Assembly (NCBI RefSeq): GCF_002260525.1
Contig: NZ_MRYI01000030.1
Coordinates: 1-35,190, forward strand
DNA from: Hahella sp. CCB-MM4
GTDB taxonomy: Bacteria; Pseudomonadota; Gammaproteobacteria; Pseudomonadales; Oleiphilaceae
Direction: 5' to 3'
Length of the DNA: 35,190 nucleotides
Shown: positions 1-35,190 of the stretch, piece by piece
How positions within the stretch are numbered: the stretch's first letter is position 1
How the letters are laid out: every line of letters begins with the position of its first letter
Made by a program: the position numbers and the translations under genes
Notes under the pieces: generated by a model
Database searches by the model: none
What the model was told of the DNA's origin: nothing
What the model saw: only the letters and a program-made list of their open reading frames with translations

Positions 1-71
1 AGAACGATGGACGCATCCAGTGCAGAACTGGAACCTTACACTCTCGCAGCTATCGATTCACTTTGAAGGGC

Positions 72-164
72 GGCTAGACGCTCACATCGATCTGTGACTT
101 GGCTGACACAGAGTTTTGAACACCCTCGCGCAAACCGCGGAGTCAAATGGAGCAATTTGTTACG
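72..164 (-). repeat. Degenerate terminal attC site
   Basis: The minus strand begins with the R'' box GTAACAAATTGC, overlapping the stop of the cassette gene above it. The expected R' box GCGTTA is seen only as GCGTCTAG near positions 75-82. The inner arms pair poorly. This suggests a decayed or truncated last attC at the end of the array. The left boundary is uncertain. Confidence 0.45.
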
Positions 165-516
165 TGGCATACGCCTTAGCTCCACACACAGGACAAATTA
201 TATGTTTTGCCCAGCCAAATAACTTTGTACCACATTCGGTGCATTCCCCACCCTGACATATTGGCGATGCGTCACTCCAACCACCTTCATACTGCTCATT
301 ATCATGAAGAGCCAATAGCTCCACCTCCCAACTTTCCCATCCCTTTCCATCATCTGTTTTAAAACGTGAGGCCTCAGCGATACACCAATGTGCTTGAATA
401 TATGCTTCTTCTGTACCTTCATCACAACGTCTGGTTTTGAAAACTTCGGACATCAATTCAACTAATTGCTTATTAGTTAAGGATTCCAAATATTTTTTTG
501 CTTCGTCTTGGTTCAT
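160..516 (-). CDS. Cassette gene: small protein with C-terminal zinc ribbon
   Basis: This is a 118-residue soluble protein of unknown function. The N-terminal part is helical and charged. The C-terminal part carries two CxxC knuckles (CTECG and CPVCG) about 15 residues apart, a zinc-ribbon arrangement. The ATG at 516 is preferred because the longer reading frame begins inside the preceding attC palindrome. The ribosome binding site is weak. The stop codon lies in the R'' box of the following attC, as in many cassettes. Zinc binding is inferred from the cysteine pattern. No enzymatic role can be assigned. Confidence 0.75.
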   Translation of the reverse strand: MNQDEAKKYLESLTNKQLVELMSEVFKTRRCDEGTEEAYIQAHWCIAEASRFKTDDGKGWESWEVELLALHDNEQYEGGWSDASPICQGGECTECGTKLFGWAKHIICPVCGAKAYAT

Positions 517-530
517 ATTTCTGATGGCAC

Positions 531-638
531 GTAACGCCCACAGCATGTGAGACAAACCGGAGCTGTATTTTGTGCAAGCATTTTAATGCGCACAAAATTC
601 AGCGGAGCGTTTGGCTTCCCATGGCTGTGCTGGTTATG
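531..638 (-). repeat. attC site
   Basis: The minus strand runs from CATAACCAGCACAGC to GCTGTGGGCGTTAC. The outer arms pair through GTAACGCCCACAGC against GCTGTGCTGGTTA on the plus strand, and a further stem sits in the middle around TTTTGTGC/GCACAAAA. Length is about 108 bp. Confidence 0.85.
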
Positions 639-643
639 AGTGT

Positions 644-955
644 TTATTTGCGGACTAGGGTTTTGTTCCATTTACCATCCGATTTGTTGAAGTAATACGT
701 TGAAGTACTTTGGATTGTTTTTCCCATAAAGCCAGTTACCACGTGTATGCAGTCGTGATCATAAGCTAAAACATAAATGATGCTTTCATTGGGTATTAAT
801 TGAGAAATTTCAGTAAGGTTTTCGGCATACGTCTTTGATGGAATGCCCTCGAAATCTTTCAAAGGATTTCTAATGCCATTTTCGTTTGCCGGTTTCAAAC
901 CACAAGCTATTGCAGTATTAAACGAAAGTATTATAGCGATTAGAATTCTGACCAA
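644..955 (-). CDS. Cassette gene: small exported protein of unknown function
   Basis: This is a 103-residue protein starting with a hydrophobic segment (MVRILIAIILSFNTAIACG) that looks like a Sec signal peptide, possibly a poor lipobox ending at Cys18. The rest is a small mixed alpha/beta domain that is not recognised. The start is TTG at 955. It is chosen because a strong Shine-Dalgarno AAGGAG lies six bases before it and just after the attC R' box, and no ATG competes. Exported cassette products are common in chromosomal integrons. The function is unknown. Confidence 0.7.
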   Translation of the reverse strand: MVRILIAIILSFNTAIACGLKPANENGIRNPLKDFEGIPSKTYAENLTEISQLIPNESIIYVLAYDHDCIHVVTGFMGKTIQSTSTYYFNKSDGKWNKTLVRK

Positions 956-972
956 TGTTTACTCCTTGGACT

Positions 973-1041
973 CATAACGTCGCGCTCTGCGGTAAATTTG
1001 GAGCGCAGCGGAAATTTGTCCGACAGCAGCGCTTTGTTATA
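973..1041 (-). repeat. attC site
   Basis: The minus strand begins GTATAACAAAGCGCTGC and ends GCGCGACGTTATG. The centre contains AAATTT-flanked paired arms with GGAGCGCAGCGG. About 69 bp, the short class of attC. Confidence 0.85.
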
Positions 1042-1046
1042 CGATT

Positions 1047-1547
1047 TTATTTCGACGGCCATTCGTGAATCATCTCACCATCTTTTCTAAGAAAAGAGTC
1101 ACGAAGAATTCCTTCATTCTTCAGCCTTTCAAAAGCCTCAAAGTATCTGTTAGACATCTCTTCCCAATCTCGGACGTCAAAATCAAAGGCTTGATCTTGG
1201 ACTCCCCCTCCCCACCATAAAGAACCCTTTCCTCTATTCCAGTTCCCGCGCAAATGGCGCTTCCACTTTTCTCCAAAAACAGAACGGACGGCGTATTTCG
1301 ACTTGTCAGGACTGTCAGCAGAAAAGAAATGGTATTCATCGTTCAGTTCTAGTATAAGGCAAGAGCATTCATGGCATTGGTACAACGTTTTCGAATACTT
1401 CCAAATCGTTCCCAAATCCACTTCTTTTACCTGTTCGATTTCATCCTGAAGATCTTCCAAATCCTGATCAGGCACAACATAGCCTTTATTGTAAATAAAG
1501 TCTGAGGAATCAGAAATCGTTGCACCACACTTACAATGTATTTTCAT
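1047..1547 (-). CDS. Cassette gene: hypothetical protein with zinc-binding Cys pairs
   Basis: This is a 166-residue protein of unknown function. It opens with CKCG at residues 5-8 and has a second pair, CHEC, near residues 58-61, so an N-terminal zinc ribbon of about 60 residues is likely. The remainder is rich in Trp and charged residues, including a WWGGG segment, and ends with an alpha-helical stretch. The ATG at 1547 is the first start after the attC and has a weak AAGTAAAG element upstream. Expression probably depends on read-through along the array or on a cassette promoter. Confidence 0.72.
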   Translation of the reverse strand: MKIHCKCGATISDSSDFIYNKGYVVPDQDLEDLQDEIEQVKEVDLGTIWKYSKTLYQCHECSCLILELNDEYHFFSADSPDKSKYAVRSVFGEKWKRHLRGNWNRGKGSLWWGGGVQDQAFDFDVRDWEEMSNRYFEAFERLKNEGILRDSFLRKDGEMIHEWPSK

Positions 1548-1558
1548 ACTTTACTTCG

Positions 1559-1638
1559 TATAACGCCGCGCACATGGGCCGGAGCACGTAGTGCGGAGGT
1601 CCAGCACCAGAGGTGCGAAATGCTGCGTTTTGTTATGC
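1559..1638 (-). repeat. attC site
   Basis: The minus strand runs from GCATAACAAAACGCAGC to GCGCGGCGTTATAC. Between the boxes lie several GC-rich paired blocks, with GCACCTCTGGTGC as the apical hairpin. About 80 bp. Confidence 0.85.
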
Positions 1639-1965
1639 ATTGTTATCCTCACTTTCGGTCATGTCTGCAACGCAGGTGTGATATTTTATTGAAAACCATT
1701 CGCAGAATAGTTCGTAAGTTCGATTTATAGGCCACTTTCCACTTGGCAAATGATTGCCTAGCTCTTCTTCAAAGATATGGCCATAATATTTTTTAATGGC
1801 TTCGCCTTGGCAATTTTGATCTTCTATTTCTATCAAGTAAGCACCTGGATCATTATTGAGATGCTCTAATGTCCATCTTCTAAGGCTTGGTTCTACAGAA
1901 ATAAGCCAATCTAAGAAACCCTGATTCCCGTAGATCGTGACTAAATTCTTCTCAATGAATCTCAT
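1633..1965 (-). CDS. Cassette gene: hypothetical protein
   Basis: This is a 110-residue soluble protein that is not recognised. It is rich in aromatic and acidic residues (for example EWFSIKYHT near the C-terminus) and has no signal peptide, membrane helix or clear metal motif. The ATG at 1965 is preserved just downstream of the attC R' box with an AGGGA ribosome binding site about six bases upstream. A longer frame starting at 2040 would begin inside the attC stem and is not credible. The stop falls in the R'' box of the next attC. Confidence 0.72.
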   Translation of the reverse strand: MRFIEKNLVTIYGNQGFLDWLISVEPSLRRWTLEHLNNDPGAYLIEIEDQNCQGEAIKKYYGHIFEEELGNHLPSGKWPINRTYELFCEWFSIKYHTCVADMTESEDNNA

Positions 1966-1978
1966 AGTTTCCCTGCGG

Positions 1979-2048
1979 CATAACGCTTGCAGTTGCAGAA
2001 GGCACGGAGCGGAGCGAAGCGCCTTTCTGTCAACCTGCACTTGTTATA
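1979..2048 (-). repeat. attC site, the most symmetrical in the array
   Basis: The plus strand reads CATAACGCTTGCAGTTGCAG, then an AAGGC...GCCTT stem, then CTGTCAACCTGCACTTGTTAT. The R and L boxes are both recognisable, and on the minus strand the site ends CAAGCGTTATG, very like classical attC sites. About 70 bp. Confidence 0.92.
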
Positions 2049-2448
2049 TTTCATATCCATACTGTTTAAAATAGCTCCGCACCAAACGCTTTTGATTCTT
2101 AGTAAGTTTCCAAAAGCGATTCTCTAGATATTTTTTACATACTTCCAGCTCAGGTTCGCCACCTAACTCCAACATTAAAGCCACTGCATCCAAGCTGCCA
2201 GCCTCTATTGCGTGTGCGATTGCCCAAGGTGATATCTTTGCCCCTAGACCCCGTAATAAGGCAATACCTTCAAGCTGATTTTCGATGGCCAGCCAATGCA
2301 GAGCCGTTTCATCACAACAATTCCTTTCTTCCAAAATAGATCTATCTTCAGAAACAATTGCAGGAACCTTTTCTGGCTCATCGAGCACAGCAGTGAGAAG
2401 TCTTTCGAACTGGTAATTATGCTCTATTTCATCGTTCATCATATGCAT
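2044..2448 (-). CDS. Cassette gene: ankyrin-repeat protein
   Basis: This is a 134-residue protein with two to three ankyrin-like helical repeats. Blocks such as DETALHWLAIENQLEGIALL and GSLDAVALMLELGG follow the repeat consensus (TALHxA, then hydrophobic-LLxxGA). The C-terminus is a basic helix. No signal peptide is present. The start is taken at ATG 2448, with in-frame ATGs at 2442 and 2439 also possible; the frame extending to 2535 runs through the attC and is rejected. Ankyrin proteins bind other proteins, but no partner can be named. It sits next to a second ankyrin cassette. Confidence 0.78.
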   Translation of the reverse strand: MHMMNDEIEHNYQFERLLTAVLDEPEKVPAIVSEDRSILEERNCCDETALHWLAIENQLEGIALLRGLGAKISPWAIAHAIEAGSLDAVALMLELGGEPELEVCKKYLENRFWKLTKNQKRLVRSYFKQYGYEI

Positions 2449-2467
2449 ATCCGCACTCTGCGGAAAA

Positions 2468-2579
2468 TATAACGCCTTGCACAGGGGCCCAGCTGCGCGG
2501 AGCCCATTTGTGGTAATGTGAGCGCAGCGAACCACAAATGGGTGGAGCGTAGATGGGTCCCTTGCTGCAACTTGTTATG
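2468..2579 (-). repeat. attC site, long class
   Basis: The minus strand starts CATAACAAGTTGCAGC and ends GTGCAAGGCGTTATA. The inner arms CCCATTTGTGGT and ACCACAAATGGG are perfectly complementary. About 112 bp. Confidence 0.88.
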
Positions 2580-3021
2580 AGCGGAACAGCCCACGGACAT
2601 ATTGCCTAAATTCTTTACTGTTTGATGGCATATCTGCAAATTCAGAAGCCCCCATAGGCCCACCGATCTCGGCAGCTGTAGCATGAATATCGCAACCACG
2701 AGCAACAAGCAATTGCGTTAAACCAATAACGCCTCTTGTGCATGATTTTAGGAACGGTGTTTTGTCCCATTCTCCTCTGCCCTCGATATTTGCGCCACTA
2801 TCAAGCAGTAATTCGACAAGCTTAATTGCCCTGTCAGGATCGTGGTGTGCACATTCTATTGCTGAAAACAAAGGTGTAAACCCCGTGCTCCCTTTTGAAT
2901 TTACATCCGCGCCAGCCTCTATCAGGTCGCGAGCCAGCTCAAGCTTCAATGCCACGCAGACAGGTTCGAGAGCGAAGATCCCATCTTCGTCTGGTACCGA
3001 AGGATCAAAACCTTGGGACAC
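2575..3021 (-). CDS. Ankyrin-repeat protein, probably 5'-truncated cassette gene
   Basis: This gene encodes at least 148 residues with three clear ankyrin repeats, seen in blocks such as LARDLIEAGADVNSKG, GFTPLFSAIE and LVELLLDSGANIEGRG. The only available start is GTG at 3021, which has no convincing ribosome binding site. The frame stays open upstream to a stop at 3052-3054, and the extra codons (FFQFEEDLVSQGFDPS) look like genuine protein. No attC or attI precedes it. The gene has therefore probably lost its N-terminus and its own cassette boundary at about 3054, where an opposite-strand gene begins. It may not be expressed. Confidence 0.65.
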   Translation of the reverse strand: MSQGFDPSVPDEDGIFALEPVCVALKLELARDLIEAGADVNSKGSTGFTPLFSAIECAHHDPDRAIKLVELLLDSGANIEGRGEWDKTPFLKSCTRGVIGLTQLLVARGCDIHATAAEIGGPMGASEFADMPSNSKEFRQYVRGLFRS

Positions 3022-3089
3022 AAGATCTTCCTCAAACTGGAAAAAGTCGCCTCAACGATGGAAGAAATAGGAACTATCAGAGTAAAGCC

Positions 3090-3392
3090 ATGAATAATAT
3101 GGACGAATATATTAAGAAATATGTGAACCACTACGCTGAGATAGTCGGTTCACAAAATATTAGCTCTATCATATCCAAAGGAGCGGTATCTTCTGAGGAC
3201 GAAGCGCGGGAACTGATAAGCTTCATTGATACAATGTGCCGACAAAGCCAATCGGATGAGGCAGCAGGAAAAACTGTCCTAGGTTACCCTGCCAAAACAT
3301 ACGATGCCGAAAAGGCTGCAATGATCCTTGAAGAGCTGATAGAAGACTGTGGCTTTGATTACCTTATTGATGACGATTTAGAGTTAGATTAA
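3090..3392 (+). CDS. Hypothetical acidic protein
   Basis: This is a 100-residue acidic soluble protein, mainly helical, ending in a run of Asp/Glu residues (DDDLELD). It is not recognised. The start is ATG 3090; a second ATG three codons downstream is possible, and the ribosome binding site is poor. It is divergent from the truncated ankyrin cassette and is not followed by an attC, so it does not look like a member of the array. The size and acidity would suit a small immunity-type or regulatory protein, but nothing in the sequence proves this. Confidence 0.6.
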   Translation: MNNMDEYIKKYVNHYAEIVGSQNISSIISKGAVSSEDEARELISFIDTMCRQSQSDEAAGKTVLGYPAKTYDAEKAAMILEELIEDCGFDYLIDDDLELD

Positions 3393-3568
3393 GTCAGTAA
3401 TAGGTAGATACGGGCATAGAATAGTTACTTGCTCCATTGGTCAGGCAAGCTTATAGACTCCCAAGTTACCCCACTGGTGCCTGACATTATTGAGGCCCCG
3501 TGGATAATGCTCGATCTATCGGGCATTAAACTGTGCACCTGCTTCCCTCTCCATAAAATAAAGCTTCA
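3393..3568. other. Intergenic stretch between orphan gene and CoA-transferase
   Basis: No gene is seen. A perfect 8-base inverted repeat (GTCAGGCA at 3440-3447 and TGCCTGAC at 3478-3485) encloses a 30-base loop. It has no T-tract and no assignable role. Confidence 0.4.
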
Positions 3569-4780
3569 CTAACGAATAACCCCCTTTTCCCTGAGCTCAT
3601 TAATCTGCTCCTTCCGTTCAGGCAGCAACCTCTCGATCACGCCAGCCGTATGCTCCCCCAGTCCGGGAGGGGCTTGTTCTGCATTGAGGTGATGATGGTT
3701 GAACCGAACCGGGTTGCTGACCAGATCAACTTCACCTGCCGAAGGATGGGGCAGGCTGATTTGCATTCCCCGATGTTGGACCTGAGGGTCCGCAAACACC
3801 TGCTCCATGGTATTGATGGGGCCGCAGGGTACGCCTTCTTTTTCGAGTTCCTGAAGCCAGAAACTGGATGGCTGTGTTTTGATGAGCGCCTCCAGCTCCG
3901 GCACCAGGGTTGCCCGATTTTCGACCCGCCCCCGATTGGTGGCGAAGCGCTCATCCTGGGCCAGTTCGGGGATGCCTGCCACTTTACAAAAGCGTTGGAA
4001 CTGATTGTCGTTGCCGACGGCAAGGATAATATGGCTATCTGCGGTTTCAAATGCTTGGTAGGGAACGATATTCGGATGGGAGTTACCCAGTCGTCCGGGA
4101 GATCTACCCGATGTCAGATAATTCAATGCTTGGTTTGCCAACACGCCGACCTGCACGTCCATCAGTGCCACATCAATCCAGGTCCCCTCGCCGGTACGAT
4201 CTCGTCCGATCAGGGCAGATAGAATCGAAGTGGCGGCATACATACCGGTAAACAGATCAGTTACCGCCACGCCGACTTTCACCGGCCCTCCACCGGGTTC
4301 ATCGTCGGCTTTTCCAGTGATTCCCATTAGACCACCCATTCCCTGCAGCAGGAAATCATAGCCGGCCCGATTTGAATAAGGGCCGTCCTGCCCGAATCCG
4401 GTAATTGAGCAATAAATCAGATCAGGCTTCACCCCTTTGAGGCTTTCATAATCCAGGCCGTACCGTTTGAGCCCACCCACCTTGAAGTTCTCCAACACCA
4501 CATCGCAATGTTGGACCAACTCCCGGATCAGTTCCTGCCCTTCCGGTTTGGAAATATCGATAGCTACGGATTTCTTACCTCGATTTGCACTCAAGTAGTA
4601 GGCTGCGTCCTGGGTACCGTCCAGATAGGGAGGCCCCCAACTGCGGGTATCGTCGCCACGCTCTGGATGCTCTATCTTGATGACCTCTGCTCCCAGATCA
4701 GCCAGGTGTTGGCTGCACCAGGGACCAGCCAATATACGGGAGAGATCAAGAACGCGAATACCGGCCAGGGGTTTATTCAT
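3569..4780 (-). CDS. CaiB/BaiF family (class III) CoA-transferase
   Basis: This 403-residue protein has the full length of the class III CoA-transferase family. The N-terminus PLAGIRVLDLSRILAGPWCS and the following LADLGAEVIKIEHPERGDDTR are signature segments. Asp175, in AVTDLFTGMYA, aligns with the Asp that forms the acyl-anhydride intermediate in formyl-CoA transferase. Overall resemblance is to enzymes that move CoA between dicarboxylic acids, such as succinyl-CoA:glutarate CoA-transferase. Those are often beside glutaryl-CoA dehydrogenase, which is absent here, so the substrate is unknown. It acts in the cytoplasm. It is transcribed alone, about 260 bp downstream of the hydrolase gene. 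Confidence 0.9.
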   Translation of the reverse strand: MNKPLAGIRVLDLSRILAGPWCSQHLADLGAEVIKIEHPERGDDTRSWGPPYLDGTQDAAYYLSANRGKKSVAIDISKPEGQELIRELVQHCDVVLENFKVGGLKRYGLDYESLKGVKPDLIYCSITGFGQDGPYSNRAGYDFLLQGMGGLMGITGKADDEPGGGPVKVGVAVTDLFTGMYAATSILSALIGRDRTGEGTWIDVALMDVQVGVLANQALNYLTSGRSPGRLGNSHPNIVPYQAFETADSHIILAVGNDNQFQRFCKVAGIPELAQDERFATNRGRVENRATLVPELEALIKTQPSSFWLQELEKEGVPCGPINTMEQVFADPQVQHRGMQISLPHPSAGEVDLVSNPVRFNHHHLNAEQAPPGLGEHTAGVIERLLPERKEQINELREKGVIR

Positions 4781-4860
4781 CTTCTAATTCCTACTCAACG
4801 GCAAAGACTCTTTGCTCAACTTACGTCTGACAATCAATGGATACAATACACTGGCGATTC

Positions 4861-4992
4861 ATGGTGAAAAAGATCTTTCAGTCACAGCAAGGGCAGATAC
4901 TCCAAGAAGCAGCGAGCGCCGTGCAATGGGATATAGCTGACCAGGCATACTGTCACCGCACAGGTGAAATTCTGAAATCTATCCATGGTTAA
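4861..4992 (+). CDS. Possible small ORF between CoA-transferase and hydrolase genes
   Basis: A 43-codon frame from ATG 4861 to TAA 4992 encodes a peptide rich in Gln and Ala that could form an amphipathic helix. It has no ribosome binding site and is on the strand opposite to both neighbours. It is recorded only because the 4781-5040 interval is otherwise empty. It may be chance. Confidence 0.15.
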   Translation: MVKKIFQSQQGQILQEAASAVQWDIADQAYCHRTGEILKSIHG

Positions 4993-5040
4993 CTATGTAG
5001 CCGTTGCCCACGAAGATTTACAGAAAGCTCTATGATGCTT

Positions 5041-5787
5041 TTATAGAACCACCCCATACTTCTCAAGATAGGCTGCGCCGTGACAGTCATCCGGCCTGAG
5101 TATCACTTCACACTGCCTGCCACTACCAAACCACTGGGCCAACCAACTATGGAGTTGCCGGTAATCAGAAATTGGATCAGCACAGGATTGCTGGAGACTT
5201 AACCAGGTTAGATCTAACCGGGGCAGGTAGTTACTCAAGGTACAAAACTGTTGGATCAATTCAGATTGACCGACGATGCCCAGTCCCTGCTGAAATCGAT
5301 CAGCCATCACCGAAGGAATGCCCAGACATGGATAGAGTAAATATAGTCTTACATCCAGCGAAGCCAGCATCGGAATAAAGGAATCGGGCAAACGATTATT
5401 CAGGCTGAATAGGGCCAGGTGTGCCCCTGCACTACAGGCAAAGATATCAATGCGTCGATGAACGGTGAATTGTGTATCGTTATCGATGTTCTCGACCAGG
5501 TGCTGCAGCATTTCTATAAAATCCACAAAAGGACTTTCCCAATGCTGGCATTGCGTTGAGTATTGCAGCACAACAACCGATGAATAACTGCTCTGGAGCT
5601 GTTGGCGCAAGATTGATATTTCGGTTTCAGACACCACGTGGTAGCCCCCTCCCGGCACCACAACAGCAATAGGACGCTGCTCCGAACTCGGGCGGAACCA
5701 AGTCCTCAGACGAGGCAGCTCTCGCCCATCCCCCTCTCGGTCACTACTCTGGCGTAGTAAATGTTCGCTGTAACACAGGTCGTTCAT
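5041..5787 (-). CDS. Alpha/beta hydrolase of the BD-FAE/acetylesterase type
   Basis: This 248-residue protein has an alpha/beta-hydrolase layout. An oxyanion-loop motif PGGGYH lies at 45-50, the nucleophile elbow ACSAG has Ser119, an acidic residue is likely at Asp204 (CADPISDY), and a C-terminal His236 lies in DDCHGAAY. The elbow has Ala where Gly is usual. The start is set at ATG 5787; a longer frame begins with TTG 5808. Either way the gene overlaps the end of the PhyH gene by 44 or 65 bases, implying translational coupling. As the last gene of the radical SAM cluster it could release or trim the product by ester or amide hydrolysis. That role is inferred. Confidence 0.8.
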   Translation of the reverse strand: MNDLCYSEHLLRQSSDREGDGRELPRLRTWFRPSSEQRPIAVVVPGGGYHVVSETEISILRQQLQSSYSSVVVLQYSTQCQHWESPFVDFIEMLQHLVENIDNDTQFTVHRRIDIFACSAGAHLALFSLNNRLPDSFIPMLASLDVRLYLLYPCLGIPSVMADRFQQGLGIVGQSELIQQFCTLSNYLPRLDLTWLSLQQSCADPISDYRQLHSWLAQWFGSGRQCEVILRPDDCHGAAYLEKYGVVL

Positions 5788-6445
5788 CGGTAACACCGTC
5801 ACTTGCAAACAACCCGCTATCCAAAGGTAAATCAGTCAGATAAGCCGCATGGCGGGTCAACACCTGACGCCTTTCCGGGCGCTCTATACCCGGCTGGCAG
5901 AAGCTGATATTCAAATAGGGCCTGGATATGTCCGGATTAGATCCATGACGCCGGCAATGCCATATCTGTGACTCAATCACGAGCAGACTACCAGGCTTGA
6001 TAAGGGGACAAATTTCTCCGGCCATTGGACGGGTTTGATAACGACCGGGCCAACTGCGGACAACCCGTGTATTCCGGCTGGAAGGCAATATAACCAAGGG
6101 GCCGTTATGCTCACTTGCCCCCTCAGGATAAATCATCAAATGAATCATCTTAAACTGCCGTGCCGGGTCAGGTGACACACCATCATAATCGTGGTGCCAG
6201 AGTTTTTCTGGCCAACCCGGTGGGAGAATCACACCATTGGCATGATGAAAGAGCAGTTTTTTTCCCAGTATTTTACGGGCAATAGCAACGATGGGTGGCG
6301 AAACAATCAATTCACGAAAATACCCGGATTTCAGTAGCGATCGATCCCCCATGGTTTGGTTGGAAAGATGAGAACGCATGGCCGCGGTCTGATCGTTTGT
6401 GAAGAAACCTTCCAACAGATAAACCCCGGGAGCGAGAGACTTCAT
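5744..6445 (-). CDS. PhyH-family Fe(II)/2-oxoglutarate dioxygenase
   Basis: This is a 233-residue protein with the phytanoyl-CoA dioxygenase pattern. The iron ligands are probably His84 and Asp86 in WHHDYDG and the distal His163 in IWHCRRHGSN. Arg175 in ISRPYLNISF would bind 2-oxoglutarate. Such enzymes hydroxylate or desaturate small molecules or amino acid side chains. The start ATG 6445 has an AGGT element upstream and overlaps the aminotransferase stop as ATGA, so the two are translationally coupled. Fe/2OG oxygenases are known partners of some cyclophane-forming radical SAM enzymes, so peptide hydroxylation is a reasonable guess. The substrate is unknown. Confidence 0.85.
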   Translation of the reverse strand: MKSLAPGVYLLEGFFTNDQTAAMRSHLSNQTMGDRSLLKSGYFRELIVSPPIVAIARKILGKKLLFHHANGVILPPGWPEKLWHHDYDGVSPDPARQFKMIHLMIYPEGASEHNGPLVILPSSRNTRVVRSWPGRYQTRPMAGEICPLIKPGSLLVIESQIWHCRRHGSNPDISRPYLNISFCQPGIERPERRQVLTRHAAYLTDLPLDSGLFASDGVTDERPVLQRTFTTPE

Positions 6446-7767
6446 GGTCGTGTACCTGCTAAATTCTGCATCGCAAAGCACTCGATAAAATCCCGACAAC
6501 CGATAACCAGCTCTTCGATTTGCGATGCACTGTGGCTCGGGCTGATACAGCCCAGGAGCTGCCAGGGAAGAACCCCCCTTTCGAGCATGAACTGGCGGCC
6601 CTGTTGGTCACGTGTCGGAGCATCAACCAACTGAGCGTCCCAGTGATCCAGCACTCTGTCGGGAACTCTTGTGGCCGTCGGCTTAACCAGACGAATACTG
6701 ATGATCGGAAATTGACGGTCGCGACTCTGTGGAATGTGAATGTAACTTTCCCACTTACCCAAGTGCCGATCTATCAGTGCCCAGGTTAACTGCAACTGCT
6801 GATGAATTCGCTGAAATATGGGATCACCCAGGTCTCCCAAACAAAGACGGCAAAATGCATGGGCTCCAGCCAAACACAGGGGGTGCGCGGAGTAGGTTCC
6901 TCCTTCAAAAAAGCACTGTGCATGTTTGGCCTGCTTCATCAGCTCAACATCGCTGAGTAAAGCAGCAATCGGCAGACCTCCACCAAAGGCCTTGCCAATC
7001 ACCGCAATATCCGGTTTTACATCAAAGTGATACTGGAGGTACAACCCCGGATAACGGCGAAATCCGGTGACGATTTCATCAGCGATCAACAATGCCCCCG
7101 AATGATCACACAAGCGCCGCGCAGTTCTAATAAAAGCTTCAGAAACTGGATACATCCCACAGTTGCCAACCACCGGCTCAACGATCATCCCGGCTATTTG
7201 TGACCCATAACGATGAAAAAGGTCGGCCAGCTGTTGTTCATCGTTGTAGTCGAACAGCACTATCTGCTCGGCAAGGTGGGACGTAATCTGTGGTTGTTCG
7301 TATAGGTCAACGGCGGTTCCTTCCGGATATCTGACACCCTTGATAGACAAGAGGTTGCCTCCATGCCAGCCCCCTCGCCCCTTAAGAACAATAGCCCGTC
7401 CGGTGACGGTTTGGGCAATACGGATTGCGTAGTCCGTCGATACTGAACCACTGGTGGTAAAGCGGACACCATTGAAACCGGTCAACTGACGCAATAGATT
7501 CGCCAAGCCATGTTCCAACTCCAGGGGAACGCCAATCTGGTCAAACACGCCACTATCGAGTTGAGTTTGCAGCGCTTGCTTAATGTCCGGGTAGTTATGA
7601 CCCAATAGGCTGGCAAAGTGTCCCAACCAGAAATCACTGATCTGGTTTCCGTCAGCCAGTTTCAGATAGCTGCCGTCAGCACCGGTAATATCCGATAGCC
7701 CTGGAAACTGCCCTCGGCCGGAATGAGAGGAACCATCAAAGAGTGCGTTGCTTTTTACTATCGACAT
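6442..7767 (-). CDS. Class III PLP aminotransferase, GSA-aminomutase-like
   Basis: This 441-residue enzyme has the fold-type I class III layout. The Asp-Glu pair D230-E231 lies in LLIADEIVTGFRR, and the PLP lysine is K259 in VIGKAFGGGLP. The closest general resemblance is to glutamate-1-semialdehyde aminomutase-like proteins, but a true HemL is unlikely in this context. The segment TSGSVSTDYAIRIA replaces the common SGTEA motif, so the usual Glu is missing, hinting at an unusual substrate. ATG 7767 has AAGGAT upstream and lies inside the end of the radical SAM gene (32-base overlap). It probably tailors the peptide or a peptide-derived amino acid. The reaction is not known. Confidence 0.85.
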   Translation of the reverse strand: MSIVKSNALFDGSSHSGRGQFPGLSDITGADGSYLKLADGNQISDFWLGHFASLLGHNYPDIKQALQTQLDSGVFDQIGVPLELEHGLANLLRQLTGFNGVRFTTSGSVSTDYAIRIAQTVTGRAIVLKGRGGWHGGNLLSIKGVRYPEGTAVDLYEQPQITSHLAEQIVLFDYNDEQQLADLFHRYGSQIAGMIVEPVVGNCGMYPVSEAFIRTARRLCDHSGALLIADEIVTGFRRYPGLYLQYHFDVKPDIAVIGKAFGGGLPIAALLSDVELMKQAKHAQCFFEGGTYSAHPLCLAGAHAFCRLCLGDLGDPIFQRIHQQLQLTWALIDRHLGKWESYIHIPQSRDRQFPIISIRLVKPTATRVPDRVLDHWDAQLVDAPTRDQQGRQFMLERGVLPWQLLGCISPSHSASQIEELVIGCRDFIECFAMQNLAGTRP

Positions 7768-8902
7768 CGGAAAATCCTTGTTGTTGAAATCGATGCTGTC
7801 TAAAGCTTTCGATCACTTCCTGTGCCTGATGAAACAACTGATAAAGACTGGGGCAGGTGCTAGCCAAGCCAAACTCCTGACAGTTACGGTCCCAACGATG
7901 AGCCGGCAAGCCACCGCCACAGAGGTTCTGCAGGTCACATTGCCTGCAGGCTGGCGGTAATTGCGTCAAAGCATTGAGTTTTTGGAAACTCTGACTTGAG
8001 ATGACTTCGGGGATACCCGCTTCAAATACTGTCTTTCCAGTGGCGGTAAACTGGTCTCCGCAAATACGCAGGGTGTCGTCGAGGTGATAATCACCGTTAC
8101 TTTCAATCACCAGGGTCTCACGCGGATCAAATGGAATGGCTCTCTCAAATGGAGGACTTGCAGCAGACAGCAGGACATGATCAAAGTAGCGGAATTGACT
8201 GTTGGTATTGAGGTTCAAGTAGTGAAGAAAAGCTCTTTCAAGCCACTCACAGAGACGATGTTGATATAACTGAAAAGTTTCCAAATCTGAAAAATCTGAA
8301 CGCAGGATCAATGGCAAAAGCAAGTCGACCAGTGGAGGTTGAAATCCTTCCAGGTAATCCATCACCATTTCCGGGGAGCTGTCAGGGTCTATGACCGCCA
8401 GTATCCCTCCGTAGATATCCTGCCAGTCATGCTGCAGACAGCTTAAAAATTCTTTTACCTGTCGGGAGAAGGGTCTCCCCAAATGATCTACTCGCTGAAG
8501 ATCCGCAACACCTGGAGGTCCGTCACAAGACACAAACAGCTTCGCCCCTGCAGAACGCAACTGCTGCATTATGTCGGTATTGCACAGGATGCCATTGGTT
8601 TGGACAGATATCTGATATTCAATTCCGCGTGGCTTCAACGTTGTTTCAACACATGACATCCACTGCCCGAATCGACGTGCACCGGCGATAAAAGGCTCGC
8701 CCCCATGAAGCCCGATATGCAACCTTCCTGACCGCCCCAGCCAATAGTCGGCAATGCGCAAAAGACTTGCCTCAAAGGTTTCCAACGACAGAAATCGCGG
8801 CTGCCCTTTCCAGGTCTGGTCGTCCTTGTGATACACATAGCAGTACGAGCAATCGGCGTTGCATCTACTGGCTACCTTGAAGATGTAATTGGTAACCGCC
8901 AT
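7736..8902 (-). CDS. Radical SAM/SPASM peptide maturase, FxsB/cyclophane type
   Basis: This 388-residue enzyme has the radical SAM motif CNADCSYC (Cys14, Cys18, Cys21), a HGGEP SAM-binding motif, and a C-terminal SPASM-like region CRQCDLQNLCGGG...HRW with further cysteines for auxiliary Fe-S clusters. The CGGGLxAHR pattern and the early WKGQPRFLS segment resemble FxsB and related enzymes that join an aromatic ring to a nearby side chain in three-residue cyclophanes. The ATG at 8902 is chosen over the upstream one at 8932 because GGAG lies six bases before it. It is cytoplasmic. It is preceded by a small candidate precursor gene and overlaps the aminotransferase gene. The cyclophane assignment comes from family resemblance. 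Confidence 0.88.
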   Translation of the reverse strand: MAVTNYIFKVASRCNADCSYCYVYHKDDQTWKGQPRFLSLETFEASLLRIADYWLGRSGRLHIGLHGGEPFIAGARRFGQWMSCVETTLKPRGIEYQISVQTNGILCNTDIMQQLRSAGAKLFVSCDGPPGVADLQRVDHLGRPFSRQVKEFLSCLQHDWQDIYGGILAVIDPDSSPEMVMDYLEGFQPPLVDLLLPLILRSDFSDLETFQLYQHRLCEWLERAFLHYLNLNTNSQFRYFDHVLLSAASPPFERAIPFDPRETLVIESNGDYHLDDTLRICGDQFTATGKTVFEAGIPEVISSQSFQKLNALTQLPPACRQCDLQNLCGGGLPAHRWDRNCQEFGLASTCPSLYQLFHQAQEVIESFRQHRFQQQGFSDVDSKKQRTL

Positions 8903-9068
8903 CGTAGCTCCATTTGCAGATTGAAATGGCACAGGTACTAATACAGGTACTAGGGAAAAAAACTATCTACAATCGTCCTTAACCTGCAGATTTATTCGAA
9001 TGGTTGGCGGTGGCACGACAAGAGGACGGCTGATGAGTTACCCCATATCCAACCGTCCCTTCGCCAGA
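8903..9068 (-). promoter_or_regulatory. Spacer after precursor gene with weak hairpin
   Basis: This 166-base gap separates the precursor and radical SAM genes, much longer than the other junctions in the cluster, which overlap. A 6-bp stem (GGACGG at 9024-9029 with CCGTCC at 9053-9058, loop 23) starts about ten bases after the precursor stop and is followed on the minus strand by TCTTGT. It could be a weak attenuator that makes precursor mRNA more abundant than enzyme mRNA. A direct repeat of ACAGGTACTA lies at 8931-8952. Confidence 0.3.
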
Positions 9069-9308
9069 TTACTGACTGACTTCAGTTAGTCTGCCAACGG
9101 TGTCCTGGATATCCGGAGACGTGTAGGACCCGCCCAGATGGTGAGCTAAACGCTTGCTCACGGCACGGTTGAGTAGATCACGCAATTTTGCATTTCTCAC
9201 TGAACTGATGTCAGAAATGCTCAATTGTTCGATATCAGTGACAGACAGTTCGGAAACTTCTTTTTCTGTGGCACCGGCTGATATGGCCAGAATAGTTTCA
9301 GGAAGCAT
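9069..9308 (-). CDS. Candidate RiPP precursor peptide
   Basis: This gene encodes a 79-residue peptide. Residues 1-50 are an acidic, helical leader-like region (LPETILAISAGATEKEVSEL and following). The tail after LLNRAVSKR contains HH at 56-57, GG at 59-60 and a single aromatic Tyr62 in SYTSPD. ATG 9308 is chosen because AAGGAGA lies at ideal spacing; longer frames start at 9326 or 9383 without a good site. The gene lies first in the radical SAM cluster, under its own promoter. Tyr62-Thr63-Ser64 fits the aromatic-X-X three-residue pattern crosslinked by cyclophane enzymes and is close to the F-x-S motif of FxsA. The role as precursor is inferred from size, position and tail. Confidence 0.68.
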   Translation of the reverse strand: MLPETILAISAGATEKEVSELSVTDIEQLSISDISSVRNAKLRDLLNRAVSKRLAHHLGGSYTSPDIQDTVGRLTEVSQ

Positions 9309-9444
9309 GGCAATCTCCTTTTCCATGATTGTTTTGAAGTAAGCCAGGCCGACGACCCGGATTACCGGCAGCGCCATTCTCACAACTTTCCTTAGAGAAA
9401 CGCTGTCATTACTCCAATATCCGTAAATTGCAGGATCATCAGAG

Positions 9445-9463
9445 TTTGCGTGTTATTCGCAAA
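9445..9463. promoter_or_regulatory. Inverted repeat at the precursor promoter
   Basis: TTTGCG and CGCAAA (read TTTGCG-N7-CGCAAA on both strands) form a perfect 6-bp inverted repeat just downstream of the predicted -10 box. The position suits a repressor operator overlapping the start of transcription. No regulator gene lies in the cluster. Confidence 0.4.
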
Positions 9464-9467
9464 TTAA

Positions 9468-9495
9468 AAATTAGTGGATAGAAAATGATTGTCAA
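9468..9495 (-). promoter_or_regulatory. Sigma70-like promoter of the precursor/radical SAM cluster
   Basis: On the minus strand a perfect -35 TTGACA (9490-9495) is followed 16 bases later by TAATTT (9468-9473). The surrounding region is AT-rich. Transcription would begin near 9460, giving a leader of about 150 bases before ATG 9308. Confidence 0.45.
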
Positions 9496-9548
9496 ATAAC
9501 CAAAAGTCACAAGAATGATTTCGTTATGCTGAAATTATCGGGATAGAA

Positions 9549-9617
9549 GTAGCGGTTATTTTGTTTGATTGGTAGAAGTTATTTTGTTTGATTGGTAGCG
9601 GTTATTTTGTTCGATTG
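9549..9617. repeat. Three tandem 23-bp repeats at the permease 3' end
   Basis: Three contiguous 23-base units begin at 9549, 9572 and 9595. Each starts GTAG(CG/AA)GTTATTTTG and ends GATTG, with two or three differences between units. The third unit contains the stop codon and last codons of the permease gene, so the array looks like tandem copies of the gene's end. It lies between the selenium operon and the precursor cluster. Confidence 0.9.
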
Positions 9618-11113
9618 AAGGAAGAAAAGCTTCCGCGCATTCGACGGGATAAACTATCCACAGCCATATTCAAAAGAGCCGTAACGACAATGAGTAGGAA
9701 AGCACGATCATAGCGGATTTCTTCAAACGCGGAATCAATGTAGAACCCAAGAGTCGCCACTCCCAGAATTCCCATAATGGCACTCTCTCGCAGGATCACT
9801 TCCCATCGATAAAATAGAAAAGCCAGCATTCCCGGGAAACGGCGGGGGGTTTCAACATAGGCGTAACGCTTAATACCTGTCGGATCATCTGGTCGGGTCA
9901 GCAGACTTTTACGCTCTGCATCACTGGCATTGGCCACCAGAAAAGCAATTAAGCCTCCATTGTGTAGTGCCAAAGCCAGTACGGCAGGCAAACCTGAAGG
10001 GCCGAATAAAAGCAGCAATACAAAGGCCAGCACCATCTCCGGCGTGGAACGCAGCACCAGCAAAAGGAACCGCCCCGGCCAGCGCATAATAGGGCCTGCC
10101 AATGATTGTGCTGCAAAGGGATAAGTCACCAATACCACGAGCCCGGACAAAACCACTGCGATTTGCGTCAACAGCAGAGTCTGCACCAGACCCGGCCATA
10201 TCTGCTTGCCGAACATCATTACGCTCCAGTCTCCCAGGGCCGACCAGTTGCCTTCACGCAAGGCGACAGGCCAGATATCCACGCTGATAAACTGCCATAG
10301 AGAACCGCCGCCACTGAAACCAATCGTTTCAGGCAACATCCATACAGCGGCGATCAAATAAAACGGGATCATTCTGGGCCGCAGCCAGAAGCGTATCGTG
10401 GCAATCAGCAATAGGAATGCCCAGAGCAAGGCTCCGGCTTCGCTATACTGTCCCTGCTTGAAGGCGGTTTCCAGATGAAAACCCAATGTCGGAAGTCCTA
10501 TAAACCCAAGAATGGCACTTGATCGTAGTGCACACTCAAAGCGGTAACGGGTATAGCTCGTCAAGGCAGGCCAGGACTGGGGAATTAGGGTGTAGGCGTA
10601 GCGCTTGAGTATACCGGCGGATGGAGGGATCGTCTGAGATGGCTGCGGCGATTGCTGTTCAAATATTTCCGCAAACACTTTGGCAAATACACCCGTGAAT
10701 GGAACGATAATGGCCAACAAACCGGTTGTCGCGCTGATTCCAAACAATTGCATGAAAATCAGCCCCCAGAATAATTCATGTACCGAGCGCACCGCCGCAC
10801 AAAGCAAGCGCACAGGCAGCCAGCCAAAAGCCATCGCCAACAGTAATCCCAGCGGGGCAGCCACCACGATGGCCAGAAAAGCAAATGCGATGGTATGCAA
10901 CAGAGCCAGTAATAAGGAAGATAGATCACTCCACCCTGGGGTTACCAGACCCAGACCAATGCGTGACAGCTCCTCCCAGGGGTCCACAGAATAAATATGG
11001 AAATCGACGCCGACCAGCGCCAGAAATGCCGCACCGATCATCAGAAGGCAGACACCATTCAGCTTACGGACAGTGGACTCCTGCTGTATCAGGAAACGAC
11101 GTACAGTAATCAT
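9602..11113 (-). CDS. Fused double permease of a PhnE-type ABC transporter, probable selenium-oxyanion importer
   Basis: This 503-residue integral membrane protein has two successive binding-protein-dependent permease domains, roughly 1-250 and 260-503. Each has several hydrophobic helices and a cytoplasmic coupling segment; FRYALRSSAILGF-like and WEVILRESAIMGILG stretches are the related halves. Phosphonate-type permeases are usually single-domain, so this fused form would supply both halves of the channel. ATG 11113 overlaps the ATPase stop (ATGA). Its neighbours, a PhnD-like binding protein, an ATPase, mnmH and selD, point to uptake of selenate or another selenium compound. Phosphonate or phosphite remains possible from the protein family alone. 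Confidence 0.85.
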   Translation of the reverse strand: MITVRRFLIQQESTVRKLNGVCLLMIGAAFLALVGVDFHIYSVDPWEELSRIGLGLVTPGWSDLSSLLLALLHTIAFAFLAIVVAAPLGLLLAMAFGWLPVRLLCAAVRSVHELFWGLIFMQLFGISATTGLLAIIVPFTGVFAKVFAEIFEQQSPQPSQTIPPSAGILKRYAYTLIPQSWPALTSYTRYRFECALRSSAILGFIGLPTLGFHLETAFKQGQYSEAGALLWAFLLLIATIRFWLRPRMIPFYLIAAVWMLPETIGFSGGGSLWQFISVDIWPVALREGNWSALGDWSVMMFGKQIWPGLVQTLLLTQIAVVLSGLVVLVTYPFAAQSLAGPIMRWPGRFLLLVLRSTPEMVLAFVLLLLFGPSGLPAVLALALHNGGLIAFLVANASDAERKSLLTRPDDPTGIKRYAYVETPRRFPGMLAFLFYRWEVILRESAIMGILGVATLGFYIDSAFEEIRYDRAFLLIVVTALLNMAVDSLSRRMRGSFSSFNRTK

Positions 11114-11850
11114 GAAGTGCGAATAACCCAACCGTCCGCCTCCGGAACCGTTGGCCTGGAAGTATCCTCGTCGGGTGATTTCTCTTGTTGGTAGTATCCA
11201 TCCAACTGTTCGCTGCTCATGGTATTTGCTGGACAGTCACAACAAATGCGTCCGTCACGCAAGACGATGAGACGGTCAAAATGCTCCAGTGCCAGGTGAC
11301 GATTGTGCAGGCTTACCACAGCAGTTTCATGCTGCTCCAGCATATGAGCTAATAATGCCTGAGCCTGAACGGGATCCACTGACGATACCGGCTCATCACC
11401 CAGAAATACCGGCTGCTGGCGAAACAAAGCGCGTCCCATCGAGACCCGCTGACGCTGGCCGCCCGACAGCCGGTCCACTGAGTGCCATAGCTTTTCATCG
11501 AGCCCCAAATGTTGTGCTATTTCCTTAATAGCACGGCGCTGCCGAGGTAGCGGGCGAATCAAATTCCACAATGCAGCCAGGGTTCCGATCCGATCCAACC
11601 CACCTATAAAAATATTCTGATACACCGATAACAGCTCCACCAATCCGCCTCCCTGAGGCTGAAGCGCACAGACCTGTGGTTGCTGCTGGTACAGCAGGGT
11701 GAGCAATGTGGATTTACCGGCACCGGATGGGCCGAGCAATGCCACCTTCTCCCCCTGGCAAATTGTCAGGGTGATATCGTCCAGCACCTGGTGTTCGCCG
11801 TAGCGAAACGACTGGCTCTTTAGCTGGAACAGAACCGAAGCGCTGCTCAT
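11110..11850 (-). CDS. ABC transporter ATP-binding protein, PhnC-like
   Basis: This 246-residue ATPase has Walker A GPSGAGKST at 40-48, signature LSGGQ at 128-132, Walker B with Asp152-Glu153 in FLGDEP, and a switch His in SLHNRHLAL. It would energise the adjacent fused permease at the inner face of the cytoplasmic membrane. ATG 11850 follows an AGGGTG element. The gene sits 58 bp after the binding-protein gene and overlaps the permease start. The context with selD and mnmH suggests it powers selenium uptake. Confidence 0.92.
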   Translation of the reverse strand: MSSASVLFQLKSQSFRYGEHQVLDDITLTICQGEKVALLGPSGAGKSTLLTLLYQQQPQVCALQPQGGGLVELLSVYQNIFIGGLDRIGTLAALWNLIRPLPRQRRAIKEIAQHLGLDEKLWHSVDRLSGGQRQRVSMGRALFRQQPVFLGDEPVSSVDPVQAQALLAHMLEQHETAVVSLHNRHLALEHFDRLIVLRDGRICCDCPANTMSSEQLDGYYQQEKSPDEDTSRPTVPEADGWVIRTS

Positions 11851-11908
11851 TCCTCTATCACCCTCATCATTCCTTCAAAACCCTATCATTCACCTGCGAT
11901 TAGTTGGT

Positions 11909-12796
11909 TTATTCATCCAACAGCCCGATGGCCTTGGCGGTGGCTTCAATCGGTGCATAGTCATCGTTACTGGCCGGAACGAAACTCTGTCGCGGAAAGC
12001 TCGCCAACAGTTCAGGTTTGTTCATATTCAATAACGCATCCCGGACTTTGGCTTTAAATCCATCTCCGAAACGCTCATCCACGTCACCGCGGATACTCCA
12101 TTGATAGTCAGGGTACGTTGGCGTGGTCCAGATCACCTGAACCTTGGTCGGATCAACCTTCCCTTCCTCCAGCTCACTTTCCCAGACAGAATAATTCACC
12201 GCCCCAACCTGATAGGCCCCCGACTGAACCTGAGCAATGGTGCGACTATGATCACCCGAGAACCCAACCCTGGAGAATATCTCCTCAGGTCCGGAACCAA
12301 ATTGCTGACGCAGATAAAATTCAGGCATCAGACGACCCGAAGTCGATCCCTTGGAGCCGAAGGTAAATGTTTTTCCTTTAATGGCTGCCGGGAGGCTTTC
12401 TCCCGGAGTGATACCTGCGCTCTTATTGGCAATGAAATAAGTCTTAAACAACTGATCTTCAAAGCCTTGGGCAAGTGCTTCAGAGCCGGGTACCAGACGG
12501 CGAGCCTGTACTCCGGACAACCCGCCAAACCACGCCAACTGAACCTGGTTATTGCGAAATGCGGTAATGGCCGCCGCATAGGATTTCACTGGGATATAGC
12601 TCACCTCGACACCCAACTGCTCATTGAGATATGCAGCGACTTTACCGAAACGTTCCTGCAGGTGAGATTCGTCCTGATCCGGAATGGCAGTAAATACGAA
12701 AGTTTCTGCCTGGGCGGCAGCTGACGCTATAAAGGTCAGCGCCAACAGACTACGTAGTATAGATACCCGGCGGGATATGCAACGCAGTATCGACAT
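11909..12796 (-). CDS. Periplasmic binding protein, PhnD-like, putative selenate transporter component
   Basis: This 295-residue protein begins with a Sec signal peptide (positively charged start, then LLALTFIASAAAQA, cleavage near residue 30). The mature part has the phosphate/phosphite/phosphonate-binding fold with segments typical of the family, such as FTAIPDQDE near the N-terminus, LAWFGGLSGVQAR, and TFGSKGSTSGRLMPEF, which would contact an oxyanion. Proteins of this group next to selD and mnmH are generally annotated as putative selenate-binding proteins. ATG 12796 has AAGGAG seven bases upstream. It would deliver the ligand to the fused permease. Confidence 0.88.
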   Translation of the reverse strand: MSILRCISRRVSILRSLLALTFIASAAAQAETFVFTAIPDQDESHLQERFGKVAAYLNEQLGVEVSYIPVKSYAAAITAFRNNQVQLAWFGGLSGVQARRLVPGSEALAQGFEDQLFKTYFIANKSAGITPGESLPAAIKGKTFTFGSKGSTSGRLMPEFYLRQQFGSGPEEIFSRVGFSGDHSRTIAQVQSGAYQVGAVNYSVWESELEEGKVDPTKVQVIWTTPTYPDYQWSIRGDVDERFGDGFKAKVRDALLNMNKPELLASFPRQSFVPASNDDYAPIEATAKAIGLLDE

Positions 12797-12861
12797 GGAA
12801 GCTCCTTGGATTGATGTTAGAAAATTGTGTTAAAAAAACTGTGTAAAAAAATGCTCACGAT

Positions 12862-14028
12862 TTAACTTCCACTTCCCTGTGAGGCAAGTGTTGAAGAGGT
12901 AGAACCATCTGCAGACCTCTTATGCGACGACAGATATTCGCGAACGGCCGCCCGGTCACCTCGATACACAATCAACTCAGATTTTTTACTTAGCTGATAG
13001 TCATACATTGGATCGTAATAGTCGACCAGCAACTGTGTTATCCAGTCTCGGTGCAGATCAGGTTTCCCTGTTCGATGAGCAACAAGGGCGTTTTCCAGCT
13101 GATCATTGATTTCACGGTAGCGCACCCCGCCCAGACGTTTACGCACTCGATATAGCGACTGAGACAGATCTTCTGCGAAAGCATCAAAACCGTCTTCCTC
13201 ACCCAACCGCTGCTGCCACTCAAGTTGTTTGTTAAGAATATAGTTGCGATAGCTGTGCTCAACTCTCTCTTCCAGTGACACTTCCAGCAGGACTATCGGG
13301 CTCTGCCCCATGACTTGCTGAAGCACCGGAGGCAAAGCACAACGTCCCACCAGACGACTCTCATCCTCCAGCAGAATAGACAGATTCCTGCTCAGCGCCT
13401 GATGTTCTGCTTTCAGCATGGCAACAGCCAAACCATTTTCGAAGTTAAGCTGGGTCGGCTGGCCGCCCGGTCGACGGCCAAAACTGGAGCCCCGGTGATG
13501 GGCCAGTGCTTCGAGATCCACGGCCTGTGGCAGTTCCTCAATCAGGGCAGTTTTGTTGCAGCCCGTGCGGCCACCTAAAATCAATAACGGTTGCCGGGTA
13601 CAAATTCGTTCAAATTCATCAATCAGGTAACGGCGCATGGCTTTATAGCCACCACCGATACGGGGGTAGTCACAACCGGCTTCGTGCATCCATTGCTGGC
13701 AGATCTGGCTTCGCAAGCCACCACGCCAGCAATATAAATAACCTTGTGGATGATGCCGGGCAAAATCAATCCAGGCATTCACCCGTTGCGATTTGACTTC
13801 CCCAATCACCAGTTGATGGCCAAGCTCAATCGCCGCCGCCTGTCCCTGCTGTTTGTAGCAAGTGCCCACCTGAGCCCTTTCTTCATTGGTCATCAGTGGA
13901 AGGCTGACACTGGTGGGGAACGCTCCACGCTCAAACTCTATCGGTGCCCGGGTATCGATCAGTGGAATATCGTTTAGAAAAATCGAGCGATAATCAGGAC
14001 CGTTTGGTTGCGCATCAGGACGGCTCAC
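12862..14028 (-). CDS. mnmH: tRNA 2-selenouridine synthase (MnmH/SelU)
   Basis: This 388-residue enzyme replaces sulfur with selenium at the wobble 2-thiouridine of certain tRNAs, using selenophosphate. The N-terminal rhodanese domain holds the catalytic Cys100 in [11 protein letters not shown]. The second half has a P-loop, GGRTGCNKT at 152-160, where an Asn stands in place of the usual Gly before Lys. The C-terminus extends past the usual end with a Ser-rich tail. The start is GTG at 14028, overlapping the selD stop (GTGA), with GAGGGA upstream inside selD. The gene order selD-mnmH is common in proteobacteria. Confidence 0.95.
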
Positions 14029-15104
14029 AGTTGTCCCTCAGCACGGGATAACGATTCTTCATCACCACTCACTCTGATGAAATGCTCTCCAGAGAAGCTT
14101 TCAAGCTGCCCGATACTCTGTGCGTAAAGCTCTTGTTCTGCCAGCAGACTCTCCAAAGCCGCAGCCTGATCAGGTTTTACCGCAATGAGCAGACCACCAC
14201 TGGTTTGCGGGTCACACAGCAGATGCTGGAGACGCCCAGCCATCGGTGCCAGCTTATGGCCATAACTCTCCAGGTTGCGCCCTGTTCCTCCAGGGACACA
14301 CCCCTGAGCCAGATAATCCAGCGCCTCAGGTATTACCGGCACTGCACCGGCTTCCACGACAGCCTGCACTCCACTGCCTTCACAGACTTCGAGCAAGTGC
14401 CCCATCAGGCCAAATCCGGTTACATCAGTGATCGCAGTCACCCCCTCCAATTTCGAAACCAATGCCCCCACACTATTGAGCCGGCACATAATGTCCCGTG
14501 CCAGATGGGTATGCTCGTCCTGAAGCTTCTTCTGCTTTTGCGCCGTTGTAAGAATGCCGATACCCAATGGTTTGGTCAGATAAAGCCTGTCTCCGGCTTC
14601 AGCGCGGTTATTCTGCTTGAGGTGTTCCTTGCTGGTGAGTCCTGTTACGGCGAGGCCGAATATAGGTTCGGGGGCATCGATACTGTGCCCGCCCGCCAAA
14701 GGGATACCCGCATCAGCGCAGGCCCGGCGTCCTCCTTCGACGACTTGTTGCGCCACTTCCGGCGACAGCTTGTTGATCGGCCATCCCAGTATGGCGATGG
14801 CCATTAAAGGCTGGCCGCCCATAGCATAGATATCGCTAATCGCATTGGTGGCCGCAATTCTGCCGAAGTCGAAGGGGTCATCCACTATCGGCATAAAAAA
14901 GTCTGTGGTACTCAACACCACCTGCCCATTCCCCAGATCGTAGGCCGCCGCATCGTCCTTGCTGCTGTTACCCACCAGCAACTGACCGAACTCCGGCAGA
15001 CTAAGCTGAGATACCAGAATCCGATCAAGAACCTTCGGTGAAATCTTGCAACCGCAACCGGCACCATGGCTGTACTCAGTCAGGCGTATAGGGGATGTGC
15101 TCAT
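14025..15104 (-). CDS. selD: Selenophosphate synthase
   Basis: This 359-residue enzyme makes selenophosphate from selenide and ATP. It is strikingly like the E. coli protein: it opens with [14 protein letters not shown], with Cys17 and Lys20 as catalytic residues, and carries [48 protein letters not shown] and [10 protein letters not shown]. The catalytic position is Cys, not selenocysteine. ATG 15104 is chosen over 15125 because GGAGG lies six bases upstream. It is the first gene of the selenium operon and is preceded by a good sigma70 promoter. No selA or selB is seen in the window, so selenium here is at least destined for tRNA. Confidence 0.97.
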
Positions 15105-15134
15105 GCTTTGCCTCCAATTGATCACTGGTAGGCA

Positions 15135-15163
15135 ATAATACGAACAACGCGGGGGTTTGTCAG
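15135..15163 (-). promoter_or_regulatory. Sigma70 promoter of the selD operon
   Basis: On the minus strand CTGACA (15158-15163) and TATTAT (15135-15140) are separated by exactly 17 bases; each matches five of six consensus positions. The start would be near 15128, about 24 bases before the selD ATG. Confidence 0.65.
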
Positions 15164-15198
15164 TGTGGAGTTGATGATGTTGCCGTCAAAGCTATGAG

Positions 15199-15233
15199 AA
15201 ATCCCGACCAGAGGGATAATCAGGCCGGGAATT
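15199..15233 (-). terminator. Probable terminator of the TPR/MORN gene
   Basis: In minus-strand RNA UCCCGGCC pairs with GGUCGGGA (one G-U pair, loop 13) and is followed by UUUCUC. It lies shortly after the stop at 15246 and before the selD promoter. Confidence 0.45.
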
Positions 15234-15245
15234 TTTCAATAGAGG

Positions 15246-17186
15246 CTAAAGAACCGTCAAGGGCATAGTGGCAATCTGATCACCATCCAGAAAGATTACC
15301 GCTTTCCAGTCTCCAGGCTGGTCCTCTTTCTTGTTCGGGGTGTAGTAGGCATAGTAGAAATTGAAACCATCTTCGGTACTCCCTGATACAGGAACCTCCA
15401 TGCACTCTTCTCCCTGGCTGTCGTATAGCTTGAATATAACCTCATGTTTACCCGCTGAGAGTCCCTCCATGGCGGTGTATAAGTAGATCGGCTTACCATC
15501 CTTTAGATGAAATGTGGTCTGAGCACTTAAAGGCGTATTCACATGAGAGATTCCATTCGCCGCAACGGCAATGACGGTCATACCGTCGATCTGCTTACTG
15601 GGGACCCAAAATTTGATTTTCCCTTTTTTCTGCCCGTTCTCATAAACCCCTGAGTATAGTGGCTTGCCATTTTCAAATGACCGGACCAGCAGGCCTTCAG
15701 CATTGCCTTTGTCCAGAGTTCCCAATGAGATGACTTTGCCCGACGGTGAGTACTCCCAATAGGGGCCGGAATATAAGTCGACTTTCACACTCAGTCTTGT
15801 GGCCCTGTAACCGTCCGGGTGAAACAGATCTGAATACTTCAGCTTACCGTCTTCAAAATATTGAACTTCTCGAGGTCGGTTGGCTTCATCATAGAAAATT
15901 GACTGGCCATTTTTCTTACCGTGCAGATAGGTTGTTTTCGAGGCAACTCTTGATTCGTCATCCGTCAATAACGCAAGTTGCTGGGGGCTATTCGGATCAG
16001 CCGCACTTCGCTTGACCAAACCGATATACTCCGAGTATGAGGCATTCCCCGGACTTACCAGAGAAGCCAACAGGTAGGCCTGTTCCGCTTCAGGATATTT
16101 CTCAAGGTAAAGCGCGATATTCCCCAACTGGAAGAAGGCAAAGTCATCCTGAGGGTTGAGATGGGTCGCAATTCTGCTCGCATCATAGGCCTTATCATGC
16201 CTTCCCTTTTCATGCTCAATCGCCCCCAAAAGCCTCCAGGTAATGGCCCTGTGTGGCCACTGCTCGATAGACTTTCGAAGGTAAACCAGTGCTTCCTTGA
16301 AGTCCCGGTTACAACTGTATGCCCGGCCCAACTGGTAATTGATCCAACTGTTTTCATGAAACTCCAGAGCCTTGCGATATTCGGGGATCTTGTCACAGGG
16401 CTCACCCGGCTTCTGATTGATGTCATCGATCATGACATCCAGTTCAATCCCCTTTAGCCAGGGATATTTGCTGTATTGACGCTTCAGTTCACCAAGAAAA
16501 CGATTCTGATCCGCAACACTTCCTCCCCATGCTGGCACCTGGGTCCAGTAATAGGCATTGGATAGCCAATACAGTGCCGGATCCCGCTTAATACCTGCCT
16601 CATATATACCCCTCAATTCCTCATGCTTCCCCAGGCGCATCGCCATATTGAGTTTCATGGCATATGGGTAGGCAGTCAGATCATTCAGAGACGTTGCCTT
16701 ATCAATATCCCCAAAGCTCAGCTTAAACAGACGCTTCATTTCGCTGATTTGAGCACGAGGCGTTTCCCTGAGATATTTTTCTCCTCTGGCTTCCAAACCC
16801 TGTTCCGTATAGTAATTCGAGCGAACGAGATACGGCACAGCAGAATCAGGTGTGGCTTCTACCCACTCACTAAAATATTTTTCAAGCCATTTCTCAGTCC
16901 TTCCCAGGACAGTGAGAGCGGTATCAAACTCCGATGACCCCTTGCCCTGAACAGGTTTTAAATAAGGCTCCAATACCTGGGTCAATTCTTCATACCGCCT
17001 GTTCAGCAGCATCTCTAAATACTGTTCTCCTGGTAAGGCAAGTTCCGGCTGCAGCGCGCCTTCGGTAAAGATATCGGGGGGAACTGAATCCAGCTTTTCC
17101 CGGGCGACAGCATCCTGCATCCACAAGCAAAGCCCTACCGTGATGGGCAGAAGTAATAAAGCAAAGATCTGATGTTTAGCAGACAT
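15246..17186 (-). CDS. Exported protein with TPR helices and MORN/YwqK-like repeats
   Basis: This is a large protein of about 646 residues. From ATG 17186 it opens with a basic segment and a hydrophobic stretch (IFALLLLPITVGLCLW), a signal peptide or anchor. Residues to about 380 are helical with TPR-like pairs and resemble the DUF4034 layout. The next section (about 400-540) repeats the pattern G-x-Y/F-x-x-G-K-x-x-G seen in MORN and YwqK proteins, and the C-terminal 100 residues form a beta-rich domain. An earlier ATG at 17270 lacks a ribosome binding site. Such proteins scaffold other proteins in the envelope. It may relate to the HET-C/lipoprotein pair upstream, from which 283 bp separate it. 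Confidence 0.7.
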   Translation of the reverse strand: MSAKHQIFALLLLPITVGLCLWMQDAVAREKLDSVPPDIFTEGALQPELALPGEQYLEMLLNRRYEELTQVLEPYLKPVQGKGSSEFDTALTVLGRTEKWLEKYFSEWVEATPDSAVPYLVRSNYYTEQGLEARGEKYLRETPRAQISEMKRLFKLSFGDIDKATSLNDLTAYPYAMKLNMAMRLGKHEELRGIYEAGIKRDPALYWLSNAYYWTQVPAWGGSVADQNRFLGELKRQYSKYPWLKGIELDVMIDDINQKPGEPCDKIPEYRKALEFHENSWINYQLGRAYSCNRDFKEALVYLRKSIEQWPHRAITWRLLGAIEHEKGRHDKAYDASRIATHLNPQDDFAFFQLGNIALYLEKYPEAEQAYLLASLVSPGNASYSEYIGLVKRSAADPNSPQQLALLTDDESRVASKTTYLHGKKNGQSIFYDEANRPREVQYFEDGKLKYSDLFHPDGYRATRLSVKVDLYSGPYWEYSPSGKVISLGTLDKGNAEGLLVRSFENGKPLYSGVYENGQKKGKIKFWVPSKQIDGMTVIAVAANGISHVNTPLSAQTTFHLKDGKPIYLYTAMEGLSAGKHEVIFKLYDSQGEECMEVPVSGSTEDGFNFYYAYYTPNKKEDQPGDWKAVIFLDGDQIATMPLTVL

Positions 17187-17468
17187 CCGAAAAGAGTCCT
17201 TTTCAATAGGAGAGGTTGACAGAGAAATAGGGGAAACGGAAAGAGGAGACAGCTTTACATGCATATTCATATCGAGAACATACGCAGCCCGACTCACAGT
17301 CGCGTATCACGGGCAATAATAGGGCAAAGTTTTGAGAAATGAAAAATTATGAGTCTTTGTAATACCACCGTCTCTTTGGTGACGGAGACTTACGCTATAT
17401 ACGAGGCACTTTTGCTTGCAGCTTAGCGTGAGGCGAAAGTTGTCATTTCATTTTCGTCTCTTCAAGTA
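17187..17468. other. Intergenic region upstream of the TPR/MORN gene
   Basis: About 280 bp without a gene. It contains imperfect hairpins (for example CCGTC...GACGG around 17369-17385, and GAGGCGAA/TTCGTCTC near 17430-17462). No convincing promoter pair was found, though a promoter for the downstream gene is likely here. Confidence 0.3.
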
Positions 17469-18185
17469 TCACGCCTGCTCTTCCGAATCCAACATTTCCT
17501 GATTCAGCAGAGGTCGGGATTGGCAACGCCCCTGGGTCATTGGGTAGTACTCAAGAAACTCAAGTTCGCCGGATTTATGATCGAGATGCAAGACTAACGT
17601 GTATGGGTTTTCACCCTCAACCTTGAGTTCTCTTACCGGATCATGGCCACTGGATAACAAATCGGTGACGTTGAATCCGTCGGGGAATCCCGGGGGGTGT
17701 TTCTTGCTGTTTAGTTCTTCAAACGACAGATCAGAAGTGACTTCAACGCTATCGAGAATAATCTTTCCGGGGAAACGGGGTTGAGGTCGCTTACCGGGAT
17801 ACTTCTCTCGTTCCCATACCTTAATATCCTTTTCCGTTACAGGCGAAATGCGCACCGCGATCCGCACGACACACCCATTTTGAGCGGCAGCTTCCACACC
17901 ATATTTCTTCCAGAAGACGTTGTTCGGCACATCTGGGGCCCAGGCATAGTCAGGAATTCCCAGAACATCGACCAGTTCGTCAGAAGAGCCCCCAGGGGTC
18001 AGGGGTTGTCCATTGATAATGACATTTCGCCCGTCAATTTCGAAGGTATACGGAGAGTCTGCTTCTGTTTGCTGGCAGCCAACGGCCAGCAAACAGAAGA
18101 CTCCGGTTATCGCCGTTTTGGCGAATCCATGATCTAAGATTTTGGTGAGTCTATGACCTAGGGTTTTTGCTCGGTTGAAAACCAC
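17469..18185 (-). CDS. Putative lipoprotein paired with the HET-C protein
   Basis: This is a 238-residue protein with an N-terminal basic segment, a hydrophobic stretch and a lipobox-like LLAVGC (Cys37), so it is probably a lipoprotein facing the periplasm. The remainder begins with TFEIDGRNVIINGQPLTPGG and is a beta-rich domain that is not confidently named; it contains few cysteines. The start is GTG at 18185, with AGG at suitable spacing, and overlaps the end of the HET-C gene by 28 bases, so the two are coupled. The arrangement (large effector-like protein followed by an overlapping lipoprotein) is like phospholipase-type effectors and their immunity lipoproteins. That role is an inference. 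Confidence 0.7.
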   Translation of the reverse strand: MVFNRAKTLGHRLTKILDHGFAKTAITGVFCLLAVGCQQTEADSPYTFEIDGRNVIINGQPLTPGGSSDELVDVLGIPDYAWAPDVPNNVFWKKYGVEAAAQNGCVVRIAVRISPVTEKDIKVWEREKYPGKRPQPRFPGKIILDSVEVTSDLSFEELNSKKHPPGFPDGFNVTDLLSSGHDPVRELKVEGENPYTLVLHLDHKSGELEFLEYYPMTQGRCQSRPLLNQEMLDSEEQA

Positions 18186-20332
18186 TGATTAAACCTATCG
18201 CTTACACTTTTGACAACATTGTCCTGAACCGTGGTCATTATATCCGCGTCAGGTGAGCCGGCTACCACACTCTGTAAAAGTTTTTGAGCCGATTGCTCGT
18301 TCATACCAGGCAAACCGGCAACTACTTGGTGTAAATCAGAGATGTATCCGGCTCTTTCTATCGCAGCTGAATTCTGCGGATTGGCAACCCATTCTGAGAT
18401 AACTGCGTGAACAGTGGCATTGGTAGAATCATCCGGATGCACGAAGAATCCGTTAACTTTATCGATTGCCTGATTAAGCGCAGCCTCGGCACCTTGCATA
18501 TCGCCCTGGGCTTTGAGGTCCCATGCCTGCTTCATGCTATCCACGATCTCTGTGGTTGCCATCGTCCCCAAATCAATCCCAAGACTATGGAAATGATGAT
18601 CATCATGATCCTTGGCCAGCTGACTATGGCTTGGCAATACGCTTTCAGAATCATATTGAATACTTTGCTGAATGGGAATGCCTTCAGCGGCACCGTTCAC
18701 CATCATATTCCCACCTTCATTCACCAGGCTTTCAATCTGGCGATAGGCATCCGGCACCAGCAACTTCATGGGAGCAAACGCCGCCATAATCAGATTCTTG
18801 GTATCGATGATTCCTTTGACATCAATGCCCCGCTCTTCAGCGAGAATTTCCACGACTTTGTCATAATATTTTAAGGTCGGTCTCTGCCCATCTTCCGCAG
18901 CAACACCCATCATACCCTGCCAGGAAGCCAATGATTCCTTCATCACCTGACCTGAATCCACAGCTCCAGGTTCTTTTGTGGAAAACATCGCTTCAGCCGC
19001 AGCAGGAGCAAGACTGTATCCGATGTCCGTATCGCCAAATCCCCCGGTGGTAAGCAGCGTCCGGTTTCCGCCATTGACTGACACCTGAGGCCCCCAGGTT
19101 TCAACGGTGTTGCCTTTTCCTGTACGGGACAGCTCCGAATTCACCGATATTTCGATGAAGTTGCTGTGGGCAAACAAGTCTTCCATCGTATGGGTCGCAT
19201 CACCCAGCATTCTCCGCCCTTCAGTAGTGGCGTCAGCCTCGAAAGCCTGTTTCAACATACCGATCATTCGATCGCGCGATTCCATAATATGATTGGAAAC
19301 ACCGGTTGCGGGATCGAAATTATTCTTTTGCTCTGCCATCGATGAATAGGGATTATCAATGTGCTCAACCTGCGAGTAAGCCCCAATATCTTTCGCCGTA
19401 ATATCCTGACCGAAGTCCACTTTGGCCTTAATGCGAATACCTTCAGCAATCGTTGCCAAAAGATCATCGGTAAGCGCTTTTTCAATTTGCTCCAAGCCAG
19501 GTTTACTGGCGGGATCCAATCCCAAATCCTTTACCCAATTGGGATCATTCTGGACGTGAGGCGCTACAACTTTGGAGACCTTTGCAACACCGGCCGGGTC
19601 ATAGGCATTCGACATATCACGAAGCCAGTTTCCAAAATAGACTTCCTTGCTTAGCTGGTTCAGATTAGCGTTGTCACCAACAGGATTACGCCAGGCAGAA
19701 TATACGGAATCCGTCACTATCGCTTTGTGTCCGTTGGCCTCAAAAAATTCCAGCGACCCTTTCTTGCCATCATGCTGGATTTCGCCATCAGCCACAGCAA
19801 AACCACCAATATCCCGCGCAAACTTAGCACCTTCATCCGCACGAGCGTCACCGCCGATGTCGGAATAGTGATTACGCAGCAATGAATCAATATGGTGCCC
19901 GGTTTCCTCCGCTATGGCTCTCTGTTGCAACTGTTCACTTCCAGGCGCTGATTGATAGGCCAAGTCTGAGGAGATCAGGATTTGCTGGCGGCTTTGATCG
20001 TAGGCGGCAAGCGCATCTCCTAACCCTGAATAAGCGACAATAACCGGTGCTTCTGGCATCTGGCCTTTCAGGATGTCCTGGCGCAGGCTCTCATAGGCAT
20101 TTGTCGGTATGTCGCTTCCAAATATGGGGCTCAATGTTTCCGTAAACCTTGATGTCCCCTGACCGGCGAGATCCTTGAGATTTTGGGAAATATTCGATCC
20201 GCTGTCGCTCCCTATTCCTCTCTCTATTCCACTTGCTATGCCACTCTCGATTCCATTCCCAATTCCGTTCCCTGATCCGGAAACTGATGAGGAATTCGTG
20301 GTATCAGAACCGCTGACTGTGTTGACATTCAT
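18158..20332 (-). CDS. HET-C domain protein, possible effector or toxin
   Basis: This is a 724-residue protein without a signal peptide. Residues 20-46 are a low-complexity Gly/Ile/Ser tract (GNGIGNGIESGIASGIERG). A motif AEETGHHID (Glu142-His147) resembles a zinc-protease-like helix. The HET-C region starts with VYFGNWLRDMSNAYD (231-245) and includes DATHTMEDLFAHSNF (His381, Glu384, Asp385, His389), the probable metal ligands shared with phospholipase C/S1-nuclease folds; a His-rich DHDDHHFHS follows near 590. ATG 20332 has AGGTG upstream. Known HET-C domains are found in fungal incompatibility and bacterial toxin-like proteins. Lipid or nucleic acid hydrolysis is possible but unproven. Confidence 0.78.
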   Translation of the reverse strand: MNVNTVSGSDTTNSSSVSGSGNGIGNGIESGIASGIERGIGSDSGSNISQNLKDLAGQGTSRFTETLSPIFGSDIPTNAYESLRQDILKGQMPEAPVIVAYSGLGDALAAYDQSRQQILISSDLAYQSAPGSEQLQQRAIAEETGHHIDSLLRNHYSDIGGDARADEGAKFARDIGGFAVADGEIQHDGKKGSLEFFEANGHKAIVTDSVYSAWRNPVGDNANLNQLSKEVYFGNWLRDMSNAYDPAGVAKVSKVVAPHVQNDPNWVKDLGLDPASKPGLEQIEKALTDDLLATIAEGIRIKAKVDFGQDITAKDIGAYSQVEHIDNPYSSMAEQKNNFDPATGVSNHIMESRDRMIGMLKQAFEADATTEGRRMLGDATHTMEDLFAHSNFIEISVNSELSRTGKGNTVETWGPQVSVNGGNRTLLTTGGFGDTDIGYSLAPAAAEAMFSTKEPGAVDSGQVMKESLASWQGMMGVAAEDGQRPTLKYYDKVVEILAEERGIDVKGIIDTKNLIMAAFAPMKLLVPDAYRQIESLVNEGGNMMVNGAAEGIPIQQSIQYDSESVLPSHSQLAKDHDDHHFHSLGIDLGTMATTEIVDSMKQAWDLKAQGDMQGAEAALNQAIDKVNGFFVHPDDSTNATVHAVISEWVANPQNSAAIERAGYISDLHQVVAGLPGMNEQSAQKLLQSVVAGSPDADIMTTVQDNVVKSVSDRFNQWFSTEQKP

Positions 20333-20406
20333 TCTGTTCACCTAACATACATCGCAACTAATTTGTCACATAATACGGGGTGATACTGTTCAACAAAGCT
20401 GGCTTG

Positions 20407-20422
20407 TACCCTAGCTAGGGTA
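20407..20422. promoter_or_regulatory. Perfect 16-bp palindrome upstream of the HET-C gene
   Basis: TACCCTAGCTAGGGTA is a perfect palindrome about 75 bp before the HET-C start and 19 bp past the end of the SnoaL-like gene. The size and symmetry suit a dimeric regulator. With no loop or T-tract it is not a usual terminator. Confidence 0.45.
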
Positions 20423-20440
20423 AACCCTCAGATAGCTTGT

Positions 20441-20839
20441 TCAGGAAACTTCATTGGGATCAAACGAATGGTGCATGTGGCGGACTTTCCAGGCTCCCTC
20501 TTCCCGCTCCAGCACATAGGTCGTCCGCACTCCGGGCCGGGGTTTTGACGAATACCGCAACGTCGCGGTGATGCAGGCCATATCCTCCCTGACAAATACG
20601 CGTACATTCTCTCTAACCAAGTCCACAATATCCCCATGCTTGAAGAAATCCGCAACTTTTTCCTCAAGTTCCGAATAGCCATTGGAGTCACAGTTTGCGT
20701 GGTTGTCGAAGAAAATCACCTGGTGGTCAGACACATGCAACGACCGGAATTTCTCAATATTCCTTTGATAAAAACTCTGGTCGTATTCATCCATGAAAGA
20801 CTTGAAGGGTTTGATAGAATCTTCATCGGTTATTTCCAT
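20441..20839 (-). CDS. SnoaL-like (NTF2-fold) protein
   Basis: This is a 132-residue protein with the NTF2/SnoaL/DUF4440 layout. A long N-terminal helix (FKSFMDEYDQSFYQRNIEKF) is followed by a short beta strand region with VIFFDNHA and a C-terminal sheet ending TTYVLEREEGAWKVRHMHHS, the classical last strand of this fold. ATG 20839 has a strong GGAGGT seven bases upstream. Such proteins are small hydrolases, isomerases or ligand-binding domains, and no substrate can be told from sequence. It is read in the same direction as the HET-C gene but is separated from it by 108 bp with a palindrome, so it is probably a separate unit. Confidence 0.8.
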   Translation of the reverse strand: MEITDEDSIKPFKSFMDEYDQSFYQRNIEKFRSLHVSDHQVIFFDNHANCDSNGYSELEEKVADFFKHGDIVDLVRENVRVFVREDMACITATLRYSSKPRPGVRTTYVLEREEGAWKVRHMHHSFDPNEVS

Positions 20840-20996
20840 GGCGTAATACCTCCGATTGGATGGTTGAGGGCGGGTTCGCAAGTAACGATTAACTTAGCTT
20901 ATCTCCATTTAGCCGCATGTATCAGCCGTTATCAACCGGGTATCCAGTGGGATAAAACTCACCCCGGTAAGAAATAGTTAAAGGGGGAATACAGAA

Positions 20997-21890
20997 TTAC
21001 TGCAGGTCTCGATACTCAAGCATCCCCTCAACCAAAGCATCAAATGCCGCCCGACAAGGTGGGTGATTGCGCAAATCCTCATGCATCGTAATCCAGGTAT
21101 CCAGGTGCAGTTTTAACTGATCTGGGAGGAGATGGTGCAGATCTCTACTTTGCCGGGCCAACGCCACCTGGCAGACCCCAACGCCGGCCCCCGCCCGGAT
21201 CATGGCCAACTGAGCCAGGTCACTATCAGATCTCAGGGAAAACATTTCCCGCTCCAGGCCGGGCAAAGATTTCATTGCTTCTCGGGTAAAAGCTGTGGGC
21301 CGGTCAAATCCGATCAGAGTATGTTGTTCAAGATCCCCCAGAGACTCAGGGTAACCATAGCGATCGAGGTAGTCTTGAGTGGCATGCAGACCCAGTTCTA
21401 TTTTTCCGATTGATCTCGCGATTAATTGAGCTTGCCGCGGCTGGATCATGCGCACGGCGATATCGGCTTCACGGGTCATCAGGTCCTGTACCCGGTTGGA
21501 CAACACCAGTTCTATCTGAAGGTGTGGATGGTTCCGCCGTAATCGGGCAATGATGGGAGGAAGGACTTCAACCCCGATCACATCACTGGCGGTGATTCGT
21601 ACTACCCCACTGATACCGGCTCCCTGACTGGCAGCAGCCCGGGCCAGTGCTGCTGCAGTACTGGCCATTTCTTCAGCGAATCCTCGTAGTGACCGGGCCG
21701 CTTCAGTGGGTAACAGGCCCGTCTGGGAGCGTGTAAACAGTGTCAGTTTAAGTTGTTTTTCCAGCGCCGAGATATGGCGTCCGATGGTGGGCTGCGTCAG
21801 TCCCAGGGCACGCGCCGCTCCGGACAGAGAGCCCTCCTGCAATACTCCGAGAAATGAACGATAGAGTTCCCAACCAATATCTTCAGCCAT
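20997..21890 (-). CDS. LysR-family transcriptional regulator
   Basis: This is a 297-residue regulator with an N-terminal winged helix-turn-helix (GSLSGAARALGLTQPTIGRHISALE at about 20-44, typical of LysR) and a C-terminal substrate-binding domain. The latter starts with GVVRITASDVIGVEVLPPIIA and includes a co-inducer region near LSNRVQDLMTREADIAVRM. The start at 21890 coincides with a palindromic site, suggesting autorepression. It is divergent from the epimerase gene at 21986 (95 bp apart), the usual arrangement for a LysR regulator and its target. Confidence 0.93.
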   Translation of the reverse strand: MAEDIGWELYRSFLGVLQEGSLSGAARALGLTQPTIGRHISALEKQLKLTLFTRSQTGLLPTEAARSLRGFAEEMASTAAALARAAASQGAGISGVVRITASDVIGVEVLPPIIARLRRNHPHLQIELVLSNRVQDLMTREADIAVRMIQPRQAQLIARSIGKIELGLHATQDYLDRYGYPESLGDLEQHTLIGFDRPTAFTREAMKSLPGLEREMFSLRSDSDLAQLAMIRAGAGVGVCQVALARQSRDLHHLLPDQLKLHLDTWITMHEDLRNHPPCRAAFDALVEGMLEYRDLQ

Positions 21891-21902
21891 ACATTAATGT
21901 AT
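21889..21902. promoter_or_regulatory. Probable LysR operator overlapping the LysR start
   Basis: ATACATTAATGTAT is a perfect 14-bp palindrome matching the AT-rich T-N11-A type of LysR box. It lies exactly on the regulator's start codon in the divergent region shared with the epimerase gene. Confidence 0.5.
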
Positions 21903-21985
21903 AGCCACTGTATTATTTTAGTCAATTCCGTTTAATCCGGGTTCTTCATAGACTGGCATCATCAATCAGTCATGAGGAAGAGGTC

Positions 21986-23062
21986 ATGCAAAATCAAAAA
22001 ACCGTATTGGTGCTAGGAGCCACCGGTGGGATTGGCGGGGAGGTGGCCAGGCAGCTCCAGGCTACCGGATGGACAGTGAAAGCAATGCGTCGTGGTATCA
22101 ACCGTCAGGAATGCCTTGAGGGTATCACCTGGGTTCCGGGTGATGCGCTCAATCAGCAAGACGTTGAGAGTGCAGCGGACGGGTGCTCTGTCATTGTCCA
22201 CGCAGTGAATCCACCGGGGTATCGCAATTGGGGTAACCTCGTCCTCCCGATGTTGGATAACACCATCGCCGCCGCCAGGAAAACAAAAGCCACCATTGTC
22301 CTTCCCGGGACCGTTTATAATTTTGGACCTGATTCGTATAGGGGACCGGATTCATACAGGGGACCTGATTCATACAGCGGACCTGATTCATACCGCGAAC
22401 CTGAAGCACACCGTGGACCGGATTCATTCCCGATGATTACCGAAGAGGCTCCACAAAAGCCGTTAACCCGCAAAGGCAAAATCCGGGTGGAGATGGAACA
22501 GCGTCTGGCGGATTATGCGCATCAGGGTGGACGTGTCATTATCGTCCGGGCAGGCGATTTTTTTGGTCCTCAGGTTAAAAACAACTGGTTCTCCCAAGGG
22601 CTCATCACACCCGGAAAACCCATTAAAAAAGTGAACAACCCCAGCGCCAATGCCGTCGGCCATCAATGGGCTTATCTCCCCGATGTGGCCAGGACAATGG
22701 TTTTACTTCTCGAGCGTCGGGAAAATCTTGATGCTTTCGCCCGCTTTCATATGGCAGGTCATTGGGATACGGACGGCACCAAAGTCCCCGCATCCATCTG
22801 CCGAGTGGTTACTCAGCATGGGGCAGCCTCCCCAAAGATCGTCGCTTTTCCCTGGTGGCTTATCCGCCTGATTTCTCCATTCCAGGAAACCCTACGTGAA
22901 CTACTGGAGATGCGCTATCTGTGGCAAACGCCGGTACGAATGGACAACAGTAAATTGATCGCCACGCTGGGATCTGAGCCGCACACTCCTCTCGATAGTG
23001 CCGTCGAAGCAACGCTGGTAGCGATGGGGTGTATTCCTCAGATTTCCATATCCAGACATTAA
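21986..23062 (+). CDS. NAD(P)-dependent epimerase/dehydratase-like protein with a repeat insertion
   Basis: This is a 358-residue short-chain-type Rossmann protein. LVLGATGGIGGEVARQL (from residue 8) is the dinucleotide-binding motif, and the GTVYNFGP block and RKGKIRVEME follow family form. Inside the conserved segment YNFGPDSFPMITEEAPQ, the element GPDSYR is repeated in tandem (residues 114-149), adding about 30 residues in a loop. ATG 21986 follows GAGGTC. It is probably the target of the divergent LysR gene. The substrate is unknown. The inserted loop may be tolerated or may interfere with the active-site loop. Confidence 0.85.
   Translation: MQNQKTVLVLGATGGIGGEVARQLQATGWTVKAMRRGINRQECLEGITWVPGDALNQQDVESAADGCSVIVHAVNPPGYRNWGNLVLPMLDNTIAAARKTKATIVLPGTVYNFGPDSYRGPDSYRGPDSYSGPDSYREPEAHRGPDSFPMITEEAPQKPLTRKGKIRVEMEQRLADYAHQGGRVIIVRAGDFFGPQVKNNWFSQGLITPGKPIKKVNNPSANAVGHQWAYLPDVARTMVLLLERRENLDAFARFHMAGHWDTDGTKVPASICRVVTQHGAASPKIVAFPWWLIRLISPFQETLRELLEMRYLWQTPVRMDNSKLIATLGSEPHTPLDSAVEATLVAMGCIPQISISRH
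22325..22432 (+). repeat. Six tandem 18-bp units inside the epimerase gene
   Basis: Six 18-base units encode GPDSYR, GPDSYR, GPDSYS, GPDSYR, EPEAHR and GPDSFP. The last unit merges into the normal FPMITEE sequence, so five units are an expansion of one. Units are in frame and only slightly diverged, suggesting replication slippage. Confidence 0.9.
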
Positions 23063-23139
23063 GACCAGCTCTTCAGTGCTTATCTTCCAAGCAATGAAAA
23101 TCCAGCTTTTTTAGGGAGTACAAAAAAATTTAAATTTAT

Positions 23140-23168
23140 TGCATCCAAATCCAGTGTCCGGGTCGTCT
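23140..23168 (+). promoter_or_regulatory. Possible ECF-sigma promoter before the Lipoprotein_15 gene
   Basis: TGCATCC and CGTC are separated by 17 bases, about 50 bp before the start at 23219. The pattern resembles ECF-type -35/-10 elements of the CGTC class, not the sigma70 type. No ECF gene is seen in the window. Confidence 0.25.
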
Positions 23169-23218
23169 CTATATACAAACACTGAAACTCATACAGAAAC
23201 ACCCATTAGGAGACGAAT

Positions 23219-23725
23219 ATGAAACTTACCACCCTAGCCACTATCGCTACTCTGTCTGTCGCCACACTGGGCAGCCTCAATGTCTATGCAGAAGGTAAAG
23301 CAGACAGCGTCGATTATTTTGCCAAGGACAAAAACTACTACGGTTCTTCAGCCTCTTACGACTACGGCTCGAATCAGGTTGCGAGCAACACTACCCAAAA
23401 CGCCAGTGCCAACAGAGTTGTCAGCAAGGTCAACACCTCTATTGGCGAAGTGTTTGCCACTGCCAAAGGCATGACACTTTACACTTTCACTAAAGATGGT
23501 GCATCCGTGTCTAACTGCTACGACGGTTGTGCTGGTAGCTGGCCTCCGTTTTTGGCGAAAGCAAACGCTAAGACCTGGGGTGCGTTCACTGTCATCGAGC
23601 GTAAAGATGGCACTTATCAGTGGGCTTATAAAAACCAGCCCCTATACACCTGGGTTGGTGATCGTGAACAAGGGGATACAACCGGTCACGGTGTAGGTAA
23701 GGTTTGGTACGCCGCGCAGCCTTAA
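23219..23725 (+). CDS. Secreted Lipoprotein_15 (COG4315)-like protein
   Basis: This is a 168-residue exported protein with a signal peptide of about 24 residues ending LNVYA. A Ser/Asn/Tyr-rich linker (to about residue 70) is followed by one pair of PF03640-type repeats: LYTFTKDG...NCYDGCAGSWPPF, then WAYKNQPLYTWVGDREQGDT. The two LYTxxxD units are the family hallmark, and CYDGC may form a disulfide or bind metal. AGGAGA precedes the ATG. The family is common in proteobacteria, with no firm biochemical function. No cysteine lipobox is seen, so it is probably soluble in the periplasm or secreted. Confidence 0.85.
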   Translation: MKLTTLATIATLSVATLGSLNVYAEGKADSVDYFAKDKNYYGSSASYDYGSNQVASNTTQNASANRVVSKVNTSIGEVFATAKGMTLYTFTKDGASVSNCYDGCAGSWPPFLAKANAKTWGAFTVIERKDGTYQWAYKNQPLYTWVGDREQGDTTGHGVGKVWYAAQP

Positions 23726-23817
23726 GGTTCATAGTCATCAAAGATACTGGGAGATGTCCCATACTTCATAATAAAGTGGAACTTCTCCCGGAAGTATTAC
23801 GTTGACAACCATGGGCG

Positions 23818-24375
23818 TTAGACACGCCCTCCTTTAACAAACTGTTCGATGTCACTCATCATGAATTCAACCAATTTTTTCACAGCCCAAGCACGTTTCT
23901 CAGTAACAGTAAAATTCCACTGTTCACTGAAAGACAGGCCTTCTTGAGTGGAAATTCTGTAAAAGAAGGATTTAGAAACCTCCATATAGGATAATTTCAT
24001 CTCCACATCAAAGAAATAATTTCCAGCGTTAGACTCATAGAACGTTTTACGGAAATTCACATGAATAGAGGTTGATGTCTCATTTCCTCCATCAAATCCC
24101 CCCCCATGGTTCGCCAATTCGCGAGAGAGCACATCAATAAATTCTCGCTGCATATTCTCATCAAAGTGCCACTTATATATTTTTGTGTAAGCTCCAGAGT
24201 ATATGCTCCCATCAACCTCACCAGTGGTGAGTAGAATAGGACTAAAAGACACGTTATCTAATTTAACAGTACTATCCGCAGTGACAGCTGAAATTGGAAT
24301 ATCCGGTGCACAACCTATCTGAAAGATGAACAGACTTGCTATCAAACAGTAGCGGATAAGTTTATTGAATTGCAT
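23818..24375 (-). CDS. Putative lipoprotein, second of a pair
   Basis: This is a 185-residue protein with a signal sequence (LIRYCLIASLFIFQIGC) ending at a likely lipidated Cys22. The lipobox is imperfect because Gln stands at -3. The mature part is beta-rich, with no family recognised. It starts with ATG at 24375, overlapping the upstream lipoprotein stop by one base (TGATG), so it is made with that protein. The two may form an envelope complex. Function unknown. Confidence 0.7.
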   Translation of the reverse strand: MQFNKLIRYCLIASLFIFQIGCAPDIPISAVTADSTVKLDNVSFSPILLTTGEVDGSIYSGAYTKIYKWHFDENMQREFIDVLSRELANHGGGFDGGNETSTSIHVNFRKTFYESNAGNYFFDVEMKLSYMEVSKSFFYRISTQEGLSFSEQWNFTVTEKRAWAVKKLVEFMMSDIEQFVKGGRV

Positions 24376-24908
24376 CAGAGATCTTCTTCTGTAGTTAAGA
24401 GTGTGAGTTTCTTGCGTAGATATGAAGCTTCGTCAGCGCTTATTTCGCCAAACCTGGACATTGCGTTGGATGAAAACCCAAGTCCGGCAACAAGCCCCTG
24501 AACAAGAGCGCCACCTTCTGTTCTTTGAGTTTCATGGAACTGCTTCAGGTGATATACATGTCCACCTTCAAACTTGGCATTAATTTCGGCAAGCTTACTT
24601 TTTGGAAGCAGCCAGTCGTAATACACGATTGAGTGATTACCCGGCTCAAGATAAAAATACGTATATACTCTCCCTTCAAGTTCACCATATGGCTTTCCAT
24701 CTATCCGGATAGGCATGTCTATACCATCAGGAGAATACAAATATATTAGGGCTTTGTCCGCAGATAGTGCTTGGATAGGCACTTGCGGTAATTGATTATA
24801 ATTGACTGGAATTTGCCTTTGAGCACAACCACTTATGGTAAACCCCAGTAGAGCAACCAATATAAAACTGACGACACTATAAAGTCGAGGCACAGAAGAA
24901 CATTTCAT
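24375..24908 (-). CDS. Lipoprotein resembling DUF2846 proteins
   Basis: This is a 177-residue lipoprotein: signal peptide, lipobox FTISGC (Cys28), then ALIYLYSPDGIDMPIRIDGKPYGELEGRVY, a region like the DUF2846 beta-sandwich that often carries 'Y-x-x-x-x-G-x-H-x' turns (LEPGNHSIVYY here). The remainder is helical and charged. It is the first gene of a two-gene unit, with a strong overlap to the next lipoprotein. A structural or stress-related envelope role is plausible. No specific partner is known. Confidence 0.72.
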   Translation of the reverse strand: MKCSSVPRLYSVVSFILVALLGFTISGCAQRQIPVNYNQLPQVPIQALSADKALIYLYSPDGIDMPIRIDGKPYGELEGRVYTYFYLEPGNHSIVYYDWLLPKSKLAEINAKFEGGHVYHLKQFHETQRTEGGALVQGLVAGLGFSSNAMSRFGEISADEASYLRKKLTLLTTEEDL

Positions 24909-25097
24909 ACGCTTCCCTCAAATAACTCCCTTCCTTACCACAAAAAATTCGCAACACATTATCACATGACAATCACTTAATAAAAATATAAAGCAATGCT
25001 TCAGGCGAACATAGGGGGAAAATCAATCCTAAAACACAATTAAGTGCCACCTCACAATCATCAGAATGTTGTCAAATAGAAGGTTTTCGCTAAGAAT

Positions 25098-25610
25098 TTA
25101 GCGCCGCTGAGTAGTTCTAAGCATTAGGGCAATAACGCAAGAAGTAAACGGCACAAAAGACGCTACAACACGCACCGCATTGGCATCATTCCACCGGCTT
25201 CTCGTTTCCATCCAATCCTCAGGAAGGTCGGTCGGTTGCCATGATTCTGTATAGTAGTTCAGCGGCAGATTGACTTGTTTGGTGTACAGAATCACACCCA
25301 CGATATAGATCACAGTGGCCAGTGCAATTAACCAGAAAGAACCGGTCCGCCATTGCCTCAGATTCACAACCAACGCCATCATTGAGAAAAGACCACCACC
25401 AAAAAAGAAAGAGAAAAACATAGGATGGCGAACATTCACATTGAGCAGAGACTGCACCCGTGCATAGGTTTCGCCATCAACTTGCAGCAAGGCCAGATTG
25501 ACGTTGAACGAATAGGTCCAAAAGAAGCCCGCCATAATGCCAAACACAATGGTGGCAAGGCCGAGGGTACCGCTTTCGATAAGGTTCAGAAGTGGTTTAT
25601 CGTGGGTCAT
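25098..25610 (-). CDS. DUF1772 membrane protein
   Basis: This is a 170-residue protein with four hydrophobic helices, at about 12-35, 62-82, 92-112 and 150-166, and the DUF1772 (anthrone oxygenase-like) signature WNDANAVRVVAS near the C-terminus. The start is ATG 25610, because AGGAGG lies six bases upstream; the longer ATG at 25616 would begin directly on that element. Members are often under control of stress or Crp-like regulators, and here a Crp/Fnr-type gene lies just upstream. The function is unknown. Confidence 0.75.
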   Translation of the reverse strand: MTHDKPLLNLIESGTLGLATIVFGIMAGFFWTYSFNVNLALLQVDGETYARVQSLLNVNVRHPMFFSFFFGGGLFSMMALVVNLRQWRTGSFWLIALATVIYIVGVILYTKQVNLPLNYYTESWQPTDLPEDWMETRSRWNDANAVRVVASFVPFTSCVIALMLRTTQRR

Positions 25611-25708
25611 CGGCATCCTCCTATACGATTCATAACAGATCCCCCAACATGGCTTGGGTAACTTCTGCGATTCTAAAAAGGAAACCGGACTCCGACCTTA
25701 ACAAATGA

Positions 25709-26284
25709 TCAGTCTTGCCGTTTGAGACCGCGTCTGATTCTTGAAAGCGACACATCTGTCAGCCCCAGATAGCTGGCCAGTTGCGCGAGTGGAATGCGCG
25801 CCGCCAATGACGATTGAGAGTGGCAGAAATTCTGGTAGCGGGACGTTCCATCCAGAGTAAGAAGGTCATATTCCCGTTGCAGTTTGTCATTGAGAAGCCT
25901 CTCAAGAAGCCGGGTGCGCAGCGGCTCCCAAAGTCCGTAGTCTCCGAGTACCGAACGAAAATCGATGACGGGGGCCTCCCATATCACAGAATTCTCCAGC
26001 GCTGTCACCGCAAACAGGGAAGGCTTTTTCTCCATATCTGTCGTGAGTGGACAGATCAACGTTCCCTCGAGATGAAAGTTCTTGTTGAACTCCTTCCCGT
26101 TCGGGTCAATTACATGCATTCGCAAGAGTCCGGACTCTATCGCGAAGGCTCTTGTCCAAAGGTCGCCCTGATGAAGGAGGGTTTGCCCTTTTTTCAGGGA
26201 TCGGTGTTGGAACAGGGCTTCGATGTCAGCAAGTGCCTGCTTATCGGGGATGGCTATAGCTCTTTGCAGGATGGTACAGAGCAT
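25709..26284 (-). CDS. Crp/Fnr-family transcriptional regulator
   Basis: This is a 191-residue regulator with a cyclic-nucleotide-binding beta-roll (SLKKGQTLLHQGDLWTRAFA) and a C-terminal helix-turn-helix (RIPLAQLASYLGLTDVSLSR, about 162-181). No cysteine cluster of the FNR type is seen. ATG 26284 gives the usual family length; a TTG start at 26353 would add 23 residues that lack family character. It is 98 bp upstream of the DUF1772 gene in the same direction and may regulate it. Confidence 0.85.
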   Translation of the reverse strand: MLCTILQRAIAIPDKQALADIEALFQHRSLKKGQTLLHQGDLWTRAFAIESGLLRMHVIDPNGKEFNKNFHLEGTLICPLTTDMEKKPSLFAVTALENSVIWEAPVIDFRSVLGDYGLWEPLRTRLLERLLNDKLQREYDLLTLDGTSRYQNFCHSQSSLAARIPLAQLASYLGLTDVSLSRIRRGLKRQD

Positions 26285-26413
26285 GGCGGGAGTTTTCTGG
26301 CAGGGAATTTTCTCGAGTTTAATCGTTACGTCCGATCGTCTGCAATTTTTCAATGGATTGTGATTAAAGCCTCTTCTGTCAGCGTCAGGGATCCTTCTTT
26401 CCCTTCGACTACC

Positions 26414-26722
26414 CTATCGAGATTTCTCTGAAATGAAGCAGCCAAACTCTATTTCGTTACTCAACATTGAATCTCTGAGGCTCTCGTGAACCTCAAAGTC
26501 GTCGTCTTCAGTCCACTGCCCATCTTCATATGTAACCACCTGCTGAACTTCCTCAAGCAATATATGGTCTTTTTTCAAAGCCTGTGTCAGTTGCTCTATG
26601 GCCAACTCCATTGTATCTGCGAGCACCACACTACGACCGTAGTAATAGGTACTTCCGTCCTGTGGCATTGTACTTTCCTGCAAAACTTTGCATTTCGTGT
26701 CGATAATCCAGAATTCTGACAT
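26414..26722 (-). CDS. Hypothetical acidic protein
   Basis: This is a 102-residue soluble protein with no recognised domain. It is rich in Asp, Glu and Gln (for example YEDGQWTEDDDFEVHESL), with an alternating beta/helix pattern (MELAIEQLTQALKKDHILLEEVQQVV). There is no signal peptide or membrane segment. It lies between the Crp-like regulator and a DinB gene, all in one direction, but no common promoter can be shown. Function unknown. Confidence 0.65.
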   Translation of the reverse strand: MSEFWIIDTKCKVLQESTMPQDGSTYYYGRSVVLADTMELAIEQLTQALKKDHILLEEVQQVVTYEDGQWTEDDDFEVHESLRDSMLSNEIEFGCFISEKSR

Positions 26723-26757
26723 AAGTATCTCAGTGACTGAGTAAATTTTCCTTTTTG

Positions 26758-27255
26758 CTACTCTCTCCGCCCAGGCTCATGTTCATGCAGAAACCGGGTA
26801 AATATATCTCGAGGCGGCGCAACAGTGAGCTGGGCCATGATTCGTCCCACAGCCCCACGATGGTACCCGCCATGGGTCACAATGTGCAGCAGAATCTCCT
26901 CCCGGGTCATCGTGCCTTTATCACCATCGACAAAGGTAAAGTTGACACACTCCGCCAGCTGTTGAGGGCTCAGTCCACCTGCATAATCCAAATACCATTC
27001 GTCCATTAACTGGACTGCATCAAACAAGTCGTCAAGCGCCGGAGTCTCAGGAGTATTGGTTGCGGTATACGGATGGTCACCTCCCTGAAGCTGAGCAGCG
27101 AAGATCCGGTCTACAACATACACATGGTTCAGTATTCTGATCGCATCATACAGTTCTTTTGCATGGCCGGCAGAGTCGAGTTTTTTCAGTTCATTAAAGA
27201 GTTCGTGATTGGCCCAGGCTTTGTATTGAAACAGGGAGGTTAGAATAGTCGCCAT
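26758..27255 (-). CDS. DinB-family metal-binding protein
   Basis: This 165-residue protein has the DinB four-helix layout. His44 in LNHVYVVDR and His128/His132 in HIVTHGGYHRG form the metal triad, and YKAWANHELF at the N-terminus is typical. Family members are thiol-dependent transferases or unknown, and DNA damage induction is not implied by fold alone. A region rich in Pro and Thr follows the first His. The gene ends 35 bp before the upstream end of the acidic protein gene. Confidence 0.9.
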   Translation of the reverse strand: MATILTSLFQYKAWANHELFNELKKLDSAGHAKELYDAIRILNHVYVVDRIFAAQLQGGDHPYTATNTPETPALDDLFDAVQLMDEWYLDYAGGLSPQQLAECVNFTFVDGDKGTMTREEILLHIVTHGGYHRGAVGRIMAQLTVAPPRDIFTRFLHEHEPGRRE

Positions 27256-27434
27256 ACTTTATAAGTCCGTTTTAGACATCGGGATCGGTCTGTTTTGGTT
27301 ATAGGGATTCCATTGGCAAGCCAGAAGAATATACCGCTGAGAGCACTTCAATCCACTTTTTAGCCGGCTCAGAATTCAAAACAAAAAAGAATTACTCCCA
27401 CCACAGAAGCATCTTCCCAATTGGCCAAATGTTC

Positions 27435-28310
27435 CTAGGGCGTGTGCTCCCCCATACGCCGCCGTGCACGATGTGAAGCGCCATTGCGAAATGACCAGCG
27501 CATGGTGGGAGCCAGGGTATTCATACCGATTTCAACACTTCGGCGTCGCCATGGGCTATCACTAATGCCGATCATGGTTCGAGCCCAGTCCGGTAGCAGT
27601 AGAAGTCCGGCCTGAGTCATGATACGACCTACGGGTTGAGTTAAGCGGCTGGGAGCCGGGGCATTCATCAACAGAGACAGGACTTCCGCCGCTCGTTCGT
27701 CGAATACCAGTTCGGACCGCATGCCCTGCAAGTATTCGTCCACCGCCTTCCGCGATCGCGGTACATCCTTGGCACCAAGAGCCTCGGCAATCCGGGCCAC
27801 TTCATCATAGTAACGATCCTGCTCGGCTTCACTCAGAGCCGGATTACAATAACGCAAGTACCCGGCAAGGAAGCTGTAAACCTCCGCCACATGCACCCAC
27901 ACCAGCAGCTCAGGATCATTGGCTGCATAGGGACGACCATCCGGTGCAACTCCGACGACCTGATCGTGAATCTTCCGTACCCGCTCAATCAGCCGACGGG
28001 CATCCGCCTCTGCCCCATACGTTGTCCCCGCAATAAACTGACCGGTACGCCGCAACCGCCCAATCATATCCTCACGGAAATTGGAATGCCCCAACACACC
28101 GGACAACGCCAGCGGATGCAGCATTTGCAACATCAACGCACTGATCCCTCCACACAGCATGGAAGGAAAATCCGCATGTACCAGCCAGCATACACTGCCG
28201 GGCCCGAACAAGCCGGGGTCACCTGCTGGGGATTCATAGTCAATGCCGCCAAGAGCAAGACCGGTGAGGCCAATGAGCTGTTGTTCGATACGCTGTTGCA
28301 GAAACTTCAT
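27435..28310 (-). CDS. MpaB/rubber-oxygenase-like (DUF2236) protein
   Basis: This is a 291-residue protein of the oxygenase MpaB family. Family segments include CWLVHADFPSMLCGGISALMLQMLHPLALSGVLGHSNF near the N-terminus, GRLRRTGQFIAGTTYG, and WVHVAEVYSFLAGYLRY in the middle, with conserved His residues probably binding heme. Such enzymes cleave double bonds in lipids or isoprenoids, and the substrate here is unknown. It is cytoplasmic as judged by the lack of a signal. The gene is followed by the DinB gene after a gap of 179 bp. Confidence 0.85.
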   Translation of the reverse strand: MKFLQQRIEQQLIGLTGLALGGIDYESPAGDPGLFGPGSVCWLVHADFPSMLCGGISALMLQMLHPLALSGVLGHSNFREDMIGRLRRTGQFIAGTTYGAEADARRLIERVRKIHDQVVGVAPDGRPYAANDPELLVWVHVAEVYSFLAGYLRYCNPALSEAEQDRYYDEVARIAEALGAKDVPRSRKAVDEYLQGMRSELVFDERAAEVLSLLMNAPAPSRLTQPVGRIMTQAGLLLLPDWARTMIGISDSPWRRRSVEIGMNTLAPTMRWSFRNGASHRARRRMGEHTP

Positions 28311-28431
28311 ACTTCTTTTATCGGTGTTGAAATAGACTGATGGTGAAGGAACAAGTGTAACCTAAGTTGAAGCTTAAACTTAACATTAGCGACCGTACTG
28401 AAAGTCACTCAGCGGAGGCCCCTCTCAGATA

Positions 28432-29502
28432 TCATTTAAAGGAATATTCGTTCGTCGAGTTTTCGTTGCACACTAATACAATCTTGCCAGTGACGTTGCC
28501 CTTTCCAAGTAGTTCCTGTGCCCGCCGTGCCTCAACAAGCGGTAATCTTTCCGCAACAATGGGCTTGATCTTCCGTTGCTTAAGAAGGTCAAACAACGCC
28601 ATTAAATCCTCACGAAACATTTCCGGCCGGAGTCGTTTTAGAGTCTGAATGCTATACGGAACCACCCGCTTACGGCCAGGAAATAGCCAGCCGCCGGCAA
28701 TATACAATCCAAAGACGATAATCGCCCGATAAGGATGACGCTCACCGGAACGGCCGGAGGCTAACCGGCCACCACTTAACATTCCAGTGAGACCAAAAGC
28801 GACAACTTTTCCGCCAGGACGAAGAGCCCTGCGCGAACGCCAGATATGTGAACCGCCAATACTGTCAAAGACCACATCAACCCCCTCACTTGTCAGTCGA
28901 TGTATTTCCTCGACAAAGTCTTGATTCTGATAATCAATGGGGGTCCCTCCCAATTCCTTAACGGCGGAAGCGCCTTGCGCTGGGCAGGTACCATACATCG
29001 TAAGATTGGCGAGCCGGCCAAGTTGCATAAGTGCCGAGCCAACGCCACCGGAAGCACCGTGAATAAGCACACTCTGACCCGTTTTGATCTTGGCTGCACG
29101 ATGTAGCATCTGATACGCGGTCATATAGTTAAGAATGAGGCTGACAGCTTCAGCGGGGTCTAATCCTGATGGAACGGGAATAAATTCTCTTTGCGGAAGG
29201 CAGACATATTCTGCATAAGCACCATGGATCGGTAGTGCGGCAACCGTTTGTCCGGGCTCAACCCCAGAGACACCTTCACCGAGCAGATCCACCACGCCAA
29301 CCAAGTCCCATCCCGGTGTATAAGGCACTTGAGGCGTTTCCGGATGAATACCCTCCCGCGCCATAATGTCAGGAGCAGACACCCCTGCCGCCAGCACTTT
29401 CACCCGCACCTCACCCTGACCTGGTTCCGGACAGTCATCTTCAACCAACTGAAGTGCGTCAGGTCCACCGTAATGACTAACAACAATCCGTTTGTATTTC
29501 AT
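28432..29502 (-). CDS. Medium-chain quinone oxidoreductase/zinc-independent dehydrogenase
   Basis: This is a 356-residue MDR enzyme related to quinone oxidoreductase. HGASGGVGS (148-156) is the NADPH-binding motif, PGWDLVGVV and YAEYVCLPQ follow the family, and structural zinc cysteines are lacking, so it is of the zinc-free type. It reduces quinones or enones using NADPH. ATG 29502 is set by the downstream AGGATC repeat, which supplies several ribosome-binding-like elements. The longer frame from 29523 would translate that repeat itself. It lies alone with a 440-bp intergenic region upstream. Confidence 0.88.
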   Translation of the reverse strand: MKYKRIVVSHYGGPDALQLVEDDCPEPGQGEVRVKVLAAGVSAPDIMAREGIHPETPQVPYTPGWDLVGVVDLLGEGVSGVEPGQTVAALPIHGAYAEYVCLPQREFIPVPSGLDPAEAVSLILNYMTAYQMLHRAAKIKTGQSVLIHGASGGVGSALMQLGRLANLTMYGTCPAQGASAVKELGGTPIDYQNQDFVEEIHRLTSEGVDVVFDSIGGSHIWRSRRALRPGGKVVAFGLTGMLSGGRLASGRSGERHPYRAIIVFGLYIAGGWLFPGRKRVVPYSIQTLKRLRPEMFREDLMALFDLLKQRKIKPIVAERLPLVEARRAQELLGKGNVTGKIVLVCNENSTNEYSFK

Positions 29503-29520
29503 GATCCTGATCCTGATCCT
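29503..29520 (-). repeat. Triple AGGATC repeat serving as ribosome binding site
   Basis: The hexamer AGGATC is repeated three times directly before the dehydrogenase start. Each copy contains AGGA, so the repeat number would set the distance between a Shine-Dalgarno element and the ATG. Confidence 0.7.
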
Positions 29521-29964
29521 CAAAGGAAAGGTTCTGTGCTTTTTGGGAGGCCTTTTTTGGGATTACAGCAAGAATATAGGTGATTTTTTACTCTGGCCCC
29601 AAGTTATTTACGCTGTATAAATCCATCGATAGAAGCCTATGTGAGCAGGGCATACCGGCCCCCCACAACATTACGGTGTTAAAGGATAGGAATATGTGTA
29701 ACCCGCTGGCGAATCCTGGCTTTATGGATACCGTCAGTTCAGTTGAAAATAGACCGGACACGCTTTTCTTATGCACTGTCCTTCTAATTTCTTAAGCGCT
29801 TTCCTTCTAAACTTTTCTTTGTCCATTATCACCAAATCCATGTCATTTGTGACAATTACACTTCCCTCCCAGACCTGCCAGACTGACAATCGACCTACTC
29901 TCTGCAACATCCGGCAGGGGCACGGTTACCCACCAATAAATACAACAGCGGCGAGTGAACCGGC
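29521..29964. other. 440-bp intergenic region with one possible small ORF
   Basis: No gene is certain between the dehydrogenase and the molybdoenzyme. A 33-codon frame on the plus strand (29694-29795) begins ATG after AAAGGATAGGAAT, a fair ribosome binding site, and encodes a peptide ending in hydrophobic residues (LFLCTVLLIS). It lacks other support. The rest is AT-rich and probably holds the promoter of the molybdoenzyme. Confidence 0.3.
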
Positions 29965-32070
29965 ATGAGTGAGATCAAGACCCACTATCGTACCTGCAAT
30001 ATCTGTGAAGCCATGTGTGGCCTGGAGATCAAATATCAGGGTAACGAAGTTATCTCCATCAAGCCCGACCAGGAGGACCCGTTCAGTCGCGGCCATATTT
30101 GTCCCAAAGCAGTGGCTCTGCAGGATTTCTACCATGATCCGGACCGGCTTCGAACACCGCTGAAACGGACTGCCACTGGCTGGGAAGAGATCCGTTGGGA
30201 CGAGGCTTTTGCCGACATTACCGCCAACATCAAACGAATCCAGGCCGAGCATGGCAATGATGCTGTAGGTATCTATCTGGGTAATCCTAATGCACACAAC
30301 TTTGGCAACGCACTGTTCCTGCCCCATTTCTTCAAAGCAGTGGGCTCTAGAAACCGTTTCAGTTCTGCTTCTGCCGACCAGCTCCCTCACCATGTAGCGT
30401 CCAATTATATGTTCGGTGCGGGCATGGCGATTCCGGTGCCGGATATTGATCGCACTGACTACATGTTGATTATTGGCGGTAATCCGGTGGTTTCCAATGG
30501 CAGCATGATGACGGCCGCCGGAGTTCCCGGCCGGATCAAGGATATTAAAAACCGTGGCGGCAAAGTGGTGGTCATCGATCCTCGCAAAACGGAAACCGCC
30601 CGAATTGCCAGTGAGCACGTCTTTATTCGCCCGGAGAAAGACGCGTTGTTTCTACTGGCAATGATCAACACGGTGATCAGCGAAGGACTGGCGAAACTGG
30701 GTCACCTGGAAAGCGTCGTCGATGGCTTAAATGAGGTAAAACAAGCCTGCGCAGACTTTCCCCCTGAATCCGTTGCCGAAGTCGTTGGTATCAATGCAGA
30801 GAAAATTCGCCAACTGGCGCGGGAGATGGCCAGCGCGCCATCGGCAGTCTGTTACAGCCGGATGGGTGCCTCGACTCAATCCTTCGGTGGTCTGTGCCTG
30901 TGGCTGACCAATGTCCTGAATATCATCACCGGTAACTTCGACCGCGAAGGCGGCGCTATGTTCCCCCTACCGGCACTGGATCTCCTGCAACGAACGCCAA
31001 AGGGAAAACCAAGCTCGTATGGCCGTTTCCAGTCCCGGGTACGTCAGTTGCCCTATAACAACTCAGAGTTTCCGGTGGCGACACTGGCCGAGGAAATCCT
31101 CACCGAAGGGGAAGGTCAAATCCGTGCCATGTTTACCATTGCCGGCAACCCTGTTTTGTCCGCTCCCGGCGGTGACAACCTGGGTAAAGCCTTCGCCCAG
31201 TTGGACTACATGGTGTCTGTGGATATTTACCTGAACGAGACCACCCAGCACGCGAATATTATTCTGCCCGCCACCCATGGCCTGGAAGTAGCTCACTACG
31301 ACATTTTCTTTAACAGCTTTGCCGTTCGCAATACAGTGAAGTTCTCGCCACCGCTGTTTGAGAAGACCGGCAACCAGATGCACGATTGGCAGATACTGAA
31401 AGCCCTGGCCAGCCACCTGACGGGTACCCCGGAGGACGGTTCCACACCTGAACTACTACTGGAGATGGGATTACAAACCGGTCCCTATAAAGATCAGGGA
31501 ATCAATCTACAGAAGTTAAAGGACAACCCACACGGTATTGATCTGGGGCCACTCAAGCCCTGTCTGGAAAATCGTATCCGTACTGCGGACGGGCACATCC
31601 AACTGGCGCCCCAAATTTACCTGGATGATCTAGCACGTTTGAAAGACTATGCCGCCAGCGATGCAGAACGCAGAATGGAATACCCCTTCGAGATGATCGG
31701 CCGCCGCCTCGCTCGCAGCCACAACACCTGGACGCAAAACTCACAACGCCTGGTCAAAGGCAGGAATCCCTGTACCGTATTGATAAACGTTGAAGATGCG
31801 GAACGCCTGGGCATCACTAAAGGCCAGACCGTTGTCGTCCGTTCAGCCACGGGACATGTTGAAATGGAAGCCGATGTCAGCGAAGACATCCTGCAAGGCG
31901 TGGTCAGTATTCCGCAAGGCTGGGGACACAATCGAAAAGACACTCGCATGACAGTAGCAGCTACCCAACCGGGGATCAGCATCAATACCCTGACTGATGC
32001 GGGTCGAGTTGATCCGTTAAGCGGTAACGCGGCGTTTAACGGGACGCCCGTAGCCATTGAGGCTATTTAA
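29965..32070 (+). CDS. Molybdopterin oxidoreductase, single-subunit, 4Fe-4S type
   Basis: This 701-residue enzyme belongs to the DMSO-reductase superfamily. The 4Fe-4S ligands are Cys11, Cys14, Cys18 and Cys46 (CNICEAMCGLEIK, then HICPKA). The Mo-binding core follows with NPVVSNGSMM, and a C-terminal beta domain carries the second cofactor site. The position of the metal ligand reads SASADQLPHH, with Asp138 and no Cys, Ser or Sec, so the ligand could be Asp as in NarG-like enzymes. No Tat signal is present, so it is cytoplasmic. No partner subunits lie nearby. The substrate is unknown. The ATG has a poor ribosome binding site. Confidence 0.87.
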   Translation: MSEIKTHYRTCNICEAMCGLEIKYQGNEVISIKPDQEDPFSRGHICPKAVALQDFYHDPDRLRTPLKRTATGWEEIRWDEAFADITANIKRIQAEHGNDAVGIYLGNPNAHNFGNALFLPHFFKAVGSRNRFSSASADQLPHHVASNYMFGAGMAIPVPDIDRTDYMLIIGGNPVVSNGSMMTAAGVPGRIKDIKNRGGKVVVIDPRKTETARIASEHVFIRPEKDALFLLAMINTVISEGLAKLGHLESVVDGLNEVKQACADFPPESVAEVVGINAEKIRQLAREMASAPSAVCYSRMGASTQSFGGLCLWLTNVLNIITGNFDREGGAMFPLPALDLLQRTPKGKPSSYGRFQSRVRQLPYNNSEFPVATLAEEILTEGEGQIRAMFTIAGNPVLSAPGGDNLGKAFAQLDYMVSVDIYLNETTQHANIILPATHGLEVAHYDIFFNSFAVRNTVKFSPPLFEKTGNQMHDWQILKALASHLTGTPEDGSTPELLLEMGLQTGPYKDQGINLQKLKDNPHGIDLGPLKPCLENRIRTADGHIQLAPQIYLDDLARLKDYAASDAERRMEYPFEMIGRRLARSHNTWTQNSQRLVKGRNPCTVLINVEDAERLGITKGQTVVVRSATGHVEMEADVSEDILQGVVSIPQGWGHNRKDTRMTVAATQPGISINTLTDAGRVDPLSGNAAFNGTPVAIEAI

Positions 32071-32090
32071 TCAGTTAAACTTGGAATTAA

Positions 32091-32130
32091 CAGGGCGGAG
32101 CCAGCATGCTCCAGCGGCGGCTCCGCCCTG
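32091..32130. terminator. Strong hairpin between convergent genes
   Basis: CAGGGCGGAGCC and GGCTCCGCCCTG are perfect 12-bp complements with a 16-base loop. It lies between the molybdoenzyme (plus) and the secreted protein gene (minus), which converge. No clear T-tract follows, so it may act as a bidirectional or Rho-aided stop. Confidence 0.55.
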
Positions 32131-32188
32131 AAACTTGTCAGTTACTACAAGCACATCATTAAACTCGATATTCAATTTACCATGTCTT

Positions 32189-33517
32189 TTATTCTTTAAA
32201 TGTCGGGGCGGCTACCGGACATAATTCTGTCCAGCTTTCTACCAGATCATGGCAACCTCCACTCCCAAACTGCTCTCCAAGAAGACCTTCAAACCAATCG
32301 TGGTCGCTAATATCTACTGTGCCGTTATAGATACTGACATAGAGGTTACTGCGGTAATTCAGCAGAAGGCCTTTCCGGCGCGGAATGTTATTTTCGGTAT
32401 CATCATAATAACCGCTAACGTTATCGGCGAGTTCCATCCCCTCATGATTCAGCAGTGAAGTCAGTGTGTCATCCATCTCAAGTCGATAGGGCTGAGTTGC
32501 CAGTTTGTAGGCGTAGCGTCCTGGCTTTTGGTAGCTATAGGTTACCCAGAAATGACGTGTCGAGCGCTTTGTCAGGCTTTCTATCTCAACCGCAGTGCTA
32601 CCAGTCTCAACAGCAGTACGACCCTTGTGATTTAGAACAACAGGATTGCCCAATCGTTGATCGCTGCCATTAAGAACCTGCAAGTAGGATTTCAGTGGTC
32701 GATGCCCCCCACCTTCCGACCAGGCAAATACATAGCGGCTATTAGAGAGAGCCAATATTCTCGACTCCAGATCAGCTTGCGCATGATTCCCAATCGTAAA
32801 CTCCCGATCTGTTTTGGGGTATCCAGAATGGATAAAGCGGCGGCCATAGAATTTCTTTTTGGCCTGGAATGTGACAACAAAGTCTCCACTATCAAAAGCC
32901 GCCACACGAACGTCATTTTTAATTTTTCCCCACCCTCGCCCGCTATGATCGGTACTGACTTCAATCACATTACCGATTCTGAGCAGGCTTGGGCTATAGA
33001 TTTGTGCGTAGACATTTGAGTAGCCCGCATGCCCGTCATCAGGACTCAAGACATGCTCAGTCCATGCCACCACAACATTTCCGTCTGCCAGCGAAGCACT
33101 CCATACATCGCCTGTAATGGTGGGCTCTTCATCAACTTTCGGTGTCAGGTAAACAGTCTGTCCCAGTAACGTACCGTCGGCATTATATAGCTGGCCATAA
33201 CCACCACTCCCATCGTCATTGAGCTTATTGTGCACTATCAAAAACTGCCCATCAGCCAACGCAAGAATCTGGCTTGGCTCTATTCCAACGATCGACGCAT
33301 TGGCTTGAATGGGAGAATATTCCCGGCCTAGATTATCAACTATCCATCCACCAACACTGCCGTTATACCATGCGACGGCATACTTACCCTCATCAGACAA
33401 AACCCCGGCAGCAAAGGTCGCCGTCGTACCATCTTCAAAAGGAAAAAGCTCTGCGTGGGTAGAAAAAGAGGTGGTTATAAGAATAAGACTTACTGCGAAG
33501 AAAATTCCCTTAATCAT
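32189..33517 (-). CDS. Secreted protein of unknown function, probably beta-propeller-like
   Basis: This is a 442-residue protein with a signal peptide (IKGIFFAVSLILITTSFSTHA). The mature part has repeated short beta blades, for example YAVAWYNG, FVVTFQAKKKF, YVFAWSEGG and HFWVTYSYQK, each centred on an aromatic-rich strand, as in beta-propeller proteins with about 50-residue blades. Two cysteines near the C-terminus (GGCHDLVESWTELC) may form a disulfide. ATG 33517 follows GGAG six bases upstream. It is exported, and neither enzymatic residues nor a partner are evident. Confidence 0.68.
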   Translation of the reverse strand: MIKGIFFAVSLILITTSFSTHAELFPFEDGTTATFAAGVLSDEGKYAVAWYNGSVGGWIVDNLGREYSPIQANASIVGIEPSQILALADGQFLIVHNKLNDDGSGGYGQLYNADGTLLGQTVYLTPKVDEEPTITGDVWSASLADGNVVVAWTEHVLSPDDGHAGYSNVYAQIYSPSLLRIGNVIEVSTDHSGRGWGKIKNDVRVAAFDSGDFVVTFQAKKKFYGRRFIHSGYPKTDREFTIGNHAQADLESRILALSNSRYVFAWSEGGGHRPLKSYLQVLNGSDQRLGNPVVLNHKGRTAVETGSTAVEIESLTKRSTRHFWVTYSYQKPGRYAYKLATQPYRLEMDDTLTSLLNHEGMELADNVSGYYDDTENNIPRRKGLLLNYRSNLYVSIYNGTVDISDHDWFEGLLGEQFGSGGCHDLVESWTELCPVAAPTFKE

Positions 33518-33707
33518 CGTACACTCCAATCCTTGGTGTTTGAGGTGTTTTCAGTTTATGGGGATTTGCATGTGGCGTCGAGCTATTGGTGGAGAATAGA
33601 TCAGGCACCTTTTCCTGAAAAGATATGTTTGATATGTTGAAGGGTGTGCCACACCTCCCTAATAGAGAAGTTATTCCTAGAGTAAATCCTGTTAAGCCTT
33701 AAATAAC
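33518..33707. other. AT-rich intergenic region between divergent genes
   Basis: No gene is seen. The 13-bp palindrome GGTGTGCCACACC at 33643-33655 lies about 53 bp before the start at 33708 and could be an operator for either divergent gene. Confidence 0.35.
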
Positions 33708-34598
33708 ATGAATGATCCCGATAGATATTTTAATTTTAGAAAGTCTCTCATCGACTTTGCTGGAGAGTACTTTAACAGGGGTAATTTACTTGAGGACTCA
33801 GGATGGTGCTCCCATGTTCCTGCCATAAAATTTCTTAGTGATTTCTCAACAGAAGAGGAGTTTAAGGAGTTTTGGGCGGTAGAAACTGAATTGCAACTTA
33901 CAAGAATTTGTGGGGAAAGCTACTACTCAGAACTATTGAGAAAGAAGAGATTGGAGTTCCAGGAAAACCGCCATATTTACTCTCGGTATGAATATGGAAT
34001 TACCGCATTGAAAAGGAAGATGCATAATCTGGATGCACTACGGGATGAGAGTTTTGTTAAAGCATTGATGAATACTAAAGAAGAAATATTGCGCTGTCGT
34101 GGTATTGAGCTTATTCAGCATAGCTCTGAACATTCGAGAAATTTTGAAATTGAAGACAAGAACTCAGCTAGAGTTTTTGTAAAAAACATTATTGCCCAGG
34201 AAGACCTATTGCCGGGGTTCACCGAGATTAGAGATAGTTTAAAAAGTAAATTTTTGATTTTTAAAAAAGACATTTCAGATCGTCTTTGCAATATAATATA
34301 TATACCAAAAATTTATTTAAAACCGCCACTCTTTTCTACTCTTGGCAAAGGAAGTTTAACATTTCTTTGGGGAGTTTTTGGTCAAGATGAGTGCTCGAAA
34401 ATCAGCAACATTAGAAACTTAAACACTGACCACATGATAAACAACAACTGGACTTTTCCTATAAATGTATTATTTAGCGGACCACTATATGAGTATTACG
34501 AAAACTACAATGAATTGGAATGCTTAATTAGAGCGCACTCCAATATGTATAGATTGACCTCACATGACGTTAATGATCGGGCGCGAGAGTTTTTATAG
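33708..34598 (+). CDS. AT-rich orphan gene of unknown function
   Basis: This is a 296-residue protein with no recognised domain. It is rich in Asn, Lys, Glu, Ile and Tyr, as expected of AT-rich DNA, which contrasts with the surrounding genes and suggests horizontal acquisition. Long helices with charged residues occupy 40-180 (for example ELLRKKRLEFQENRHIYSRY), and aromatic and Gly-rich elements follow (LGKGSLTFLWGVFG). No signal peptide or membrane helix is present. The ribosome binding site is poor. It is convergent with the YcxB-like gene, 14 bp apart. Confidence 0.68.
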   Translation: MNDPDRYFNFRKSLIDFAGEYFNRGNLLEDSGWCSHVPAIKFLSDFSTEEEFKEFWAVETELQLTRICGESYYSELLRKKRLEFQENRHIYSRYEYGITALKRKMHNLDALRDESFVKALMNTKEEILRCRGIELIQHSSEHSRNFEIEDKNSARVFVKNIIAQEDLLPGFTEIRDSLKSKFLIFKKDISDRLCNIIYIPKIYLKPPLFSTLGKGSLTFLWGVFGQDECSKISNIRNLNTDHMINNNWTFPINVLFSGPLYEYYENYNELECLIRAHSNMYRLTSHDVNDRAREFL

Positions 34599-34612
34599 AT
34601 AACAACATACTG

Positions 34613-35148
34613 TCAGTGAACTCTAAATGAGTCTCCCCCTAGTTTAGGAGAGACTTGCACACCGATCTTCGCTTTTAGCAATGCGTCAAATTGACAAGTC
34701 ATAGAAGCAGGTATACCACGCTTCGGAACAGAAATTATTGGGCATTTACTCGAAAACAAAAGATAAATTCCGTTGACCATTATAAATTTTGAGACCACTG
34801 TATATGGTTATCAAACCCCGGCCCCGACAATCGAATTCCAGAACCCATAAATTTGTATGTATGTTCGCCTTTTAAACCAGGTAAATTTCCATGTTGCAAC
34901 ACTGGTATAAAAAGGAAGAAAGATATGGCTATGGGAGGAATAACCGATAACTTGAGAATATCGGAGTAATGAGATTCATTCCCAATAATGCCAAGCAGGA
35001 TTGCCACCCCCCAAGGTATTACTACAAAAAATGAAACCATCATAAAAAAGATAATTGGTCTAGGGAGAGTCTGAATAACCCCAAAATTCTGAGGTAATTG
35101 ATACTCTCGACGAAAATGGTCGAAGATACAGATTGTTTTTCCGGCCAT
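34613..35148 (-). pseudogene. YcxB-like membrane protein, frameshifted
   Basis: The reading frame from 35148 to 34780 encodes an N-terminal part with two membrane helices (IIFFMMVSFFVVIPWGVAIL and LSVIPPIAISFFLFIPVL) and a YcxB-type beta segment ending HIQWSQNL. The matching C-terminal part (KFIMVNGIYLLFSSKCPIIS, then VPKRGIP) continues in another frame from 34798 to 34613. Adding one A to the AAAA run at about 34785-34790 restores WSQKFIMVNG and joins both parts. This is either a loss-of-function frameshift or a sequencing error in a homopolymer. The start may also be GTG 35160. Confidence 0.75.
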
Positions 35149-35190
35149 TTTGGATCTCACACCCCTCGCAGGGCCTCATCTGGGCCCATC

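Follow-up and report, generated by a model that had tools for sequence, protein, structure and literature searches.

Five genes of Hahella sp. CCB-MM4, located at positions 5041 to 9308 of the 35,190-nucleotide stretch of contig NZ_MRYI01000030.1 analysed here (hereafter the window), may direct the biosynthesis of a ribosomal triceptide. In the reading to which we assign a probability of about 0.5, a Tyr-Thr-Ser (YTS) triplet of a small precursor peptide is crosslinked by a radical SAM enzyme (rSAM), a PhyH-type oxygenase generates a ketone for conversion to an amine by a class III aminotransferase, and a hydrolase trims the peptide. Radical SAM cyclophane peptides provide strained macrocycles, and a synthase, an oxygenase, and an aminotransferase in one operon would offer a short route to amine-bearing crosslinks. 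To our knowledge, amine chemistry on ribosomal peptides has been seen mainly in daptides. Because no amine-installing enzyme like the one in this unit was found in the related peptide pathways, the compound produced may represent a new type of modified peptide.

Organization of the five-gene unit

The initial annotation described five same-strand genes forming a RiPP pathway, and we judge the RiPP class to be right. All five genes are present on the minus strand: the precursor peptide gene (79 aa, 9069..9308), with the strong ribosome-binding site AAAAGGAG (9315..9322, minus strand) ahead of its ATG, is followed by genes for a SPASM rSAM (388 aa from the ATG, 7736..8902), a class III (PF00202) PLP aminotransferase (441 aa, 6442..7767), a PhyH-type Fe/2OG oxygenase (5744..6445, ATG at 6445), and a putative alpha/beta hydrolase (about 248 aa, 5041..5787). 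The rSAM gene is listed as 7736-8932, giving 398 aa from a GTG at 8932; the ATG at 8902, behind GGAG, is a better fit to the start of the Paraburkholderia homologue described below. Several starts are possible for the hydrolase, including the ATG at 5787 and the listed TTG at 5808 (255 aa). The overlaps of 4 to 44 bases reported earlier for the last four genes agree with our counts, namely 32 bases between rSAM and aminotransferase (7736-7767), 4 between aminotransferase and PhyH (6442-6445), and probably 44 between PhyH and hydrolase (65 with the start at 5808). Neither an exporter nor a clear peptidase is encoded in the five-gene operon. Searches yielded no Rfam match and no tRNA, and neither promoter-like sites (4 vs 5.3 in shuffles) nor terminator-like sites (4 vs 4.6) were in excess.

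A precursor peptide beside a cyclophane-type radical SAM enzyme

The precursor matches no Pfam or PHROG family and none among the NCBIfam matches listed. A search of 7.3 Gb of plasmids recovered one homologue (40% identity, E 3e-8), the alignment scoring 134 and the best shuffle of the relative 52; since this relative was found at E 3e-8 and 0/5000 shuffles reach its score, the precursor is, on alignment statistics, more than a chance reading frame. The homologue lies on plasmid NZ_CP155075.1 of Paraburkholderia sp. PREW-6R (region L004, 9616-16469), with AGGAGG upstream, and is located directly upstream of an rSAM that is 33% identical to that of the window. Both precursors share the motif LxxHxGG(S/T)YTSP, which in their alignment is the best conserved stretch, with 8/12 identical residues in the core (LAHHLGGSYTSP in the window, residues 54-65, 9114..9149, minus strand) versus 21/53 before it and 3/11 after it. 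The motif is internal, the two peptides continuing for another 14 and 11 residues beyond it. In both cases, the precursor beside the rSAM retains an aromatic-x-(residue with a C-beta) triplet, YTS, encoded in the window by the Tyr62-Thr63-Ser64 codons (9117..9125, minus strand), and this is the predicted cyclophane site.

The rSAM matches Radical_SAM in Pfam (PF04055, 7.4e-8), and its top NCBIfam scores, among the matches listed, are to NF041707 YhhB (240.5 bits, below the curated cut-off of 445) and TIGR04269 FxsB (225.4 bits, below the cut-off of 370), the latter a family to which MscB presumably belongs. Its closest solved structure is ChlB (5.4e-51). By sequence similarity, the enzyme falls within the cyclophane-forming YhhB/FxsB/XyeB superfamily, in keeping with the class assigned to it in the initial annotation; its earlier description as FxsB-like is only loosely right, both the YhhB and the FxsB cut-offs being missed by far. 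The CGGGLxAHR pattern reads CGGGLPAHR in the window, with CRGG in place of CGGG in the Paraburkholderia relative, and C329, C332, C338, and C351, which presumably serve the SPASM role, are kept in that relative. Viperin (PADLOC, 35 and 24 bits) was considered for the rSAM and set aside as superfamily background, as was the general rSAM family of PHROGs (86.1 bits).

The Paraburkholderia rSAM ranks first by both E-value and bit score among the 20 listed of 43 plasmid records, reaching 207 bits, with the next at 171 among the 15 places compared. In the tree, the two rSAMs form a clade (support 99/97), although the placement of the window rSAM is less sure because it sits on a long branch (2.28). 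Upstream of the Paraburkholderia peptide are genes for TauD, a HAD protein, and an epimerase-DegT fusion, and the locus holds no match to the window aminotransferase or PhyH; on plasmids, the TauD is matched, besides itself, only in an Arthrobacter record. The order precursor-rSAM-aminotransferase-PhyH, proposed earlier as a conserved neighbourhood, is thus not kept: homology covers the precursor, the rSAM, and, weakly, the hydrolase.

Distribution of the precursor and the radical SAM enzyme

Only two of the loci seen carry the precursor. It was found at 1 of the 15 distinct rSAM places scanned (some with flanks of only 1.5 kb) and in 1 of 72,556 plasmid records, in both cases that of Paraburkholderia. 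With the own genome counted, the rSAM was detected in 2/58 relatives (E 1e-30), 2/390 genomes of the order (1e-40), and 12/398 genomes of the phylum (1e-25), and the other rSAM places from these genomes had no precursor at E 1e-4 (several with 1.5 kb flanks only). The initial annotation had made its case depend on the small gene staying next to homologues of the rSAM; it does so at the nearest homologue found and is absent at the rest. A precursor profile matched 2/369 genomes of the class at E 0.01, the window's own and one other (G772), the latter hit (E 0.007), inside a 347-aa frame, being taken as chance; in the class of genome G965, it matched 0/385 genomes at E 0.001. Scans of genome contigs with an rSAM pattern (nothing found) and with the precursor pair (53 pattern matches, no relative), and two pattern scans of viral contigs (nothing found), all used short patterns, and their failure to find relatives is weak support for absence. 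In the empty-site comparison, run without a positive control, the CoA transferase (at a strict E 1e-120) and the PhnE permease (E 1e-20) were each found in 0/6 other species of the genus, and the comparison revealed no empty site.

Proposed pathway

We infer the type and position of the crosslink from published relatives. According to the available portion of one report, triceptide links run from i to i+2, as in the attachment of Tyr C3 to Arg C-beta by YhhB and of Phe to Ser C-beta by MscB (PMC11002830). Because in published members the partner of the aromatic residue is the beta-carbon at i+2, the YTS triplet predicts a Tyr62-Ser64 cyclophane: the rSAM would read the leader (residues 1-53) and join the Tyr62 ring to the Ser64 beta-carbon, with a loss of 2.016 Da. 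The conserved triplet therefore offers a sharp prediction of position and mass, and a YxS crosslink, if true, would connect two branches of the triceptide enzymes, one Tyr-based and the other Ser-based. Unlike the crosslinks to Arg, Asn, Asp, and Ala made by other members, one to Ser would leave a secondary benzylic alcohol. PhyH might then oxidise this carbinol to an aryl ketone (total change, -4.031 Da), and the class III aminotransferase might convert the ketone to an amine (total, -3.000 Da). Trimming of the peptide, perhaps after Pro65, might fall to the hydrolase; we infer both this order and the substrates of the three enzymes. There are precedents for the individual steps, in that a hydroxylation requiring prior cyclophane formation, and hence 2OG oxidation after the crosslink, is described in the available text of PMC12636437, and conversion of a peptide ketone into an amine by the class III aminotransferase of daptides in that of PMC12670281. 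Further 2OG enzymes accompany cyclophane synthases, with YhhC annotated in Vibrio and HEXXH partners elsewhere.

In its most specific form, the proposal amounts to an exchange of oxygen for nitrogen on the crosslinked carbon, whereby PhyH forms the ketone on the intact peptide and the resulting benzylic amine yields an alpha,beta-diamino acid bridge; we advance this tentatively and regard it as rather unlikely. No cyclophane with an alpha,beta-diamino acid as its bridge is known to us, and a literature search directed at the enzymes, not at the bridge structure, found none named in the available portions of the sources. The transamination, placed on a released residue in the initial annotation, could equally well act on a ketone of the still crosslinked peptide, an option that we prefer.

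Tailoring enzymes and alternative readings

The aminotransferase (Aminotran_3, 1.2e-50) has D-phenylglycine aminotransferase and a beta-transaminase among its solved relatives. Housekeeping HemL was rejected as its identity (TIGR00713, 194 bits vs a cut-off of 527.3), and a HemL above the cut-off is encoded elsewhere in the genome (contig C84, 637.8 bits). In the PhyH protein (PF05721, 6.8e-9), H83, D85, H162, and R174 (alignment numbering), which we take to be the expected HxD...H iron triad and 2OG-binding Arg, are invariant in 4/4 sequences, those of the window and three Streptomyces relatives. Its profile matched 6/349 genomes of the phylum at E 1e-10, the window included; the other five matches, at 42.6-50.4 bits vs 306.9 for the window, are taken, by score alone, for general PhyH proteins.

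These activities could also be exerted independently of each other on the triceptide, PhyH hydroxylating a core residue in the manner of YhhC or HEXXH enzymes and the aminotransferase acting on some other carbonyl, such as one at the end of the peptide, as it does in daptides, a scenario that is possible but on the unlikely side. The Vibrio YhhC favours it, as does 2OG hydroxylation after cyclophane formation, published in PMC12636437 (available text). The aminotransferase does match the daptide family NF041821 (118.5 bits, 2.7e-34), but far below the cut-off of 450, and the source of a terminal ketone is not evident, since no DapB/DapC-type oxidative decarboxylase is recognised among the five genes in the Pfam and NCBIfam matches listed.

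Gene neighbourhoods elsewhere raise a different prospect, that the operon serves two functions, making a crosslinked peptide and a separate small molecule (an amine or amino sugar), perhaps joined to the peptide. Five plasmid records carry a PhyH relative, and the neighbourhoods of three were viewed. On two Streptomyces plasmids, distances of 0.8 and 1.3 kb separate PhyH from a related aminotransferase, and the incomplete gene tables show no rSAM up to 10 kb away; this pairing would also be in keeping with the pathway favoured above. The third record has no aminotransferase listed within 10 kb. Judged by score, the window aminotransferase is not especially close to these PhyH neighbours (141 bits, vs 185 to a Halomarina protein). 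In the Paraburkholderia cluster, which also encodes a HAD phosphatase, the DegT aminotransferase forms a fusion with an ArnA-like sugar-nucleotide domain, an architecture that, as far as the domains indicate, suits an amino sugar more readily than a peptide ketone. However, the overlaps tightly couple the rSAM, aminotransferase, PhyH, and hydrolase genes, and no glycosyltransferase was detected among the five window and six Paraburkholderia proteins scanned, so that we consider a dual function unlikely.

In PQQ and mycofactocin biosynthesis, a scaffold peptide is cut and the excised unit is processed as a free small molecule. An analogous consumption of the window peptide, with a Tyr-Ser unit excised and transaminated after release, comes close to the idea of the initial annotation and would suit the internal motif and the presence of a hydrolase; yet no PQQ or mycofactocin maturase appears among the 25 of 52 NCBIfam matches listed, and Pfam recognised no dedicated peptidase family, which leaves this scheme improbable. 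The hydrolase itself has a sub-threshold Pfam match to BD-FAE (9.5e-4, 19.2 bits vs a threshold of 26.8) and an esterase/lipase-like PDB match (2.1e-4). Its identity to the Paraburkholderia cluster's hydrolase is 33% across 94 aa, but a search of plasmids that included the Paraburkholderia record produced nothing at E 0.001, a result that speaks against the two being homologous beyond the general fold. When the window hydrolase was folded on its own, the mean pLDDT was 47.6, too poor for a search with the model.

Finally, it is very improbable that the small protein is a partner or regulator of an rSAM that matures another protein, as a distant relationship to the sulfatase maturase family (95.6 bits) might suggest, given that a precursor gene (haaA, yhhA in three cases, and xyeA) directly precedes the rSAM in 5/5 named-gene loci and that the conserved core holds the expected aromatic-x-Ser triplet.

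Comparison with known systems

The triceptide pathway that we favour shares features with several systems. The Paraburkholderia cluster has a homologous, adjacent precursor and rSAM and a hydrolase with weak similarity, whereas TauD, HAD, and the ArnA-like/DegT fusion replace PhyH and the class III aminotransferase. FxsB/MscB triceptides resemble the window in the aromatic-x-Ser triplet and in the rSAM (225 bits, below the 370-bit cut-off), but their FxS core is, as a rule, terminal and built on Phe, whereas that of the window is internal and built on Tyr. ChlB, with which we know of no associated aminotransferase, differs in its alpha-KG-HEXXH domain, replaced in the window by a separate PhyH-family protein. 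The likeness to ChlB resides in the related rSAM and in a crosslink followed by 2OG oxidation (PMC12636437, available text). Daptides (DapD/MpaD) have in common with the window a class III aminotransferase, theirs converting a peptide ketone to an amine (PMC12670281, available text); they differ in that no DapB, DapC, or methyltransferase is recognised among the five genes, whose peptide is without a terminal Thr. In the yhh triceptide clusters (YhhA, YhhB, and YhhC or a HEXXH domain), the precursor carries YDRxHxRHNR at the C terminus, in place of HxGGSYTSP and its follower, and, unlike in the window, no aminotransferase is annotated in the loci seen; as in the window, a small precursor directly precedes a related rSAM that is partnered by a 2OG-dependent oxygenase.

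Organization of the gene unit

Five genes run in the same direction on the minus strand from position 9308 to 5041, the first of which encodes a 79-residue peptide behind a strong ribosome site (AAAAGGAG). This gene lies 136 bases ahead of the longest frame of a SPASM radical SAM enzyme (rSAM), followed in turn by a class III aminotransferase, a PhyH oxygenase and an alpha/beta hydrolase. For the rSAM, ATG 8902 is the most likely start, judging from the GGAG ahead of it and from the same start position in its relative on Paraburkholderia sp. PREW-6R plasmid NZ_CP155075.1. The rSAM and aminotransferase genes overlap by 32 bases, those of the aminotransferase and PhyH by 4, and those of PhyH and the hydrolase by 44 if the latter begins at ATG 5787. 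Pfam and NCBIfam gave clear Radical_SAM, Aminotran_3 and PhyH matches and a weak BD-FAE match for the hydrolase; neither collection held a family matching the peptide.

Elsewhere in the window, an ABC transporter (9602-12796) combines a binding protein of the selenate type (TIGR04553, 401 bits) with a permease that is a single 509-aa protein containing two PhnE stretches; a search for this permease in six other species of the genus, run without a positive control, gave no match at E 1e-20. A 23-base unit repeated three times in tandem (9549-9617; 89% match) spans the stop codon of the gene for this PhnE-type permease, and a 727-aa Het-C domain protein (18158-20341; 4.1e-21) adjoins a DUF7738 protein.

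A probable precursor and cyclophane-type maturase

The best NCBIfam models for the rSAM were YhhB (240.5 bits, cut-off 445) and FxsB (225.4 bits, cut-off 370), both named for cyclophane-forming peptide maturases, and the nearest solved structure was ChlB (5.4e-51). By these scores the enzyme is a member of the cyclophane-forming superfamily that belongs to neither curated family. The superfamily membership proposed in the initial annotation is thus borne out, whereas its term "FxsB-like" is only loosely apt, both cut-offs being missed by a wide margin.

Similar rSAMs were found in 43 plasmid records, and among the 20 listed, NZ_CP155075.1 had the best E-value and bit score. It was also the sole plasmid record to hold a relative of the peptide (80 aa), which is followed consecutively by the rSAM (33% identical to that of the window) and a BD-FAE hydrolase. 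In a comparison of rSAMs from 15 places, the Paraburkholderia enzyme scored 207 bits and the next best 171, and a tree of 26 rows groups the two with support of 99/97, a placement to be taken cautiously given the long branch of the window enzyme (2.28). Of the conserved precursor-rSAM-aminotransferase-PhyH order anticipated initially, the first pair is adjacent here too, but nothing at the Paraburkholderia locus matched the window aminotransferase or PhyH. The hydrolase directly follows the rSAM in Paraburkholderia, whereas in the window the aminotransferase and PhyH intervene and it comes last. Identity between the two hydrolases is 33% over 94 residues, and because the window protein found no match among all plasmids at E 0.001, this link is weak. 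The Paraburkholderia peptide gene is preceded by those for a HAD phosphatase, an Fe/2OG oxygenase of the TauD family and a DegT aminotransferase fused to an ArnA-like domain. Oxygenase and aminotransferase functions recur there through different families, which is suggestive only, since the fusion resembles a sugar-nucleotide enzyme.

From Leu54 to Pro65, 8 of 12 positions are identical between the two peptides, whereas the preceding stretch has 21 identities in 53 positions and the following one 3 in 11; the common core motif is LxxHxGG(S/T)YTSP. The motif is not diagnostic alone: 53 stretches in genome_contigs fit one of the patterns used, none encoding a peptide relative. Triceptide enzymes are described as linking aromatic residue i with the beta-carbon of residue i+2, joining Phe with Ser in the case of MscB and Tyr with Arg in that of YhhB (PMC11002830). 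The crosslink is predicted, with reasonable likelihood, at Tyr62-Ser64, because the conserved triplet Tyr62-Thr63-Ser64 fits this rule and conserved His57 does not, its i+2 residue being Gly, without a beta-carbon. Taken together, the window unit very probably comprises a precursor and a cyclophane-type rSAM.

Putative tailoring steps

PhyH retains the residues by which such oxygenases bind iron and 2-oxoglutarate. Its relatives at E 0.001 occur in five plasmid records, of which the three highest-scoring, all Streptomyces, had their neighborhoods examined. At two of these loci an aminotransferase akin to that of the window (34% identity) is encoded near PhyH, at distances of 0.8 and 1.3 kb; at the third, no aminotransferase is listed within 10 kb. 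This hints that an oxidation-plus-amination pair may exist apart from the rSAM. One Streptomyces aminotransferase matched, at E up to 1e-100, itself and the other Streptomyces enzyme only (2 records), and the window aminotransferase is no nearer to these two than to others. The two loci with PhyH and aminotransferase genes together are the comparison regions L029 (9779-13272) and L030 (9785-12723), in the latter with DUF6309 genes in between. A housekeeping HemL identity was ruled out for the window aminotransferase, whose solved relatives, HemL aside, include D-phenylglycine aminotransferase and a beta-transaminase.

Crosslinking on Ser by the rSAM would leave a secondary benzylic alcohol (total -2.016 Da), which PhyH could oxidize to a ketone (-4.031 Da) and the aminotransferase convert to a benzylic amine (-3.000 Da). 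As precedents, the class III aminotransferase of daptides is reported to act on a ketone in the peptide (PMC12670281), and the 2OG enzyme of the ChlB system to act once the cyclophane is formed (PMC12636437). By analogy, this ketone-amine route is conceivable, if rather unlikely. For the explanation as a whole, a crosslinked peptide tailored by PhyH, the aminotransferase and the hydrolase, with the last steps those that we infer, we estimate a probability of roughly 0.5; the peptide-rSAM pair is known from two loci only, and the negative searches rest on short patterns or genome samples.

Comparison with known systems

Besides Paraburkholderia, 11 plasmid loci with rSAM relatives from the 43 records were compared. 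Their listed neighbors include yhhA, haaA or xyeA precursors, YhhC, HEXXH proteins, GNAT, glycosyltransferases and transporters, and none of the 11 has an aminotransferase annotated beside the rSAM in the incomplete gene tables of these 4-kb or 6-kb flanks. On a Rhodococcus sp. DMU1 plasmid (region L033, 3559-6270), an unnamed small gene with PYDKHTSNHLRN, perhaps an unrecognized triceptide-type precursor, is followed by an rSAM and by an HEXXH protein encoded separately. A Spirosoma plasmid (L042, 1-5197) carries two small GG-motif genes ahead of the rSAM and a prolyl oligopeptidase gene ~3.5 kb upstream. Literature searches, covering mainly open sources, returned no pathway pairing an aminotransferase with cyclophane peptides, or PhyH with an rSAM and a RiPP.

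YhhA cores read SYDRMHHRHNRS or AYDRTHNRHNRG. In another species of the genus (L026, 7940-10272), a peptide with core SYDRMHHRHNRS precedes a 710-aa YhhB-like frame, the second half of which contains HEYRH, an HEXXH motif recognized by eye. The window unit thus differs from this YhhA-core peptide and long YhhB-like frame.
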